The position numbers and the translations under genes are program-made. DNA of 64,000 bases from Brevibacillus sedimenti (GTDB lineage: Bacteria > Bacillota > Bacilli > Brevibacillales > Brevibacillaceae), in the NCBI RefSeq assembly GCF_020923495.1, contig NZ_CP064048.1:2667001-2731000 (forward strand). Direction: 5' to 3'. The notes under the pieces were generated by a model. That model was not told the origin of the DNA, ran no database searches, and saw only the letters and a list, made by a program, of their open reading frames with translations. Shown piece after piece: positions 1 through 64,000 of this stretch. The stretch's first letter is position 1. Each line of letters opens with the position of its first letter.

Positions 1-1
1 G

Positions 2-643
2 TTGTTCAACCGCATCACGAAGTACCTGGTCGTCGGCGGCGTGATTGCCTTTCACACCGGCATCGCCGTCGTCATGGGGCTGATCACCTTCTCGGCGATT
101 ATGTGCATGATCGACTTTTTGCTGATTACCGACCGGGAGTACCTGCGCATGCATAATGGCCTGGCCCGGCTGTGGCGCCGCGTCCGTCTGGCGCTTCTGA
201 CCCGCACCCGTAGGCTCGGGCGCATGGAGCCGGTACGGGCTCAGCGGGTGATCGTGTTTTACGACGGCTGGTGCCCGATGTGTCAAGCCTCGGTCCGGAC
301 GCTGAAGAAGCTCGACTGGTTCGGACTGCTGCGCTTTGTCTCGTTCCGGGAACCTGGCGTCTGCGACATGTACGGCCTGGACCCGCAAAAGGCGGAACAG
401 CGGATGCACAGCAGGCGGGTGAACGACACGGTCATGCGTGACGGCATCCACGCCTTCATCCAGATCAGCAAGCGGCTGGTGCCTATGTGGCCGATCAGTC
501 CGCTCCTGTGCCTGGCCAACCTGCTCGGCATCGGCCAGAAGGCGTATGATTTCGTCGCTTCCCGGCGGACGATCCTGCCTGCCGGCGGCTGCGATGACGC
601 CTGCTATTTGCCGCAAGCGCGCCCGGCCAAACAGGACGCGTAA
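2..643 (+). CDS. HTTM/DCC (DUF393) membrane protein, 5'-truncated by window
   Basis: The reading frame is open to the left edge, so this is the C-terminal part of a longer protein. The first ~45 residues are hydrophobic and resemble the last membrane helices of an HTTM (vitamin K-dependent gamma-carboxylase-like) domain. From about residue 83 a DCC/DUF393 thiol-oxidoreductase-like domain starts, with YDGWCPMCQ matching the D-G-x-C-x-x-C signature. HTTM-DCC fusions are known in Firmicutes, but their substrate is not established. The frame ends at TAA 641-643. The DCC assignment is firm; the HTTM part is inferred because most of it lies outside the window. Confidence 0.75.
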   Translation: MFNRITKYLVVGGVIAFHTGIAVVMGLITFSAIMCMIDFLLITDREYLRMHNGLARLWRRVRLALLTRTRRLGRMEPVRAQRVIVFYDGWCPMCQASVRTLKKLDWFGLLRFVSFREPGVCDMYGLDPQKAEQRMHSRRVNDTVMRDGIHAFIQISKRLVPMWPISPLLCLANLLGIGQKAYDFVASRRTILPAGGCDDACYLPQARPAKQDA

Positions 644-725
644 CCAGAAGGACGCGTAAGTCAAGGCGTGATACGGCCTCGTTCGCATACGGCAGGAGCG
701 CAGCAAGAACAAAAGGAGGGCTATG

Positions 726-2009
726 ATGGAACAGCGGTACCAGCTCGTGTACAAGAAGACAAAAACATATCGGATCGACTACACGTACGACAATCGGCAG
801 CGTTCGCAGGTGGATTTGTGGCTGGCCCTGCCCGCACCCAGTATGTCACAGCGCAACATTCGCATCCTGTCGCAGACGCCTCCGCAGGAAACGGCTCTGC
901 TGCCGACCGGCAACCCGCTCGCCTACTATGAAATTGGCGCGGGGCAGCGGGTCGTGCTTTCGTTTTCCTTTGACGCGTACGAGACGCGGCTTGTCCCTGT
1001 TAAAGCGTCGGGGGACCAGACGGTGCGCGAAACGGACGGGGCGGCGGTACTGACCGATGAGGAGCGGCAGTTTTACCTGCGCTCCACCCCGCTCGTACCG
1101 GTGACCGATGAGATTCGCGAAGAGGCGCTGCGCATCGTCGGAGATGCTCGCGAGCCGATCGAACAGGCGCGCAGATTATTTGACCACATTGTCGCTCATT
1201 ATCGCTATCACTGGCCGCCGCAGGAACGGGGCGCGCTGGCGATGCGCTGCCACAAAAAAGGAGACTGCGGCGAGTTTGCGTTTTTGTTCGCAGCCTATTG
1301 CCGGTCGTTGGACATTCCCTGCCGGACGGTGATCGGCGCATGGGCGACTGGTACATTCCAGCCGCATGCGTGGAACGAGTTTTTCGTCGACGGGGTAGGC
1401 TGGATTCCGGTTGATGCCAGCGTAGCCGCCGTGATGAAAAATCCGGTGAAACAGCTCGCCTTCGTCACCCGCTACGGGACGAGAAGCTCAGGCCGCAGTT
1501 ATTTCGGCAATCTGGAAGGCAAGCGGATCATCTTCAGCTTCGACAGCAGTCTGCCGCTGATCCCCGCCTACCCGGATGACACTCAGCCCCCCGTGCCTGA
1601 GGGGTACCAGTCGTTCATGGTCGGGGGAGAAATGCTGGCCTGGGGCTACCGATCCCAGCAGGGAAACGCGCCCTACCTGCAGCCGGCATATGTCCGGTTT
1701 TCCGGAAAACCCGAACCCGACAAGGTGTCGGATTACATGGGGACCTGGCGGGTGCATGAGACCGCGTTTGGTTCCGCCGCGTCCCTGTGGATCAAGCGCA
1801 TCTCGTTTGTGCTGTTTTTCCTCTTTCTGTTTTTGTACCACGGACTGTCGCTGTTTCAGATGCGGCTGGAGCGGCTCAATACCCTCAGCACCGCCTTCTT
1901 TACCCTGTTGCTGCTGACGCTGATCCTGCGGCGGGAAGCGTATTGGGTGACGTATCTGTTTGCTGTCCTGATGACGTTAAGTCTGCTGTCAAGCTTTCAA
2001 CTTTACTGA
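726..2009 (+). CDS. transglutaminase-like domain membrane protein
   Basis: About 427 residues. The central region (about residues 140-235) is a transglutaminase-like/papain-fold core. KGDCGEFAFLF carries the likely catalytic Cys, and FQPHAWNEFFVDGVGWIPVD supplies the His and Asp. An N-terminal beta-rich domain precedes it, as in many bacterial transglutaminase-core proteins. The last ~80 residues contain about three hydrophobic segments, so the enzyme is probably C-terminally membrane anchored. Two ATGs are adjacent (723 and 726); the AAGGAGGG at 713-720 is better spaced for 726. The gene is 18 bp ahead of the next membrane-protein gene and probably co-transcribed with it. The substrate is unknown. 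Confidence 0.85.
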   Translation: MEQRYQLVYKKTKTYRIDYTYDNRQRSQVDLWLALPAPSMSQRNIRILSQTPPQETALLPTGNPLAYYEIGAGQRVVLSFSFDAYETRLVPVKASGDQTVRETDGAAVLTDEERQFYLRSTPLVPVTDEIREEALRIVGDAREPIEQARRLFDHIVAHYRYHWPPQERGALAMRCHKKGDCGEFAFLFAAYCRSLDIPCRTVIGAWATGTFQPHAWNEFFVDGVGWIPVDASVAAVMKNPVKQLAFVTRYGTRSSGRSYFGNLEGKRIIFSFDSSLPLIPAYPDDTQPPVPEGYQSFMVGGEMLAWGYRSQQGNAPYLQPAYVRFSGKPEPDKVSDYMGTWRVHETAFGSAASLWIKRISFVLFFLFLFLYHGLSLFQMRLERLNTLSTAFFTLLLLTLILRREAYWVTYLFAVLMTLSLLSSFQLY

Positions 2010-2027
2010 CCCAGGGAGGGCGTCGTT

Positions 2028-2564
2028 GTGAAAATGTCGTACAGTTTGATCAAGCAGCGGTGGAACCGCGAAGGGAAGATGGCCTGGGGCAAATGGGCTC
2101 AGTATTCGCTATTGGGGATTGTCCTCAGTTCCCTGCTGTTTACCTTGTGCGTGCTGGCGTTTCAAGCGATCGAGCCCGCCGTAAAGCCGCTTTTGGTGAC
2201 GCTGTGGCAGGCCGCCTCGCTGCCGCCCGAGCAAACCGGTCAATTGGTGATGACCCTGCTCAACGTGATGTGCCATTTCGTTACGTTCAGTCTCATCGTT
2301 CACCTGTCGGGAAAAAAGGTGAAGCAGGCGCCGTTTAAGGTGGGGACGGCTGCATGTGTGACCACCTGGCTGGTTCCCTGGCTGTATTACTCGGCCGAGC
2401 TTGTAAACGGCACCGGATTCGTCACCAGTTTGCTGGAAGTGGTGGAGATGCTGCTCTATGTCTTTACGCTTTTTTTGGCGGTTTATCTGCCTTACGAGCG
2501 GTTTATCAAGGAAGCGCCGCAGGGAACGGAGCAGACCTGCCTGGAACATAACGGATTGGCCTAA
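2028..2564 (+). CDS. small multi-pass membrane protein, unknown function
   Basis: 178 residues starting at GTG, with GGGAGGG at 2014-2020 (7-nt spacing). It has four hydrophobic segments at about residues 25-47, 70-92, 103-122 and 135-155, and a short polar C-terminus. No enzymatic motif is visible and I do not recognise the family. It lies 18 bp downstream of the transglutaminase-like gene and just before a terminator, so the two probably form one transcription unit, and a shared role at the membrane is a reasonable guess. Confidence 0.75.
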   Translation: MKMSYSLIKQRWNREGKMAWGKWAQYSLLGIVLSSLLFTLCVLAFQAIEPAVKPLLVTLWQAASLPPEQTGQLVMTLLNVMCHFVTFSLIVHLSGKKVKQAPFKVGTAACVTTWLVPWLYYSAELVNGTGFVTSLLEVVEMLLYVFTLFLAVYLPYERFIKEAPQGTEQTCLEHNGLA

Positions 2565-2581
2565 AGAAACCGGCAGCCGCC

Positions 2582-2625
2582 AAAAACAGCCATCCCGCAG
2601 TCTTCATTGCCGGGAGGGCTGTTTT
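2582..2625 (+). terminator. rho-independent terminator
   Basis: The arms AAAACAGCCATCCC and GGGAGGGCTGTTTT form a long stem that runs into T-rich sequence. It sits 20 bp after the stop of the membrane-protein gene. Confidence 0.8.
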
Positions 2626-2745
2626 GTCTTTACTGGTTGGCAGATGTTCCTCTGCACTTGATGGAAAAAGAAATTCGTGCGATTCCGCTCGTATCCTTGT
2701 ATACTCATAATAATCAAAATGTTTCGCGTAAAGGAGTGGAGAGAG

Positions 2746-3549
2746 ATGAACGAACAGCTGGCCATCGAACTGCGGGATGTTTCCTGGCAGCGAGAGGAGA
2801 GGTATATCCTGCGCGGGATCAATTGGCAGGTAAAACAAGGAGAGCACTGGTGTCTGGTGGGGCAGAACGGCTCCGGCAAGACCAGCCTGCTGAACATCAT
2901 CTGCGGCTACGAGTGGCCGACGGCGGGGCAGGTCTCTGTATTGGGCCAGCGCTACGGCACGGTGGACCTCCGTGAGGTGCGAAAATCAATCGGCTGGGTC
3001 AGCTCAGCACTGATGGCCCGACTGCACGAACGCGAGACGGCACTGCGGGTCGTCCTCAGCGGCAGGGAGGCGAGCATCGGGTTGTACACGGCGCCTAAGG
3101 AGGGTGATCTGCAAAAGGCAGCGGAACTGCTGGAGATGTTTGGGTGTGCATCGCTCATCCACAGCCCCTACCGGACGCTCTCCCAGGGAGAACGGCAAAA
3201 GGTGCTGATCGCCCGGGCGCTGATGGCATCGCCGCGCCTTTTGATATTGGATGAGCCGTGTACCGGTCTCGACCTGCTGGCCCGGGAACAGCTGCTGGAC
3301 ATGATCAGCCAGATCGCTCGTCAGCCGGACGGTCCCACGCTCTTGTACGTCACCCATCACATCGAAGAAATCCTGCCGTGCTTCACGCATGCCCTGCTGC
3401 TGAAAAACGGCGAGGTGGACCGGGCGGGGCGAACGGCTGACGTCTTGACAGAAGCCGAACTGAGCCGCTTCTTCGGTGTGCCGATCGCGATTCGGCAGGC
3501 ACAGGGGAGGACCTGGGTCAGTCTGGCAGAGACGTCGTCCGCTTGTTAG
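2746..3549 (+). CDS. stand-alone ABC transporter ATP-binding protein (YlmA-like)
   Basis: 267 residues. It has a Walker A (GQNGSGKTS, near residue 46), a signature LSQGERQKVLIARAL, a Walker B LLILDEPCTGLD, and a switch histidine in VTHHIEE. The overall form resembles B. subtilis YlmA, a soluble ATPase encoded without a permease. No permease gene is adjacent here either, so its partner or role is unknown. An upstream ATG at 2677 is in frame, but AAGGAG at 2731-2736 selects ATG 2746. Confidence 0.88.
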   Translation: MNEQLAIELRDVSWQREERYILRGINWQVKQGEHWCLVGQNGSGKTSLLNIICGYEWPTAGQVSVLGQRYGTVDLREVRKSIGWVSSALMARLHERETALRVVLSGREASIGLYTAPKEGDLQKAAELLEMFGCASLIHSPYRTLSQGERQKVLIARALMASPRLLILDEPCTGLDLLAREQLLDMISQIARQPDGPTLLYVTHHIEEILPCFTHALLLKNGEVDRAGRTADVLTEAELSRFFGVPIAIRQAQGRTWVSLAETSSAC

Positions 3550-3637
3550 CCGCTTTTTCGACGGCATGCCTCTCCGCATTCGTGTATAATACTAGGTAGA
3601 ATCAATGACATTTTGGAAGGAGAGGAGAGATGGAGGC

Positions 3638-4330
3638 TTGACCAATGTAACCGCGTTGATAGCCGATTCCACCTGGGCCATTCTCACCTATGAAGAAGCG
3701 TGGAAAAGCTACATCAACAGCTATGTGATCGCCAAAAACAACGCGTTTGTGCTGATTGACTCCCATCTGCGCAAGCACCGCTCCTATTTTCAGCAGGCGC
3801 TTGCGGAGATTGGAGTCAAACCGGAGCAAATCGGTTACGTGTACTTCACGCACCGACACGCTGACCACATCGGAAACGCCGACCTGTTCCCCTCCCGTCA
3901 CAATTGGATTCACCTGGATGACTATTACGAGCTGGACGATTTTTCCCAAACCTTGTTCGGACATACATTTACCGGTACCGGCGGGGACCTGCCGCTGCTG
4001 CAATTTCGCCAACTTCCGTTTCATACCGCAGGTTCCGTCGCTTTTTTTGACCCCGAAACCAAAGTTTGTTTTATCGGCGATCACCTCAGCTTTTTTGCCA
4101 AGCCGATGCAGCGAGTGGTCGATTACGGGGAGGACCTGCGGGAATCGTGGCGGCAGTTTCTCCTTCGCTGGAAAGAGCAGGAGCCGGAGAAGGCGGCCGG
4201 CATGGCGGAAGGCCTGGAAATGCTGCTCAGCTGGCCGATTGAGCAGCTCGCCACCGGTCATGGCACCGTTCTTTCGGGCGACATCGCTCCGTTTCTGCAG
4301 GAACTGATCGCCTTGGCCCGCCAGCCGTAA
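3638..4330 (+). CDS. MBL-fold metallo-hydrolase
   Basis: About 230 residues with the metallo-beta-lactamase metal-site motif THRHADHIGN (HxHxDH), a later GDH aspartate/histidine in FIGDHLSFF, and a final histidine in ATGHGTV. It is a cytosolic, probably two-zinc hydrolase of unknown substrate. An in-frame ATG at 3605 lacks a ribosome binding site; AAGGAGAGGAG at 3617-3627 fits TTG 3638 better, so the start is tentative. A TATAAT at 3585-3590 lies just upstream and suggests its own promoter. A convergent terminator separates it from the TPR gene on the other strand. Confidence 0.82.
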   Translation: MTNVTALIADSTWAILTYEEAWKSYINSYVIAKNNAFVLIDSHLRKHRSYFQQALAEIGVKPEQIGYVYFTHRHADHIGNADLFPSRHNWIHLDDYYELDDFSQTLFGHTFTGTGGDLPLLQFRQLPFHTAGSVAFFDPETKVCFIGDHLSFFAKPMQRVVDYGEDLRESWRQFLLRWKEQEPEKAAGMAEGLEMLLSWPIEQLATGHGTVLSGDIAPFLQELIALARQP

Positions 4331-4346
4331 AAAGCGCCAGCAAGCG

Positions 4347-4381
4347 AAAAAAAGCCTCACCCGGCATGGGTAGAGGCTTTT
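4347..4381. terminator. bidirectional terminator
   Basis: AAAAAAAGCCTC and GAGGCTTTT pair around an ACCCGGCATGGGTA loop. A-rich and T-rich flanks allow it to serve both the hydrolase gene (+) and the TPR gene (-), whose stop codon lies within it. Confidence 0.8.
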
Positions 4382-5043
4382 GTCCATTCTTGCACCCGCT
4401 TTTCCAGCTCGGCCCGGTTCAGACAGAGCGCGACACCGGCATGGGTCATCAACTGGTGCACGTGGGTGATGGCCCGCTCGTAGTTGCCTTTGGCCGCTTC
4501 GATTTCGGCCAGACAAAACAACTTCCAGTCGCGCGACGAACGTCTGCCGTCGATCAGACGAAAGGCTTCCAGCGCGCTGTCGATTTCCCCCAGCCGGGCG
4601 TGGGAGCAGGCGATCACGCCGAGCGAGTCGGTCATGCCGTGATCGCGCTGATAGACGCGAAAGGCGATCTCCAGGGCTTCGCTGTAACGCCCGAGGCTGA
4701 AGTAGACGTAGGCCAGATTGAAAAACAGATAGTGAATCAACGCCTGGTTAAACAGGGACGGCTGTTCCTTGCAGATGTTCAGTCCCTGCACAATGTATCT
4801 TTCCGCCAGTTCGTAGTTGCCGGCCATGATCTCGTGCGTTGATTTGTCCAGCATCGCCACGGAACGGGAGCGGTTCCGCCGGTAGGAGGCGTCCAGCCAG
4901 CGCATCCGCTTTTCCGGATGGCGTTTGTACAGATTGCCAATGTATTGAAAGCGAAACGGCCAGTGTAGCCTGAAGAAAGCCACGAGCAGCACGGCCGCTA
5001 CGCCGGACAGTGTCGATGTGACGTTCAGGTCTAAATATTCCAA
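4357..5043 (-). CDS. membrane-anchored TPR protein
   Basis: About 228 residues. One hydrophobic segment lies near the N-terminus (VAAVLLVAFF). Tetratricopeptide-type helical pairs follow (for example NLAYVYFSLGRYSEALEIAFRVY and AEIEAAKGNYERAITHVHQLM). The product is probably a cytoplasm-facing adaptor tethered to the membrane; no partner is indicated. The frame is open back to GTG 5064, but AAGGGTG followed by 8 nt points to TTG 5043 as the start. Confidence 0.7.
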   Translation of the reverse strand: MEYLDLNVTSTLSGVAAVLLVAFFRLHWPFRFQYIGNLYKRHPEKRMRWLDASYRRNRSRSVAMLDKSTHEIMAGNYELAERYIVQGLNICKEQPSLFNQALIHYLFFNLAYVYFSLGRYSEALEIAFRVYQRDHGMTDSLGVIACSHARLGEIDSALEAFRLIDGRRSSRDWKLFCLAEIEAAKGNYERAITHVHQLMTHAGVALCLNRAELEKRVQEWTKASTHAG

Positions 5044-5079
5044 GCGGTTGACACCCTTTCTCACTGCTGCATCTGCTAA

Positions 5080-7035
5080 TCATCTTAGCACAGATCTTGC
5101 AGACGTGACAGATATTTGTGGCAATTGGAAAAGAGAGAGGCTGCCCAGCTTCTGCATCGTGGACAGGTCGTGGGCCTCGACAGCAGCGCGGGAAACAGTG
5201 TACAGCGTATCGCCAATCAAGAGGATGCGCTGTACGTTTTTCTCGCTCTCGTACCAGTCGACGCCGGCCTGCTTGTAATCGGCCGCGCTCAGGTGCGTGA
5301 TCCGGCCGCGCAGCGTAAAACCGTGCTGCAGATCAAGCCGGTAGACGTACGCCCCCTGGAAAACAAACTGCCCGTACCCGCGGAAGTCGCCGGCTGTCTT
5401 CTGTGCGTCCGTCAGCTCACGCACCGTAACCGGAAAGGCGAGCAGGTGCTTCTCCAAAGAGAAGAGCAGCGCCTTGTGGTTGGACAAGAGGTCCGAGTCC
5501 GTGCCGCGATCGCCGATCACCGTCTTGAACGCTTCCTTCGGGTTGTTCACATCCGTGACGTCGAAAAGCGCCACTTTCATCCCCTGGTAGTAGGCCCATT
5601 CCTTGTCAGCGATGGCATCCTTGCCGAAGCCGATGATGTGGTGCTCGTCGTAGGGATGCAGGTAGTCGCTGTAGCCGGGGATTTTCAGCGCGCCCAAAAC
5701 AGTGGGCGCATTGGGCTGCTTCAGGTCGATGACAAACAGCGGGTCCACTTTTTTAAACGTAACCATGTACGCCCGTTCACCCATGAAGCGGACGGAGTAG
5801 ATGCGTTCCCCCGGTGCAATCCCTTCCAGCTTGCCTGTGATGTTCAACCGTTCGTCCAGCACGTACAGGTTGTTTTTCGAGATGCCTTCGTCTGTGCGCC
5901 AGACATCGCCGCTGGTGGTGGCGATCCGCAGGTATGTGCCGTGTTCGTCCATGGAGAACTGGTTGAGGATGCGGCCGGGAACCATACCTTTGCCGTCAAG
6001 GGAGAGCGTTCCGTTTTTCAGCGCAAACCGGTACACGGCCGTACTTGTGTTGTCGGGCGGCAGCGGTTGGGGCAGGAGTGCCCGTTTGAACGCTTTGACG
6101 CCCTCGGCAGGAGCCGATTGTGCGGTGACGGCGACGTAAAGATTGCTGGGAGAGGCGTAGATGTTTTCCCCCGCACCCAGATAGGCGTGCACCGACAGGG
6201 GTTGACGGGGATCGTCCAGATTGATGCCTGCTGCCAGCAGGTATGCCGGTTGGATCGCCTCCGGGAAATAGCGGATCTCCTGATAGGGAATGGTTTGATA
6301 GTCATCACCGCGAGCGCTGTCGCGGTAGACAGGTCCCGGCGCTTCTTCATTTTGTTCCAGGATGAGGTGGGGATTGATTTGCTTGTTGGCGATCAGGTAG
6401 AGACTGGACCCGATTTTGCGCGAGGAGAGGTACTCGCCGTCCAGCTCCAACCGCCGCGTCAATTTCGGGTTCTGCTTGTCTTTGATGTCATACACCAGCG
6501 CCTGCACTGTCGCCCGCACGTAGGCGGCAAGGCGGGAATTGCCGCTCAGCGCGGGAGCGTTCGAGTGGCCGATCACGATCAGCCGCTTCTCGTCCACGTA
6601 GAGTTCGAGCGGACGAAACTGACCGTCCTGGTAGGTTAGACGGCTCATCAGTTTCATGTCGTTTGCGGGAGAGGCCCGGATGATCCGCACGTCATCTGGT
6701 GTCGCCTGATACAGATAGGTGCCGTCCGTCTTGACCACGTCCGCTTCGTCGACGCCCTGCACCTGGACGTTGGTTGCGGAATAGGCAGCGATTCTGTCGG
6801 CGCGGCCCGCAGCTGGAGGGGCAGCGGCCGCCGATTTCTGCGCTTCTGCAAAGGAGAAATGCTCCCAATTGGTTTTCAGCAGCTGTTTCAGATGCTCGTA
6901 CGTGCCGATGACAGGCAGCTCATGTGCGCCTGCAGCGGCTGCCTGTTGGATGCTGTTCCCGCTCGGGGCGACGAAAGCAGGCATGGCCGCATACAGGAGA
7001 ACGCAGGCCAAGAACCACGTGACGGGTTTTTTCAT
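5080..7035 (-). CDS. secreted beta-propeller domain protein (COG4880-type)
   Basis: About 651 residues. The N-terminus MKKPVTWFLACVLLYAAMPA is a typical signal peptide with a predicted cut after the AFVA region. Start ATG 7035 is chosen because AAGGGGG lies 6-7 nt upstream; a longer in-frame ORF reaches 7122 without a better site. The body has repeated short beta-strand blocks (YLYQATPDDVRII, KRLIVIGHS, SLYLIANKQ, NLYVAVTAQ, RAYMVTFKKVDPLFVIDL), matching the secreted C-terminal beta-propeller proteins distantly related to WD-40. It is probably extracellular and involved in binding. The function is unknown. Confidence 0.8.
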   Translation of the reverse strand: MKKPVTWFLACVLLYAAMPAFVAPSGNSIQQAAAAGAHELPVIGTYEHLKQLLKTNWEHFSFAEAQKSAAAAPPAAGRADRIAAYSATNVQVQGVDEADVVKTDGTYLYQATPDDVRIIRASPANDMKLMSRLTYQDGQFRPLELYVDEKRLIVIGHSNAPALSGNSRLAAYVRATVQALVYDIKDKQNPKLTRRLELDGEYLSSRKIGSSLYLIANKQINPHLILEQNEEAPGPVYRDSARGDDYQTIPYQEIRYFPEAIQPAYLLAAGINLDDPRQPLSVHAYLGAGENIYASPSNLYVAVTAQSAPAEGVKAFKRALLPQPLPPDNTSTAVYRFALKNGTLSLDGKGMVPGRILNQFSMDEHGTYLRIATTSGDVWRTDEGISKNNLYVLDERLNITGKLEGIAPGERIYSVRFMGERAYMVTFKKVDPLFVIDLKQPNAPTVLGALKIPGYSDYLHPYDEHHIIGFGKDAIADKEWAYYQGMKVALFDVTDVNNPKEAFKTVIGDRGTDSDLLSNHKALLFSLEKHLLAFPVTVRELTDAQKTAGDFRGYGQFVFQGAYVYRLDLQHGFTLRGRITHLSAADYKQAGVDWYESEKNVQRILLIGDTLYTVSRAAVEAHDLSTMQKLGSLSLFQLPQISVTSARSVLR

Positions 7036-7103
7036 GCACATCCCCCTTTCGATACTCATAAGACGGGAGAGCGACAAAAATTGTTTCAGCACGTCCAAAA
7101 CGG

Positions 7104-7133
7104 CAAAAAACCCGGCATACATGCCGGGTTTTT
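7104..7133 (-). terminator. terminator of ltaS
   Basis: A near-perfect palindrome, AAAAACCCGGCAT-AC-ATGCCGGGTTTTT, 33 bp beyond the ltaS stop. It would also stop transcription in the plus direction. Confidence 0.85.
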
Positions 7134-7165
7134 GCGCAGGAGTCCTGTCAGCGGCAGGAGTCCAG

Positions 7166-9091
7166 TCAATCGTCGTTGCTTTGCTGTTCTTGTTTTGCTT
7201 GTAAGGAAGGAATCAAGTTGCTCTCCAGGATCAAATCGGAGATGCGCAGCCGGGTTTGTGCCGCCAGCGTATCTTGTTGAGGCATTTCTCTGTCGACCGG
7301 TTTGCCGCTGATTCTGTCAAGAAACCGCCCCTCCTCCAACATGCCATTCTGAACCACGAACACATGGTTCTGCGTCACGTAGGAGCCGTCCCGGAAGACC
7401 ACCAGCTTGTTGTTGCCGGAGGGGACATCGAAGAGCCGCTGTCCCATGAAGTAATGGCCTTCCTGAGGTATGCCCAACAGGTACAGGAGCGAAGGAGTCA
7501 AATCCAGATGGCCGGCAACCTGTTCGTCGACGGTCCCGTTTTTCTTGCCCAGGGCAGAGCTGTGAATTACCAGGGGCACTTTGTCGTACTGTTGGCCGTA
7601 CTGCGGCTGAATGCCGATGCGCGCCAATTCCTCGTTGGGCAGACCGGCGTCGTGATCGCCGTACACAGCCAGCACGGAGGAGTCGTACAGTCCGCTTTTT
7701 TTCAGCGATTCAATAAATTCGCCGAGCGCCTGATCCGCATAGTGCACGGAATGCAGGTAATCTCCCATCATCGTTCCTTCCAGCTCGCCCAACTGCAGCG
7801 TTTTGTAGGCAGCCGGCACTTCGTTGTACGGATGGTGGTTGGACAGCGAGACCAGGAAGGCGAAGAAAGGCTGCGGCAGTTCCTTCAGCTTTTCGCCCAT
7901 CTGCTTGAAAAAGTCCCCGTCTGACAAGCCCCAGCCGACCTTTTCGCCTTTTTCCAGACTCTCCATAAACATGGACTGTTCAAAACCGAGATTGCGATGC
8001 ATCACCGCGCGATTCCAATAGGAGCCGGCATAGGCGTGCGCCGAAAAGGTGGTGTACCCCGCTTGCTTGAGCGTCTTGGGCAGCGAATCAAACTCGTTTT
8101 CGGCAAAGTTAAAGTAGATGCTGCCGGGCACCGAAGACGGGTAGAGCGACACCAGCGAGGTAAATTCGCCGTCGGACGTGCGGCCGTGGTACGTCTGGTC
8201 GTAGTAGTTGGAATAGTAAACGCCTTCGCGAATCAGCTTGTTCAGATTGGGCGTTACCTCCTGACCGTTGATCTTCAGATTCACGACAAACGCCTGCAGC
8301 GATTCTTCCTGGATGACGATCAGGTTTTGCCCGTTGGCCTTTCCGAATAGGGGACCGGTCTGCCATTTGACGTTTTCAGCGGCAAACCAGTTCTTCACGT
8401 CGTTGATCTCTTCCGGTGTGGCCTTTCGGTTCTTTAGGGCGCGGTTCACGTATTGATAGACGTCAAACAGGTGATAGTGGTAGATGCCCAATTCCTTTAA
8501 GACCGCCTTGTTGGAATAGCGGGAGTCCAGCAGGGAAGGCACCTTTGCCAGTGTCCGCTCGATGTTGATCGTGGAACCAATCACCAGCAGAAACACGATC
8601 ACCATCGCAAATATCCGGCTTGCCGTCTTCCAGACCGGTCCGCGATGTGCAGACAGCATCTGCTTCATCTTGGTATAGTACAAGAGTATCAGCAGCGGAA
8701 TGTCGGCAAAATAGAAGGCATATCTTCCGTCCACAAGCGTCCAGATGCTGCCGCCAAGTTCGCTCACCTGCCCGATCTGGCGCAGCAGGCTGACCGACGT
8801 GACGTCGTGGAAGTAGCTGAGGTAAATGGAATCGATAAACATCAGCGTGCTCAACACCAGGTCGACCAGCATCACATACGCGAATCGGAAGGCAAACGGA
8901 AGCGCGTTGCGACAGATCAACAGGGTTGCCACGGCCAACAGGGAGATGGCGTACACGATGATGTCCAGATTCATGTTGACGATGCGGTAAAACAACGGCA
9001 CTTTCCAGGCAAAGATGGCGACGAGCAGGATGAAGTCGATCTTCGCCTGAAGCAAGTAGGTGATGTTTCGTACAAGCTGTTTTTCTTTCAT
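7166..9091 (-). CDS. ltaS: lipoteichoic acid synthase (LtaS family)
   Basis: 641 residues. Five N-terminal membrane helices (about residues 15-190) are followed by an extracellular sulfatase-fold domain. It makes polyglycerol-phosphate chains from phosphatidylglycerol at the outer face of the membrane. The metal/catalytic elements are visible: QEESLQ near the domain start, the nucleophile Thr in GRTSDGEF, and the YGDHDAG metal motif. The length matches LtaS/YfnI/YqgS-type enzymes. Bacillales often carry several paralogues, and the sequence alone cannot tell primary synthase from primase. GAGAGGTAGGG precedes ATG 9091. Confidence 0.92.
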   Translation of the reverse strand: MKEKQLVRNITYLLQAKIDFILLVAIFAWKVPLFYRIVNMNLDIIVYAISLLAVATLLICRNALPFAFRFAYVMLVDLVLSTLMFIDSIYLSYFHDVTSVSLLRQIGQVSELGGSIWTLVDGRYAFYFADIPLLILLYYTKMKQMLSAHRGPVWKTASRIFAMVIVFLLVIGSTINIERTLAKVPSLLDSRYSNKAVLKELGIYHYHLFDVYQYVNRALKNRKATPEEINDVKNWFAAENVKWQTGPLFGKANGQNLIVIQEESLQAFVVNLKINGQEVTPNLNKLIREGVYYSNYYDQTYHGRTSDGEFTSLVSLYPSSVPGSIYFNFAENEFDSLPKTLKQAGYTTFSAHAYAGSYWNRAVMHRNLGFEQSMFMESLEKGEKVGWGLSDGDFFKQMGEKLKELPQPFFAFLVSLSNHHPYNEVPAAYKTLQLGELEGTMMGDYLHSVHYADQALGEFIESLKKSGLYDSSVLAVYGDHDAGLPNEELARIGIQPQYGQQYDKVPLVIHSSALGKKNGTVDEQVAGHLDLTPSLLYLLGIPQEGHYFMGQRLFDVPSGNNKLVVFRDGSYVTQNHVFVVQNGMLEEGRFLDRISGKPVDREMPQQDTLAAQTRLRISDLILESNLIPSLQAKQEQQSNDD

Positions 9092-9292
9092 GACCCTACC
9101 TCTCTACTCTATGAACAAACCTTGTCCTTCGTATTAACATATTCTTCCAATGCGCTGATTTTCCTGTTTCTTAGCGAGAACTCTTTTTATGTCGATCTGC
9201 CCCTCTTGACATGATAATCCCGTTTGCACCGGTTCACAAGTCAAAGATGATGCTTGCTTTTTCCATTCCTCCATGTAAGTGCATACAATCTA

Positions 9293-9321
9293 CGGACAGA
9301 GGGGGGCGGGTGTGATATAAT
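9293..9321 (+). promoter_or_regulatory. candidate sigma-A promoter for fumarase
   Basis: CGGACA, a 17-nt spacer, then a perfect TATAAT at 9316-9321, 56 bp upstream of the fumarase start. The 286-bp divergent region 9092-9377 contains nothing else I can support. Confidence 0.5.
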
Positions 9322-9377
9322 AGTAGGCGGCTTACGCTACCTCGCACACACCACTTGGTCAAAAAGGGGCGACATAG

Positions 9378-10913
9378 ATGGAAAAGCTAAAACAAAGCAT
9401 TCTGGAACTGATTACGGAGACGTCCACCAACCTGCCACCGGATGTGCGCCGCGCGATCAACGCTGCGAAAGCGAAAGAAGATATGGGCACTCGTGCCGCT
9501 CTGTCTTTGTCCACCATTGCGCAAAACATCACAATGGCGGAGGAAAACGTCTCGCCGATCTGCCAAGATACCGGCATGCCTACCTTTGAAATCAAAACAC
9601 CGGTCGGCGTCAATCAACTGGTGATCAAAAAAGCGATTCACGAAGCGATTGCCGAAGCGACCAAAACCGGGAAACTGCGTCCCAATTCCGTGGACTCCCT
9701 CACCGGTGAAAACAGCGGAAACAACCTGGGTCCGGGTACGCCGGTCATTCACTTTGAACAATGGGAAGAAGACGAGATCGAAGTCAAGTTGATCCTCAAG
9801 GGAGGCGGCTGCGAAAACAAGAACATCCAGTACTCGCTCCCCTGTGAACTGGAGGGGCTTGGCAAGGCCGGCCGCGACTTGGATGGCATTCGCAAGTGCA
9901 TCCTGCACGCCGTCTACCAGGCCCAAGGACAGGGATGCAGTGCCGGCTTCATCGGCGTCGGCATCGGCGGCGACCGGACGTCCGGTTACGCGCTGGCCAA
10001 GCATCAATTGTTCCGCCGCGTTGACGATGTCAATCCAAACCCGACCCTGGCTGAGCTGGAGAATTACATCATGGAAGCGGCCAACCAACTGGGGATCGGG
10101 ACGATGGGCTTCGGCGGCAATTCCACGCTCCTCGGCTGCAAAATCGGCGTAGAAAACCGCCTGCCGGCCAGCTTCTTCGTCTCCGTTGCATACAACTGCT
10201 GGGCGTTCCGCCGTCAGGGTGTGCGTCTCAACGCAGAAACGGGCGAGATCATCCGCTATCTGTACAAGGATGAAGCGGTCTCCATGGACATGACGCCGAC
10301 CAGCATCGAGCAGCCAGCCGGCGAACGCCGCGAAGTGGTGCTGGAGGCGCCGATCACGGAAGAGCAGATCCGCAGCCTGAAAGTGGGCGACGTGGTCATC
10401 ATCAACGGTCTGATGCACACGGGACGCGACGCCCTGCACAAGTATCTGATGGATCACGACTGTCCGGTCGACCTGAACGGCGGCATCATCTACCACTGCG
10501 GTCCGGTGATGCTGAAAGACGAGGCGGGCAAGTGGCACGTAAAGGCTGCCGGTCCGACCACGTCGATTCGCGAAGAGCCGTACCAAGGCGACATTATCAA
10601 GAAATTCGGCATCCGCGCCGTCATCGGAAAAGGCGGCATGGGAGCCAAAACGCTGAAGGCACTGCAGGAACACGGTGCCGTCTACCTCAATGCGATTGGC
10701 GGTGCGGCTCAGTACTATGCCGATTGTATTGAAGAAGTGGAAGGCGTCGACTTTATGGAATTCGGCATTCCGGAAGCGATGTGGCACCTGCGCGTCAAGG
10801 GCTTTGCCGCCATCGTCACGATGGACGCACACGGCAACAGCCTGCATGCCGACGTGGAAAAAAGCTCGAAGGAAAAGCTGGCGCAGTTTGCCGAGCCAGT
10901 CTTCAAATCGTAA
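9378..10913 (+). CDS. fumA: class I (iron-sulfur) fumarate hydratase
   Basis: 511 residues in a single chain combining the alpha and beta parts of class I fumarase. It interconverts fumarate and malate in the TCA cycle using an oxygen-sensitive [4Fe-4S] cluster. Candidate cluster cysteines lie in SPICQDTGMP, GGCENKNI and QGQGCSAGFIG. The C-terminal beta domain has the conserved GPTTSIREEPY and GKGGMG elements. GGGG 8 nt ahead of ATG 9378 is the ribosome binding site. It is a single gene between its own promoter and a terminator. Confidence 0.92.
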   Translation: MEKLKQSILELITETSTNLPPDVRRAINAAKAKEDMGTRAALSLSTIAQNITMAEENVSPICQDTGMPTFEIKTPVGVNQLVIKKAIHEAIAEATKTGKLRPNSVDSLTGENSGNNLGPGTPVIHFEQWEEDEIEVKLILKGGGCENKNIQYSLPCELEGLGKAGRDLDGIRKCILHAVYQAQGQGCSAGFIGVGIGGDRTSGYALAKHQLFRRVDDVNPNPTLAELENYIMEAANQLGIGTMGFGGNSTLLGCKIGVENRLPASFFVSVAYNCWAFRRQGVRLNAETGEIIRYLYKDEAVSMDMTPTSIEQPAGERREVVLEAPITEEQIRSLKVGDVVIINGLMHTGRDALHKYLMDHDCPVDLNGGIIYHCGPVMLKDEAGKWHVKAAGPTTSIREEPYQGDIIKKFGIRAVIGKGGMGAKTLKALQEHGAVYLNAIGGAAQYYADCIEEVEGVDFMEFGIPEAMWHLRVKGFAAIVTMDAHGNSLHADVEKSSKEKLAQFAEPVFKS

Positions 10914-10926
10914 CGGATATACGGTC

Positions 10927-10967
10927 AAAAACCTTTGGTCACCTGCTGCGGGGGCCAAAGGTTTTTT
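10927..10967 (+). terminator. terminator of fumarase gene
   Basis: AAAAACCTTTGGTC pairs with GGCCAAAGGTTTTTTT, 13 bp after the stop codon. Confidence 0.85.
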
Positions 10968-11177
10968 TCATCCGCAACCAAGGGGCGTTCTGAAGAAGCA
11001 ACCTTCATCCGTTGCCTCACCGCTGGCATTTGCCGACATCGAATGGGCAGAGCCTGTCACGGCGAATTTCATGGGTGTTTGACCAATCTGCTGAAATTGG
11101 GTATTGGTTTATCTCCTCGCTTCGCAGGCAGGAATAGGTTATTAACGAATTACTATCCCAAAAGGAGATGGTCATGC

Positions 11178-11462
11178 GTGAATTATGTAGTCCGCCCCGG
11201 CGACACGCTAAATTCAATCGCTGCCCGCTTTGGAGTGTCGGTGCAGGATCTGATCCGCGCCAACAACCTTCAGCCTCCATTCTTTATCTACATTGGCCAG
11301 ACGCTTTTTATTCCAATCCGCGAATCGCCGACACCGCCGCGTGATGACGTAGACCGCCGCCTGCGCCGCCTGGAGGCACAGGTGCGCGAACTGGACCGCC
11401 GTGTGGAACGCCTGGAAGTGCGCGTCACCCGTCTGGAAGGCCGCCCGCGCCCTCGCTCGTAA
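11178..11462 (+). CDS. small LysM protein with basic coiled-coil tail
   Basis: 94 residues from GTG 11178, with AAAGGAGATGG upstream. Residues 1-47 are a single LysM domain (YVVRPGDTLNSIAARFGVS ... IYIGQTLFIPI), expected to bind peptidoglycan or chitin-like glycans. Residues 58-92 are an Arg/Leu heptad repeat (RRLRRLEAQVRELDRRVERL). There is no signal peptide, so it may act on the spore coat or cortex from the mother cell, as several LysM coat proteins do; that location is inference. Longer in-frame ORFs upstream lack a ribosome binding site. Confidence 0.75.
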   Translation: MNYVVRPGDTLNSIAARFGVSVQDLIRANNLQPPFFIYIGQTLFIPIRESPTPPRDDVDRRLRRLEAQVRELDRRVERLEVRVTRLEGRPRPRS

Positions 11463-11478
11463 ACGACCCGTTCGTCTC

Positions 11479-11504
11479 CCGAGGAATTTCCTCGGGATTT
11501 TTTT
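11479..11504 (+). terminator. terminator of LysM gene
   Basis: CCCGAGGAATTTCCTCGGG hairpin followed by ATTTTTTT. Confidence 0.85.
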
Positions 11505-11593
11505 GCACCGGCCGCATGCGCCGAGCGAGATTACACTTGAACTCCCGATAGCGGAAAGCTACGATAAAGACAATATTAATAGGGGGGAGAAAC

Positions 11594-12388
11594 ATGAAGT
11601 GGAATGTTGCCTTGCTGCAGATGGATATCGCGTTCGGCCGGCCTGACCTGAATGCGGCAACGGTGCGCAGGTTGGTAAACCAATTGGCGGAGGCCAAGCA
11701 GCAGCCGGATCTGGTAGTTTTGCCTGAACTGTGGGATACGGGGTACGATCTGACCCGCCTGGACGAAATCGCAGATGACAATGGCGAGCGCGCAAAAACG
11801 CTGCTGCGGGAAGTTGCCGTGCAACTGAAGGCCCACGTCATCGGCGGTTCCGTTGCCGAACGCCGCGACGGGCGCGTCTACAACACCACGTTTGTGTTTG
11901 ACCGGGAAGGAAATCTGGCGGGTTCCTATTCCAAAGCTCATCTGTTTCGCCTGATGGACGAAGAAAAGTACCTGGCGGCGGGAGAGAAGCCTGGATTGTA
12001 CATACTGGACGGACAGACGGCGGGTTCTGTCATCTGTTACGACATCCGTTTTCCGGAGTGGCTGCGCGTCCACGCGCTCAAAGGGGCCAAAGTCATGTGC
12101 GTGCCCGCGCAGTGGCCTCACCCCCGGCTTGATCACTGGCGCCAACTGCTGATTGCGCGCGCGATCGAAAACCAGATGTACGTCGTCGCCTGCAACCGCG
12201 TCGGCGAGGGTGGCGGCAACACGTTCTGCGGCCATTCGATGGTGGTGAATCCGTGGGGGGAAGTGATCGCGGAAGGGATGCAGCAGGAGGAGATTGTGTT
12301 CGCCGAGCTGGACCTCGCGCTGGTGGACGAGGTGCGGGGACGGATTCCCGTGTTTGCCGATCGGCGTACTGAACTGTACGAGCTGTAA
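11594..12388 (+). CDS. carbon-nitrogen (nitrilase superfamily) hydrolase
   Basis: 264 residues. The Glu-Lys-Cys triad is visible: Glu in LPELWDTGYDL, Lys in SKAHLFRLMDEE, and the nucleophile Cys in SVICYDIRFPEW. Length and motifs match the omega-amidase/YafV-type branch that hydrolyses alpha-ketoglutaramate or ketosuccinamate, including the MtnU-like enzymes of Bacillus methionine salvage. Substrate specificity is not readable from sequence. GGGGGGAG precedes ATG 11594. Confidence 0.88.
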   Translation: MKWNVALLQMDIAFGRPDLNAATVRRLVNQLAEAKQQPDLVVLPELWDTGYDLTRLDEIADDNGERAKTLLREVAVQLKAHVIGGSVAERRDGRVYNTTFVFDREGNLAGSYSKAHLFRLMDEEKYLAAGEKPGLYILDGQTAGSVICYDIRFPEWLRVHALKGAKVMCVPAQWPHPRLDHWRQLLIARAIENQMYVVACNRVGEGGGNTFCGHSMVVNPWGEVIAEGMQQEEIVFAELDLALVDEVRGRIPVFADRRTELYEL

Positions 12389-12564
12389 CCAGCCTTGTTG
12401 GGCACGGGCTGCGAGCGGCCAGGAAGTGACGCGCATTTCAAACAGCTGGCACTTGATCGGCACACCTGCCGCCAAAAATGGGCGATAGCGGCTGCTGCCT
12501 CCACATTTCCTTTCAGGCCCATGCGGCATAGGGTGATAAGAGAGGAACCGAAGGAGGTGCGGTC

Positions 12565-12753
12565 ATGTTACGACTGAACAGCAAAACGATTCGCCACCAT
12601 TTTGACGGTGTCTACGGCAAAGTGGTGCAGATTCGCGAACTGGTGGAAGTGCTCGACCAGATGTTCGATTCCTTCCACAGGGTAAACGACATCAGCCGCT
12701 CTATGTTCGGGCCGCGCAAGCCGAGGGCCAAACAATTTGATCGTCTGCGCTAA
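12565..12753 (+). CDS. small hypothetical protein
   Basis: 62 residues with an excellent ribosome binding site (AAGGAGGTG, 7 nt spacing), so the gene is probably real. The sequence is a helical middle (VVQIRELVEVLDQMFDSFHRV) and a basic tail (GPRKPRAKQFDRLR). No known motif is recognised. A terminator follows directly. The 176 bp upstream of it, after the hydrolase gene, contains no other gene. Confidence 0.6.
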   Translation: MLRLNSKTIRHHFDGVYGKVVQIRELVEVLDQMFDSFHRVNDISRSMFGPRKPRAKQFDRLR

Positions 12754-12774
12754 AGCGCACCATACAAAAATCAC

Positions 12775-12812
12775 AGGGGAACCGCGATGGACGTCAAGCG
12801 GTTCCTTTTTCA
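12775..12812 (+). terminator. rho-independent terminator
   Basis: GGGGAACCGC and GCGGTTCC arms with TTTTTC after them, just past the 62-residue ORF. Confidence 0.7.
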
Positions 12813-12957
12813 CTTCTTTTTCACTTGTAAACGGAACGGCAGTGAAAACAACCAATGACAGCGGGCAACACGGCGGCGTAAGGGGAACATCCGAAAATGA
12901 ACTGGAACGAATAGGAATTTCCTGACGTCTTAAAGCTGTGGGAAGGAGATGAACAAA

Positions 12958-13455
12958 ATGAACAGGAAGATACTTTCGCTGTCTCTCGCGTTCGTTTTGG
13001 TTGGATCGGTCGGTGCTTATGCGTTCGCATTTCAAGGCGACGGAAACGAGGACGCAGTCACTCCGAAAGCGTACGCGGAGGTAAAAGCCGACAGTAAGCC
13101 GCTCGACAAAAATCCTGAACCCATTCTAAAAGGGAACGCTGACAAATTGGCCGTGCATAGCCAGTCCTTCAAAGCCACCAAAAGCGGTGTTCTTGACGAT
13201 AAATACCTGGAAGAACATAACGCGGAAGTGAAGCTGACCGAGTACATGACGTACGAGCAATTTGTGAAACTTACGGGAGATGACGCCGTTTCCACCGAAA
13301 TCGCCAAAGATCGCGTAGTCTTGGCTGTTCAGGTCTATTATCCAAATGGGCTGGAACATCCTCGTTTCGGCCTGATCAAAAACTGCTTGGCCACTGGCAT
13401 GTATGATGCGGAAACCGGGGAGTATCTTGGAGGGAGTTTTCAAACAATGAAATAA
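12958..13455 (+). CDS. secreted hypothetical protein
   Basis: About 165 residues. The N-terminus MNRKILSLSLAFVLVGSVGAYAFA is a signal peptide with an AxA cut site. The mature part is charged and ends in a small, possibly beta-stranded domain (VLAVQVYYPNGLEHP ... NCLATGMYDAETGEYLGG). ATG 12949 abuts the GGAAGGAG, so ATG 12958 (9 nt away) is the more likely start. I do not recognise the family. Confidence 0.7.
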   Translation: MNRKILSLSLAFVLVGSVGAYAFAFQGDGNEDAVTPKAYAEVKADSKPLDKNPEPILKGNADKLAVHSQSFKATKSGVLDDKYLEEHNAEVKLTEYMTYEQFVKLTGDDAVSTEIAKDRVVLAVQVYYPNGLEHPRFGLIKNCLATGMYDAETGEYLGGSFQTMK

Positions 13456-13470
13456 ACGGTCTGTACACGA

Positions 13471-13494
13471 AAAGGACGGGGAGCGCCCGTCCTT
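13471..13494. terminator. probable hairpin terminator
   Basis: AAGGACGGG-GAGCG-CCCGTCCTT lies between the converging secreted-protein and SASP genes. Its T-tract is short, so confidence is limited. Confidence 0.5.
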
Positions 13495-13532
13495 GTTCAT
13501 TATGCGTATGTCCCTGGCTGTGCGGATTAGGG

Positions 13533-13787
13533 TCACGGATGAGATTTCATCCGCTCCAAGGCCAACCGCACCAGTTCCTTGACCATGCTGCCGCCCAGTT
13601 GACCGCCGATTCGGCCGGCGCTGTGGGCGGTGAGGTGGCCGTTGTAGCCGCTCGTCAGGGGAATGTTCAGCTCTTTTGCCACTTCATACTTGGCCTGCTC
13701 AGGGTCGTTCACCCCGGCCGCCTTGGCTTTCAGCCGGTCCAGCCCGTGCTGTGCCTGCGGGACGAGGGGACGTCTGCGCCTGCTCAT
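13533..13787 (-). CDS. alpha/beta-type small acid-soluble spore protein
   Basis: 84 residues with the two conserved SASP blocks: KYEVAKELNIPL followed by an NGHLTAHSAGRIGGQLGGSMVK-type segment. These proteins coat DNA in the forespore and protect it from UV damage. The EIA-type GPR protease site is represented by KYEVAKE. The extra basic N-terminus (MSRRRRPLVPQAQ) is typical of SspC/SspD relatives in the Brevibacillus/Paenibacillus group. Expression is expected under sigma-G; I did not assign its promoter. Confidence 0.93.
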   Translation of the reverse strand: MSRRRRPLVPQAQHGLDRLKAKAAGVNDPEQAKYEVAKELNIPLTSGYNGHLTAHSAGRIGGQLGGSMVKELVRLALERMKSHP

Positions 13788-13818
13788 CGATCATCACCTC
13801 TGTCCCTAGTCTGCCCGT

Positions 13819-14934
13819 TTAGACCAGCGCTTTACGCTGCTTGAAGTTGGTATCGGCGTAGTAGGTGTTGGCAACCAGCAGATTGGGGCCGGCGCAGTTG
13901 ACCGCCGGGCAGTGACAGTTGATCGTCTGGTTGAGCGGATGCTCTTGCCAACGCTGAAACATCGTCTGGAGCCGGTCGTTTTGAATGTTGCCGAGCGGCG
14001 CTACGTCCCCGAAGTCGGTAACGATGACGTCGCCGGTGAAAATGTTGATGTTCAAGCGGTTCCGGCCGTCGGGGTCGTTGCGCACGGTGACGTTTTTCGC
14101 TTCCCGCAGCCGGAGGATCAGCTCCCGGTCCTCTTCCAGCGGGCTGCAGGCGAAGAAGGGAAGCGTGCCGAACAGCATCCACACCTCTTCGTTGCGCACG
14201 TCCAGGAGCGAATGGATCGCGGTGCGCAGTTCATCCAGCGTCAGCACCTGCAGATCGCGGGCAAAGTCGCTGGCGTACATCGGATGGACTTCGTGACGGC
14301 GGCAGCCCATCTCCTGAATCTGCCGATGCAAGGTGTCCATTTTTTTCCACGTCCGCGTGTTGAGCATCGTCTCCGCAGAGACAAACACGCCGGCTTCCGC
14401 CAGTTTTCGCGCATTTTCCCCGATTTGGGCAAATTGCTGTTCTGCTTGTTTGAGTGAAACCGTTCGCCCGCTTTTTGCGTAGACAATCTCAAGGAACTCT
14501 TCGGGCGTAGACCAGTTCCAGGAGATGTGCATCACGTCTATGTAAGACAGGATTTGTTCGTACCGAGAGAACGGCAGGGTCATGTTGGAGTTGATCTGTG
14601 TGCGCAGGCCGCGGTCCGCCGCGTAGCGCAGGATCGGCAGAATCACCTCTCGCACGGTCCGTTCGCTGTACATCGGTTCCCCGCCTGTTATACTGAGTGT
14701 AAGCAGGTCTTCCGCTTCGTCCAGCCGACGCAGAATCAGGTCGACAGGCAGAGCGGGATCGTCCTTGAATCGCAATGTATCGCCGACGGCACAATGCTCG
14801 CAGCGGAGATTGCACAGATTGGTCACCGTCAATTCGACGCTGGTCAGCTTGTAAGCAGGCGGCGTCGCGTTAAAAAGCGGCTCCCATGGGTCGTGCCGCG
14901 GAGTCAGTGGTGTGGTTGGAACCATGCGGATCAT
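13819..14934 (-). CDS. yfkAB: radical SAM / CxCxxxxC motif protein YfkAB
   Basis: 371 residues. A radical SAM cluster motif CNLRCEHC (CxxxCxxC) is near residue 42. A GGEP SAM-binding motif follows (SITGGEPMYS). A C-terminal CHCPAVNC matches the CxCxxxxC motif that defines the YfkAB family. The C-terminal cysteines probably bind a second iron-sulfur centre. The reaction is not known. It is next to a SASP gene, but no functional link is established. Confidence 0.9.
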   Translation of the reverse strand: MIRMVPTTPLTPRHDPWEPLFNATPPAYKLTSVELTVTNLCNLRCEHCAVGDTLRFKDDPALPVDLILRRLDEAEDLLTLSITGGEPMYSERTVREVILPILRYAADRGLRTQINSNMTLPFSRYEQILSYIDVMHISWNWSTPEEFLEIVYAKSGRTVSLKQAEQQFAQIGENARKLAEAGVFVSAETMLNTRTWKKMDTLHRQIQEMGCRRHEVHPMYASDFARDLQVLTLDELRTAIHSLLDVRNEEVWMLFGTLPFFACSPLEEDRELILRLREAKNVTVRNDPDGRNRLNINIFTGDVIVTDFGDVAPLGNIQNDRLQTMFQRWQEHPLNQTINCHCPAVNCAGPNLLVANTYYADTNFKQRKALV

Positions 14935-15012
14935 GGTGAGACCTCCTTCAATTACACACGTACATTCATATAATTATACCGACTAGGGAGCGGAAGGAGA
15001 ATAGCGAATAAC

Positions 15013-15693
15013 ATGATAATGGGCATGTCTTTTGGACGCGGTGTCATATTTCACGATCGGAACGTGCTGGCCTGCGCAGAAGTGAAAGACGGTGTCATTC
15101 ACCTCTGGGCGGAAAAAATCACCTTTCGGACCATCGGAAAAATATGGCTGCGCATTTGTTTTTCCTTCCCCTGGCCGTATCAGCTGCTGCATCTGGCGCT
15201 CGTCCTCTATGTGATCACGGCGGTCGCCTTTCCGCGTCTGGCCGTGGTCGATCCGTGGTGGGCTGCCGTGTATGTGGCGGGATTGCACTTCATCTTTCCG
15301 CGGGAGCTGAAAAAATTTCACGGTGCAGAGCACAAGGTCTTCAGCTATCACGGGGAAAAGCGGTTGGAGTCCTGGCGTGAGATCGCCAGGGCCGACATTG
15401 TCAATGCCGGCTGCTCCACCAATCTGGTGGTGTGGTTCTTCGCCGGGTTTTTGCTGACGCTGCCGTTTGCGCCGCTGCCGTGGTGCGTGGCGGCGGGTGT
15501 CGCGTTCCTGCTGGCCGGCGTGATCGGTGACCGCCATCTGCGCAGGTACTGCCGGGTGATCTACCGTTTGTCTGCCTTTTTTCAACGGCATGTGACCACA
15601 AAAGAACCGGCACGTCTGCACCTGGAGACAGCCATTCGTTCGTATCGCCTGTTTGAGCATATCCGCAGCAAGGAACTGCAGCGGGCGGCGTGA
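15013..15693 (+). CDS. DUF1385 (YqhQ-like) membrane protein
   Basis: 226 residues. The DUF1385 hallmarks are the opening GRGVIFHDRNVLACAEV and the central KKFHGAEHKVFSYHGE. Four hydrophobic segments occur at about 55-85, 85-100, 138-160 and 162-178. A GGAAGGAG is present, but 13 nt before ATG 15013, so the exact start is uncertain. It is shorter than B. subtilis YqhQ. The function is unknown. Confidence 0.8.
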   Translation: MIMGMSFGRGVIFHDRNVLACAEVKDGVIHLWAEKITFRTIGKIWLRICFSFPWPYQLLHLALVLYVITAVAFPRLAVVDPWWAAVYVAGLHFIFPRELKKFHGAEHKVFSYHGEKRLESWREIARADIVNAGCSTNLVVWFFAGFLLTLPFAPLPWCVAAGVAFLLAGVIGDRHLRRYCRVIYRLSAFFQRHVTTKEPARLHLETAIRSYRLFEHIRSKELQRAA

Positions 15694-15767
15694 CTTGCGG
15701 CAAAGACGTGTTCACGACATGCGTGCTTTTTACTGCGAACGACGAGGGGCAAAAGGCTTGAGCGCAA

Positions 15768-15797
15768 TAAAAAAAGCCGCCAAGACGCGGCTTTTTT
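15768..15797. terminator. bidirectional terminator
   Basis: AAAAAAAGCCGC-CAAGAC-GCGGCTTTTTT between converging genes. Confidence 0.85.
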
Positions 15798-15806
15798 CAT
15801 GCACGC

Positions 15807-16337
15807 TTACCGGCTGAGCGGCTGTTCCTCCAGCTTCCGGTAGATTTTCCCCTTGTCCACATAGGACTGGCGAATGCGGCGCATCTCGCGGAAGTCGTCT
15901 TCTGTCAGTTCCCGCTTTACCTTGGCGGGAGAGCCCACCACCAGGCAGCGGGGCGGCACCTTCATCCCCGGCGGAACCAGCGCACCGGCGGCCACCATCG
16001 CTTCTTCGCCCACTTCCGCGCCGTCCATGACGATCGCGCCCATGCCGATGAGGGCCCCGCGGCGAACGATGCAGCTGTGCAGCACAACGTTGTGGCCGAC
16101 TGTCACTTCGTCTTCCAGGATGAGCGGCTTGCCGGGGCTTTGATGCAAGGTGCTGTTGTCCTGGACGCTCACCCTGCGGCCAATGACGGTGGGCGCGATA
16201 TCGCCGCGGATGACGGTGTTGTACCAGATCGAGGTGTCTTCGCCGATGGTCACATCGCCGGAGATGACGACCCCGCGGGCGATGAATGCGGATTCGTGAA
16301 TCCGGGGAACGCTATTTTCAAATGGAAGCAGCAGCAT
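15807..16337 (-). CDS. gamma carbonic anhydrase family protein
   Basis: 176 residues with a left-handed beta-helix made of hexapeptide repeats (VVISGDVTIGEDTSIWYNTVI, TVGHNVVLHSCIV). The zinc-type histidines occur in TLHQSP and VGHNVVLHS. It is of the YrdA/PaaY/Cam-like type and probably trimeric, in the cytosol. Carbonic anhydrase activity is possible, but many family members are inactive or have other roles. It probably shares an operon with the HesB-like gene upstream on the same strand (15 bp apart). Confidence 0.88.
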   Translation of the reverse strand: MLLLPFENSVPRIHESAFIARGVVISGDVTIGEDTSIWYNTVIRGDIAPTVIGRRVSVQDNSTLHQSPGKPLILEDEVTVGHNVVLHSCIVRRGALIGMGAIVMDGAEVGEEAMVAAGALVPPGMKVPPRCLVVGSPAKVKRELTEDDFREMRRIRQSYVDKGKIYRKLEEQPLSR

Positions 16338-16352
16338 GAAAAATCCCTCCTG

Positions 16353-16661
16353 TCAGTGAGATAACGGGCAGCCGGTCTGCGGCGGACGGGGATGGGCGAG
16401 AGAAAATCGGCCGGTCATTGGATCAAAGTCCACAATAATTCCGTTCAGCATGTCTTTTTCTTCTTCGCGGTAAAACAGACGTATGCCACTCACGTCGATC
16501 GATTTGTCCATGCGGCTCGCCTCCGTGATGGCAATGCTGTACGCTAAACTGCCGCAGCCCGATGTGGTTGCAATGATTTTGATGCCCAGACGGTCGGCGT
16601 CCTGCTCTTGTGCGATCAACGCGGACAGACGGGCGGCAGCGGCCGGAGTAATGGTGATCAC
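16353..16661 (-). CDS. HesB/IscA-like iron-sulfur family protein (divergent)
   Basis: 102 residues from GTG 16661, chosen because AAGGAGGGC precedes it; the ORF is open further upstream without a ribosome binding site. ITITPAAAARLSALI and TTSGCGSLAYSIAI follow the HesB/YneR-like pattern. Canonical A-type carriers have three Cys (one near residue 35, two near the C-terminus as CGC). Here one central Cys and one C-terminal Cys (TGCPLSH) remain, so classical cluster-carrier function is doubtful. Confidence 0.75.
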   Translation of the reverse strand: MITITPAAAARLSALIAQEQDADRLGIKIIATTSGCGSLAYSIAITEASRMDKSIDVSGIRLFYREEEKDMLNGIIVDFDPMTGRFSLAHPRPPQTGCPLSH

Positions 16662-16739
16662 GCTCAGCCCTCCTTTGTCCCTCATTGTACTACAGGCGGG
16701 TCCTGTTAACAATTTGCCATGCTTGCCAGATGATTCTCG

Positions 16740-16768
16740 TTGACTGAACATCTGCCATGTGCTAAATT
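16740..16768 (+). promoter_or_regulatory. sigma-A promoter for rnpB
   Basis: TTGACT, a 17-nt spacer, then TAAATT, about 19 bp upstream of the first base of RNase P RNA helix P1. Confidence 0.65.
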
Positions 16769-16786
16769 ATATGGTACTGATTCGGT

Positions 16787-17195
16787 ATAGCAAGGAATGT
16801 GGGTAGTCGCTGCCGCGGCCGTTCTCGGTCGGCGGTAGAGGAAAGTCCAGGCTCGCCCAGGCTGAGATGCCTGGAGTGTTCGTACCTGGTGCAAACCAGG
16901 GCAGTGAGGCTTCGGCTTCGCTGACGGCGCGGAAAGGGTTCTCCCTGAGACCCGAGTACGCTGAAAGTGCCACAGAAACGGAGCTTCCCTGGCGACAGGG
17001 GAGATGGAACGCGGTAAACCCTGCGAGCGAGAAACCCAAATTTGGTAGGGGAACCGTCCCGAAGGAAATGAACGGAGGGACGGATGGCGGCTGTAAGCTG
17101 CCATAGATAGATGACTACCGCTCTTGGTGCGAGGGGAAAAAGCCCCGCTTGCAGCACGGGAGACACAGAACCTGGCTTACAGCATTCCTTGCTAT
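16787..17195 (+). ncRNA. rnpB: RNase P RNA, Bacillus (B) type
   Basis: About 409 nt. The terminal helix P1 is ATAGCAAGGAATG at 16787-16799 pairing with CATTCCTTGCTAT at 17183-17195. Universal core elements are present: GAGGAAAGTCC at 16837-16847, the ACAGAA block near 16972, and the ATAGATAGATGACTACCG block near 17103. The RNA is the catalytic subunit that matures tRNA 5' ends. Promoter upstream and terminator downstream make it a single-gene unit. Confidence 0.97.
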
Positions 17196-17206
17196 CACGA
17201 CGTACG

Positions 17207-17237
17207 CAAAACCGTCTGGTCACCAGACGGTTTTTTT
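17207..17237 (+). terminator. terminator of rnpB
   Basis: AAACCGTCTGGT-CACCAGACGG followed by TTTTTTT. The next 240 bp (17238-17476) contain no gene I can support. Confidence 0.9.
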
Positions 17238-17476
17238 ATTGCCTGCTTCTCCCGACGCAAGCGAGGGATGTCCTCAAAGAAACCTTCAACTCGCTCCCCA
17301 AATCCGAATGTTTGCCAACTCCTTCGAGCATATCGTCAATACATACTCCCGCCTTTCAGGCACCCGAACGAAGCAAGCGAACAGCCTGTCGTGACGGCTC
17401 ACGCCGGAAAAACAGGCGGTCAATCGGGCGTACTAGCACAAGCCCTCTTCCATAGGTTTTAGGAGGAGGTGATTTC

Positions 17477-18052
17477 TTGGATCACGAACGCTTTTTCCGA
17501 AACATGATCGAACAGGCGGAACAGGTCTGGAGCAGGGTGATGTCTTCTCCGCGTCGCAAGGTCATCTACACGGTCAACGGCGTCGACTACACCCCCTTGC
17601 CGGATCGGTTTAACACTCGACGCAAAATAGCCCGGTATTTTCGTCGATATTGGGGGAAGCGACTGACACGGGTGATGGTGTGCAATCTGAACCTGCGCCT
17701 CGTCAAAGGTAAACTGTGCGTGCCGGCAGGGGACGTGCCGTTGTTCCCCACCATGGTCCAATCGCTGCGCATCGTGCGAAATCGCCCCAATCAAAAAGTG
17801 GTCCGGGCCGTGCTCACCGGAGGCGCCACCCGCGTTTGCATTGATTACCGCTTTGTTCGCACAGGGCCGTCCAGTCCCTTTTCCATTGCCAAACGCACAG
17901 CCCGACAGTTTGATATCCGATACCGTTCCTGTTCGGCGAAGCCAGCGGCAGCTGCCGAACCGTTCATCATTCCCGCCGCAAAGCCGACCGCCCAACCGGC
18001 CGCGAAGCGGAACGCCGTCAGGAAAAAAAGAAAGCTCCTCAAGACCCCGTAA
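17477..18052 (+). CDS. hypothetical basic protein, faint IseA/YoeB resemblance
   Basis: 191 residues from TTG 17477 with a strong AGGAGGAGGTG site. Residues 28-115 (VNGVDYTPLPDRFNTRRKIARY ... KLCVPAGDVPLFP ... KVVRAVLTGG) follow a pattern reminiscent of IseA/YoeB, the inhibitor of cell-wall DL-endopeptidases. There is no signal peptide, unlike secreted IseA. The C-terminal ~45 residues are rich in Ala/Pro/Lys/Arg and probably disordered. The similarity is by eye and weak; treat the function as unknown. Confidence 0.6.
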   Translation: MDHERFFRNMIEQAEQVWSRVMSSPRRKVIYTVNGVDYTPLPDRFNTRRKIARYFRRYWGKRLTRVMVCNLNLRLVKGKLCVPAGDVPLFPTMVQSLRIVRNRPNQKVVRAVLTGGATRVCIDYRFVRTGPSSPFSIAKRTARQFDIRYRSCSAKPAAAAEPFIIPAAKPTAQPAAKRNAVRKKRKLLKTP

Positions 18053-18074
18053 GTGGGGTCGAGGAGCTTTTTTC
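18030..18074. terminator. strong bidirectional terminator
   Basis: GCTCCTC-AA-GACCCC-GTAA-GTGGGGTC-GAGGAGC flanked by A-tract and TTTTTT. It overlaps the 3' end of the plus-strand gene and terminates the asparagine synthase gene on the other strand. Confidence 0.85.
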
Positions 18075-18075
18075 G

Positions 18076-19923
18076 TCAGGAACGGATCGTGACGTGATAC
18101 GCCCGCAACCACACATCCATCTGTGCCAGGTAGGCAAACAGTTGGGGCGTGCTCATCAACTGGCCGAAAAACGGGACGTCCGTCGCTTTCGCATCTGTCA
18201 TGGCCAGGCGTCTGATCGCTGCCGTGTCGATCAGCTGATGCAGGGGAGAGGAGGGATCGTTTAGAATCTCCAGAAGCCAGGTGCGGGTCGCTTCCGTGTA
18301 CGCAGGATTATGCGTTTTCGGGTAGGGGCTTTTTTTGCGGTACAGGACGTCGTCCGGCACGATGCCCTCCAGTGCCTTGCGCAGAATGCCCTTTTCGCGG
18401 CCGCCCCACATTTTTAGCGACCAGGGGATGTTCCAGACGTATTCCACCAGCCGGTGGTCACAAAACGGCACACGTGCTTCCAGGCTGGCCGCCATGCTCA
18501 TTCGGTCCTTGCGATCCAGCAGCGTGTTCATAAACCAGGTGAGGTTTAAGTAAAACATTTCCCGGCGGCGTGCTTCCAGCGGACTTTCGCCGGGCAGATG
18601 CGGCACCTCGTCAAGCGTCTCCTCATACCGCTGCGCTGCGTATTCCACCGGTTTCACCCACTCCCGCAGATCGGGCGAAAGCCAGGCGGCCCGCTGTTCG
18701 ATGGCCTGTGACCAAGGGAACGTGCGGGAGTGGAGCAGATCCTCGCGGTGGAACCAGGGGTAGCCGCCAAAGATTTCGTCTGCGCACTCCCCGGAGAGGA
18801 CCACCGTCGTTTCCTTTTTGATCTCGCGGCAAAACAGGTAAAGAGACGCGTCAACGTCAGCCATGCCGGGCAAGTCGCGAGCGTACGCGGCGGTGCGCAG
18901 GGCATCCACCAGTTCGGGCGTGTCAATCTCGATGGCGTGGTGAATGGTCCCAAAGAAGCGGGAAACCTTCTGCACGTACGGGGCGTCGGCATTGGGCTGA
19001 AAGGCGTTTGCCTGGAAGTGGCGGTCGTTGTCCACATAGTCGATGGAATAGGTGTGGAGCGGGCCCCGTCCGTCGCGCCGGAAGGTCTCGGCCGCGATCG
19101 CGGTGATGGCGCTGGAGTCCAGCCCGCCGGAGAGCAGCGTGGCGACCGGGACGTCCGCGACCAGCTGCCGCTGAATTGAATCGATCAAGAGCGTCCGTAC
19201 GGTTTGGACGGTTCGGTCCGCGTCGTCGGTGTGGGGGCGGCTTTCCACTTGCCAGTACCGCTTGATGGTGAAGCGCTCGCGGGTGACCGTCAGGTGGCAG
19301 CCGGGGCGTAGTTCAAAGACGTCGTGAAAAACGCCGTGTCCAGGTGTCCGGGCCGGACCGAGAGCAAAAATTTCCGCGATCCCTTCCCGGGACAAGACCG
19401 GCTCTACATCCGGATGGGCCAACAGCGCCTTCAGCTCTGACCCAAACAGAAACGAACTGCCCCGTCTGGCGTAAAAGAGCGGCTTTACCCCCAGACGGTC
19501 GCGGGCAAGAAACAGGGTTTGCTCCCGTTCGTTCCAGACCGCAAAGGCAAAGATGCCGTTCAACCTGTGGACACACTCGCTGCCCCATTCGATGTAGGAA
19601 GCGAGCAGCACTTCCGTGTCCGAGTGAGAGTGGAACGTATGGCCCTTTTCCACTAGAATCTGGCGAAGATCGTCCGTGTTGTACAGCTCTCCGTTGTATA
19701 TCAAGGTATAGGCGTGTCCGCCCCGGTAGCGCGTCATCGGTTGACGGCCGCCCGCAGGGTCGACGACGCACAGCCGTCGGTGTCCAAATGCGACCCGCGG
19801 CGACAGCCAGTATCCCTCGTCGTCAGGTCCCCGGCTGGTCAGCGTCTGTGTCATGGTTTCAATCGTGGCTCTCTCCCGGGAAAGGTCTTTTTCCCAGTCA
19901 ACCCATCCAGCAATTCCGCACAT
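18076..19923 (-). CDS. asnO: glutamine-hydrolysing asparagine synthase
   Basis: 615 residues. The mature N-terminus MCGIAGWVDW exposes Cys2, the glutaminase nucleophile of the Ntn-type domain (residues 1-210). The synthetase domain has the ATP pyrophosphate loop LLSGGLDSSAI near residue 262. It converts aspartate, glutamine and ATP to asparagine. The length fits B. subtilis AsnO (614 residues), the sporulation-linked paralogue, better than AsnB or AsnH; the symbol is assigned on that basis only. GGAAGGGTG precedes the ATG. Confidence 0.88.
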   Translation of the reverse strand: MCGIAGWVDWEKDLSRERATIETMTQTLTSRGPDDEGYWLSPRVAFGHRRLCVVDPAGGRQPMTRYRGGHAYTLIYNGELYNTDDLRQILVEKGHTFHSHSDTEVLLASYIEWGSECVHRLNGIFAFAVWNEREQTLFLARDRLGVKPLFYARRGSSFLFGSELKALLAHPDVEPVLSREGIAEIFALGPARTPGHGVFHDVFELRPGCHLTVTRERFTIKRYWQVESRPHTDDADRTVQTVRTLLIDSIQRQLVADVPVATLLSGGLDSSAITAIAAETFRRDGRGPLHTYSIDYVDNDRHFQANAFQPNADAPYVQKVSRFFGTIHHAIEIDTPELVDALRTAAYARDLPGMADVDASLYLFCREIKKETTVVLSGECADEIFGGYPWFHREDLLHSRTFPWSQAIEQRAAWLSPDLREWVKPVEYAAQRYEETLDEVPHLPGESPLEARRREMFYLNLTWFMNTLLDRKDRMSMAASLEARVPFCDHRLVEYVWNIPWSLKMWGGREKGILRKALEGIVPDDVLYRKKSPYPKTHNPAYTEATRTWLLEILNDPSSPLHQLIDTAAIRRLAMTDAKATDVPFFGQLMSTPQLFAYLAQMDVWLRAYHVTIRS

Positions 19924-20060
19924 AATCGGTCACCCTTCCGCATGAAGCGTTGCACATCCAGCCTATGCAGGGCGCCCAGCCAAGTTGTCTGTCCAGCAGG
20001 GAAAGCAAAAGCGAAAGCGGAATTGTTAACAGATGGAGAGAGTTGCGGAGGGATGGCGCA

Positions 20061-21812
20061 GTGGAACAGTTGACGCTGTTGTTGATTGAGCGGATGGGGA
20101 TATTGCTTACGCTCGCCTTTATTCTGACGCGCATCCCGCTGTTTCGCCAGCTGCTGGACCGGGACGTTCACCTCGGGACGTCGATTGCGTATTCGCTGTT
20201 GTTTGGCCTGTTCGGAATGGCCGGCACCTATGCGGGCGTGGTGGTGCGGGAGGAGGTGTACCACCCCGCTTTCTGGATCTTTTCCCTGCAGTCCGATGAA
20301 GCGATCGCCAACTCCACCCTGGTAGGCGTGGTGATCGGCGGGCTGTTGGGCGGGCCATTGGTGGGACTGGGAGCGGGTTTGATCGCCGGAGCTCATCTCT
20401 ACAGCCTGGGTGGATTTGCCGCCTGGCCGGCGGGACTATCCGTGCCGATCACCGGTCTCTTTGCCGGTTACGTGGCGCGCTTTTTTTCCCAGGAGCGGGT
20501 AATCTCTCCCGCCAAAGCGCTGTTTATCGGCATGTTCGCCCCCATCATCCAAATGTCGCTGCTGCTGATTTTCGCACATCCTCCCGAGCTGGTTCGGACT
20601 GTCGTCAATCTGATCGGCATTCCCATGGTGTTGACCAACAGCATCTCCATCGCCATCTTTACCACGATGATTCACGTCGCCCTGAAAGAGGAGGAGCGCT
20701 CCGCCGCGACGGAAGCGGAACGGGCCTTTACCATTGCCGAGCGGATTCTGCCGCATCTCAAGCAGGGCCTGACGCCGCAGACGTCTCAAGCCGCCGCCCA
20801 GCTGCTGCTGCGGGAGACGAAGGCGGCTGCTGTGGCGGTCACCGACCGGGAGCGCCTGCTCGCCCACGTCGGTGCCGGAGCGGATCACCACCTGCCCGGC
20901 GAGCCGATCGGAAGCGATCTGGACCGGCGGGCGATGTTCAGCGGCGGTATCGAGACGGGACTTACCCGTGAGAGCGTCTCCTGTGGGCAAAAGCACTGTC
21001 CGCTGCAAGCGGCAGTGGTGGTGCCGATCCGGGAAGGGGACAGCGTGGTCGGATTGATCAAGCTGTATTTTCGCCGTCCCCAACAGATCGGCAAGGTGCA
21101 GGAAGCACTGGCCAAAGGACTGGGCAACCTGCTGTCCAATCAGCTGACGCTGACCCTGGCTGAGAAAATGAAAGGGCTGATGAAGGATGCGGAGCTAAGG
21201 ATGCTGCAGGCGCAAATTCAGCCGCATTTTCTGTTCAACACACTCAATTCCATCGTCACCCTGATTCGGATCAATCCCGATCTGGCGCGGCACATGACGA
21301 TCCAGCTCGGCGTGTTCATGCGCCTCAACCTGAAGCTGACGGCGAGCCCGCTGGTCACCGTCGGACAGGAACTGAATCACTTGAACGCATATCTGGAGAT
21401 CATCAACATTCGCTTTGCGGAACAGTTTGTCGTCCGCTGTGAGGCGGACGACGGAGTCGAAGAAGCGCTGATCCCGCCGGGAACGCTGCAAACGCTCGTG
21501 GAGAACAGCATTCACCACGGCCTGCGGGGCAAGACCAGCGGCGGGGAGATCGAGGTGCGTGTAAAGCAGGACGGACGACGGGTGGCCGTGGTCATCGAGG
21601 ACAACGGTGCGGGCATCCCCGCGGACATCCTGGACAAGCTGGGCGAGATGCCGCTGGAGAGCCGCGACGGAAACGGGATCGGCGTCTACAACGTCAACCA
21701 GCGGCTGGTCAGCCTGCTCGGCCAATCAGCCCGTCTGCGTTTTGCCAACAAACCGGAGGGGGGCAGCCGGATCACCTTTTTCATACCTCACAGAGGAGGA
21801 GAGGATGCCTAG
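20061..21812 (+). CDS. lytS: LytS-family sensor histidine kinase
   Basis: 583 residues from GTG 20061 (GGAGGG 8 nt upstream); an in-frame ORF extends to 19950 without a ribosome binding site. Domains in order: multi-helix 5TM-LYT sensor (about 1-200), GAF-like region (about 225-360), His_kinase (AQIQPHFLFNTLNSIVTLIR, with the phosphorylatable His), and HATPase (NSIHHG, EDNGAGIP, GIGVYNVNQRL). Its stop is directly followed by the cognate regulator. Location beside an acetate-type symporter suggests it senses an organic acid such as pyruvate or acetate, as in other LytS/YpdA-type systems; that is inference. Confidence 0.92.
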   Translation: MEQLTLLLIERMGILLTLAFILTRIPLFRQLLDRDVHLGTSIAYSLLFGLFGMAGTYAGVVVREEVYHPAFWIFSLQSDEAIANSTLVGVVIGGLLGGPLVGLGAGLIAGAHLYSLGGFAAWPAGLSVPITGLFAGYVARFFSQERVISPAKALFIGMFAPIIQMSLLLIFAHPPELVRTVVNLIGIPMVLTNSISIAIFTTMIHVALKEEERSAATEAERAFTIAERILPHLKQGLTPQTSQAAAQLLLRETKAAAVAVTDRERLLAHVGAGADHHLPGEPIGSDLDRRAMFSGGIETGLTRESVSCGQKHCPLQAAVVVPIREGDSVVGLIKLYFRRPQQIGKVQEALAKGLGNLLSNQLTLTLAEKMKGLMKDAELRMLQAQIQPHFLFNTLNSIVTLIRINPDLARHMTIQLGVFMRLNLKLTASPLVTVGQELNHLNAYLEIINIRFAEQFVVRCEADDGVEEALIPPGTLQTLVENSIHHGLRGKTSGGEIEVRVKQDGRRVAVVIEDNGAGIPADILDKLGEMPLESRDGNGIGVYNVNQRLVSLLGQSARLRFANKPEGGSRITFFIPHRGGEDA

Positions 21813-22538
21813 ATGGTCATTCGTGTCATGATAGCCGAAGACGAACACCTGGCTCGGGAAGAGCTGACCTACCTGCTTCAGCAGGAAAGCGACGTAGAAC
21901 TCCTGCCCTGTGCCTCCAATGGCAGGGAACTGTTGCGCCTGGTGGAAGAGCACGACCCGGACGTGGTGTTTCTGGACATCAAAATGCCGGAACTGGAGGG
22001 GGATCAGGCAGCCCGCATGCTGGCGGCGCGCAAGGATCGCCCGCTGCTGGTCTTTTCGACCGCCCACGAGGACTACGCGGTGGAAGCGTTCAAGCTGAAT
22101 GCCGTCGATTACCTGCTGAAGCCGACGGAACCCCAACGTCTGCGGGAAACACTGCAGCGCGTGCGCAAGCGGCTCGCGGAGACATCCGGGCCGCAGGCGG
22201 GAAAAGTCTCCAAGCTGATTGTGGAAGAGAGCAGCCGGCTGGTGGTGATCGATCCGGCCGCGATCATGTACGCCGTTCGGGACGATCGGGTAGTGCGCAT
22301 CTGCACGGAGACAGAGGTGTACACCACCCGGATGACCTTGCAGCAGTTGGAGGAAAAGCTGCAAGCCCATTCCTTTTTCCGCACGCACAAGAGCTACCTG
22401 GTCAACCTGCAGTACGTCAGCGAGCTGGAGCCATGGTTCAACGGGGCGTACAACCTGATATTGAAAGGACCGAAAAAAGTGCGCGTACCCGTCTCCCGCA
22501 CGGCGGCAAAAGACCTGCTGAAACGCTTGGAAGGGTAA
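21813..22538 (+). CDS. lytT: LytTR-family response regulator
   Basis: 241 residues. The receiver domain (1-120) has the acidic pair EDE near the N-terminus, the phosphoacceptor Asp in VVFLDIKMPE, and the Lys in DYLLKP. The LytTR DNA-binding domain (about 140-241) has FFRTHKSYLVNLQYV. The gene starts at the base after the lytS stop, so the pair is translationally linked. The likely target is the symporter operon directly downstream, where a 21-bp-spaced direct repeat is present. Confidence 0.93.
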   Translation: MVIRVMIAEDEHLAREELTYLLQQESDVELLPCASNGRELLRLVEEHDPDVVFLDIKMPELEGDQAARMLAARKDRPLLVFSTAHEDYAVEAFKLNAVDYLLKPTEPQRLRETLQRVRKRLAETSGPQAGKVSKLIVEESSRLVVIDPAAIMYAVRDDRVVRICTETEVYTTRMTLQQLEEKLQAHSFFRTHKSYLVNLQYVSELEPWFNGAYNLILKGPKKVRVPVSRTAAKDLLKRLEG

Positions 22539-22562
22539 AGGTTGCCTGCGCTGATTCCTCGT

Positions 22563-22593
22563 TTTGTGCATGTGGCGCACGAGATTGTGCAAG
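22563..22593 (+). promoter_or_regulatory. candidate LytT direct-repeat binding site
   Basis: TTGTGCA occurs at 22564-22570 and again at 22585-22591, exactly 21 bp (two helical turns) apart. This is the geometry expected for LytTR regulators. It lies between the regulator gene and the transporter operon, ~110 bp ahead of the first transporter start. Confidence 0.5.
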
Positions 22594-22647
22594 ATACGCA
22601 AAAATATACGCAATATTGATATTTTTTTGTAAACTGTAAAAAACTAA

Positions 22648-22661
22648 AGGAAGCGCTTACA
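22648..22661 (+). promoter_or_regulatory. cre-like (CcpA) site
   Basis: AGGAAGCGCTTACA matches 12 of 14 positions of the Bacillus cre consensus TGWAANCGNTNWCA. It is 39 bp ahead of the DUF485 gene, suggesting catabolite repression of an organic-acid importer. Confidence 0.5.
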
Positions 22662-22699
22662 ATCCAGTAGGCGCCACATTTGCAAGAGGGGGAGTTCCA

Positions 22700-23047
22700 A
22701 TGGGAAATACGAGCCCGGCGGTCCAAGGAAAGTCGAAGCCGCAGTCGATTGACTACACGGCCGTAAGCCGTTCCGCCGCCTTCAAGGAACTGCTGAGGCG
22801 AAAAAAAGCTTTCATTCTGCCTTATTCCATTTTTTTCTTCGTGTTCTATTTCACCCTCCCAATCATGACCTCTTACTTTGAAGTCCTGAACCGTCCCGCT
22901 ATCGGGGTGATCACCTGGGCATGGGTATTTGCTTTTGCCCAGTTCATCATGACCTGGACGCTCTGTATCATCTACACCAAGCGTTCGGAAGAGTTTGACC
23001 GGATGGTGGAACAGATCAAACAGGAGACGGGAGGGAAACAGGTATGA
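22700..23047 (+). CDS. DUF485 membrane protein (YwcB/YjcH-like)
   Basis: 115 residues with two membrane helices (about 38-60 and 72-93) and a charged C-terminus. DUF485 proteins are usually encoded immediately before ActP/YwcA-type sodium:solute symporters and are thought to support them. Here the last four bases overlap the symporter start (ATGA), so translation is coupled. AGAGGGGGAG precedes ATG 22700. Confidence 0.88.
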   Translation: MGNTSPAVQGKSKPQSIDYTAVSRSAAFKELLRRKKAFILPYSIFFFVFYFTLPIMTSYFEVLNRPAIGVITWAWVFAFAQFIMTWTLCIIYTKRSEEFDRMVEQIKQETGGKQV

Positions 23048-24570
23048 ACGTAACCGCGTTTTTGCTGTTTCTGGCCATTGTCATCTTGACGCTCATCATC
23101 ACCTACTACGCTTCCAAGCGAACCAATACGACCAGCGAATTTTACACCGCCGGGGGCGGCCTGACCGGATGGCAGAACGGCCTGGCGATCGCCGGCGACT
23201 ACATGTCGGCAGCTTCGTTCCTCGGCATCGCCGGGATGATCGCGCTGTCCGGCTTCGACGGCTTTTTCTACAGCATCGGGTTTCTCGTCGCGTACCTGGT
23301 CGTGCTGTACCTGGTGGCCGAACCGCTGCGAAATCTGGGCAAGTACACGATGGCGGACATGATTGCGGCGCGCTTCAACAACAAGCAGATTCGCGGCGTT
23401 GCCGCGCTCAACTCCGTCGCCATCTCCATTTTTTACATGATCGCGCAGTTGGTGGGGGCCGGCGCGCTGATCAAACTTTTGCTCGGGCTGGAATACACCA
23501 CGTCCGTGCTGATCGTCGGCGCCTTGATGACGGTGTACGTGGTCTTCGGCGGGATGACCGCCACTTCCTGGGTGCAGATCGTCAAGGCGGTGCTGTTGAT
23601 GGCCGGCACGTTCATCATCTCACTGATGGTGTTTGCCAAATTTGGCTTCAGCTTTACGGCCATGTTTGAACACATGCAGACGGCAACGCCGTTGGGCGAG
23701 AAGTTTCTCCATCCCGGCAACAAGTTCAAGGACGGGCTGGACACGATCTCGCTCAACCTGGCGCTGGTGCTGGGCACGGCCGGCCTGCCGCACATCCTGA
23801 TTCGCTTCTTTACCGTGAAGGATGCGCCGACCGCGCGCAAGTCCGTAGTGTACGCCACCTGGATCATCGGCATTTTCTACGTCATGACCATTTTCCTGGG
23901 CTTTGGTGCGGCTGCGTTCGTCGGGCAGGACAACATGGACCCGGCGGGCAACATGGGCGCTCCGCTGCTGGCGCAGTACCTCGGGGGGAACTTCCTGTTC
24001 GCGTTTGTCTCCGCCGTCGCCTTCGCCACGATCCTGGCTGTGGTGGCGGGGCTGGTCCTGTCGGCTGCGTCCGCCTTTGCGCACGATTTTTACAGCCACG
24101 TGATCCGGCAGGGCAAAGCGTCGGAGCGCGAGCAGATGTTGGCGGCCAAGTGGGCGTCGGTCGGCGTGGCTGTCATCTCCATCCTGCTTGCCTTGTTCGC
24201 GCAAAAGCTGAACGTCGCCTTTCTCGTGGCGCTCGCGTTTGCGGTGGCAGCCAGCGCCAACCTGCCGGTGATCATCTTCACCATTTACTGGCGCCGCTTT
24301 AACACGACGGGAGCGGTGACCGGCATGCTGGTGGGGCTGTTCAGCTCCCTGATCCTGGTCGCCCTCAGCCCGAACGTCTGGCATCCGGAGCCGGGCAAGG
24401 CGATTCTCGTCGGCGAAGCGCTCTTCCCGCTCAGCAATCCGGGCATCGTCTCCATCCCGCTGGGCTTTTTGGCCGCATGGATCGGCACGTACTTTTCCTC
24501 CTCGCGGGACGACGCCAAATTTGAAGAAATTCTGGTCAAGGCCAATACGGGCATGAAGGAAACGGCATAG
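23044..24570 (+). CDS. sodium:solute symporter, cation/acetate (ActP/YwcA) type
   Basis: 508 residues with about 13 membrane segments. Typical SSS features include ASKRTNTTSEFYTAGGGLTGWQNGLAIAGDYMSAASFLG at the N-terminus (only part quoted as a pattern), the GLPHILIRFFTVKD segment, and SAVAFATILAVVAGL. It probably imports acetate or another short organic acid with Na+. It is linked to DUF485 and to LytS/LytT upstream. Confidence 0.9.
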   Translation: MNVTAFLLFLAIVILTLIITYYASKRTNTTSEFYTAGGGLTGWQNGLAIAGDYMSAASFLGIAGMIALSGFDGFFYSIGFLVAYLVVLYLVAEPLRNLGKYTMADMIAARFNNKQIRGVAALNSVAISIFYMIAQLVGAGALIKLLLGLEYTTSVLIVGALMTVYVVFGGMTATSWVQIVKAVLLMAGTFIISLMVFAKFGFSFTAMFEHMQTATPLGEKFLHPGNKFKDGLDTISLNLALVLGTAGLPHILIRFFTVKDAPTARKSVVYATWIIGIFYVMTIFLGFGAAAFVGQDNMDPAGNMGAPLLAQYLGGNFLFAFVSAVAFATILAVVAGLVLSAASAFAHDFYSHVIRQGKASEREQMLAAKWASVGVAVISILLALFAQKLNVAFLVALAFAVAASANLPVIIFTIYWRRFNTTGAVTGMLVGLFSSLILVALSPNVWHPEPGKAILVGEALFPLSNPGIVSIPLGFLAAWIGTYFSSSRDDAKFEEILVKANTGMKETA

Positions 24571-24654
24571 CCCGCGGATAAGTATACAGGAAACTGGAGA
24601 TGCTGGGGTGTACGCCCCGGCTTCTTTGCCATTCAGGCGGAAGTGGAGGCTGGC

Positions 24655-26211
24655 ATGTCTGCGGTGATTTTCTTTTGCAGCGTCATTATCGGCACGCTGT
24701 TCATCACGTATTCGGCAGCCAGGCGGGCGGTCAACCCGCGTGAGTTCTACGCTGCGGGCAACCGTCTGACCGGTTTGCAGAACGGCGTAGCCATCGCGGG
24801 AGACTACATGAGCGCTGCGTCTTTCCTCGGCATTGCGGGTACAATCGCCCTGTACGGATTTGACGGCTTTCTCTACGCGATCGGATTTTTCGTCTCCTAT
24901 CTGGTGATGCTGTCTTTGATCGCGGAACCGCTGCACAACCTGGGGCGATACACCCTGGCCGACGCGATCGCCGTTCGCTTTGACAGCAAAGGGCTGCGCG
25001 GGGTGATCGCCTGCACGACACTGCTGATCACGATTTTTTACATGATCGCTCAACTGGTGGGGGCGGGAGCGCTGATCCACCACCTGTTTGACATCGAGTA
25101 CAAGACCGCGGTGATGGTGGTGGGCAGCCTGATGACGATCTACGTCGTCTTTGGCGGGATGGAGGCCACCTCCTGGGTGCAGATTATCAAGGCCATTCTG
25201 CTCCTGACGGGGACCTGCATCGTTTCCATGATCGTGCTGGCCCGCTTTGACTGGAGCCTGGCAGCGCTGTTTGATTACGTCAGCACGGCTACTCCGTTCG
25301 GGGAGCGGTACCTCTATCCGGGCAACCAGTACGTCAAGCCGCTGGACATCCTTTCGCTGCATCTGGCGCTGATCCTGGGCACGGCCGGCCTGCCGCACAT
25401 CATCGCCCGCCTGTTTACGGTGAAGGACGCAGTCACCACGCGCAAGTCGATCATCACGGCCACCTGGATCATGGGGGCGTTTTACCTGATGACCATTCTG
25501 CTGGGATTCGGCGCGTGCGCGTTTATCGGCTGGCAGACCCTGAATCAGGCCGGGTTTGGGGGAAATCTGACGGTGACGCTGCTGGCTGATGCGCTGGGGG
25601 GCGAATTCCTGATGGCCTACATCTCGGCCGTCGCCTTCGCCACGATACTGGCAGTCGTGACCGGATTGGTGCTCGCCGCGTCTTCCGCGTTCGCCCACGA
25701 CGTCTACAGCCACATCGTCCGCAGCGGGCAGGCTTCCGAACGGGAGCAGGTGCTGGTCGCCAAGGCGTCGTCCGTCGCTGTCGGCTTCGTCTCCATCTGG
25801 CTGGCGATCGGTGCGGAGAAGATGAACGTGGCGATTCTCGTGGCGCTCACTTTTGCTGTGGCGGCTTCGGCCAACCTGCCGATGATCCTGTTTACCTTGT
25901 ACTGGAGGCGGTTTACGGTGCAGGGAGCGATCGCCGGAGTCATCACCGGTGTTGTGGCTTCGCTCCTGCTCGTCAGTCTCGGCCCGTCGGTAATGCATCC
26001 CGAGCACGGCATGATTCTGGCCAAACCGCTGTTTCCCCTGGCCAATCCGGGCCTGGTCTCGATTCCGCTCGGGTTCCTCGGCGCGATGCTGGGCACTTGG
26101 TTGAGCCGACCGTCGCCGGGGGCGTCGGAGCGGTACGATCGGGTGCTGGTGCAGGCGTATACCGGCATCCGCCCGCCCGCCGACCGGTACAGGCGCACGC
26201 CAAACGCATAG
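24655..26211 (+). CDS. second sodium:solute symporter (ActP-like paralogue)
   Basis: 518 residues, clearly paralogous to the preceding symporter. Shared blocks include the GDYMSAASFLGIAG motif, TAGLPHI-ARLFTVKDA and SAVAFATILAVVTGLVL. ATG 24655 follows GGAGG by 5 nt; an in-frame GTG at 24643 is less likely. The 84-bp gap contains no strong terminator, so it may be in the same operon. Substrate range may differ: several polar residues in the core helices are not shared. No DUF485 partner of its own is present. Confidence 0.88.
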   Translation: MSAVIFFCSVIIGTLFITYSAARRAVNPREFYAAGNRLTGLQNGVAIAGDYMSAASFLGIAGTIALYGFDGFLYAIGFFVSYLVMLSLIAEPLHNLGRYTLADAIAVRFDSKGLRGVIACTTLLITIFYMIAQLVGAGALIHHLFDIEYKTAVMVVGSLMTIYVVFGGMEATSWVQIIKAILLLTGTCIVSMIVLARFDWSLAALFDYVSTATPFGERYLYPGNQYVKPLDILSLHLALILGTAGLPHIIARLFTVKDAVTTRKSIITATWIMGAFYLMTILLGFGACAFIGWQTLNQAGFGGNLTVTLLADALGGEFLMAYISAVAFATILAVVTGLVLAASSAFAHDVYSHIVRSGQASEREQVLVAKASSVAVGFVSIWLAIGAEKMNVAILVALTFAVAASANLPMILFTLYWRRFTVQGAIAGVITGVVASLLLVSLGPSVMHPEHGMILAKPLFPLANPGLVSIPLGFLGAMLGTWLSRPSPGASERYDRVLVQAYTGIRPPADRYRRTPNA

Positions 26212-26284
26212 AGCGGCCGCAGTCGGCGTATCAGGACGGGCCGCTTTCACGCACAACGGAAGTTGTCCTTCATATTCAACAACA

Positions 26285-26322
26285 AAACCACCCCTCAACG
26301 TATTCGACTTGAGGGGTGGTTT
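26285..26322. terminator. bidirectional terminator
   Basis: AAACCACCCCTCAA and TTGAGGGGTGGTTT form a 14-bp perfect stem between converging genes. Confidence 0.88.
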
Positions 26323-26348
26323 CTCAATATTTGTTCTGAAGTGCTCAC

Positions 26349-26537
26349 TCAAGTGCCTGGAAGATTGAAGATTACCCAACCTGCCATAAGCGTAATCAAC
26401 AAACAAACCAGAATCACAAGAGTGGTTACTTTCGGTTTCTTCATTAAACTTCGAATTGCCGTAACCAAACCAGTCATCAGCTCTATCGGAAACAATATGA
26501 CCTCTTTTAGGATTTTCAGGACTTTCCTGCCAACCAT
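26349..26537 (-). CDS. small membrane protein, unknown function
   Basis: 62 residues: an amphipathic N-terminal half (MVGRKVLKILKEVILFPIELM), a basic MKKPK stretch, then one strong membrane helix (VTTLVILVCLLITLMAGWVIF). GGGAG lies ~10 nt ahead of the ATG and a terminator follows, so it is plausible as a gene. The surrounding sequence is AT-richer than its neighbours. No family is recognised. Confidence 0.55.
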   Translation of the reverse strand: MVGRKVLKILKEVILFPIELMTGLVTAIRSLMKKPKVTTLVILVCLLITLMAGWVIFNLPGT

Positions 26538-26765
26538 AACACATTACTCCCAGTGATCATCAGACATCAAAGTATACCAGTTCACCATTAGCCAATTTTT
26601 CCCTCCAAATATTTTCCTGCAATTGGGATAAACTGTTGCGGACAGGCTTCCGAACGGGAGGTTCTGGCCAATCGCAGCGGGACGCTTTCGGAGCAGTGTC
26701 TCCAATCCGGCCTGTGAATCGCGGAAAAGGATCCTGGATACCACATGCCACAGGGAGGGAGTTGC

Positions 26766-27599
26766 GTGTACGTCGGGTGTCACGTCAGCATTCGCGGCGG
26801 GTATCTGGCCGCAGCAAAGACGGCTTTGGCGCTGGGAGCCGACGCGTTCCAATACTTTCCCAAAAACCCGCGCAGTCTGACGCTCAAAGCGTTCGACCCG
26901 AAGGATGCAGAGGCATGCCGCGCCTTTTGCCGAGAGCAGGGGATCGTCTCCATCGCCCACACGTCCTATCCTGTCAATCTTGCCGCAGCGCCGGGCGCAT
27001 TGTATGAAGCGATTGCTGATTCACTGCGAAACGACCTGGAAATCGCCGAATCATGCGGTTCCATCGGGGTGGTCGTCCACTTCGGCCAATACAAGGGGGC
27101 GGATGTGCTGGAAGGGTACCGTTTGATGATCCGGATGGTAAACGACATTCTGGACGGCTGGAGCGGTGCGGCGAAGCTGCTGATCGAAAACAACGCGGGC
27201 CAGGGCAGCCGCATGGGGACAACGCTGGAAGAACTGACCCAGGTGCGGCAGCTGCTGAATCATCCGGAAAAGGTGGGCTTCTGCTTCGACACGTGCCACG
27301 CCTTTGCCAGCGGGCTGTGGACGGGAGACGACTGGGAGCAGGTGGCCGACCGCATGCGGAATCTCGGGTATCTGGACGCGCTGGCCGCTGTTCACCTCAA
27401 CGATTCGGTGTATCCGGCCGTCTCCTTTCGCGACAGGCACGCGCCGATCGGGCGTGGTGCGATCGGCAGGGAAGCGTTCGTCTCGCTGCTGCGGACACCA
27501 GAACTGCGGGGAATTCCGGTCGTGCTGGAAACGCCCCGTCCGCCCGGCGGGGACCACCGGGAGGAAATTGCCCTGGTGCGACAGCTGGCCGGGCCGTGA
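26766..27599 (+). CDS. nfo: deoxyribonuclease IV (AP endonuclease, Nfo family)
   Basis: 277 residues from GTG 26766 (GGGAGGGAG just upstream). TIM-barrel AP endonuclease 2 motifs: VGCHVSIRGGY near the start, HFGQYKGAD, LLIENNAGQGSRMGT, FCFDTCHAFASG and VHLNDS, which together carry the three-zinc ligands. It incises abasic sites in base-excision repair and is often spore-associated in Bacilli. The 228 bp upstream (26538-26765) contain no other gene I can support. Confidence 0.9.
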   Translation: MYVGCHVSIRGGYLAAAKTALALGADAFQYFPKNPRSLTLKAFDPKDAEACRAFCREQGIVSIAHTSYPVNLAAAPGALYEAIADSLRNDLEIAESCGSIGVVVHFGQYKGADVLEGYRLMIRMVNDILDGWSGAAKLLIENNAGQGSRMGTTLEELTQVRQLLNHPEKVGFCFDTCHAFASGLWTGDDWEQVADRMRNLGYLDALAAVHLNDSVYPAVSFRDRHAPIGRGAIGREAFVSLLRTPELRGIPVVLETPRPPGGDHREEIALVRQLAGP

Positions 27600-27670
27600 C
27601 AGGCTGACCGGTCGTATGGTAGAGTGTGAGAGTAAACCGTACAGTGCGCTGTCAGCGAGGAGGAGTCTGT

Positions 27671-28054
27671 GTGAAACGAAGAGTCAAGGTTACCATCGAG
27701 GATTTTGCTCCGCTCCGGGAAAACCTGAACAATCCGGAAGAGCTGGCCTTGTATGAGGCGGCAAACGGACATACATACGATGCGGAAATCGAGCATGACG
27801 GCTATGCCGTGATCGACCTGCCCGACGGGGACTACATCGAACTGGCTCCCGGCGAGTATCAGATCATGATCGAGGAATGGACGAAAGCGGGGACGATTGG
27901 CGCACTGACGCTGGAGACCAAGTCGGACCCGGCAGACGACAAGGCGCTGTTGTACCGTCTCGTCGACGCGTCCGGCGCCGAAACAGAGCCGCCGCGCTCC
28001 CTGTCCAAGCAGGTGGTGGAACTGCTCGGCAAGACGTGGTTTGGGAAAAAGTAG
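27671..28054 (+). CDS. hypothetical acidic protein
   Basis: 127 residues from GTG 27671 with GAGGAGGAG upstream. It is acidic and apparently beta-rich (AEIEHDGYAVIDLPDGDYIELAPGEYQIMIEEW). No signal peptide or membrane helix is seen. It is 71 bp after nfo and followed by a terminator, so it may be co-transcribed with nfo. The family is not recognised. Confidence 0.7.
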   Translation: MKRRVKVTIEDFAPLRENLNNPEELALYEAANGHTYDAEIEHDGYAVIDLPDGDYIELAPGEYQIMIEEWTKAGTIGALTLETKSDPADDKALLYRLVDASGAETEPPRSLSKQVVELLGKTWFGKK

Positions 28055-28076
28055 CACCTGTTCACCATTGAAAAGA

Positions 28077-28117
28077 AAAGCCGACGTCCTGTCACAACAG
28101 GAACGTCGGCTTTTTTG
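28077..28117. terminator. bidirectional terminator
   Basis: AAAGCCGACGTCCTGT-CACA-ACAGGAACGTCGGCTTTTTT between converging genes. Confidence 0.88.
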
Positions 28118-28143
28118 ACGGGTGTATTTTCGTCAACAGGCGA

Positions 28144-29859
28144 TTACATCTCTTCCGGCGCGGCGATTCCGAGCAGGCGCAGCCCCTCTTTCAACACTGT
28201 CACCACGGCGGCGACCAATTGCAGACGGGTCGTCTTGACGTCTGCTTCTTCCGCCAGGATGCGGACATTGGCGTAGAACTTGTTGAACGCCTGCGCCAGG
28301 TCGATGACGTATTTGCCGATCTGCGACGGGTCAAACTGCTCCCGCGCCCGGTCGATCACTTCCGGGAAGCTGTTCAGCAGCGTGATGACCGCCCAGGCTT
28401 CCTTGCTGTCCAGGGCGCCTTCGGGCAGCGTCACCTCGCTGATCGGCACGTACTCGCCCTTGCGCAGCAGCGAGCAGGCGCGGGCGTGCGTGTACTGGAC
28501 GTACGGACCGGTCTCGCCTTCAAACGTAAGCATTTCCTCCCAGGAGAAATTGATGTCGTTCAGGCGGTAGTTTTTCAGGTCGTGGAAGATGACCGCACCA
28601 ACCCCAACCTGTCTAGCCACCTCTTCCTTGTTTTCCAGCGACGGATTTTTCTCCCGGATCACGTTCAGCACGTCTTCGATGGCCTGAGCCAGCACTTCTT
28701 CCAGCAGGACCACTTTTCCTTTGCGGGTGGACATTTTCTTGCCGTCCTTGAGCATCATGCCAAACGGGATGTGGTACATTTCCTTGGCCCATTCAAAGCC
28801 CATCTTTTCCAGCACTTTGAACAGCTGCTGGAAGTGGAGGCGCTGCTCGTTGCCCACGACGTAGAGGGCCTTGGCAAAGTCGTACGTCTCATTCCGATAC
28901 AGGGCGGCTGCCAGGTCGCGGGTGGCGTACAGAGTGGCACCGTCCGATTTTTTGATCAGGCACGGCGGCATGTCATACTCGTCCAGATTGACCACCAGGG
29001 CGCCCTCAGATTCGGTCAACAGCCCTTGTTCCTCCAGCATGGCGACGACGCGGTCCATCTTGTCGTTGTAGAACGCCTCGCCGTGGAACGAGTCAAATCG
29101 AACGCCCATGAGGTCGTAGATTTTCATGAATTCTTTCAGCGACTCGTCGCGGAACCACTGCCAGAGGCGGCGCGCTTCCTCGTCTCCGTCCTCCAGCTTT
29201 TTGAACCACTCGCGTCCCTGATCTTCCAGCGACGGGTCTTTTTCTGCCTCTTCGTGGAAGCGGACGTAGAGCTGGAGCAGCTCCTTGATCGGCTCGGCTT
29301 TTACTTTTTCTTCGTCACCCCACAGCTTGTAGGCGACGATCAGCTTGCCAAACTGCGTCCCCCAGTCGCCCAGGTGGTTGATGCGGATCGGACGGTAGCC
29401 GTGTTTTTCCAAGATGTTGGCGATCGCGTTGCCGATTACGGTGGAGCGCAGGTGGCCCATGGAGAACGGCTTGGCGATATTGGGAGAGGAGAGGTCAATC
29501 GGCACATTGCGCCCTTTACCGATGTCGCGGCTGCCGTATGCGCTGCCCTGCGTCAGGATCGTGCCGATTACGTCGCGGGCGACGCTTTGCTGATCGAGGA
29601 ACAGGTTGAGGTACGGACCGACCGCCTTGACTTCGCGGATCGGCGTACCGCTAACCTCGCCGGCCAGTTCGGAGGCGATCAGCGGCGGCGCTTTGCGAAG
29701 CGCCTTGGCCAGTTGGAAGCAGGGGAAGGCGATATCCCCCATGCTGGGATTGGGTGGCGTTTCCAGCATGTCGTATACGGTTTCGGCGGTAAATTGGTCC
29801 GCGCCGAGGCGGGTGAGTGCTGCGGCAATGATGCTGGCCGCTTGATGCTTATAGCTCAT
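28144..29859 (-). CDS. argS: arginyl-tRNA synthetase
   Basis: 571 residues. The N-terminal Arg-tRNA add-domain is followed by SPNIAKPFSMGHLRST (class I HIGH-like signature as GHL) and a KMSTRKG catalytic loop. The C-terminal anticodon-binding helical domain ends at GIAAPEEM. The length is slightly above B. subtilis ArgS. It is preceded by a T-box leader, so expression should rise when uncharged tRNA-Arg accumulates. Confidence 0.96.
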   Translation of the reverse strand: MSYKHQAASIIAAALTRLGADQFTAETVYDMLETPPNPSMGDIAFPCFQLAKALRKAPPLIASELAGEVSGTPIREVKAVGPYLNLFLDQQSVARDVIGTILTQGSAYGSRDIGKGRNVPIDLSSPNIAKPFSMGHLRSTVIGNAIANILEKHGYRPIRINHLGDWGTQFGKLIVAYKLWGDEEKVKAEPIKELLQLYVRFHEEAEKDPSLEDQGREWFKKLEDGDEEARRLWQWFRDESLKEFMKIYDLMGVRFDSFHGEAFYNDKMDRVVAMLEEQGLLTESEGALVVNLDEYDMPPCLIKKSDGATLYATRDLAAALYRNETYDFAKALYVVGNEQRLHFQQLFKVLEKMGFEWAKEMYHIPFGMMLKDGKKMSTRKGKVVLLEEVLAQAIEDVLNVIREKNPSLENKEEVARQVGVGAVIFHDLKNYRLNDINFSWEEMLTFEGETGPYVQYTHARACSLLRKGEYVPISEVTLPEGALDSKEAWAVITLLNSFPEVIDRAREQFDPSQIGKYVIDLAQAFNKFYANVRILAEEADVKTTRLQLVAAVVTVLKEGLRLLGIAAPEEM

Positions 29860-29883
29860 GGAATTCTCCTTTCGGTCTGGAAT

Positions 29884-30170
29884 CTAAAAAATAGAAAAAC
29901 CTCTGCGTCTCATCAGGGAAGAGACGAGAGGTTGTACTCCCGCGGTGCCACTCTTGTTGCTCTCGCCTCCCGCACGGGAAAAGGCGAAAGCCGCTTTGCC
30001 TGCGGTAACGGGCAGACCCGGCGTGCCCTACGCAATCCGGCTGTCCGGACCTTCAGGACGCGTCTCCGAGGTGCGCTTCCCCGCGTCAGTTTGCACCGGG
30101 CTCCCACCGTCCCCGGCTCGCTTCTGCTTTCTGACGGAGTACTCTCCTCTTCAGCGACAACGATATTCTT
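29884..30170 (-). promoter_or_regulatory. T-box leader upstream of argS
   Basis: Read on the minus strand, GAGTGGCACCGCGGGAG is the canonical T-box antiterminator sequence (about 29938-29954). A terminator stem (ACCTCTCGTCTC ... GAGACGCAGAGGT then TTTT) follows at 29899-29936. Stem I has the AGCGAGCCGGGGA...GGGAGCCCGG elements. The specifier region reads GAAG-CGC-ACCTCGGAG, so CGC (Arg) is the likely specifier codon, in agreement with the argS gene downstream. Confidence 0.93.
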
Positions 30171-30175
30171 CTAGC

Positions 30176-30204
30176 ATTATAGCGGCATCTCCTGCGGGAT
30201 GCAA
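30176..30204 (-). promoter_or_regulatory. promoter of argS T-box transcript
   Basis: On the minus strand, TTGCAT (complement of 30199-30204), a 17-nt spacer, then TATAAT (complement of 30176-30181), a few bases before the T-box stem I. Confidence 0.7.
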
Positions 30205-30205
30205 C

Positions 30206-30685
30206 TCACTCTTCCGGTTTTTTCAGCAAATCGTCCAAATCGTGGAACAGGTCCCGCGTCAGCCGTTCCTTGTCGTCGGCCGACTGCCACTGCCGCTTGT
30301 ACTGGGCCAGCTTGGCGAGCAGCGATCGTTCTGCTTCGGCCGCTTCCTTAAGATCGTGGTTTTCACTGGGATCAAACGGCATCAGCCGCTCATCCGTCCC
30401 GCTGCGCAGATAGGGAGAGCGCCAGTGATCGGGAAAGCGATAGGGCTGGTCGCCAAACAGAATGCCCAGCACGTCGTCCGATTCCAGCGGGAGGAAGTGG
30501 TCGTATTCGTCCCGCCTGCCTCCTTCAAACAGGTTGACATGCGTAAACGAATAACGCAGGTAGTGCTGCCCCGTCGCTTGATTCTTGACGATTGAATATG
30601 TCTCAAAATCCGTGTGCTCCAACTCTTTCACCGTCTCCAGGCGAGAGAGGAATTCCTGTCGGTTACAGGGTACCAATTGATCCAC
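30206..30685 (-). CDS. hypothetical protein
   Basis: 159 residues from GTG 30685, selected by AAAGGAG; the frame is open to 30748. It is highly charged, with a small aromatic-rich N-terminal domain (TDFETYSIVKNQATGQHYLRYSF) and a helical acidic C-terminus (LTRDLFHDLDDLLKKPEE). Its stop is immediately upstream of the argS promoter. I do not recognise the family; the orthologue context (before argS) is common in Bacilli. Confidence 0.7.
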   Translation of the reverse strand: MDQLVPCNRQEFLSRLETVKELEHTDFETYSIVKNQATGQHYLRYSFTHVNLFEGGRRDEYDHFLPLESDDVLGILFGDQPYRFPDHWRSPYLRSGTDERLMPFDPSENHDLKEAAEAERSLLAKLAQYKRQWQSADDKERLTRDLFHDLDDLLKKPEE

Positions 30686-30812
30686 AGCGGTTCGCTCCTT
30701 TGTACGGAATCGCTTTTCATCATAGCAAAAACGGACAGCGGCTGACAACGAACCAGCATCAGGCGCAAACGTCCCGCAGGGAACGGCAGGCGGACAGGGT
30801 TGTCCAGCGAAA

Positions 30813-30840
30813 AAAGAGCCTAGGTTTAGCTAGGCTCCTT
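30813..30840 (-). terminator. terminator of yjcZ-like gene
   Basis: GAGCCTAG-GTTTA-GCTAGGCTC followed on the minus strand by TTTTTT. Confidence 0.8.
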
Positions 30841-30858
30841 GTTGATGTACGCACTCGT

Positions 30859-30966
30859 TTAGTTGCAGTCGTTCGAACACCCGACGATGACCAACAGGAT
30901 AAACAGAACGAGCACAATTGCGAACGTGTCACCGAAAAAGCCGGAACCGCAGTAGGAAGTACTCAT
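30859..30966 (-). CDS. YjcZ-family sporulation peptide
   Basis: 35 residues. A short polar N-terminus MSTSYCGSGFFGDTF is followed by one membrane helix (AIVLVLFILLVIVG) and a CSNDCN tail. This matches the YjcZ/SscA-type small spore proteins, which are coat- or membrane-associated in spores. GGAGGGG lies ~8 nt upstream of the ATG. The start is fixed by this site and a terminator follows the stop. Confidence 0.85.
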   Translation of the reverse strand: MSTSYCGSGFFGDTFAIVLVLFILLVIVGCSNDCN

Positions 30967-31088
30967 TGTTGTTTCCCCTCCTTTCCGTATGCTTTAGTCT
31001 ATACACGAATGTGCCGGTTGTTGTGGGCGAATGACCAGCTCGCAAAAAATGGGCGGGGGCAGTCTGGAGAAAATAGACAAATTCTACA

Positions 31089-31117
31089 TTGACGCGAGGA
31101 AAAGGGGGTGTTAAGAT
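31089..31117 (+). promoter_or_regulatory. promoter of the S-box/metH transcript
   Basis: TTGACG, a 17-nt spacer, then TAAGAT, about 50 bp upstream of the riboswitch. Confidence 0.65.
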
Positions 31118-31168
31118 ACATTCAAACATCGTTACCGTTTGACAAAACTGCATAACAGACAGTGACGA

Positions 31169-31333
31169 CTCTTATCCAGAGAGGTTGAGGGACTGGCCCA
31201 ATGAAGCCTCGGCAACCGGATTACCAGGTGCCAATTCCAGCAAAGCGTGTGCTTTGAAAGATAAGAGGATGGTCATGCGTGTATGTTTCGCGGACAAATC
31301 CTCTTCTTGTTGCACACAGAAGAGGATTTTTTA
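31169..31333 (+). promoter_or_regulatory. SAM-I (S-box) riboswitch with terminator
   Basis: The aptamer spans 31169-31267. P1 is CTTATC paired with GATAAG, with AGAGAGGTTGAGGGACTGGC and CAATGAAGCCTCGGCAACC as the conserved core. The expression-platform terminator is AAATCCTCTTC / GAAGAGGATTT followed by TTTT (31296-31333). SAM binding should stop transcription before metH. The 173 bp before the aptamer hold only the promoter. Confidence 0.96.
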
Positions 31334-31382
31334 TTGTACACGGACCAATGCGTGTGAGTTTGGAAGAAAAGGAGTTTGCCCC

Positions 31383-34300
31383 ATGAAAATAAGTCTTCGT
31401 GAACAGCTTTACCGGAAAATTCTGATTCTGGACGGTGCGATGGGGACGATGCTGCAACAGGCCAGCCTGACTGCTGATGATTTTGGCGGTGAGGCCTACG
31501 AAGGCTGTAACGAGCTGCTCAATCTCACCCGTCCTGACGTGATCCGCTCCATTCATGAAAAATACCTGGAGGCGGGTGCGGACATCGTGGAGACCAACAC
31601 GTTTGGTGCCACCTCGATCGTCCTGGCCGAGTACGACGTGGCAGACAAAGATCTGGAGATCAACATCGCTGCAGCCCGGCTGGCACGGGAAGCGGCTGAT
31701 GCCTATTCCACCCCGGAGTGGCCGCGTTACGTCGCAGGCTCGATGGGGCCGACGACCAAGACGCTGTCTCTGACGGGAGGCGTCACCTTTGAAGAGCTGG
31801 TGGAAGCGTACTACCGGCAGGCGAAAGGGCTGCTGATCGGCGGCGTGGATGCGCTGCTTTTGGAGACCTCGCAGGACACCTTAAACGTCAAGGCCGGCGG
31901 CATCGGCATTCGCCGGGCGTTCGCGGAGCTGGGCAGGGAAGTGCCGGTGATGATCTCCGGCACGATTGAGCCGATGGGCACGACCCTGGCCGGGCAAACC
32001 ATCGAAGCGTTTTACGTCTCGTTGGAGCATCTGAAGCCGATTACCATTGGTCTGAACTGCGCCACCGGGCCGGAGTTCATGCGTGACCATCTGCGCACGC
32101 TGGCGAATTTGGCCCAGTGCGGGGTGAGCTGTTATCCCAACGCCGGCCTGCCGGATGAAAACGGCCATTACCACGAGACGCCGAACGGACTGGCCGCCAA
32201 GATGCGGGCGTTTGCCGAGCAGGGCTGGCTCAACGTCGCCGGAGGATGCTGCGGCACGACGCCGGAGCATATCCGCGCGCTGGCGGAAGCATTGAAGGAC
32301 TGCAAGCCCCGTGTCCCGGCCGGACAGCCGGTCAGCGCCGTGTCGGGGATCGAGGTCGTCTACGCGGAAGCAGACAATCGGCCGCTGCTTGTCGGAGAGA
32401 GGAGCAACGTGATCGGGTCGAAAAAATTCCGCGACCTGATCGCGGCCGGGAAGTACGAGGAAGCGTCCGACATCGCCCGCGCCCAGGTAAAGCGGGGGGC
32501 ACAGATCATTGACATCTGTCTCGCCGACCCGGACCGGGATGAGTACGGGGACATGGAGAAGTTCCTGCAGTTTGTCATCAAAAAAGTGAAAGCGCCGCTG
32601 ATGATCGACTCCACCGACGTGCGCGTCATGGAACTTGGACTGCGGTACTCGCAGGGCAAGGCGATTCTCAACTCGATCAACCTGGAAGACGGGCTGGAGC
32701 GGTTTGAACAGGTGGCGCCGCTGATTCACAAGTACGGCGCGGCTGTGGTCGTCGGCACGATCGACGAGACCGGCATGGCAGTCACCCGGGAACGGAAGCT
32801 GGAAGTGGCCAAACGCGCCTACGATCTGCTGGTCAATCGATTCGGGGTCAACCCGCGCGACATCATTTTCGATCCGCTGGTCTTTCCGGTGGGCACCGGC
32901 GACGAGCAGTACATCGGCTCCGCCCGCGAGACGGTGGAAGGCCTCCGCCTGATCAAGGAGGCGATGCCGGAGTGCAAGACGATTCTCGGCATCAGCAACG
33001 TCTCGTTCGGGCTGCCGGCGGCCGGACGGGAGGTGCTGAACGCCGTCTTCCTTTACCATACGACTCTGGCCGGACTTGATTACGCCATCGTCAATACCGA
33101 GAAGCTGGAACGCTACGCCTCCATTCCGGAAGAGGAGCGGCGATTGGCAGAGGCGCTCCTGTTTGAGACCAACGACGAGACGCTGGCCGCCTTTACCGAG
33201 TTTTACCGGCAGAAGAAAAAGGAAGTACGCGTGGAAGCGTCGTCGCTCACGCTGGAAGAGCGTCTGGCCCGTTACGTGGTGGAAGGCTCCAAGGACGGGC
33301 TGATGGACGACCTGAAGCTGGCGCTGGAGAAATACACGCCGCTGGAAATCATCAACGGTCCGCTGATGGCCGGGATGGAAGAGGTAGGCCGGCTGTTCAA
33401 CGACAACCAACTGATCGTCGCGGAAGTGCTGCAGAGCGCCGAAGTGATGAAGGCCTCCGTATCGTTCCTGGAACCTTACATGGAAAAGACGGAGACGGCC
33501 ACCAAAGGGAAAATTTTGCTGGCGACGGTAAAAGGGGACGTGCATGACATCGGCAAGAACCTGGTGGAGATCATCCTCGCCAACAACGGGTACGAAGTGG
33601 TCAACCTGGGCATCAAGGTGCCGCCGGAGCAGCTGATTGCCGCCTGCCGTGAAGAGCAGCCAGACGCGATCGGCCTGTCGGGCCTGCTGGTCAAGTCGGC
33701 GCAGCAGATGGTGATTACCGCCCAGGACCTGCGGGCAGCCGGGATTGACGTGCCGCTGTTGGTAGGCGGCGCGGCCCTGACCCGCAAGTTTACCTCCAAC
33801 CGGATCGCGCCGGAGTACAAGGGAATCGTGCTGTACGCCAAGGACGCGATGGATGGGCTCGACCTGGTCAACCGCCTGCAGGACCCCGTGGAACGGGAAA
33901 AGCTGCGTGCGGCTCAGCAGGCAGCGGAAGAGGAAGCGTCGACGACGAAGCAGGCCGAAACAGCGGCGTCATCGCTCAAGCCGAAGCGCTCCGCCGTCAA
34001 CCGCACCGTGCCCGTTCACGTGCCGCCCGACTGCGAGCGGCATGTGCTGCGCCACTATCCGATCAGCCATCTGCAGCCCTACCTCAACCTGCGGATGCTG
34101 CTCGGCAAGCATCTCGGCGTCCGCGGCAACGTGGAGAAACTGCTGGAGACCGGAGATGAAAAAGTGACCGGGCTGTATCAGCTGGTGCAGGAGCTGCTGG
34201 CGGAAGCCAATCAGGACGGCACGATCACGGCGCACGGGATGTATCAGTTTTTCCCCGCCCAGGCGGATGGCGACGACATCCTCGTCTACGATCCGCGCGA

Positions 34301-34829
34301 CCACAGCCGTCTGCTGGAGCGCTTCCACTTCCCTCGCCAGCAGGAGGAACCGTATCTCTGTCTGTCTGACTTCCTCAGGCCAGTAGAGAGCGGCGAGATG
34401 GATTACGTCGGGTTTTTGGCCGTGACGGCCGGCTCCGGCATCCGCGAGCGCTCCGCCCTGTTGAAAGAGCGGGGGGACTACCTCCGTTCCCACGTCCTGC
34501 AGGCGCTGGCGCTGGAATTGGCGGAAGCCTTCGCGGAGCGGCTGCACCACGTGATGCGGGACGTCTGGGGCTTCCCCGATCCGGCGGAGATGACCATGCT
34601 GGAGCGGTTTGGTGCCCGTTATCAGGGGATTCGCGTCTCGTTCGGTTACCCGGCCTGCCCCAACCTGGAGGATCAGGCCAAGCTGTTCCGTTTATTGAAA
34701 CCGGAGGACATTGGCATCCAGCTTACGGAAGGGTTCATGATGGAGCCGGAAGCCTCCGTCTCGGCGATGGTCTTCGCCCATCCGGAGGCGCGGTATTTCA
34801 ACGCCGGCCCGTCCGCGTTCGACCTGTAG
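31383..34829 (+). CDS. metH: cobalamin-dependent methionine synthase
   Basis: 1148 residues from ATG 31383 (AAAAGGAG upstream); the frame is open back into the riboswitch, which is not translated. Domains: homocysteine methyltransferase with zinc Cys (NCATGPEFM and GGCCGTTPEH), pterin-binding barrel (LLVGERSNVIGSKKF), B12 cap and B12-binding domain with D719-x-H721-x-x-G (GDVHDIGKN, His as cobalt ligand), and the C-terminal SAM-dependent activation domain (VSFGYPACPN). It methylates homocysteine from methyl-tetrahydrofolate. All domains of the full-length enzyme are present. Confidence 0.96.
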   Translation: MKISLREQLYRKILILDGAMGTMLQQASLTADDFGGEAYEGCNELLNLTRPDVIRSIHEKYLEAGADIVETNTFGATSIVLAEYDVADKDLEINIAAARLAREAADAYSTPEWPRYVAGSMGPTTKTLSLTGGVTFEELVEAYYRQAKGLLIGGVDALLLETSQDTLNVKAGGIGIRRAFAELGREVPVMISGTIEPMGTTLAGQTIEAFYVSLEHLKPITIGLNCATGPEFMRDHLRTLANLAQCGVSCYPNAGLPDENGHYHETPNGLAAKMRAFAEQGWLNVAGGCCGTTPEHIRALAEALKDCKPRVPAGQPVSAVSGIEVVYAEADNRPLLVGERSNVIGSKKFRDLIAAGKYEEASDIARAQVKRGAQIIDICLADPDRDEYGDMEKFLQFVIKKVKAPLMIDSTDVRVMELGLRYSQGKAILNSINLEDGLERFEQVAPLIHKYGAAVVVGTIDETGMAVTRERKLEVAKRAYDLLVNRFGVNPRDIIFDPLVFPVGTGDEQYIGSARETVEGLRLIKEAMPECKTILGISNVSFGLPAAGREVLNAVFLYHTTLAGLDYAIVNTEKLERYASIPEEERRLAEALLFETNDETLAAFTEFYRQKKKEVRVEASSLTLEERLARYVVEGSKDGLMDDLKLALEKYTPLEIINGPLMAGMEEVGRLFNDNQLIVAEVLQSAEVMKASVSFLEPYMEKTETATKGKILLATVKGDVHDIGKNLVEIILANNGYEVVNLGIKVPPEQLIAACREEQPDAIGLSGLLVKSAQQMVITAQDLRAAGIDVPLLVGGAALTRKFTSNRIAPEYKGIVLYAKDAMDGLDLVNRLQDPVEREKLRAAQQAAEEEASTTKQAETAASSLKPKRSAVNRTVPVHVPPDCERHVLRHYPISHLQPYLNLRMLLGKHLGVRGNVEKLLETGDEKVTGLYQLVQELLAEANQDGTITAHGMYQFFPAQADGDDILVYDPRDHSRLLERFHFPRQQEEPYLCLSDFLRPVESGEMDYVGFLAVTAGSGIRERSALLKERGDYLRSHVLQALALELAEAFAERLHHVMRDVWGFPDPAEMTMLERFGARYQGIRVSFGYPACPNLEDQAKLFRLLKPEDIGIQLTEGFMMEPEASVSAMVFAHPEARYFNAGPSAFDL

Positions 34830-34866
34830 ACCGATAGACTTTTCACAGAGCAATGGGAGAGAAGGG

Positions 34867-36738
34867 ATGGATTTGACAGCCAAAAAAGATTTGCGCGAAT
34901 ATTTGCGAGACCACCTGCTGGTCGGGGATGGGGCGATGGCGACCCAGTTGTACCGTTCGGGGGTGCCGGTGGGCGTCAGTTTTGAGGAACTGTGCCTGAC
35001 TAATCCGCGCCTGGTGTACGACGTGCACAAGGCGTATTACGAGGCAGGAGCGCGCTTGATGGAAACCAACACGTTCGGCGCCAATCGGGACGCGCTCGCC
35101 CGTTACGGGCTGGAGCACAAGGTGACGCGCATCAACCGCGTCGCCGTCACAATCGCCCGCGAGGCGGCACAGGACGACGCCTATGTCGTCGGCAGCATCG
35201 GCTCCATCATCGCCGGACGGGTGCGGAAAAAAGTGCTGGACGAGTACCGCGATCAGTTTGAAGAGCAGGCGATCGCGCTGCTGCACGCCGGAGTGGACGG
35301 CTTGATTCTGGAAACGTTTCTCGACCTGGAGGAACTGCTGCTCGCGATTGACGTGATCCGCCCGCTCACCGGCCTGCCGCTGATTTGCCAGTTGGCGACG
35401 CTGGACGTGGGACGGACCCGTGACGGCTATACGCTGACGGAGGCGTTTTCCCAGCTGCAAAAGGCGGGGGCGGACATCATCGGTCTCAACTGTCGGCTGG
35501 GGCCGGCTGAGATTCTCCGCTCGTTCGAGAGCGCGAGCGTGCCGGATGGGGCGCTGCTCTCCGCCTTTCCCAATGCGGGCCGGCTCGGCATCAGCGACGG
35601 CGAGTACGCCTACAAGTCCTCACCGGAGTACTTTGCCGAGAGCGCGCTGCGCCTCCGGGAACAAGGCGTGCGCCTGTTGGGCGGCTGTTGCGGAACCACG
35701 CCGGACCACGTCCGGGCCATGGCGGAAGCGCTGAAGGGACTTGCACCGCTGCCGCGCGTCAACCCGTCCGAAGCGTTGACGGAGCGGCCGTCCGTCGCCT
35801 CGTACAGCGTCAGGGAGCGGCAGAAACCCAGCATCGTGGAGCGGGTCAAAACCGGCACTACAATTATTGTAGAATTTGACCCGCCAAAGGATCTGGACAC
35901 AGAAGGATTCTTGACCGGCTGTTTTGAGCTGCACAAGGCCGGAGCGGACGCCATCACCCTGGCGGACAACTCGCTGGCCAACGTTCGGATGAGCAACATG
36001 GCGCTGGGAGCGATCATGAAAAGCCAGTACGGCATCGATCCGCTCGTACACATCGCCTGCCGGGACCGCAATCTGATCGGGCAGCAGTCTCACTTGATGG
36101 GACTGCACGCGCTCGGCATCGACCAGGTGCTGGTGGTGACCGGCGACCCCTCCCGCTTTGGTGACTTGCCGGGAGCCAGCTCGGTGTTTGATGTCACGTC
36201 GTTTGACTTGATCCGCATGGTCAAACAGCTCAACGAAGGCATCTCGTTCTCCGGCCGGCCGCTGAAACAAAAGGCGCAGTTCATCGTGGGCGCAGCCTTC
36301 AACCCCAACGTGCGCCACATCGAAGCCGCGATCAAACGGCTGGAGAAAAAGGTGGAGGCTGGAGCCGACTTCATCATGACGCAGCCTGTGTACGACGCAG
36401 AGTCAATCCGGCTCGTCCACGATGCGACGAAACACATCAAGATTCCGGTGTTTATCGGGATCATGCCGCTGACCAGCTCGCGCAACGCGGAATTTCTGCA
36501 CAACGAAGTGCCGGGGATCAAGCTCTCCGACGAAGCGAGGGAGCGGATGAGGCGTGTTCAGGGAGAAGCGGCCAGACAGGAAGGCATCAAGATGGCCAAG
36601 GAGCTGCTGGACGTGGCCATCACCTACTTCAACGGAATCTATTTGATCACGCCGTTTAACTACTACCAGATGAGCGTGGAGCTGATCCAGTACGTTCGTC
36701 AGCAGAGCCAATTGCTGAAAACGGCCGCAAAGGCCTGA
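34867..36738 (+). CDS. yitJ: bifunctional homocysteine S-methyltransferase / 5,10-methylene-THF reductase
   Basis: 623 residues. The N-terminal half is a homocysteine methyltransferase barrel with zinc-type cysteines (LNCRLGPAE, GGCCGTTPDHV). The C-terminal half (about 320-610) is a MetF-like FAD reductase (VEFDPPKDLDTEGF, HIACRDRN, VTGDPSRFGDLPGAS). This fused architecture matches B. subtilis YitJ. It supplies methyl-THF to MetH, encoded 37 bp upstream, and both are probably under the S-box. Confidence 0.94.
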   Translation: MDLTAKKDLREYLRDHLLVGDGAMATQLYRSGVPVGVSFEELCLTNPRLVYDVHKAYYEAGARLMETNTFGANRDALARYGLEHKVTRINRVAVTIAREAAQDDAYVVGSIGSIIAGRVRKKVLDEYRDQFEEQAIALLHAGVDGLILETFLDLEELLLAIDVIRPLTGLPLICQLATLDVGRTRDGYTLTEAFSQLQKAGADIIGLNCRLGPAEILRSFESASVPDGALLSAFPNAGRLGISDGEYAYKSSPEYFAESALRLREQGVRLLGGCCGTTPDHVRAMAEALKGLAPLPRVNPSEALTERPSVASYSVRERQKPSIVERVKTGTTIIVEFDPPKDLDTEGFLTGCFELHKAGADAITLADNSLANVRMSNMALGAIMKSQYGIDPLVHIACRDRNLIGQQSHLMGLHALGIDQVLVVTGDPSRFGDLPGASSVFDVTSFDLIRMVKQLNEGISFSGRPLKQKAQFIVGAAFNPNVRHIEAAIKRLEKKVEAGADFIMTQPVYDAESIRLVHDATKHIKIPVFIGIMPLTSSRNAEFLHNEVPGIKLSDEARERMRRVQGEAARQEGIKMAKELLDVAITYFNGIYLITPFNYYQMSVELIQYVRQQSQLLKTAAKA

Positions 36739-36766
36739 TGCCTGCAACCAACCGTGCCAACATCAC

Positions 36767-36816
36767 TCGGGCGGGCGGTATCATCATCGGTACCGTCGTG
36801 CCCGAGTCTTTTTTTG
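36767..36816 (+). terminator. terminator of metH operon
   Basis: ACTCGGGC ... GCCCGAGT with an internal GGTA/TACC pairing and CTTTTTTT after the stem. Confidence 0.8.
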
Positions 36817-36852
36817 GGGCATGCTGTCTGCCGTACCTTGCGGGGCGGGGGC

Positions 36853-37431
36853 TTACGTGCGTTGCGGATCGAGCGGATGCCACCCTTGCTCGCGCAGGAA
36901 CCGGCTCAGCTCACCGAACATCGCCAGCCGTTCTTCCCGCGTATAGGAGGCGTTGGCGCCGCTGGTGGAGGGGATGACGAACAGACGGCTGCCGGCCCAA
37001 TCCGCGGTTCCAAAGGCGAGCTGCGGCTGCAGGCCGAGCGAGAGTGCTTCCTTTTTGCGCCCGGTGGCGTGACGGTACGCAGTAATGCCGTTAAAGCAGA
37101 TGACCCGGGGACGGTACGTCTGGACCATCTGCCGGAACTGTTTCGCTCCGGCAGAGAAATCCGCTTCCCGCAGCTCACCGGAGGAGCGGGTGGGGCGACA
37201 GACCAGATCAGTGATGCCGTATCCGTACTCAAGCAGGCATGCCGTCTCTTCCGGCTTTAGCTGCCGGGGGGTAAGGCCGCCTTCGTACAGCCCGCGCCAG
37301 AACAGATTGGACGGATTGGCGTAGTGATAGCCGACTGTCGCCGATACACGCCCCGGATTAATGCCGCAGAACAGCACAATCAGATCGCGGCGGATGTAGG
37401 TGGGCAGCCATTTTTCAGTAAAGTGTACCAC
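36853..37431 (-). CDS. mug: mismatch-specific uracil/thymine DNA glycosylase (MUG family)
   Basis: 192 residues from GTG 37431 (AAAGGAGGTG upstream). The MUG/TDG signature LFCGINPGRVSA contains the catalytic-site Asn. NPSNLFWRGLYEGG and the strand motif VIPSTSGANASY match the family. It removes uracil or thymine from G:U/G:T pairs in base-excision repair. The gene stands alone, next to the first copy of the long repeat. Confidence 0.88.
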   Translation of the reverse strand: MVHFTEKWLPTYIRRDLIVLFCGINPGRVSATVGYHYANPSNLFWRGLYEGGLTPRQLKPEETACLLEYGYGITDLVCRPTRSSGELREADFSAGAKQFRQMVQTYRPRVICFNGITAYRHATGRKKEALSLGLQPQLAFGTADWAGSRLFVIPSTSGANASYTREERLAMFGELSRFLREQGWHPLDPQRT

Positions 37432-37478
37432 CGTTGCACCTCCTTTTGCCCCATTGAACACGACTTTGTATACACTGA

Positions 37479-37503
37479 GAGCGCCTCGACTTGCGAGCGC
37501 TCA
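37479..37503 (+). repeat. left flanking copy of hairpin-forming direct repeat (element 1)
   Basis: GAGCGCCTCGACTTGCGAG-CGCTCA. The same sequence with one extra G recurs at 37829-37854. The preceding ~16 bp (ACTTTGTATACACTGA) also resemble the sequence before the right copy. Confidence 0.75.
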
Positions 37504-37519
37504 GACTGAAGACAAACGG

Positions 37520-37828
37520 TTCATTGAATAAGCGTCCATAAGAAAATGATTTCCAGGCCGAAAGGCCTGACCATTCATCAACCGAAGCGAAAGACAATGT
37601 GCATCGCATGGAGAGATGGGCCAAGCGAGCTCCTTTGACGACCGGCTCAGCGGAAAAACGAAGACGCGGGGACCAACAGGGGACACAAGTCTCACTTCAT
37701 CGAAACACCCAAATGTTTGTCCCCTGCCCGCGTCTCGTTTTGGAGCGGACTTCATCCGCTTCTGTGCTGGGCGTGAAGCGAGCGAGCGGGCCCGATCTCC
37801 CATGCGCCGCGAACTTTGTCTACACGCT
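37520..37828 (+). repeat. ~309-bp structured repeat element, copy 1
   Basis: About 90% identical by eye to 39521-39831, in the same orientation. It contains a GNRA-capped hairpin (CAGGCC-GAAA-GGCCTG, near 37555) and a long-range stem (GACGCGGG and CAGGGGACA pairing with TGTCCCCTG and CCCGCGTC, about 37665-37737). It also contains GCGGA-CTTCA-TCCGC. Reading frames through the two copies are broken by indels, so it is not protein coding. It lies between mug and the carboxypeptidase gene. The family is not recognised; it could be a non-autonomous mobile element or an RNA. Confidence 0.8.
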
Positions 37829-37854
37829 GAGCGCCTCGACTTGCGAGGCGCTCA
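37829..37854 (+). repeat. right flanking direct repeat (element 1)
   Basis: GAGCGCCTCG-ACTT-GCGAGGCGCTC hairpin. It follows the carboxypeptidase stop on the minus strand and could also act as that gene's terminator stem, though without a clear T-tract. Confidence 0.7.
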
Positions 37855-37860
37855 CTCTTC

Positions 37861-39381
37861 TTACAGCTTGTAGATGTACGTGTACTTGCTTTCCAGATAG
37901 TCCATCAGGTACGATGCGTTGATCCCCTCGCCGGTGATCTCCTTCACCAGCTCGTTTGGGCTCTTTGTTTTGCCGTGCTGATGGATGCGCTCCTTCAGCC
38001 ACTGACGAATCGGTCCAAACTCGCCCTTGGCCACCAGTTCATCGTAGCCGCTGAGCTCCTTGCGCATCACATGGGTAAACTGGGCGGCGTAGACGTTGCC
38101 CAACGAATAGGTGGGGAAGTAACCGAAGCTGCCTCCCGCCCAATGCACGTCCTGCAGCACGCCTTCCTTGTCGTTGGCCGGGACGATGCCGAGGTACTCC
38201 TTCATTTTGTCGTTCCAGATGGCGGGCAGGTCGGCCACCTCGATCGTTTGGTTGATCAGCCCTTTTTCAATCTCGTAGCGGATCATGACGTGCAGGTTGT
38301 ACGTCAGTTCGTCCGCTTCCGTACGAATAAACGATGGAGTGACCTCATTGATCGCGCGGTAGAACTGTTCGACGTCCACACCGGCAAACTGAACCGGAAA
38401 GGCTTTCAGCAGATCACCGTAGAAATGCTGCCAGAACGGCAGGCTGCGCCCAATCATGTTTTCCCAGTAGCGGGACTGGGATTCATGGATGCCCATCGAA
38501 GTGCCTTCGCACAGCGGCGTGCCCAGCAGCTCCGGATTGATGTTTTGCTCGTACATGGCGTGACCGGCTTCGTGAATGCAGCTGAACAGCGCTGAGTTGA
38601 AGTCGTTCGGGTCGAAACGGGTCGTAATTCGGACGTCGCCCGGGTTGAACGACGTGCAGAACGGATGTACGCTGCGATCCATGCGTCCTGCCTGGAAGTC
38701 GTACCCGATCTTCTCCAGGACATATCGGCTGAACGCATCCTGCTCGCTCTCCGGGAAGTGATTTTTCAGGAAAGACGTGTCTGGTTTGTGCGGCGACTCG
38801 GCGATGGCCGCCACCAGCTTGACCGTTTTTTCACGCAGGGTGGCAAAGATCGGGTCCAACTGGTCTACGGTCACGCCCGGCTCGTACAGATCAAGCAGGG
38901 TGTTGTACTTGTTTTTGCCGTCGCAGCCCCAGTAGTCGATAAACTCAAGCTGGAAGTCGACGATTTTTTCCAGATAGGGGCGGAACATGGCGAAATCGCT
39001 GTTGGCCCGCGCTTCCTCCCAGATGGTCTCCGCCTGCGAGGTTAGCACCACAAACTCCTGGTAGCGGTCCGCCGGAATTTTTTTGTTGCGGTCAAACTCC
39101 TTTTTGCACTCCAGTACCGTCGCCCGGGTGATGGGGTCGAGCGAATCAAGCACGGCCGGTTCGCTCAGTGCCTCCAGGTGTTCTTCCATTTCCTTGGAGG
39201 TGGCCAGTTTGAACTGTTCGCCGGACAGCACGCCGATCACCTCGGAGCGGGCGTCCATCCCTTTGCGCGGCGCCTGTGTGCGCATGTCCCAATGCAGCAC
39301 GGCAAGCGCCTGGCCGAAGCTGGTCATTTTTTTCACATACTCGCGAAAAGCAGCTGCACGATTTTCCACAGAGCTTGTCAT
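37861..39381 (-). CDS. carboxypeptidase M32 (Taq type)
   Basis: 506 residues from ATG 39381 (GGGAGGAACCCT upstream); the ORF is open to 39426. The HEXXH zinc site is in CIHEAGHAMYEQ, with the downstream Glu in GIHESQSRYWEN. M32 enzymes are cytosolic metallo-carboxypeptidases that trim C-terminal residues from peptides. The length of ~500 is normal. The gene is bracketed by the two repeat copies. Confidence 0.94.
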   Translation of the reverse strand: MTSSVENRAAAFREYVKKMTSFGQALAVLHWDMRTQAPRKGMDARSEVIGVLSGEQFKLATSKEMEEHLEALSEPAVLDSLDPITRATVLECKKEFDRNKKIPADRYQEFVVLTSQAETIWEEARANSDFAMFRPYLEKIVDFQLEFIDYWGCDGKNKYNTLLDLYEPGVTVDQLDPIFATLREKTVKLVAAIAESPHKPDTSFLKNHFPESEQDAFSRYVLEKIGYDFQAGRMDRSVHPFCTSFNPGDVRITTRFDPNDFNSALFSCIHEAGHAMYEQNINPELLGTPLCEGTSMGIHESQSRYWENMIGRSLPFWQHFYGDLLKAFPVQFAGVDVEQFYRAINEVTPSFIRTEADELTYNLHVMIRYEIEKGLINQTIEVADLPAIWNDKMKEYLGIVPANDKEGVLQDVHWAGGSFGYFPTYSLGNVYAAQFTHVMRKELSGYDELVAKGEFGPIRQWLKERIHQHGKTKSPNELVKEITGEGINASYLMDYLESKYTYIYKL

Positions 39382-39496
39382 AGGGTTCCTCCCTTTTCTA
39401 TGTAGGATGCACATGGTAGGATGCACATGCAGTCAAAAAATTTTTACTACTTTATAATCCACTATTATACCTGATCTGATGGAAAAGGAAAGATAC

Positions 39497-39518
39497 GAAC
39501 TGGCTCACACGTCAGTTT
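39497..39518 (+). repeat. left 22-bp direct repeat (element 2)
   Basis: Begins GAACTGGCTCACACG and ends CAGTTT; it recurs perfectly at 39832-39853 on the other side of element 2. Confidence 0.85.
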
Positions 39519-39520
39519 CA

Positions 39521-39831
39521 TTCATTGAGTAATCGCCCACAAGAAAACGATTTTCAGGCCGGAAGGCCTGCCCATTCATCAACCGAAGCGGAAGACAATG
39601 TACATCGCATGGAGGGATGGGCCAAGCGAGCTCCTTTGACGACCTGCTCAGCGGAAAAACGAAAGACGCGGGGATACACAGGGGACACAAGTCTTACTTC
39701 ATCGAAACACCCAGATGTTTGTCCCCTGCCCGCGTCTCGTTTTGGAGCGGACTTCATCTGCTTCTTTGCTGGGCGTCAAGCGAGCGAGCGGGCCCGATCT
39801 CCCATGCGTTTCGGACTTTGTCTACAAGCTG
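39521..39831 (+). repeat. ~311-bp structured repeat element, copy 2
   Basis: Second copy of the element at 37520-37828. Differences are concentrated in loops or preserve pairing: the tetraloop changes GAAA to GGAA (both GNRA), and a C-to-T change in GCGGA/TCTGC leaves a G-U pair. It lies between the carboxypeptidase start and prfC, oriented toward prfC. It is enclosed by a perfect 22-bp direct repeat. Confidence 0.8.
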
Positions 39832-39853
39832 GAACTGGCTCACACGTCAGTTT
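39832..39853 (+). repeat. right 22-bp direct repeat (element 2)
   Basis: Identical to 39497-39518. A TATAAT follows at 39859-39864, so this copy probably carries or adjoins the -35 region of the prfC promoter. Confidence 0.85.
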
Positions 39854-39925
39854 GTCGTTATAATCGTTGTTATGGAATCCATTATGGAATACGCTATGGC
39901 AAAGAACTACGACAGGAGAATGAAG

Positions 39926-41524
39926 ATGAGTCAAAAAAACCCCAAATGGGAACAAGAGATTGCCAGACGGCGCACCTTTGCGATTATCTCCCACCCGGAC
40001 GCGGGCAAGACGACAATGACGGAAAAGCTGCTGTACTACGGCGGAGCGATCCGTGAGGCGGGGATGGTCAAGGGGCGGAAGAATTCCAAACACGCCACCT
40101 CCGACTGGATGGAAATTGAAAAGAAGCGCGGTATCTCCGTCACGTCCAGCGCGATGGATTTCGAATACAAGGGGCATCGCATCAACATTCTGGATACACC
40201 GGGCCACCAAGACTTCAGCGAGGACACGTACCGGACGCTGACGGCTGCTGACGCAGCGGTGATGATCATCGACGTGGCCAAAGGGGTAGAGGCGCAGACG
40301 ATCAAGCTGTTCAAGGTTTGCCGGATGCGCGGCATCCCGATTTTTACCTTTATCAACAAGCTGGACCGACACGGCAAAGACCCGTTCGAGCTGCTGGAAG
40401 AAATTGAACGGGTGCTGGGCATCCGCTCCTACCCGATGAACTGGCCGATCGGCATGGGGAGCCACTTCAGCGGCGTGTATGACCGGATGAAATCGCGTGT
40501 GGAACTGTATGAAGACGGCTCGCAGCATGAGGACATCCGCTTCTTCGAGGTGAGCGGCCCGGACGATCCGCTGATCGGTGAACGCGTCGGTCAGGATTTG
40601 TGGCAGCAGCTTCAGGAGGAAATCGCCCTGCTTGACGTGGCGGGCGACGCCTTTGACATGGAGTTGATCGGCAAAGGAGAACTGACCCCCGTCTTTTTCG
40701 GCAGTGCGATCAGCAATTTCGGGGTGCAGACGTTCCTCGACAACTTTTTGCAAATGGCTCCGCCGCCGTCGCCCAAGAAGAGCAGTGTGGGCCTGATTGA
40801 CCCATGCAGCAATCCGTTTTCCGGCTTTATTTTCAAAATCCAGGCCAACATGAATCCGGCGCACCGCGACCGTGTGGCGTTTCTGCGCATTTGCTCGGGT
40901 CGTTTTGAACGCGGCATGACCGTCCGACACGTGCGACTGGGAAAAGATATCAAGCTGGCCCAGCCGGTGCAGTTTATGGCCCAGGACCGGGAAATTGTCG
41001 AGGAGTCGTACGCCGGAGACGTCATCGGCCTGTTCGACCCGGGCATCTTCCAGATCGGCGACACGCTCTGCGTCGGGAAGCCGTTCGAGTATGAAGAGAT
41101 GCCCCACTTTTCGCCGGAGTTTTTCTCCCGGGTAATGGTAAAGGACGCGATGAAGCACAAGCAGTTCCAAAAAGGGATCATGCAGTTGACGGAGGAAGGA
41201 ACGGTGCAGCTGTTCCGCACCTACCCGATGGAGGAGCTGATTCTCGGCGTGGTCGGGGTGCTTCAGTTTGAAGTGCTGGAGTACCGGCTGAAAGCGGAGT
41301 ACGGGGTGGAGATCACGCTGACCCGCCTGCCGTACCAGATCGCCCGCTGGCTGGAAGGAGACAAGGCGGCGCTGGACGCCTTGAAGAACAAAACGGTGAC
41401 GGACCGTTACGGCCGGCCGGTGATGCTGTTTGAGAGCGAGTACCAACTGCGGATGGCGATGGAAAAGTATCCAAACATCAAGTTCCACGAAAGCTCGCTG
41501 GGATTGAAAACAGTGCATGCCTAG
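39926..41524 (+). CDS. prfC: peptide chain release factor 3
   Basis: 532 residues. Start ATG 39926 has AGGAG 7 nt upstream; the frame is open through the repeat element but that part is not protein-like. GTPase motifs: SHPDAGKTT (G1), DTPGHQDF (G3), NKLDR (G4). RF3 recycles RF1/RF2 from the ribosome after termination. Length and motifs are standard. TATAAT at 39859-39864 is the likely -10 element. Confidence 0.95.
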   Translation: MSQKNPKWEQEIARRRTFAIISHPDAGKTTMTEKLLYYGGAIREAGMVKGRKNSKHATSDWMEIEKKRGISVTSSAMDFEYKGHRINILDTPGHQDFSEDTYRTLTAADAAVMIIDVAKGVEAQTIKLFKVCRMRGIPIFTFINKLDRHGKDPFELLEEIERVLGIRSYPMNWPIGMGSHFSGVYDRMKSRVELYEDGSQHEDIRFFEVSGPDDPLIGERVGQDLWQQLQEEIALLDVAGDAFDMELIGKGELTPVFFGSAISNFGVQTFLDNFLQMAPPPSPKKSSVGLIDPCSNPFSGFIFKIQANMNPAHRDRVAFLRICSGRFERGMTVRHVRLGKDIKLAQPVQFMAQDREIVEESYAGDVIGLFDPGIFQIGDTLCVGKPFEYEEMPHFSPEFFSRVMVKDAMKHKQFQKGIMQLTEEGTVQLFRTYPMEELILGVVGVLQFEVLEYRLKAEYGVEITLTRLPYQIARWLEGDKAALDALKNKTVTDRYGRPVMLFESEYQLRMAMEKYPNIKFHESSLGLKTVHA

Positions 41525-41555
41525 GCGGCAACGGTACGAGCAAACCAACAAAGCA

Positions 41556-41578
41556 CATTCGCCCATATGGTGCGAATG
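41556..41578. repeat. perfect inverted repeat after prfC
   Basis: CATTCGC-ccatatggt-GCGAATG. There is no T-tract, so it is more like an operator or RNA-end structure than a terminator. Confidence 0.4.
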
Positions 41579-41587
41579 ACATGTCCG

Positions 41588-41620
41588 ATACGGGAGACTC
41601 TCAACCGGGGGAGTCTCCTT
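41588..41620 (+). terminator. terminator of prfC
   Basis: GGAGACTC-TCAACCGGG-GGAGTCTCC followed by TTTTC. Confidence 0.75.
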
Positions 41621-41622
41621 TT

Positions 41623-41994
41623 CTAACACCTGATAATCCCGTCAAACGTGCCTTCCAGTACTTTTTTTCCCTCCTGGTTATAGCACTCCGCAGTGGCAGC
41701 GATTTCCGCCCGGCTTTCCTGCCGTTCGTAACGGGTGATGGTCACTTCACAGCGAATCGTGTCTCCCGTAAAGACCGGCCGGAGAAAGGTAAATGTCATG
41801 TTCCTGGCCAGAACATGCAGGTCCCCGCCAATTTTCGTCGGCAAGGTAGCGGTCAGTAAACCATGCACCACCAAACGCCCGTGTTCGTCCGGTGTAACAT
41901 GGTGCGCGCCGTTGTCGCCGGAGATTCTGCAAAACTCCCGCACATCCTGCTCGGTAAATGTCCTCTCCCAGGTCAAGACATCGCCAGCCTGCAT
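41623..41994 (-). CDS. MaoC-like (hot-dog fold) dehydratase family protein
   Basis: 123 residues from ATG 41994 (AAAAGGAGG with 7-nt spacing). The hydratase-2 type motif DNGAHHV (near residue 27) supplies Asp and His, and the VVHGLLTATLP helix follows. It is expected to hydrate or dehydrate an acyl-CoA or acyl-ACP. The length is that of a single hot-dog unit. The 247 bp between it and the MFS gene (41995-42241) contain nothing else I can assign. Confidence 0.83.
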   Translation of the reverse strand: MQAGDVLTWERTFTEQDVREFCRISGDNGAHHVTPDEHGRLVVHGLLTATLPTKIGGDLHVLARNMTFTFLRPVFTGDTIRCEVTITRYERQESRAEIAATAECYNQEGKKVLEGTFDGIIRC

Positions 41995-42241
41995 AAGCAT
42001 CCTCCTTTTCTTCTGCGTCCGGTTGCAACTGTAGGAAATACCAATTGGTTGGATTGGGCGCTTGTCAATTTTGGTATTACACAAAATATTCTGTCTAAAC
42101 GTCAACAAAGGGAACGCAACACCTCCCGAGGACATCACCATGATCCGAAAAACCAATCGGGTGCCTCCTGGTAAGACAGCTCCTTTCTATGTGGACGACC
42201 TGCGTCATATAGATGGGAGATAGAGAAGGGAGTGGAAGGAA

Positions 42242-43435
42242 ATGCGGGTTCTCCTGTTTGTCGTCTTGTTTCTCGTATCGTTTGACATGCATGCGCAGAC
42301 GCCACTGCTTGCGCCGTACATGCTCGTGCTGGGGGCGTCGGGGGCGATGATCGGCGTGGTTCTGGGGGCGTACGCGATCAGCAACCTGGCCGGCAACCTG
42401 ATCGCCGGACCGTTTTTGGATCGCTTTCCGAAAAAGTGGTTTGTCGCCGGAGGGCTGCTCCTGGCCGGGCTGATCCTGAGCGGCCAGGGGGTGGTGCAGG
42501 CGCCGGAGCATTTCTTCGTGCTGCGCCTGATTTTGGGGTTTTTGATGGCGTTTGTCTCACCGGCCTGTTTTGCCATGCTGGGGGAAACCGGACAGACGAG
42601 GGCGGAACAGGGCGAACTGATGGCGAAAAACGGGATGGTGCTGACGACAGCGGCGATCGTCTCGCCTGCGGTGGGCAGCTTCCTGGCGGTACAGTTTGGT
42701 TACGGGCAGTCGTTTGTCATCCTGGGCGGCATCATGGGAGCTGCCGGGGTGTTTGCCCTGTTGGTCCTGCCCGGCCGCCGAGCGGGCGGCGGGAGCGCAT
42801 CCGTCAGCGCTGCCAACAACGCCGACAATGCGGCCGTCGCTGCCCGCCTGCCGCAGATGTCTTCGCTGCTGGCCGTGGTGGCAAACCCGTACCTCTATCC
42901 CGCCTTTGTCGGCGGGTTTGCCGTCGTCTACGCACAGGGGGTGCTGATTTACGAGGTCCCCATGCTCATCCAACGGAGCGATCTGTCGCCTTCTGTGACG
43001 GGTATTTTGTTCAGTCTCAAGGGATTGGGGGCGCTGGCGGCGCTCAGCCAGTTCTGGCTGGCCCGCACGTCTCCGGAGCAGCGCACGCTCGTCGGCCTCT
43101 GCCTGATGAGTCTGCTTGCGTACGGGCTGGCGATTGGCCTGGATGTGTCGCTGTATGTGATGATGTTTCTGTTCGGCATCTGTTCCGGCCTTCTGTTCCC
43201 GGCCTTGTCCACTGTTTTGATGCTTCACGTGCCGCGCGAGCTGTACGGGAGCGCGTTCAGCCTGTTTTCCGCCGTCACCTCCGCCGGTGCCATTCTCAGC
43301 CCGATTGTGGCGGGCCTCATCGACAACTGGAACCACTCGTTCTTCATTGTCTTTTTTGTCACCGGCGGCGCGTTTTTGCTCGCCGGTCTGCACCGGCTGA
43401 TCCGGCAGGGAGCGGCAACGCCGATTGATCGCTAA
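42242..43435 (+). CDS. major facilitator superfamily transporter
   Basis: 397 residues with about 12 hydrophobic segments. The MFS loop 2-3 motif appears as GNLIAGPFLDRFPKK (motif A-like, G-x-x-x-D-R). The central loop (RRAGGGSASVSAANN) separates the two six-helix halves. The family is dominated by drug and metabolite exporters; no substrate can be assigned. GGAAGG lies just before ATG 42242. Confidence 0.85.
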   Translation: MRVLLFVVLFLVSFDMHAQTPLLAPYMLVLGASGAMIGVVLGAYAISNLAGNLIAGPFLDRFPKKWFVAGGLLLAGLILSGQGVVQAPEHFFVLRLILGFLMAFVSPACFAMLGETGQTRAEQGELMAKNGMVLTTAAIVSPAVGSFLAVQFGYGQSFVILGGIMGAAGVFALLVLPGRRAGGGSASVSAANNADNAAVAARLPQMSSLLAVVANPYLYPAFVGGFAVVYAQGVLIYEVPMLIQRSDLSPSVTGILFSLKGLGALAALSQFWLARTSPEQRTLVGLCLMSLLAYGLAIGLDVSLYVMMFLFGICSGLLFPALSTVLMLHVPRELYGSAFSLFSAVTSAGAILSPIVAGLIDNWNHSFFIVFFVTGGAFLLAGLHRLIRQGAATPIDR

Positions 43436-43451
43436 ACGGGGGAAGGCGATC

Positions 43452-44297
43452 TCACTTCACAATGTCATCGGATGGAGTAGGTCCTTTTGCCACCGGCAGA
43501 TCGTAGGAGCACCAGTCGCTCCAACTGCCGGGGTACAGTTTGGCGTCAGTCCGGCCGATGGAGTGCAGGGCCAGGAGATTGGTGCAAGCGGTCACGCCGG
43601 AGCCGCAGTAGACGATGATCTCCTGCCCGTCCAAGGGGGCAAACCGCTCCCGCAGCCGTTCAGGCGGCAGCATCGTGCCGTCCGCGGAAAGGTTGTCCTT
43701 GTAAAAGTAGTGCAGGGCGCCGGGAATGTGTCCCGCTTTTGGATCGAGCGGTTCCTGTTCGCCGCGGTAGCGTTCGCCGGCGCGGGAATCGATCAGCGCG
43801 GTATGTTCGCCGCGTTCCTGCACACTGCGGATGTCCGCCAGCATGTCCGGCTGCACCCGGGGGACAAAGGAGCGTGGAGCGGGAGTGGGCACATCGGCCG
43901 TCACCGGATAGCCAGCCTTCTTCCAGGCGGCAAATCCGCCGTCCAGCACGGCCGCCTTTTCGTGCCCCAGATAGCGGAGCAGCCACCAAAGCCGGCCGGC
44001 CATGGACATTTCCTGATCGTCGTAGGCGATCACGGTGACATTTTCGTCAATACCTGCGAGGGACAGGCGGGCGGCCAGCGCTTCCGGATCAGGCAGCGGA
44101 TGGCGTCCGCCATGTGTCTGTTTGGGACCGGACAAGTCCCGCTCCAGATGGAAATAAAGGGCGCCGGGGATGTGCTCCTGCCGGTACTGCTCCTCGCCGA
44201 GAGCGGGGTTGTTCAGGGCAAAGCGGCAGTCGATGACGCTCAGCCGGTCGTCCTGGAGGTGTTCGTACAGCCAACGGGGAGTAACGAGCGGTTGCAT
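43452..44297 (-). CDS. thiosulfate/3-mercaptopyruvate sulfurtransferase
   Basis: 281 residues with two rhodanese domains. The second carries the active-site loop IVYCGSGVTAC, where CGSGVT(A) is typical of mercaptopyruvate sulfurtransferase. The first domain is inactive, as usual. It transfers sulfane sulfur to thiols or cyanide. It stands alone and converges with the MFS gene. Confidence 0.9.
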   Translation of the reverse strand: MQPLVTPRWLYEHLQDDRLSVIDCRFALNNPALGEEQYRQEHIPGALYFHLERDLSGPKQTHGGRHPLPDPEALAARLSLAGIDENVTVIAYDDQEMSMAGRLWWLLRYLGHEKAAVLDGGFAAWKKAGYPVTADVPTPAPRSFVPRVQPDMLADIRSVQERGEHTALIDSRAGERYRGEQEPLDPKAGHIPGALHYFYKDNLSADGTMLPPERLRERFAPLDGQEIIVYCGSGVTACTNLLALHSIGRTDAKLYPGSWSDWCSYDLPVAKGPTPSDDIVK

Positions 44298-44402
44298 GAT
44301 TCACCCTACTTTCTTTTTTCTTCCATGATAGCAGATAGCCCGTTTACGTGAATCACTTTTCAGAAAAAAGAATCCGCACCGGCAGGAGAAGCGAACTGTA
44401 CC

Positions 44403-44453
44403 TTTCGTCTGTTCGCCAGCGTCCGCTCGTTCCTTCTATTAATCGTTTCGTCC
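44403..44453 (+). promoter_or_regulatory. candidate LytTR triple repeat upstream of RiPP locus
   Basis: Short TCGT-centred motifs (TTTCGTCTG, GCTCGTTCC, GTTTCGTCCG) have their CGT cores at 44406, 44428 and 44449, spaced 22 and 21 bp. This is the helical phasing used by LytTR regulators, one of which ends this locus. The motifs are short, so chance is possible. The 286 bp 44298-44583 hold no gene; a TATTAT at 44502-44507 is a weak -10 candidate. Confidence 0.3.
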
Positions 44454-44583
44454 GCCCAAACTTACATATCGTGGTAAAAATGTTGTATTTTCCATGATCT
44501 GTATTATGTTTAAAGAGGGACGCGACATCGGACAGCGAGGCGGAACAGCAAAACGCTTCGCGTGGAATGAGGGAGGCCCAACC

Positions 44584-45552
44584 ATGAAGATAGCAAAAAT
44601 GAAGCCGTGGGAAGCGTATCGAGCCAGCCTGATTCTTTGCAACCATTTCTTTCAAACCGGCGATCTGACGTATCGGGCATGGATGAATCACCCGCTGAAA
44701 AAATTCCTGTTTCAATATCTGGTTTTTCCATTCGTCTGCATGCTGTTTTTTCAGGGGATAAAGCTGGTTGACGCTGAGAGTGGTTCGGAAATAGGCTTCA
44801 TGTTTGTCATGTACCGGAATCAGGTTGCGATTGGGACGGACATCTTCATCCATCCGGAATATCAGGCAAAAGGAGCTGGATTCGCGTTCCTGGTTCGTTA
44901 TGCCCAGTATGCACATCAGAAAGGACTGCGCTATTTTATCGGAAAAATCTCCAGTGAAAATAAACCATCATTAAAGCTCACTACGAAAAAGATGGGAATG
45001 ACTCGCTATTACGATCGCGTCATACTCATCCCGGAGGCCAACATTCCAAAGCATGATTATGTATACAACCGGCTCCAGCTGAACCGATTGCCGAAGAAGG
45101 CGGTAAAGGAAGCGCTGCAATTCGTCGCCAACCAGATGTTTTCCCGACAGTTTCAAACACATGTCGAGGGAATGGGAGGCGTAATCGAGCCCCTGTGGCT
45201 GGGGGCCGTGCACGAGCTGCGTTATGAGGGGGAGTTGGTCGGCTACGCTTCCGTATCCACTACGGACAGTCATCCAATCGTCCGGATATGTTTTCTGCCG
45301 AAATGGTGGGAGAGCGAGTTGGAGACCGCATTCGTTTCCTATCTTGCACGAAAATTGATAACAAAACAGCAGGCGAAAAGCGGTTTGATCGGCGTCCAGG
45401 CAGGGTGTTCCGAGCATCACATGCAGCTGGCGGGCAAGCTGAAAGAACTCGGAGCAGAAGAAAAGGAGCACGCGGAAGTAGCTGTCGTCGGACTGTTCGA
45501 GCAATTGGCACAGCTGGGTGAACGAGAACAGGTCGCATCGTTTTCCTCCTAG
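44584..45552 (+). CDS. GNAT N-acetyltransferase, RiPP locus
   Basis: 322 residues from ATG 44584 (GGGAGG, 6 nt spacing); an in-frame ATG at 44494 lacks a site. Acetyl-CoA binding motif A is in FIHPEYQAKGAGFAFL (Q94-x-x-G-x-G), followed by ENKPSLKLTTKKMG. The first ~170 residues form the GNAT fold and residues ~180-322 a second domain with weaker GNAT-like order. It starts 1 kb before the precursor gene, in the same direction. By analogy with goadsporin GodH it may acetylate the N-terminus of the mature peptide, or act in self-protection; both are inferences. Confidence 0.8.
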   Translation: MKIAKMKPWEAYRASLILCNHFFQTGDLTYRAWMNHPLKKFLFQYLVFPFVCMLFFQGIKLVDAESGSEIGFMFVMYRNQVAIGTDIFIHPEYQAKGAGFAFLVRYAQYAHQKGLRYFIGKISSENKPSLKLTTKKMGMTRYYDRVILIPEANIPKHDYVYNRLQLNRLPKKAVKEALQFVANQMFSRQFQTHVEGMGGVIEPLWLGAVHELRYEGELVGYASVSTTDSHPIVRICFLPKWWESELETAFVSYLARKLITKQQAKSGLIGVQAGCSEHHMQLAGKLKELGAEEKEHAEVAVVGLFEQLAQLGEREQVASFSS

Positions 45553-45588
45553 CGAACATCCGCATGCTCTTGAAAGGAGGTGATAGGA

Positions 45589-45687
45589 ATGAACAAAGAG
45601 CAACTCCTGAAAGCTGTTGCCAACCCTGCAGCTGCTGAAAAGAAAGCAGATGTTGGCACGATCATCTGGACTATTCGCTTGCTGTAA
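45589..45687 (+). CDS. 32-residue RiPP precursor peptide
   Basis: Begins MNKEQLLKAVANPAAAEKK and ends ADVG-TIIWTIRLL. AAAGGAGGTGAT, almost a full anti-16S match, lies 9 nt before the ATG, as expected for a highly expressed precursor. The N-terminal half is helical and charged like a short leader. The C-terminal 9-12 residues are hydrophobic and contain Thr24 and Thr28. There are no Ser or Cys. It is directly followed by a 13-bp hairpin and then the TOMM genes. Substrate status is inferred from position, ribosome binding site and composition. Confidence 0.8.
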   Translation: MNKEQLLKAVANPAAAEKKADVGTIIWTIRLL

Positions 45688-45699
45688 TCGCAGGCGACA

Positions 45700-45730
45700 G
45701 ACAGGATTGAACGTCAGGTTCAATCCTGTC
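45700..45730 (+). other. 13-bp perfect RNA hairpin between precursor and enzymes
   Basis: GACAGGATTGAAC pairs with GTTCAATCCTGTC around a 5-nt loop, without a downstream T-tract. Such elements often stabilise precursor mRNA or partly terminate so that the precursor exceeds the enzymes. Confidence 0.75.
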
Positions 45731-45756
45731 TATCCCATACATAGGAGTGATTTGCG

Positions 45757-46344
45757 ATGATTGGAATTTTGGTCAAAGACAACCGTGATTTGGCCGCCCA
45801 ATTGGCGAATCATTATCAATTGTTCAATCTCTCCGCCCGTGTCATCGAATCGTTGGAAGAGCAGCGGTCGGAGATTGATTTGCTTGTTGTGGTCAATGCC
45901 GGTACGTTCGGCAGTCAGATAAACCAACTCATGCGAAAAGAAGGGAAACGCTGGCTTCATGTTCTATGGGACCGAGGGAGAGTGCTTGCAGGTCCCGTAT
46001 TTCATCCTACGGAAGGTCCCTGCTTTGAGTGCCTGTCGCTTCGGATGAAAGCCAATATGGTCGAGGAGCCGGAACGTCCCGAGATTCCCGAATGCCTGGA
46101 AGAAAACGTGCGCCGGATGATGTGTGACGCTGTCGCATTGGAAACGTACAAATTTGTCTCCAAGGATCACCGCGCAGGGGCTGCCCATATTACGGACCAG
46201 ATGTTGGAGATTGACTTTTTGACGCTTGAAGGGGAGCTTCATCCCGTCCTGCGTGTTCCAACCTGCCCTGTGTGTGGTGTGGAAACCCGCATCCATCAAT
46301 ATGTACAGCCGTGGATGACCCGCTTTTCGGAGGTTGGCTCATGA
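45757..46344 (+). CDS. short E1-like / TOMM cyclodehydratase C-type protein
   Basis: 195 residues. It carries the tetra-cysteine zinc motif of ThiF/E1-like TOMM C proteins: C89-x-x-C92 in EGPCFECLSL and C170-x-x-C173 in TCPVCG. Usual C proteins are ~300-400 residues and begin with a winged-helix peptide clamp (RRE). Here the N-terminus starts directly in a Rossmann-like half (IGILVKDNRDLAAQL), so no obvious RRE is present. It overlaps the YcaO gene by 4 bp and should present precursor to YcaO. Confidence 0.8.
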   Translation: MIGILVKDNRDLAAQLANHYQLFNLSARVIESLEEQRSEIDLLVVVNAGTFGSQINQLMRKEGKRWLHVLWDRGRVLAGPVFHPTEGPCFECLSLRMKANMVEEPERPEIPECLEENVRRMMCDAVALETYKFVSKDHRAGAAHITDQMLEIDFLTLEGELHPVLRVPTCPVCGVETRIHQYVQPWMTRFSEVGS

Positions 46345-47669
46345 GCAGAAAGCGATTGGCAGGCGACTGGAAAGACGTTTCTTCTCTCGGTACGCTGCGT
46401 TCGGTTGTCAGTCGGTATGGCGGCATTGTGCGATGGTTCGCTGATTGCTTGAATGATCCCGGCGATCAAAAACTGTATGCGGCGATGGCGGCGCCCACCT
46501 ACGCGAACGAATTGGTGCCTGGGATCAGCGGCAGCCCCGAGATTACGACGGGGGTTGGATTTACCCGGGAAGAAGCAAGACGTTCCGCTGTAGGGGAAGC
46601 CATCGAACGTTACTGCGGCTCGTACTACGTGCGTTCCGGAATGGCATTGGCTTCCTGGAGAGAACTGAAGGGAGCGGTTCATCCGGAGCGTTTTGCCTGG
46701 TTTCATCCGGATCAATATTTGCAAGAGGATTTTCCCTTTGTGCGGTTTACGGAGGACACCAAGGTGAGATGGGTGCCCGGATACAATTTGACACGGGGGC
46801 AAGAGGTATGGGTCCCGGCGGCAGCGGTATGGGAAAATTATCTTCCCGGCGAGGACGAAGCGCTCGTGTGGAGAGGGTTGACCACGGGACTTTCATGCGC
46901 CCCCACAGCGGAAGAAGCCGTATTGCGGGGGATATTGGAAATCGTCGAACGGGACTCGTATTCCATCATGTGGCACAACAAACTAAGTTTGCCCAGGCTG
47001 AATGTGGAAAGCAACAAGCGGCTTCATGAGATCTACCAACAGTATTTTGCCGCGGAACACTTCCGGTATCATCTGGTTGATACGACCACGACGCTTGGCA
47101 TTCCTGCAGTTTGCGCCATCATGAAAGCGCCGAATGGACGAACCATTGTCGGAGCCGCTTCCCGCCCTTCCCTGGAGGAAGCATGCATCAAGGCGCTGTG
47201 TGAGATTGCGCAGCAGTGGATGGGATGCCGCTACCTTTCTACCAAATACATTCACTTTACCCTCACGCCTGACGAAGTTGAGGATTTCGTGCTGCGTCCG
47301 TTCTTCTATTGTGACGAGCTGAACCACAGCCATGCAGCATTCGTCTATCAGTCAACGGTCGAAAACGATGTGCCGGCGGGGAAATGGCTGTCCGAACTGA
47401 ATGTGACGGAGGAGTTGGACAAGTGTATCGCAGCGCTGGAACGGAACGGACTAGAGGTGATTGCCGTCGACATTACATTGCCGGACGTCAGACAGCTCGG
47501 CTTGCACGTCTATCGGGTCATCGTTCCCGGGGCGGTCGACATTACGCGCAGTGAAAAGGAAAAGGTTGCGGGCGGAACCCGGCTTTATCAGGTGCCTGTT
47601 GAGATGGGATACCTGGACCGTCCCTACACATACCACAAATTGAATCCCATGCCACATCCCCTTCCGTAA
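46341..47669 (+). CDS. YcaO-domain azoline-forming cyclodehydratase
   Basis: 442 residues from ATG 46341 (GGAGG upstream, overlapping the previous stop). ATP/Mg-binding acidic motifs are visible: AVGEAIERYCG, the E200-x-x-E203-R-D205 block (EIVERDSYSIMW), and CIKALCEIAQQW. The C-terminus is P436-M-P-H-P-L-P442, the PxPxP tail typical of azoline-forming YcaOs. It would convert Thr to methyloxazoline in the precursor with ATP. A thioamide or amidine role is less likely given the PxPxP tail and C partner. Confidence 0.92.
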   Translation: MSRKRLAGDWKDVSSLGTLRSVVSRYGGIVRWFADCLNDPGDQKLYAAMAAPTYANELVPGISGSPEITTGVGFTREEARRSAVGEAIERYCGSYYVRSGMALASWRELKGAVHPERFAWFHPDQYLQEDFPFVRFTEDTKVRWVPGYNLTRGQEVWVPAAAVWENYLPGEDEALVWRGLTTGLSCAPTAEEAVLRGILEIVERDSYSIMWHNKLSLPRLNVESNKRLHEIYQQYFAAEHFRYHLVDTTTTLGIPAVCAIMKAPNGRTIVGAASRPSLEEACIKALCEIAQQWMGCRYLSTKYIHFTLTPDEVEDFVLRPFFYCDELNHSHAAFVYQSTVENDVPAGKWLSELNVTEELDKCIAALERNGLEVIAVDITLPDVRQLGLHVYRVIVPGAVDITRSEKEKVAGGTRLYQVPVEMGYLDRPYTYHKLNPMPHPLP

Positions 47670-47697
47670 CAGAGCCGTTGGAGCTGGGAGGTTTTCG

Positions 47698-48387
47698 ATG
47701 AAAAGAGGAATAGACTATTCTTTCCGTTTGATCGAGCACAATCGTTTGCACCCGGAACATGTGACTGCGTGGTATCACGAAAACAGCAAGCTGTTTCCCT
47801 CTGTATATTGGGCAAAAGAGGAAGCGAGAAAAGAACTGCTGTCGATTCTGCATGAACGATATCATGTGGAACACTCGTATAAAGATTATGGAATCGCAGA
47901 AGAATTGGACATAAACGAACGAGAGGAGCTTCCTTCCTCCATACGCTCCTTGAAAGACTTGGCGCCGCACGCTGCCGGGCTGAATGCCGTGGAACTCTAT
48001 GCTGTGACAAGCAGTCATGGCGTCAATACCTTCTATTATTTTGATTTCCGCCGGTCAAAGCTGGTCCCGCTGCGCACTAGTTCCGATTCGTTTCTGCGTG
48101 ACGCGCTGATCCATTCCGCCGAGGGGGAAGCGGATTCGGCCATCATCGTGACGGCCAATCTCGATCGAGGGATGCTGCTGCACGGAGAACGCGGTTATCG
48201 TGCGGTGCTGCTGCAGACTGGCAGAATGGTTGAAAAAATCACGACCCGGTGGGAGCGTGACCATATCCCGCATAAGGTGCATGTGGAATTTTTTGATGAT
48301 CGCCTTCATGAGCGAATGGGGATCGACGGCTTTTACGAAGCGGTTTTTGCCGTGTTAACGGTGTTCAAACAGGGGGTAGACGCTTGA
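47698..48387 (+). CDS. divergent SagB-like (nitroreductase fold) azoline dehydrogenase
   Basis: 229 residues, shorter than most SagB proteins. The C-terminal LLHGERGYRAVLLQTGRMVEKI matches the GERGYR-xx-L-x-x-G block of SagB/BcerB. AAGLNAVELYAV resembles the PSAG-x-x-x-x-E-x-Y segment, with the first residues replaced. No N-terminal RRS-type FMN phosphate motif is evident. It may still oxidise methyloxazoline to methyloxazole, or be inactive. GGGAGG precedes ATG 47698. Confidence 0.7.
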   Translation: MKRGIDYSFRLIEHNRLHPEHVTAWYHENSKLFPSVYWAKEEARKELLSILHERYHVEHSYKDYGIAEELDINEREELPSSIRSLKDLAPHAAGLNAVELYAVTSSHGVNTFYYFDFRRSKLVPLRTSSDSFLRDALIHSAEGEADSAIIVTANLDRGMLLHGERGYRAVLLQTGRMVEKITTRWERDHIPHKVHVEFFDDRLHERMGIDGFYEAVFAVLTVFKQGVDA

Positions 48388-49577
48388 ATGTTCAGGATCG
48401 GCCTGTCAACGACAATCTCCGGTTGGTAAACGTTGAGACAGGTAAATTTTTGACGTCAGCCTATTACGTTCTGTTTCGTGTCCCGCCTGACTGGCCGCTA
48501 TGGTTTTGGAGCGGCATGATGGACAGCCTGGTCGCGATTCACTGTATACAGCATCCGGACAGTCGCAGGTGGGAACGGCCGGAGATTGTTGAGCACAGGT
48601 TTCAAGAGGCGAGTTATGTTGGGCTCAAGATGGAATCGCTGTCGAGCGGCGAACCATTTGGTACAGATGACAGCCATGTCCAATTCCTCCTGTCCGTCGT
48701 CTGTGCGCCGCTGATTAACCAGGAAGCGTACGTGAACTGGATGTCCGCAGCCCCCCGCAAGATCGCACGCAGAAGGATTCACGTCACGAGCGCAATCGAC
48801 CCTGTCACCTCATCTTTGCTGCGTTTTCTGGACGCGGACGGCGACAAATGGGGAGACGAACTGTTGGATTGTTCTTTCATCGCACGGCAGTACGACCATC
48901 TTGTTCGGGAGGCTCCCGCTATCTGTTATGCAATTGGTACAGGCGATCCCGCCCAAAATTGGAGAGCGCTGCAGAGTTGGTGTGGAGAGCGTTCGCGGCT
49001 GTGGACTGCTGACGTTAAACAGGAAAGGACGGGAGTTGATCCGCGTGTTCCCGATCCCGTCTCCGGGACGGATGCCGGCGATTCCCATCTGATTGTCTTG
49101 CCATACCGGCTGACAGCGAAGAACCCCTCTTTGCCAGCGCGCATCAGCCTTCAGGTTGCCAATGCCCTGTTGGGCGGATGCTTCCACTCCAAGTTGATTT
49201 CCCGCATACGCAGAGAACTGGGGTTGGCTTACTTCGCGTTCTCCGTGTGGGATCAAACGACGGGAACAATCGTGATGGTGGCAGGGGCGGAGCCTGACAA
49301 TCGCGATCAGGTGCGCGAAGAGATGGTGGGACAGCTCCACGCCCTGCAGCGAGGTGATTTTACCGATCGCGACCTGCAGGTGACCAAGCGGTTTCTGATC
49401 AGTGATGCGTGGTACACCATGGATGATTGTGATTCCATCGTCAGCTGTCATCTTGCTCATGTCGAGACAGGGGAACCATTCGAACCTGCATCCAGGGTTG
49501 CGCTTATTCAAGACGTGACCAAGCAGGATGTAATGGAGGCTGTGTCTTTCCTGGAACCTGTTCTGATGGAGGAGTAA
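48384..49577 (+). CDS. M16-family peptidase homologue without zinc site
   Basis: 397 residues. TTG 48384 overlaps the previous stop (TTGA) and follows GGGGGTAG. It has the C-terminal M16B signature (CFHSKLISRIRRELGLAYFAFS, quoted as a pattern) that binds substrate, but no HxxEH. It therefore looks like the non-catalytic partner of the next gene, as in AlbE/AlbF or YmfF/YmfH pairs. Its likely role is leader removal or peptide degradation as part of a heterodimer. Confidence 0.82.
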   Translation: MNVQDRPVNDNLRLVNVETGKFLTSAYYVLFRVPPDWPLWFWSGMMDSLVAIHCIQHPDSRRWERPEIVEHRFQEASYVGLKMESLSSGEPFGTDDSHVQFLLSVVCAPLINQEAYVNWMSAAPRKIARRRIHVTSAIDPVTSSLLRFLDADGDKWGDELLDCSFIARQYDHLVREAPAICYAIGTGDPAQNWRALQSWCGERSRLWTADVKQERTGVDPRVPDPVSGTDAGDSHLIVLPYRLTAKNPSLPARISLQVANALLGGCFHSKLISRIRRELGLAYFAFSVWDQTTGTIVMVAGAEPDNRDQVREEMVGQLHALQRGDFTDRDLQVTKRFLISDAWYTMDDCDSIVSCHLAHVETGEPFEPASRVALIQDVTKQDVMEAVSFLEPVLMEE

Positions 49578-49578
49578 T

Positions 49579-50844
49579 ATGAAGGCAATTCGAAATGGTT
49601 CCGATTGGCAATGTGTGGAGTGCCACAACGGGATGACCGTTCTGTTTATCGAAAAACCGCAATACTACTCCGCACACGTTCGGCTCGTGGTGAAGTACGG
49701 TTCGCTTCACCACCGGTTTTTTGACCCGATTTCATCCGCCACAGTGGTTCAACCCGAAGGTGTGGCGCATTTTCTTGAGCACGCCCTTTTTCCCAGTGAG
49801 GGCAATGACGCGTACGTTCAACTGGCTGAATACGGAGCCGATTTGCAGGCTTCCACCTATATTGACCGAACGGCCTTCTATTCCACCACCGTTGGAAACG
49901 TCATGGACACGGTGGGCTTTTTGCTGGAGTTGGCATTTCGTTCGAACATCACGGAAGACAGGATTCAGCTGGAAAAACAAGTCATTCAAAATGAAATGTT
50001 GATGTCTCAAGCAGATCCGGCTGAAGTGGCGAGACAAAACATGTTGAATGCCTTGTACTGGAACCATCCTGTCAAAAAGGACGTCAAAGGGACAGAGGAG
50101 TCTCTGTCGCAAATCACGCTCGACCATGTGCGAACGGCCCATTCCCTGTTTTACGTACCGCACAATTGTCTGCTTCTGGTCGCGGGGAATGTTCACATAC
50201 ACGATCTGGTGGAACGAGCAGAGCAAATGGTTTCCCGAAAGCCATTCGCCGCCACGGCAGATCTGCTTGAGTGGCGAGAACCGCCTAACGCCGTGCAGGA
50301 CTTCTCGCATGCGGAAATGGGCTTGAATCAGGCGTACGTGCACGTCGGATACAAGCATGTCCATGCCGGTCTGACAGCAACCGCTCTGTTTCAGGAGGAG
50401 TTGGTCATTCGCATTTGTGCCGTGATGCTGGAACATGAATTGTACAATTTGCTCAACGAGAAGGAATTGACCGGTGATGATGGATCGGCTGACGCCATTA
50501 GGGTGAACTACTGCCGGGCAGCCGATGCCGGATATCTGGAGATCACTGCTCAGACCGATTCATGGGAATGGTTTCGTGAAGCTGTCATGCAGGCGGCAGA
50601 GCGGGTGAGAAATGCCCCATGGTCGGAATCGCTTGCGGATGACTGGAAAAAATTGTGGCTGCTGCGCTGCCAAAAAGAAGCAAATGACCTGAGCGTCTTG
50701 ACGTATTATCTGGAAAAATGGTGGACAACGCTGGAGGGGTTTGATTTGGACCGCACCTTGAGGAACATTTCCGCACGACATCTCCGCGATGCGATCGAGC
50801 GCTTGCTAGTTCCGGAAAACATGGCAGTGAGCGTTGTTTGTTGA
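49579..50844 (+). CDS. M16 zinc peptidase (active subunit)
   Basis: 421 residues. The inverse zinc motif H64-F-L-E-H68 (GVAHFLEHALF) is intact, with a further Glu in the helix LEKQVIQNEM (~residue 140). It is the catalytic half of an M16B pair with the preceding gene, one base apart. In subtilosin (AlbF) and several TOMM loci, such pairs remove the leader. The cut between leader and core of the 32-residue precursor is its presumed job. Confidence 0.9.
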   Translation: MKAIRNGSDWQCVECHNGMTVLFIEKPQYYSAHVRLVVKYGSLHHRFFDPISSATVVQPEGVAHFLEHALFPSEGNDAYVQLAEYGADLQASTYIDRTAFYSTTVGNVMDTVGFLLELAFRSNITEDRIQLEKQVIQNEMLMSQADPAEVARQNMLNALYWNHPVKKDVKGTEESLSQITLDHVRTAHSLFYVPHNCLLLVAGNVHIHDLVERAEQMVSRKPFAATADLLEWREPPNAVQDFSHAEMGLNQAYVHVGYKHVHAGLTATALFQEELVIRICAVMLEHELYNLLNEKELTGDDGSADAIRVNYCRAADAGYLEITAQTDSWEWFREAVMQAAERVRNAPWSESLADDWKKLWLLRCQKEANDLSVLTYYLEKWWTTLEGFDLDRTLRNISARHLRDAIERLLVPENMAVSVVC

Positions 50845-50856
50845 CCATGATCAACA
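50839..50856. repeat. inverted repeat between protease and ABC genes
   Basis: TGTTGA-CCATGA-TCAACA, overlapping the protease stop. It is a possible operator or mRNA-processing structure in the only sizeable gap (82 bp) of the operon downstream of the precursor. Confidence 0.35.
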
Positions 50857-50926
50857 TTCACCCAAATGAATGACGTCCCCGCTTGGAGTTACCGTTCAAC
50901 ACCCGGATGGATTGTGAGGAGAAAAC

Positions 50927-51700
50927 ATGAATGATCAGAAATATTCCATTGAACTCCTGAACCTGAAAAAACGATATGGAGATTTCGAAGCCGTTCACGA
51001 TCTCACGCTGCACGTGAAAAAGGGAAGCATTTTTGCATTCCTGGGAAATAACGGTGCCGGGAAAACCACGACGATTAAAATGATGACCGGACAGCTGAGG
51101 CCGACGGGGGGAAAGGTGCATATCCTGGGCCAGGATATCTGGGAAGATCGCAAAGCGCGAAAACAGGTCGGGTATGTTCCTGACACCCCTCTGTTGCACG
51201 AAGGGCTGACGGCTCGTGAAATGCTGTGGTTCGTTGGCGGATTGTACGGGATTCCGCTTGAGACTGCCAGGCAGCGGGCTGATCAATTGCTGGGACAAAT
51301 GGGGTTGTCGGAGCGAGCCGATGATTTGATTCGCGACTTTTCGTTGGGGATGAAACGGAAAATGGCGATTGCAGCCGCCTTGATCCACAAACCGGAAGTC
51401 TTGTTGCTGGACGAGGTCACCAACGGTCTGGACCCCAGAGCGAGCCGGGAAGTGAAGGAACTGATCAAGGAAGTTGCTCGCGAAGGATGTACCGTTTTCT
51501 TGACAACACACATCCTGGATATCGTGGAAGAATTGGCGGACACCATCGCGATTTTGCATAAAGGGCAATTGAAAATCCAGGGGACATTGGAGGAGCTGAG
51601 GTCTGTCGTCGAGATGCCCAACGCCACCCTTGAGCAAATCTTTTTGTCGTTGACCGGGGAAGAGGGACAAGGAGGGAGTCAGGCATGTCAGACCAGTTGA
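50927..51700 (+). CDS. ABC transporter ATP-binding protein, RiPP export/immunity
   Basis: 257 residues. Walker A GNNGAGKTT, signature FSLGMKRKMAIAAALI, Walker B LLLDEVTNGLDP and the H-loop TTHILD are all present. In the CcmA-like family used for peptide export and self-resistance. It overlaps the permease gene by 16 bp, so the two form one transporter. It has no peptidase domain, so leader removal must be separate (the M16 pair). Confidence 0.92.
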   Translation: MNDQKYSIELLNLKKRYGDFEAVHDLTLHVKKGSIFAFLGNNGAGKTTTIKMMTGQLRPTGGKVHILGQDIWEDRKARKQVGYVPDTPLLHEGLTAREMLWFVGGLYGIPLETARQRADQLLGQMGLSERADDLIRDFSLGMKRKMAIAAALIHKPEVLLLDEVTNGLDPRASREVKELIKEVAREGCTVFLTTHILDIVEELADTIAILHKGQLKIQGTLEELRSVVEMPNATLEQIFLSLTGEEGQGGSQACQTS

Positions 51701-53184
51701 AATCCATCTGTTTGCTCTACCTGAAACCCCGTTGGAATACCGGTTTCCGCCACAGTCGTCTGAAACCTGCGCTGTGGATGCGGTTGAGCGAAGTGCTCGT
51801 TGCGTTTCTGCTGGTCGACCGTGTGGCTCATCTGCTGGTTAACTTTGATCTAACCGCCCTGCTGTATCTGGCAGCTGTTGAGGCCATGCTGGTAGGAAGT
51901 TTGCGCCTGTTTTTTGACGTCTCGTCCCAAATGTACCAGCATCGGCTCATGCCTCTCATCGTCGCCTCGGGAGCCCCGCCTTTTCTCCACCTGACCGGCA
52001 TGTGGCTTGCTTCCCTGCCGATGATGGGATGGTCCGCCCTGATTTTCTCCTATGCGTTGACGGGGAATTTTCAGGGGCTCGATCGCATAACCTCCATGGC
52101 GGCCGTTTTTGCGGTGTCGTTTGCGGCCAACGCCCTCTGGGAGCTGTTGGGCCGTTTGTATCTGGCCGTCTTTGTGTACCTTCAGCCGCGGCTCGTGAAG
52201 ATGCTGTTTGGCTTGTCCATTGTAGGCTTTATCGCCGTAATTGCAGGGGTGGCTTACCTGCTGGTGCGGATGCCGATGTTCGCGTCGGCTGATGTTGCAG
52301 CACTGGAGCGGTATACGTTGTACGCGATGGGCATCCTCGGCATCCCCGGACTGGTATTGGCGCTGATGCCTCGCAGGGTAGGGACGTGGTATGTAGACGG
52401 GTGGCTTCGCATGCAGGAGACCGGACACACGGTACGGTCCACCAAGTCCGGTTTTGTTCGCATCGTTCCCGGAATTCCCGGAACAATTCAGGCGAAGGAT
52501 GTGGCCGTCATCTGGCGGAATCCGATCACCAAAATCCGCTTGATCGTATGGGGAGTGTTATTGCTTGGCCTTGCCTGGTTGATCAGCAGTCATACAAATG
52601 ACGGTCAATTCGCGTTCTGGGGCGTGTCGGTTGCCGCCAGCTCGCTGATTCCCTTCATCTCCGTATTCCTTTCCGTTCTGGTCTTTGGTGAGATTGCCGT
52701 CACGCTGTATACAGCTGAACGGGAATGCGTGTATCTGTATCAGGTGGCTGGCATTTCCTACACCTCGCTGGTGGCTGGCAAAGCAGCCAGTGCATCGCTC
52801 CTGATCACCTTGCCGGCGCTCATCGGCAGTCTCCTGTTGGGCGTTTGCACGAAACAGCCGGGCTGGGCAATTGCTGCCGGGCTGGGCAATACTTTGCTGA
52901 TCTCCACGCTTACCGTTTTGCTTAAGGTAGGCATTCTCATCTTCGACAAGAGCGGCCTGAAAAAACAGGTCATGGAAGAGCAGTCCGGTCAACAGGTGAT
53001 GCTGGAACAGGTTCCCCGTTCGCTCCTGTCGGCGGTGGCCTTTTGGGGGGCACTGTTTTATATCGGGGCCTTCTGGAAAGTATGGACGGATATGTGGCTG
53101 GAACCCGCGCTCATTTGGGCCGTGTTTGCCGCTCCGCCGTTGATCTTGTTGGTATTGGGCAGAAAGAGAGGGTTCGTTCAATGA
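51685..53184 (+). CDS. ABC transporter permease, RiPP locus
   Basis: 499 residues with about 12 hydrophobic segments and few soluble regions, consistent with an ABC-2-like exporter subunit. AAGGAGGGAG precedes ATG 51685. It is translationally coupled at both ends (16-bp overlap with the ATPase, 4-bp ATGA overlap with the leader-like peptide). It probably exports the mature peptide or confers immunity. Confidence 0.85.
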   Translation: MSDQLKSICLLYLKPRWNTGFRHSRLKPALWMRLSEVLVAFLLVDRVAHLLVNFDLTALLYLAAVEAMLVGSLRLFFDVSSQMYQHRLMPLIVASGAPPFLHLTGMWLASLPMMGWSALIFSYALTGNFQGLDRITSMAAVFAVSFAANALWELLGRLYLAVFVYLQPRLVKMLFGLSIVGFIAVIAGVAYLLVRMPMFASADVAALERYTLYAMGILGIPGLVLALMPRRVGTWYVDGWLRMQETGHTVRSTKSGFVRIVPGIPGTIQAKDVAVIWRNPITKIRLIVWGVLLLGLAWLISSHTNDGQFAFWGVSVAASSLIPFISVFLSVLVFGEIAVTLYTAERECVYLYQVAGISYTSLVAGKAASASLLITLPALIGSLLLGVCTKQPGWAIAAGLGNTLLISTLTVLLKVGILIFDKSGLKKQVMEEQSGQQVMLEQVPRSLLSAVAFWGALFYIGAFWKVWTDMWLEPALIWAVFAAPPLILLVLGRKRGFVQ

Positions 53185-53363
53185 TTGTGGATCAAGAGGG
53201 ATGGGTCGAGGTAAACGGCAAGAAGATCAGGGTGGAAGAATTAATCCGCGCCTGGAAAGATCCCGACTACCGCTCGCAGTTGTCTCACCTCCTCGGACGA
53301 GTTCCGCACCCCTCCGGGTACCCGTTGGATGAACTCAGTGAGGAGATTCTGGATCAGGAATAG
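53181..53363 (+). CDS. core-less class II lanthipeptide leader-like protein
   Basis: 60 residues. Residues 19-58 read ELIRAWKDPDYRSQL ... PHPSGYPLDELSEEIL. This follows the class II lantibiotic leader pattern W-K-x-P-x-x-R ... P-(A/S)-G-x-x-x-x-E-L seen in mersacidin, lichenicidin and haloduracin leaders. The protein ends two residues later (DQE, then TAG), with no GG/GA cleavage site and no core. The LanM gene starts 15 bp downstream, so no core can be hidden between. It is coupled to the permease stop (ATGA). It probably acts as a free leader that binds LanM. Confidence 0.8.
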   Translation: MIVDQEGWVEVNGKKIRVEELIRAWKDPDYRSQLSHLLGRVPHPSGYPLDELSEEILDQE

Positions 53364-53378
53364 AAGAGGGGTGAATCG

Positions 53379-56228
53379 ATGAAAACAAAATGGCTGGCAG
53401 CATCCTATCCGGAGGATTTTTCTGGTGTCGGGCAATCAAATGTTGATACGGCAGGTGACTTCGACCGGGGATGGGAGGACATTCTGGAAACCATTGCTAA
53501 TCGACCCGAGTTCCATTCCGCCGTATCGCTGACGCCTCTTCCCGGAAACGAGGACGCAAGCCTTCCGTTTCTTTCGTTTGTGGAACCTTTTTTGCATCTT
53601 GCGCGCGAACGATGGACGGAAGCAATCCCCGAACTGGGGTTTGGACCAGAAACAGTGGAAGTGGATCAGCTGTCATTGGTAAACAGCTTGCTGGTCGCCT
53701 TGGGAGAACAACTGCATGACATTGCGTCGAGAGCATTGGCCATGGAGCTGCATATCGCTGATTTGACCAACGAACTAACGGGGCAGACCGCCTCCGAGCG
53801 GCTCCATTCATTTGCGGAAAGCAAGCTGCGTGATCCGAAATTTTTCCGGGCGACGTTGGAGGAGTATCCGGTATTGGGGAGACTGTTGGCGACGCGTACG
53901 CTGTACTGGATTCAGTTTTCGCTGGAAGCCCTGAGCCACTTCGTCCAGCATTTCCCTAACATCCAGGCACTGATGGACGGGACGTTTGGCAAGCTGGCGG
54001 AGGTGCGCGGGGGAGTATCCGACCCCCATAACCGCGGCAGAAGCGTACTGTTTTTTGTGTCGAACAGCGATCAAATCGTCGTCTACAAACCGCGGTCAAT
54101 GGCTGTGGATGTATGTGTTCAATCCCTGTTGGCATACTTGAACGACCAAGGATTCCCCTGCCCGTTTTACGTCCAACGCGTTCTGGATTGTGAAGTGTGC
54201 GGCTGGGTGCCGTATGTTGAACCGAAGGAATGCCAGTCTGTGGAGGAAGTGCAGCGATTTTTCTTCAGACAGGGGGCCTATTTGGCCATCTGGCATCTGT
54301 TGGACGGAAATGATTTTCATGCGGAAAATGTGATCGCGCACGGGGAACATCCCCTTTATATCGATGTGGAGACGCTGTTCCAAACGCCGTTTTTCCAATT
54401 TGACAGCGGTACAGCCGAAGGAATCGCCAGCCAGTATCTGTTCGATTCCCCCCTGCGGACAGGACTGCTGCCCGTCTTGGCTTATCCGTCCGAGGGGCAG
54501 CCGGGGGTGGAATTCAGCGGTCTGGGCGGCGATGAGTCGGAAGTCACGTATTCAGTGGAATGGCTGGATACGGAAGGGGACGATCTTCCCGTATTCAGGC
54601 GCTCTTCCTTCCCCTTGCCTCCGTTTGACAATTTGCCCATGTTGGACGGCAAGAGGATGAAGGCCGTCGACTTTCTGTCGTTTATTGAAAAGGGATTTGA
54701 ATGGATATACCGCTTCTTCGCTGAACGCAAACAGGAGTTGACAGCTCAAGGGGGAATATTGGACCGGTTCCGCCGCGTTCGCATTCGCTATGTGATCCGT
54801 TCCACCCAACACTATTACAATTTTCTGCAGGCGGGGAATCACCCTGACTACCTGAAAAGCGGACGGGATCGCGAAAAGCTGCTGGATCGACTGTACCTCG
54901 GGACAAAGCGATATCCGCTGCGAAAGCAATTTGTTCCGCATGAAAAACGGGACCTGCTGTACGGAGACGTCCCCTTGTTCACGACCCAACCGGACTCCAG
55001 GGACGTCCAAGACGCGCAAGGCAGATGCGTGGTCACCATGTCGCAAGCAAGCGGGTGGGATCGCGTGATGCGCCGCTTGGATCTGCTGGGGGAAGACGAT
55101 CTGGCAAAATCCCTTGCCATCATCCGGAAGACGATCCTTTCCACCAAACGTGAGCGCATGGACGTGCAGGGGGGAGGTGGAGACAGCCGGCCGACAGCGG
55201 TCGAAGTGAGCGGGGGGGACGTGCTCGGGTGTTTGCGGGGAATTGCCAACCACCTGGTTGATCAGGCTTTTTGGAATCCGCTTCGTACGGAAGCCACCTG
55301 GATTGGCTTTCAGTGCAACCGGTTCGGTCAGTGGAGTTACGATGTGCTTGATGGGTCCCTCTCCGACGGATTGGTCGGTCTGTCGCTGTTGTTGGTGGGT
55401 ACAGGGACGATGTTGAAGGAAGGGAGCTATATCGACACAGGCCTGGCTGCGTTTCACACGCTCCTGGGCAGCAAGCGTCCCATCCGCCGGGCGGATGTCC
55501 TGTATGGAAGCGTGATGCTGCACCGTTTTCTCGGAGACGTTCGCTATGCGGAATGGGCGAGAGAGCAGGCAGGGTTGCTGATACGCGAGGTGCGGGAAAA
55601 CCGTTTGGAGAACGTTGTGTCCTTGTTTGAAGCGGCGAAGGCATCTGTGTGTTATTGGGAAGCGGATCAAACGGAGGCGGCGCGTACGGCGGTGAACGAA
55701 ATCGCCGCGCGCTTGTATCAAAAACTGCTGCAGGACGGCCAGGGCAAGGAATGGGTTCTCCCGTTGGTCAAACGTCTGGAACGACTGGGAGTGGCATCTG
55801 CGGGCGCGTTGAATTTAGAGCGTCCGTCCCTGCACAACCTTTCCCAGTGGGAGCGGCTCCATGTACTTGCAGATTGCCTTGGCTTGGGCGGAGAGCCAGG
55901 CGCCTGCTTCAAATCCATAGAAGGAGAAATTGCAGAAGGAGAATTTCAACAGCTTGCTCAGCAATCCTTGCCCAATGATGGATATGCGAGCGGAACGGCC
56001 GGAGCGGTAGAAGTGCTTCTCCTCGGCGGACAGTGTTTCAATGACCCCGATTGCATCCGCCAGGCAGCAAAACTTGCTCAAAAGTTGGCCGCTCGAACAG
56101 GCTGGACGTTTGATTCTCCGTCCTCATCCGATACACCCGGCTTATACCGGGGGGTGTCGGGAATCGCATACGCGCTGTTGCGTTCATCATTCCCGGAAAA
56201 GGTTCCTCCTTTTGCCCTTTACATGTAG
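53379..56228 (+). CDS. LanM-type lanthionine synthetase with degenerate cyclase
   Basis: 949 residues. The DUF4135 dehydratase (about 90-600) retains its kinase and lyase residues: K237 in VYKPRS, D312-x-H314-x-x-N317 in GNDFHAEN, D329 in YIDVETLF, R474-x-T476 in RSTQHYYNF, then LLYGDVPLFTTQPDSRD. The C-terminal LanC-like part (about 625-949) keeps the fold markers (SLSDGLVGLSLLL; PGLYRGVSGIAYALLR). It lacks the HG, WCxG and CHG zinc-ligand motifs; the CHG position reads A870-S871-G. It is predicted to phosphorylate and eliminate Thr/Ser but not form thioether rings. GAGGGG precedes ATG 53379. Confidence 0.9.
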   Translation: MKTKWLAASYPEDFSGVGQSNVDTAGDFDRGWEDILETIANRPEFHSAVSLTPLPGNEDASLPFLSFVEPFLHLARERWTEAIPELGFGPETVEVDQLSLVNSLLVALGEQLHDIASRALAMELHIADLTNELTGQTASERLHSFAESKLRDPKFFRATLEEYPVLGRLLATRTLYWIQFSLEALSHFVQHFPNIQALMDGTFGKLAEVRGGVSDPHNRGRSVLFFVSNSDQIVVYKPRSMAVDVCVQSLLAYLNDQGFPCPFYVQRVLDCEVCGWVPYVEPKECQSVEEVQRFFFRQGAYLAIWHLLDGNDFHAENVIAHGEHPLYIDVETLFQTPFFQFDSGTAEGIASQYLFDSPLRTGLLPVLAYPSEGQPGVEFSGLGGDESEVTYSVEWLDTEGDDLPVFRRSSFPLPPFDNLPMLDGKRMKAVDFLSFIEKGFEWIYRFFAERKQELTAQGGILDRFRRVRIRYVIRSTQHYYNFLQAGNHPDYLKSGRDREKLLDRLYLGTKRYPLRKQFVPHEKRDLLYGDVPLFTTQPDSRDVQDAQGRCVVTMSQASGWDRVMRRLDLLGEDDLAKSLAIIRKTILSTKRERMDVQGGGGDSRPTAVEVSGGDVLGCLRGIANHLVDQAFWNPLRTEATWIGFQCNRFGQWSYDVLDGSLSDGLVGLSLLLVGTGTMLKEGSYIDTGLAAFHTLLGSKRPIRRADVLYGSVMLHRFLGDVRYAEWAREQAGLLIREVRENRLENVVSLFEAAKASVCYWEADQTEAARTAVNEIAARLYQKLLQDGQGKEWVLPLVKRLERLGVASAGALNLERPSLHNLSQWERLHVLADCLGLGGEPGACFKSIEGEIAEGEFQQLAQQSLPNDGYASGTAGAVEVLLLGGQCFNDPDCIRQAAKLAQKLAARTGWTFDSPSSSDTPGLYRGVSGIAYALLRSSFPEKVPPFALYM

Positions 56229-56332
56229 GTCATGGAGAAAATGCTTCCTCGATGCTGGTTGATGGGGCGGATAACAGTTCCTGTCATGATGGAGTGCAAA
56301 CGGGCGGAAATCACCAATCGGTGTGTGGATAT

Positions 56333-56367
56333 ATGAAGAAAATTATGAAGAAATTATGAAGAAGTAA
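56333..56367 (+). repeat. three tandem ATGAAGAA-type repeats
   Basis: ATGAAGAAAATT, ATGAAGAAATT and ATGAAGAAGT occur head to tail at 11-12 bp, in the AT-rich 250-bp gap (56229-56478) between LanM and the regulator. They may bind the LytTR regulator or be slippage products. The gap has no other feature. Confidence 0.5.
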
Positions 56368-56478
56368 TGTTTGGGAAATATATGCTGGACTAGAAAATAT
56401 TGAGAATGATAGAATTTGAAGAGGAAAAAAAAGACTCTGGTTCATAGGATGGAGTTGAGACCAAAGGGGTAATGAGGC

Positions 56479-57222
56479 ATGTATGTGGACATGTATTTTA
56501 CAGCGATCGTCGCTCATCAGGACCCAGAGACATGTGAATTCCTCTCCAATTTATTGACAGAAAGGATGTGGGGAGTTACCGGGATTGCGACAACAGGACA
56601 GGAGGCGATTGATGCAGTATTTCGGAACAAAGCGGATATCGTGTTTCTCGATCCTGAATTGCGTGATCAAAATGGGGCCTATGTGGCCCAACAACTTGCT
56701 ACGTTGTTTCCGCATACGGAATCAGTTCTGGTGCTGGCCGAATCCACCCACCCATCTTGGGCGTTTGAAATTGATGCGGTCGATTACATCGTAAAGCCCT
56801 TTGAACGGGAGAGGCTGCACAAGAGTCTCTACAAGATTGAGTGCTATCTCTTCGGGAAAAGGGCGGACCCTCGTTTTGTAAGCAGTTTTATCGGCATCCG
56901 CAACAACAATGAGATTGAGTTTATTGATCAGCGCGACATCGTCTTGATTTCATCCGAAAAACGGGTAACCAAAATCTACCTTCACTCCCCTGAACGCCGC
57001 AGAGTAATAAAAGTTTCCGAAAGCTTGTGTTCATTTGAAAAACGCTTGCATGCGACAAGCTTTTTTCGGACTCACCGCAGTTATCTGATCAATTTGCGAT
57101 ATCTTCACAAAATTTATCCATCAGGCCAAACGTATATCGCCACCTTTAAAGGTTTGCAGGAGATTGCATACGTAAGCAAAAACAAAATCGGAACGTTGTA
57201 CAAAATGGTCAACATTGGCTAG
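56479..57222 (+). CDS. orphan LytTR response regulator of the RiPP locus
   Basis: 247 residues. A receiver domain with D58 (IVFLDPEL) and the Lys in DYIVKPFE is followed by a LytTR DNA-binding domain (FFRTHRSYLINLRYL). The usual acidic pair is reduced to HQD and the conserved Thr/Ser region reads LAEST, so phosphorylation may be weak. No histidine kinase is encoded nearby. It probably controls the RiPP genes. It may start at ATG 56479 (GAGG adjacent, AAGGGG 11 nt upstream) or ATG 56491. Confidence 0.85.
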   Translation: MYVDMYFTAIVAHQDPETCEFLSNLLTERMWGVTGIATTGQEAIDAVFRNKADIVFLDPELRDQNGAYVAQQLATLFPHTESVLVLAESTHPSWAFEIDAVDYIVKPFERERLHKSLYKIECYLFGKRADPRFVSSFIGIRNNNEIEFIDQRDIVLISSEKRVTKIYLHSPERRRVIKVSESLCSFEKRLHATSFFRTHRSYLINLRYLHKIYPSGQTYIATFKGLQEIAYVSKNKIGTLYKMVNIG

Positions 57223-57273
57223 CTCGTCTACATTGGCAAAAAATCGTCAGGATGCTGACGAGCTGTGAGATGA

Positions 57274-57357
57274 TGCCAACACACCAGGGAAGTGCTGCGG
57301 GAACTGAAGTATTCAGAAGAAGCAATCCGGGAGCTGGAGGAGAACCAGATCATCTGA
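57274..57357 (+). pseudogene. 3' remnant of a CaiB/BaiF CoA-transferase gene
   Basis: The only open codons end HTREVLRELKYSEEAIRELEENQII then TGA. This matches by eye the C-terminal tail of CaiB/BaiF (formyl-CoA type) transferases (HT-x-EVL-x-EL-x-YSEEEI...). An in-frame stop at 57271 and absence of the rest of the gene show that only the end survives. It marks the right edge of the RiPP island. Confidence 0.65.
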
Positions 57358-57397
57358 CAGCATCCTCGTCCACACCACGGACGTTGACTGCAAACGG

Positions 57398-57424
57398 AGC
57401 CCCCTTTCTGAGGGAAAGGGGGCT
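57398..57424. terminator. hairpin terminator
   Basis: AGCCCCCTTT-CTGAGG-GAAAGGGGGCT between the CoA-transferase remnant and the small membrane protein gene; probably the original terminator of the remnant. Confidence 0.65.
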
Positions 57425-57446
57425 GTTCACTGTTGAAGCCGGGTTG

Positions 57447-57692
57447 TTAACTGCTGAAAAAACCGCTGTGGCTGCTGTGTTTGCGGCGGTAGTGCTTATG
57501 GCCGTAAGAAGTGTGCCCAAAATGGCCGAAGTGGCCGCGGTGGCGGTAATCACTGCTGCTGTAGCGGCGGTATCCGCCTGTTTTCATCAGCAGACCGGCC
57601 CCTTTTTTCAGCAGGGCGATCACCACGATTGCTGCAATGATCAACAGCAGAAGGCCGATGCCGAGTATGGTGAGAATGATGGACATGCTCAT
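57447..57692 (-). CDS. small membrane protein with His/Ser-rich tail
   Basis: 81 residues. One long N-terminal membrane helix (IILTILGIGLLLLIIAAIVVIALL) precedes a tail rich in His, Tyr, Ser and Gly (RHRGHFGHFGHTSYGHKHYRR). The His pattern suggests metal binding, but this is not proven. AAGGAG lies just before the start. No family is recognised. Confidence 0.65.
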   Translation of the reverse strand: MSMSIILTILGIGLLLLIIAAIVVIALLKKGAGLLMKTGGYRRYSSSDYRHRGHFGHFGHTSYGHKHYRRKHSSHSGFFSS

Positions 57693-57763
57693 CGTCTCCT
57701 TGTCATGGGGGTCTACCTGTATGTACGAACAGGCGGGCGCCCGGTTTCAGAAGGACGACGAGC

Positions 57764-58204
57764 TTACGATTTCGCTTGCAGATAGCGTTCGTACGGTGTG
57801 TAATCGATCTGTTTTTTCTGCAGGTGCTGAATCAGCCACTTGTGATCCCGCTTCGGCGTGGCGATGATGTAGCCTTTGACGATCAGCTCGGTGGTGATGG
57901 TCGTCGCCTTTTCCTCCAGGGCGAGCTGGCCGATCTTCGCCGCGATCGAGCGGCGGGCCACATCGCGGAACAGATTCGGCACCGGTTCCACCAGTTCGTT
58001 GAGCAGGGCAAGCCCTTCATCCGTCCACATGGAGCGGGTCTGTTCGATATAGTAGTCCTGCCAGTCCAGCTCCGATTTGCCGTCTTGTTTTGGCATGGAT
58101 TTCAGGAACTTGCGGAACATGAAAAACCCGCCGATGCCCATCAGCATGACCAGCACAAACGACCAGCCGATGATAAACAAGGAAAAACCCGTGGACATTT
58201 GCAT
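57764..58204 (-). CDS. DUF2621 family protein (YneK-like)
   Basis: 146 residues with an N-terminal membrane helix (FSLFIIGWSFVLVMLMGIGGFF). The cytosolic DUF2621 domain follows (LDWQDYYIEQTRSMWTDEGLALLNELVEPVPNLFRDVARRSI, quoted as a pattern). The family is widespread in Bacillales and uncharacterised. GAGGGG precedes ATG 58204. The 288 bp to the next gene (58205-58492) contain no other gene I can support. Confidence 0.85.
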   Translation of the reverse strand: MQMSTGFSLFIIGWSFVLVMLMGIGGFFMFRKFLKSMPKQDGKSELDWQDYYIEQTRSMWTDEGLALLNELVEPVPNLFRDVARRSIAAKIGQLALEEKATTITTELIVKGYIIATPKRDHKWLIQHLQKKQIDYTPYERYLQAKS

Positions 58205-58492
58205 TGCGTATGCAACCCCTCAATCCAGTTCTTCTAAGCGCAACTATAGCGCATTTCACGCGTTCCAACAAATCTTTTTTCCACACGTCGTGCGCCATTC
58301 CCGAAAGTACCTGGTTACAGCGTACTGGAAGCGCAGGATGTTTGCAAGCGGGCAGGGCAGCCGAGAGGAGAAGCGGAAGGCGGCATTTGGGATACAGTTG
58401 ACGGGCAGATGTGCGAAGTAGGCGGTTTACTCTTCCCAAGCGCACATACAATTTAGTATTATTAGAATGAGACTCAAAAGGAGCTGACGCCC

Positions 58493-58867
58493 ATGTTCAA
58501 GCTAGGACAACGTGTCGTCATCATTGCTGACACCTTTGAACAAGGGTTGCCGGTTGGTGAATACGGGTACCTGATTGGTCGTGATCGAAATCCCGACAGC
58601 GCGTTTGCGTGGATTGTGCGCATTCCAAAGATAGATAAGCAGTACGCTGTACCGGAAGAGGACATCGCCTTGGAAGAGAAGCTGATCGAGCAGGAGGCGG
58701 AACGCATCCAACGGGAGGCACTGCTTGACTTTGCGCTGGCTACCCGCAACGAGGCTCTCTTCCGCCAACTGATGGGCATGCAGGATGAAGCAGCGGACAA
58801 TGGCGACCCGGTAAAGGAATCAATGGAAGAGTTCATTCGCAAAGTGAATATAAAAGCCTGGATCTAA
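58493..58867 (+). CDS. IDEAL-domain-like hypothetical protein
   Basis: 124 residues. The N-terminal half is a beta-rich domain (MFKLGQRVVIIADTFEQGLPVGEYG). The C-terminal half is helical, with LLDFALATRNEALFRQLMG resembling the IDEAL motif of small Bacillales proteins. The function is unknown. AAGGAG lies 9 nt before ATG 58493. A hairpin follows the stop. Confidence 0.7.
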   Translation: MFKLGQRVVIIADTFEQGLPVGEYGYLIGRDRNPDSAFAWIVRIPKIDKQYAVPEEDIALEEKLIEQEAERIQREALLDFALATRNEALFRQLMGMQDEAADNGDPVKESMEEFIRKVNIKAWI

Positions 58868-58886
58868 CGGGGGCCCTTGGACAGCG

Positions 58887-58922
58887 AACGGTTTCCTTGC
58901 GAGGAAATCGTTCTTCTTCTTG
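58887..58922 (+). terminator. hairpin terminator
   Basis: GAACGGTTTCC-TTGC-GAGGAAATCGTTC followed by TTCTTCTT; one bulge and a weak T-tract. Confidence 0.55.
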
Positions 58923-58972
58923 GGGGCATGTCCCTGTTTGACATGGCACAGAGACGAAAGTGAGGCTGTTGC

Positions 58973-59938
58973 ATGTCGGATTTTGTGACGTTTACCAACG
59001 AATTTGGCCAAACGATCCAGATGTCGCGCGAAGATTTCCAGAAGAAAGTAATCCCCAACTATCTGGACAAGTACTGGGACGAGAAGGAAAAGCTCCGCGA
59101 TTTTGCGATGGGGCTGGTGCGCGACCAGTTCACCGAACAGGCGGCCATCGCGGCTGATCGACTGCTGGAACTGTACGGACCGATCGAGTCTGCGATCTTG
59201 TTTCGCGCCGTGGTGCACATGCAGGCGCTTGAGTTCGACAAGGCCAAGGCGATGCTGATCGACTGTTTGGAGCGCTTTCCCACCTCCGGCACAGCTTGTA
59301 CCAATCTGGCCAAAATCTACGCCTATGAGGGCGACGAGGCCAAAGCGTTTGAAACCTTGGAAGCCGGACTGTTCAAGGACCCCAATCAGGAGAACGGGCT
59401 GAACATGTACATGGAAAGCTTCCTGAAGTTTGGCAAACGGGAAGAGCTGAAACAGCGGCTGGAGGCGCTTGCCGCCAAAGAAGGGGCGTGGATGCCGCAG
59501 CTGCACATAGCGCGCCTGTTCCTGACGGAGGACAATTTGCTGAAGGCGGTGCAGTGGTACAGGCAGGCCATCGACGGTGCCAAGGGGAAGGAAGACGTGG
59601 TCATGACTGTCACCGGCGAACTTGGACAAGCCGGGTACGTCTATCAACTGATCCAGATCTGCGAGGAGTACTGGACGCCCACATTCCAACTCCCGTACGC
59701 GGGCTTCAACTACGCCAACGCGCTGCTGGCCACGGACCAGAAGGAGAAGGCCATCGCCATCCTGCGTGAGATGCAGCAGCATCTGGCCGACAAGTACAAG
59801 CCAATGGTGGACCAATTTTTGGCCCGGGTGCCGGGAGCACAGGAGACGGAAGCAGCAATGCGGGAGCAGGCGCAGACGCCGACGGTACCCAGACAGGCAG
59901 AATCGAACAAAAAGAGTTGGTGGAAGTTTTGGCAATAG
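58973..59938 (+). CDS. TPR-repeat protein
   Basis: 321 residues, soluble and helical. At least five tetratricopeptide-like repeats occur (for example TNLAKIYAYEGDEAKAFETLEAGL and YANALLATDQKEKAIAILREMQ). The N-terminal ~40 residues (MSDFVTFTNEFGQTIQMSRE) are distinct. The C-terminus is basic and aromatic (NKKSWWKFWQ), possibly a membrane or protein contact. There is no clear strong ribosome binding site. Probably a scaffold or regulatory protein; no partner is indicated. Confidence 0.8.
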   Translation: MSDFVTFTNEFGQTIQMSREDFQKKVIPNYLDKYWDEKEKLRDFAMGLVRDQFTEQAAIAADRLLELYGPIESAILFRAVVHMQALEFDKAKAMLIDCLERFPTSGTACTNLAKIYAYEGDEAKAFETLEAGLFKDPNQENGLNMYMESFLKFGKREELKQRLEALAAKEGAWMPQLHIARLFLTEDNLLKAVQWYRQAIDGAKGKEDVVMTVTGELGQAGYVYQLIQICEEYWTPTFQLPYAGFNYANALLATDQKEKAIAILREMQQHLADKYKPMVDQFLARVPGAQETEAAMREQAQTPTVPRQAESNKKSWWKFWQ

Positions 59939-59951
59939 CCCGTTTGCATCC

Positions 59952-59984
59952 AGGTGTCCGGCAGTATGTACAGCCGGACGTTTT
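59952..59984 (+). terminator. terminator of TPR gene
   Basis: GTCCGGC-AGTATGTACA-GCCGGAC followed by GTTTTTT. Confidence 0.85.
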
Positions 59985-60092
59985 TTGTGTGAGGGGAGAA
60001 GCGGGTGAGTCTGTGCCGTGGACGAACGGAACGTGTTTCACGCAGACCGGCGCCGTTCCCTGTGAAAGAGGATTGGCGCCGGTGACAAGCCT

Positions 60093-60227
60093 CTATTGAA
60101 ACTGGCGGGTGAGCATCCGTTCGAGCACGGCGACGCCTTGGTACATCAGGGTGGCGACTACCGCAATGATCGCCAGGCTCACCATGACCAGCGTGAAGGT
60201 AATAAAACTGCTTAAAAAATCATCCAT
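60093..60227 (-). CDS. 44-residue membrane peptide overlapping the recombinase stop
   Basis: Starts MDDFLSSFITFTLVMVSLAI and has one long membrane helix. Its ATG overlaps the last codons and stop of the serine recombinase gene, so it would be translationally coupled to it. No ribosome binding site other than recombinase sequence is visible. It may be a real small protein or the remnant of the insertion target. No family is recognised. Confidence 0.45.
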   Translation of the reverse strand: MDDFLSSFITFTLVMVSLAIIAVVATLMYQGVAVLERMLTRQFQ

Positions 60228-61692
60228 GAAACACAAGCGACTCCAATACATATCCGCGCGGCTCTTTCGGGTGCCTTTGCGCCGTAATGCTCTTGACCAG
60301 GATAGACACAAATTGTTTCTTTTCCTCAAAGGACAGTTCTTCCCAAGACTGTTGCAGATTTTCGTACAGGGAGAGCAATTGTTCAATTGAGAAACGGTTT
60401 TCCAGCTGTTCGGACTCGGTTTGAATCAACTGTTCCAGCTCGGCTTGGCGAGTATTGAACGCCTCCAGCTGCTTTCGCAGTTCATCCATCTCAATGAGGT
60501 CTGCGATGAAAAGCTGTTGGAGGCGTTTGCGCTTCTGCTTCAGAGACTCCAGTTCTCGTTTGTAGTCGTCAAGGTTTGCGGCTTTCAGGCAAGCGTTTTT
60601 GTCTCCTGTTACCTCACGCCTGATCTGATCGGTACGGTTGCGCAGCTCAGCCAAAAACAAGTGCTCCAATTTGTCTTCACGTATCTGGAAGTGATGACAA
60701 GCACCTGGCTTTGTAAACGAGCAGCGATAATACCTGACAGGCTGACCTGGCGTCTTTTTTCCTTTGCTGCGGTAAGTGGTTCCGTTCAACGTGCTGCCGC
60801 AGTTCGGGCATTTCACCAGGCCGGAAAAGAGGTACCCGGAAGCTACACTCCGCGGTTTTTTCATCGCTTGTGCGTCGAGGATTTTTTGAACAAAATAAAA
60901 TTCCTCTTTATCGATGATGGGAGGAAGCGCATCCTCAACGATGATCCAGTCTTCTTCCGGTTTTACGGTTGTGATGGTGCCTGTTTGGGTGGTGTAATTA
61001 TAGCGGAGTGTGCCGATATATATCGGGTTTTTCAAGATTTTTTGGACGGTGTTGACAGAAAAAATGGCATTGTTTTTCGTTCTGCACCCTTGACGATATA
61101 ACTCTTCAGCTACTTTATTGAAATTGGCGTGCTTGGCATATAGCCGAAAGATCATCCTGACAGTTTCGGCCTCTTTCTCGTTCACAACGAGTTCTCCATC
61201 TAATTTGTCATATCCAAAAGGGGCTTTCCCGCCTGGCCGTTTCCCTTGCCGGGCCTTTTCCTCTTTCCCGAATTTCGTGCGTTCCCCGAGGTTTTCCCGT
61301 TCCCATTGAGCAAGGGCGGCAACCAGCGTAATGAACAGCCTGCCGATCGCTGTTGTCGTGTCGTATACTTCTGTAGCGCTCTTGAACTTTACGTTGTGAC
61401 GATCAAACTCCTGAAGAAGGTTGTACAAGTCCAGGACAGATCGCGTCAGCCGGTCCAGCCGGTACACAAGCACAACGTCAATCAGCCCGGCGCGGATGTC
61501 ATTGAGCATTCGCTGTAATTCAGGACGATTGGTATTCTTCGCGCTGACCCCTTCATCGATGTAGTAATCAGCGATTTCCCAGCCTTGCGATGTTATATAG
61601 GCCGTTAAACGTTCGCGTTGAGCAGGGATGGAATATCCTTCTTTGGCCTGTTCGTCCGTACTGACACGGATGTATAAAGCGGCTTTTTTCAT
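60220..61692 (-). CDS. large serine recombinase (resolvase/integrase family)
   Basis: 490 residues from ATG 61692 (GGGAGGGGAG upstream); the frame is open 37 codons further. The resolvase catalytic domain has ALYIRVSTDEQ with the Ser nucleophile, then VYRLDRLTRS. The Recombinase domain (about 165-270) and zinc-ribbon Cys (KCPNCGSTLNG ... RCSFTKPGACHH) follow, then a coiled coil. It is the type of integrase used by phages and mobile elements. No other phage genes are nearby, so it is a lone element or relic. Confidence 0.93.
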   Translation of the reverse strand: MKKAALYIRVSTDEQAKEGYSIPAQRERLTAYITSQGWEIADYYIDEGVSAKNTNRPELQRMLNDIRAGLIDVVLVYRLDRLTRSVLDLYNLLQEFDRHNVKFKSATEVYDTTTAIGRLFITLVAALAQWERENLGERTKFGKEEKARQGKRPGGKAPFGYDKLDGELVVNEKEAETVRMIFRLYAKHANFNKVAEELYRQGCRTKNNAIFSVNTVQKILKNPIYIGTLRYNYTTQTGTITTVKPEEDWIIVEDALPPIIDKEEFYFVQKILDAQAMKKPRSVASGYLFSGLVKCPNCGSTLNGTTYRSKGKKTPGQPVRYYRCSFTKPGACHHFQIREDKLEHLFLAELRNRTDQIRREVTGDKNACLKAANLDDYKRELESLKQKRKRLQQLFIADLIEMDELRKQLEAFNTRQAELEQLIQTESEQLENRFSIEQLLSLYENLQQSWEELSFEEKKQFVSILVKSITAQRHPKEPRGYVLESLVFHG

Positions 61693-61880
61693 GATGCGAC
61701 TCCCCTCCCTACAGGTATGCATATGCAGCAATTCTTCCGTGTCTGCAACGCGAATGATGCGTTGCGCTGCTTCCCCAAAATTGACCGTGATTTTCACAGC
61801 CATTTGAGAGGGTGAGCCGGGTTGAGCGTCATGTTAAACAAGCTGCTCGACATAAAGTGACACTAAAGGAGGGGATGAAC

Positions 61881-62039
61881 ATGAAGGTTGTTGTGACGTT
61901 GCCGCCTGATTATCCCCGAAACGATCCCAACTATCCAAGCAAGGAACGGCTTGAAATGGCATATACCGCATTATTGCCAGCCATGATTCGCATACTGACG
62001 CAGAAGCAGAAAGGAAAGAAGCAGGCGAATTCTGCCTGA
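61881..62039 (+). CDS. small hypothetical protein divergent from recombinase
   Basis: 52 residues. AAAGGAGGGG ends directly before ATG 61875, so ATG 61881 (MKVVVTLPPDYPRNDPNYPS...) has the better spacing. The C-terminus is basic (KQKGKKQANSA). Divergent placement from the serine recombinase suggests an accessory gene of the same element, for example a recombination directionality factor or regulator; this is unproven. Confidence 0.55.
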   Translation: MKVVVTLPPDYPRNDPNYPSKERLEMAYTALLPAMIRILTQKQKGKKQANSA

Positions 62040-62172
62040 TTGCCCGATCTCGGGCAAACGGACAAGCCCAACAGGAGGTTAAAATGGACAGCATCGGCAT
62101 CAAGTAAGTGAGTCTCTCATCATTGCTCGGTGCATTGCCTTGGGTATCGATGATGTGGTCAATGTCGAAGTA

Positions 62173-62217
62173 CAAAAAGAGGATGAGGAGCAATTGCGCT
62201 CTCTCATCCTCTTTTCA
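62173..62217. terminator. bidirectional terminator
   Basis: AAAAAGAGGATGAG and TCTCATCCTCTTTT pair around an inner GC-rich part. It sits at the 3' end of the DUF817 gene. Nothing convincing is encoded in 62040-62172. Confidence 0.75.
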
Positions 62218-62218
62218 C

Positions 62219-63049
62219 TTAATTCTCCTGACGAGTGGGGGTGCCGCTGTCTTTTCCATTCTTAGTTCGCTTTTCCTTGATTTGTTTCAACGAGGCGACG
62301 ATTAGAAAGCTGACGATGACAAGCAGAACCCAGGAACTGACCTTACCTACATGGACGAGACGCCAGCTGTCGGCTTGATTCGGGTATTCCCACGCGCTAA
62401 AAAAGGTGGCGACGTTCTCCGCAATCCAGATGAAGAAGCCGATCAGCACGAAGGAGAGGATAAGCGGCATCCGGTAGCGATGACGGCCGACCTCATAGGT
62501 AACCCAGGTTCGGCTAAAGACGATCAGTACCAAGCCAGCCAGCCACCAGCGAATGTCAACCCAAAAATGGTGGGTGAAGAAATTCAGGTAGATTGCAGCG
62601 GCAAGCGGGGCAACCAACCAGAGAGAAGGCCAACGAACCAGTTCTACCTTCAGGCGTCGCCAGGCCTGGCACAGGTAGCTGGCCACGCTGGCATACATAA
62701 ATCCGCTGTAGAGAGGGACTCCGTACACCTTCGTCCAGCCTTCTTCCGGGTACGACCAGGACCCCATGCGCACCTTGAACAGTTCCAGCGCCAAACCGAT
62801 CAAGTGGAAGACGGTGATCACCTTCAGCTCGTCGCGTGTTTCCAGACCGGAGCGCAGCATCCATACCTGCATGGCCAGGCAGATGATTAGCAGCCAGTCG
62901 TAACGGGGCAGCCAGGGAAGGTGAATGAACTTTGTCAGAGCCAGTGAGGCAAAGATGACCACAGGAAAGACACAGGACAGCGCCTGCTGCCAGCCGAAGC
63001 GTACCAGCTGCTGCAGGGCATGGAATAATCGTCGTTTCAAATTGTTCAC
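62219..63049 (-). CDS. DUF817 membrane protein (YoaT-like)
   Basis: 276 residues with about eight hydrophobic segments. The family motifs include ELFKVRMGSWSYPEEG and YVPLYSGFMYASVASYL-type sequence (here VPLYSGFMYASVASYLCQAW). It resembles B. subtilis YoaT. The function is unknown; it is often annotated simply as DUF817. The gene ends at the shared terminator. Confidence 0.85.
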   Translation of the reverse strand: MNNLKRRLFHALQQLVRFGWQQALSCVFPVVIFASLALTKFIHLPWLPRYDWLLIICLAMQVWMLRSGLETRDELKVITVFHLIGLALELFKVRMGSWSYPEEGWTKVYGVPLYSGFMYASVASYLCQAWRRLKVELVRWPSLWLVAPLAAAIYLNFFTHHFWVDIRWWLAGLVLIVFSRTWVTYEVGRHRYRMPLILSFVLIGFFIWIAENVATFFSAWEYPNQADSWRLVHVGKVSSWVLLVIVSFLIVASLKQIKEKRTKNGKDSGTPTRQEN

Positions 63050-63094
63050 CTTCTACGCAGATTCACAAACGGTTATGTTGATTCTCTTCAGAAC

Positions 63095-63310
63095 TCACGT
63101 ATTTTCGTCGCTTTTATACTCTAAAATGTCTCCAGGCTGACAATCCAACGCCTTGCAAATCGCATCCAAAGTTGATAATCGAATTGCTTTTGCCTTTCCG
63201 TTTTTCAATATGGAAAGATTGGCCATTGTAATTCCGATCTTTTCCGATAGTTCTGTAACGCTCATTTTCCGCTTGGCCAGCATCACGTCAATATTGATAA
63301 TAATCGCCAC
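63095..63310 (-). CDS. XRE/Cro-type HTH regulator
   Basis: 71 residues. MAIIINIDVMLAKRKMSVTELSEKIG with NLSILKNGKAKAIRLSTLDAICKAL and CQPGDILEY is the compact Cro/CI form usually encoded with DUF2975 membrane proteins (YozG-like). Start GTG 63310 follows GAGGTGAG; another GTG at 63319 is in frame. It overlaps or abuts the preceding DUF2975 gene and is probably co-transcribed with it. Confidence 0.88.
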   Translation of the reverse strand: MAIIINIDVMLAKRKMSVTELSEKIGITMANLSILKNGKAKAIRLSTLDAICKALDCQPGDILEYKSDENT

Positions 63311-63320
63311 GTTACTCACC

Positions 63321-63803
63321 TCAGACCGTCAAATCATTTTCTGCTTTGATTTCGATAGCCTCCTGCAACAGCTTTTGGAGAACCGCAGCAAAAACGCCGA
63401 TCACCATGGAGGCAAATATCAGGACCAATCCGATGACGATGATGCCTGGGGCGTCGTCAGCTTCAGCCATCAGATAGAGAAGCGGCATGCCTGCCATGTA
63501 CAAAATACTGATGGTAATGGCACAGTATTTGATTTTCTGTAAAGCGACTACAGATAATTCTGAGAAGGCTTTATTTTGGTCAATATAGCTTAAAAGTTTA
63601 AACGCTTGATACAGCGCAACGTAAAAAGGGATCGCTGTTGCATACAAAAGGATAAAAACGAGATATTTCATCATCGCGATATTCGGATACAATTCAGCTG
63701 CGTAATTGGCGATCTCAGGCACCAAAAACAGGCACATGGCGAGAACTGGCATTCCAATCAGAATAACAGCTCCCTTTAAAAAGAGTGTTGTTCCTCGTCT
63801 CAT
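63321..63803 (-). CDS. DUF2975 membrane protein (YoaS-like)
   Basis: 160 residues from ATG 63803 (GAGGGG, 6-7 nt spacing). Four membrane helices match the DUF2975 family. The gene pairs with the XRE regulator just downstream, a common two-gene unit in which the membrane protein is thought to modulate the regulator. YoaS/YoaT and YozG neighbour each other in B. subtilis as well, which supports the assignments. Confidence 0.88.
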   Translation of the reverse strand: MRRGTTLFLKGAVILIGMPVLAMCLFLVPEIANYAAELYPNIAMMKYLVFILLYATAIPFYVALYQAFKLLSYIDQNKAFSELSVVALQKIKYCAITISILYMAGMPLLYLMAEADDAPGIIVIGLVLIFASMVIGVFAAVLQKLLQEAIEIKAENDLTV

Positions 63804-63925
63804 AAAAAACCCCTCACTTTGCTGAATTCGCTTTGACTTTACCACTCAATTTATCGTTTTTCAATAAAAAAATGCCGTAAAAAGATATATTTTTGTTGTT
63901 TTTGGGGAACAAGGCGTTCCCGCGC

Positions 63926-64000
63926 TTACAAATACGGAAGCAGCCATTGAATCGTTACCTCCAATGGCTCTTTATCCCGATAGTAAAAAGAACCAAAACG
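63926..64000 (-). CDS. C-terminal end of a gene cut by the window
   Basis: An open minus-strand frame reads RFGSFYYRDKEPLEVTIQWLLPYL then TAA at 63926-63928. The composition looks protein-like. The rest lies outside the window, so no function can be given. The 122 bp between it and the DUF2975 gene are AT-rich. Confidence 0.45.
   Translation of the reverse strand, partial: RFGSFYYRDKEPLEVTIQWLLPYL

Follow-up and report, generated by a model that had tools for sequence, protein, structure and literature searches.

Introduction

Researchers have found YcaO genes in some class I, II and III lanthipeptide clusters (PMC7268733), and about 50 clusters that pair YcaO with a DUF4135 protein have been described as dehydrazoles, with carnazolamide as the product of the cca cluster (Pei, Zhu and Nair 2023, PMC10676384). 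The preliminary description of the locus studied here had stated that it knew of no described product of this architecture, a statement that the dehydrazoles and carnazolamide do not support. According to the same paper, CcaM is a dehydratase that works without a leader and acts only on a Ser immediately before an azole, a rule that resolves the competition between the two enzymes. LanM proteins are thought to shift to an active state on leader binding (PMC7296275), and isolated cores can be modified by LanM when a leader is supplied in trans or fused to the enzyme (Levengood 2007 and Oman 2012, both cited in PMC7296275). The combination of YcaO and LanM is already published; the present locus differs in its short Ser/Cys-free precursor with two isolated Thr, in a LanM predicted to perform dehydration only, in a C protein that lacks the usual leader-binding domain and, most oddly, in a detached leader. 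This core-less leader, the lost zinc site of the LanM and a C protein without an RRE were points left undeveloped in the preliminary description, which merely alluded to the leader.

Organisation of the locus

The window is a stretch of 64,000 nucleotides (positions 2,667,001-2,731,000, on a single contig of 3.93 Mb), and the RiPP gene run occupies 44584-57222 within it, entirely on the plus strand (Table 1). The ten genes from A to LanM encode the precursor, the C protein, YcaO, the SagB-like protein, the M16 pair, the ABC pair, the leader peptide and LanM in operon-like spacing, with four overlaps and a widest gap of 82 bp, and they are flanked upstream by an acetyltransferase gene and downstream by a LytTR regulator gene. 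All the genes named in the preliminary description (precursor, C, YcaO, SagB-like, M16 pair, ABC, LanM) were found by family scans and reading frames to be present and co-directional, and its central claim of a hybrid RiPP operon combining YcaO with a class II LanM is borne out by the sequence; we regard this assignment as highly probable. Scans for promoters and terminators gave no clear excess over shuffled sequences (8 vs 8.3 ± 2.7 and 17 vs 14.3 ± 3.5). The locus was read complete in one genome only, and its conservation is judged from three leader sequences and two LanM groups.

Table 1 Features of the gene run (positions in the window)
Feature	Position	Strand	Basis or remark
GNAT-family acetyltransferase	44584..45552	+	Pfam Acetyltransf_1 E 8.4e-8
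Precursor peptide A	45589..45687	+	32 aa, MNKEQLLKAVANPAAAEKKADVGTIIWTIRLL
14-bp hairpin between A and C gene	45699..45731	+	T-run absent
E1-like C protein of cyclodehydratase	45757..46344	+	TIGR03882 66.9 bits, cut-off 36.9
YcaO cyclodehydratase (SagD/D protein)	46341..47669	+	TIGR03604 295 bits, cut-off 219; tail NPMPHPLP
SagB-like putative azoline dehydrogenase, divergent	47698..48387	+	TIGR03605 37.4 bits, below cut-off 78.4
M16 peptidase-like partner, YfmF-like	48384..49577	+	HxxEH absent
M16 zinc peptidase, YfmH-like	49579..50844	+	HFLEH
ABC transporter ATPase	50927..51700	+	Pfam family match
Putative ABC permease	51685..53184	+	Place after ATPase, hydrophobic look
Mersacidin-type leader peptide, 60 aa	53181..53363	+	TIGR03898 39.1 bits, cut-off 23.5
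LanM	53379..56228	+	DUF4135 E 3.5e-103; TIGR03897 550 bits, cut-off 304
LytTR response regulator	56479..57222	+	Family scans

The two flanking genes are of uncertain membership. The GNAT gene is the first of the run and ends 36 bp upstream of A; its product could possibly serve N-acetylation or self-protection, and the suggestion that the final peptide is possibly N-acetylated comes from this neighbouring gene alone. The LytTR gene, 250 bp from LanM, possibly regulates the operon.

About 3 kb beyond the regulator, at 60220-61803 on the minus strand of the window, lies a gene for a large serine recombinase with Resolvase, Recombinase and zinc ribbon domains, and the G+C content in 2-kb blocks is 0.48-0.56 from 44 kb onward and 0.53-0.63 earlier in the window. 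The nearby recombinase and the drop in G+C indicate that the cluster may lie on an acquired island. The window also carries an RNase P class B RNA at 16795-17184 and a SAM riboswitch at 31169-31267.

The precursor and its probable processing

Small plus-strand frames were screened between 44200 and 57300 with a Shine-Dalgarno match of at least 5 bases as the criterion, and A, whose ribosome site is strong, was the sole positive frame outside a larger gene. The earlier claim of a 32-residue precursor free of Ser and Cys proved correct: the modifiable residues of A are T24 and T28 only, each Thr precedes Ile, and neither is followed by Ser, Thr or Cys. The hairpin between A and the C gene has a z-score of -5.39 in a folded segment of 72 nt, with an equally stable structure in 0 of 200 shuffles, and may act in mRNA processing or stability, raising the precursor dose. 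By eye, A is unlike the precursors of the YcaO loci L024, L025, L026, L028, L030 and L035. Small frames with Cys-rich ends occur in 4 of 6 more distant YcaO loci (L026, L028, L030, L035), and the same frame screen recognised no such frame in the other two (L032, L041).

Directly 3' of lanM, at about 56235-56339, a 34-codon frame contains Cys and Thr when translated by eye, and we treat it as a weak candidate for an alternative precursor. Such a frame, or a distant gene, might hold an unrecognised core served by the LanM and its leader, which would leave A as a pure TOMM substrate. We consider this quite improbable, as the 34-codon frame lacks a good ribosome site, and no further TIGR03898 match above the cut-off exists in the window's genome.

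The M16 pair is probably the leader protease. In class III lanthipeptides, a heteromeric M16 protease cleaves after QAAD (PMC10885120), and A contains a similar KKAD; the cut would perhaps fall after this motif, at ..KKAD|VG... Family scans matched no C39 peptidase domain in the ABC transporter and no Pfam or NCBIfam family in the permease.

The putative azoline-forming proteins

The C protein and YcaO look like an azoline-forming pair, and the PxPxP tail noted earlier for YcaO is present as a C-terminal NPMPHPLP. Residue 1 of the C protein aligns with residue 112 of TruD, 113 of LynD and 97 of McbB (predicted model with pLDDT 70.7, built from three sequences), which places its start beyond the N-terminal leader-binding RRE domain; the RRE was tested on the C protein only, and this protein lacks it. 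The SagB-like protein of the preliminary description is present and matches PDB 3eo7 at E 6.1e-11, but its TIGR03605 score is below the cut-off. In the alignment, the SagB-like proteins of the window (47698-48387), L024 (11278-12066) and L025 (6155-6904) are all divergent, and their FMN binding and azoline oxidation are putative. A second YcaO, a 672-codon open frame, lies at G000:C1:641192-642361, and some YcaO match occurs in 24 of 26 genus genomes, mostly in frames of about 650-700 codons.

A leader gene without a core

The leader peptide matches positions 1-40 of the 44-position TIGR03898 model, which describes mersacidin/lichenicidin precursors, then ends with LDQE and a stop, without a GG site or core. 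Its gene overlaps the permease stop by 4 bp, and LanM starts 15 bp downstream in the same frame. A core reached by frameshifting from the leader was considered and rejected, as only these 15 bp separate the leader stop from lanM. The two genes are thus separated by one TAG and five codons within a single frame (53361-53378), and read-through of the TAG would join leader and LanM in one protein, as in the engineered fusion.

Two leader homologues, each of 60 residues, were listed in a search of 5.8 billion proteins: P0213 (90% identical) and P0214 (82% identical). Length and the final 19 residues are identical in the window copy and both homologues. P0213, which NCBI names a lantibiotic although it lacks a core, may represent close relatives of the strain that the window comes from; Brevibacillus thermoruber is the named source of a protein 90% identical to a window gene product. 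Among 398 Bacilli genomes TIGR03898 had 23 matches in 14 genomes, and the other 22 leaders all continue into a tail of 24-45 residues with at least one Cys, starting after GG or GA (20) or GR (2). In a separate draw of 398 phylum genomes the window's own leader was the only match, so that no tail comparison was possible there. We recognised no published case of a naturally stand-alone LanM leader in the literature on YcaO-LanM hybrids, separate leaders, B. thermoruber clusters, daptides and goadsporin-like hybrids, as far as mostly titles and the openings of abstracts disclose.

LanM

The nine dehydratase residues checked are all intact in the window LanM and in its homologue P0002. The cyclase fold is retained, and none of the three zinc ligands (Cys, Cys, His) is kept. 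Eight further listed LanMs have an incomplete zinc triad, with all three ligands missing in P0070 and P0113; zinc-ligand loss by itself is therefore not unique. Because the LanM lacks the cyclase zinc ligands and A lacks Cys, thioether rings in the product are unlikely, in line with the linear product proposed earlier.

A quick full-length tree placed the window LanM apart from the dehydrazole-type LanMs, but a careful dehydratase-domain tree did not reject a split that puts both on the same side (AU p 0.553), and the idea that the zinc-less LanM arose independently of them was therefore dropped. This result, the co-occurrence of YcaO with a zinc-ligand-free DUF4135 protein as in dehydrazoles, and the leader independence of CcaM (PMC10676384) all agree with a dehydrazole-like reading, in which a leader-independent LanM acts only on the YcaO-modified peptide and the leader frame is a fossil left by an ancestral lanthipeptide operon. 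However, no Thr of A precedes a cyclisable residue, both being followed by Ile, so that the CcaM rule of a Ser directly before an azole cannot operate on A. The catalytic His is kept in the window LanM and in CylM, whereas Trp takes its place in all three dehydrazole-type LanMs compared (L074, L079, L085), and a fossil leader would not be expected to retain its length and its final 19 residues. We therefore think this reading unlikely.

Distribution and relatives

YcaO was found in 109, DUF4135 in 35 and both in 14 of 398 Bacilli genomes at E 1e-10. Both genes share a contig in 7 of these 14 genomes, with a distance of 7.3 kb in the window's genome and of at least 92.6 kb in each of the six others; the other 7 genomes have them on separate contigs, where proximity is not judgeable. 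The YcaO-LanM adjacency in the window exceeds chance, and it is rare in Bacilli, being close in 1 of the 14 genomes with half of them not judgeable. No orthologue of YcaO was found in 26 genus genomes, where the next best protein was 31% identical, and none of LanM in 39 family genomes, with one 29% match in G018, or in a set of 41 genomes. The DNA from A to YcaO is absent from the 39 family genomes, and the rest of the cluster was likewise not found there. Viral contigs scanned with the LanM pair gave no confirmed relatives; among plasmids, LanM matched 187 records, each at under 60% identity and none covering 80% of the query.

A scan of a genome collection was queried with ten YcaOs, and the best 80 of at least 520 confirmed stretches were examined. 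A LanM homologue lies near YcaO in 5 of these 80 (L074, L079, L080, L084, L085), all outside Bacillota. The closest YcaO relatives among the same 80 are L024 (41% identical) and L025 (38%), and LanM is absent from the surrounding DNA examined in both. The preliminary description had held that absence of the LanM or leader gene from the homologous loci of all relatives would point to chance neighbours; these two do lack it, but they are daptide-like and belong to another cluster type. L024:1951-12066 (Paenibacillus ihuae) and L025:125-6904 (Saccharibacillus kuerlensis) are daptide-like clusters with C-YcaO-SagB attached, with several Thr-ending precursors, an SDR, a methyltransferase and an HExxH membrane protein, and with an aminotransferase in L024; YcaO is among the protein families met in daptide clusters according to a figure legend of PMC10036551. 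In the protein search the next YcaO after the window's is 40% identical, so that any YcaO next to P0002 either falls within the 90% cluster of the window's protein or does not exist.

The absence of LanM from L024 and L025, together with the loss of the cyclase zinc site and of the core, would suit a history of decay, in which LanM and leader are lanthipeptide remnants that became attached to a TOMM operon, leaving the YcaO pathway as the only one to modify A. The intact dehydratase residues in both the window LanM and P0002, the conserved leader, and the genes that overlap or nearly touch along a single run argue against decay, and we hold it to be improbable.

Proposed mechanism

The reading we favour instead is that the locus makes a short linear peptide from A and that the detached leader activates a dehydration-only LanM in trans; on the sequence we give it an even chance. 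The C protein and YcaO would convert a Thr of A to a methyloxazol(in)e. Bound in trans, the detached leader would keep LanM in its active state, and LanM would dehydrate a Thr of A to dehydrobutyrine, although A lacks a LanM leader, and would not make a thioether ring. The M16 pair would then trim A near ..KKAD|VG.., and the ABC pair would serve product export or immunity. That A is a substrate of LanM is inferred from the shared operon, and our confidence in the exact chemistry at each Thr is low. For trans action of the leader on LanM in particular, the case appears evenly balanced. A leader acting in trans needs no GG site, so that the missing GG site and the missing C39 match fit the model; the separate leader gene directly before lanM likewise fits activation of LanM by leader binding. 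The leader might serve as a reusable subunit that activates LanM, a natural equivalent of the leader-in-trans and leader-fused LanM experiments. The broader idea that a natural, separate and reusable leader activates LanM in trans and so recruits the dehydratase to a foreign TOMM precursor with its own short leader is put forward tentatively, at slightly less than even confidence.

If this is true, and given the RRE-less C protein, neither modifying enzyme would recognise a canonical leader within the substrate itself. This would indicate a route for hybrid RiPP evolution in which an enzyme is freed from its substrate tag, would provide a ready-made dehydratase for combination with azole enzymes, and would offer a clean test of two enzymes sharing just two Thr.

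Comparison with known systems

The locus shares with goadsporin the combination of azoles and dehydroamino acids, which is predicted here; goadsporin uses a split class I LanB, as was stated earlier and agrees with the introduction of PMC10676384, whereas the locus encodes a class II LanM. Like the linear azol(in)e peptides, it has C, YcaO and SagB-like proteins and a proline-rich YcaO C-terminus, but its C protein has no RRE. The class II lanthipeptides of the mersacidin/lichenicidin type resemble it in their LanM dehydratase and TIGR03898 leader; however, their precursor layout of leader, GG-type site and Cys-bearing core is not found at this locus, where the leader has neither GG site nor core, the LanM has no zinc ligands and the transporter has no C39 match.

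In the dehydrazoles, too, a single cluster encodes YcaO together with a DUF4135 dehydratase that has no cyclase zinc ligands, and a thioether ring is not expected in either case. Their precursors, as described, carry a long NHLP leader and a Ser/Thr/Cys-rich core, whereas the locus has a 32-aa precursor with two Thr; it also has a separate leader gene, and an M16 pair where they have an S8 protease. Because the CcaM rule is inapplicable to A, the precursor type is different and the catalytic His is kept, the locus is, on its sequence, not filed as a dehydrazole despite the same two enzyme types. With the engineered leader-in-trans and leader-fused LanM systems it shares a leader apart from the substrate, the activation being putative in the window; unlike in those systems, the leader here has its own natural gene, adjoining and in frame with lanM, with a stop between them.
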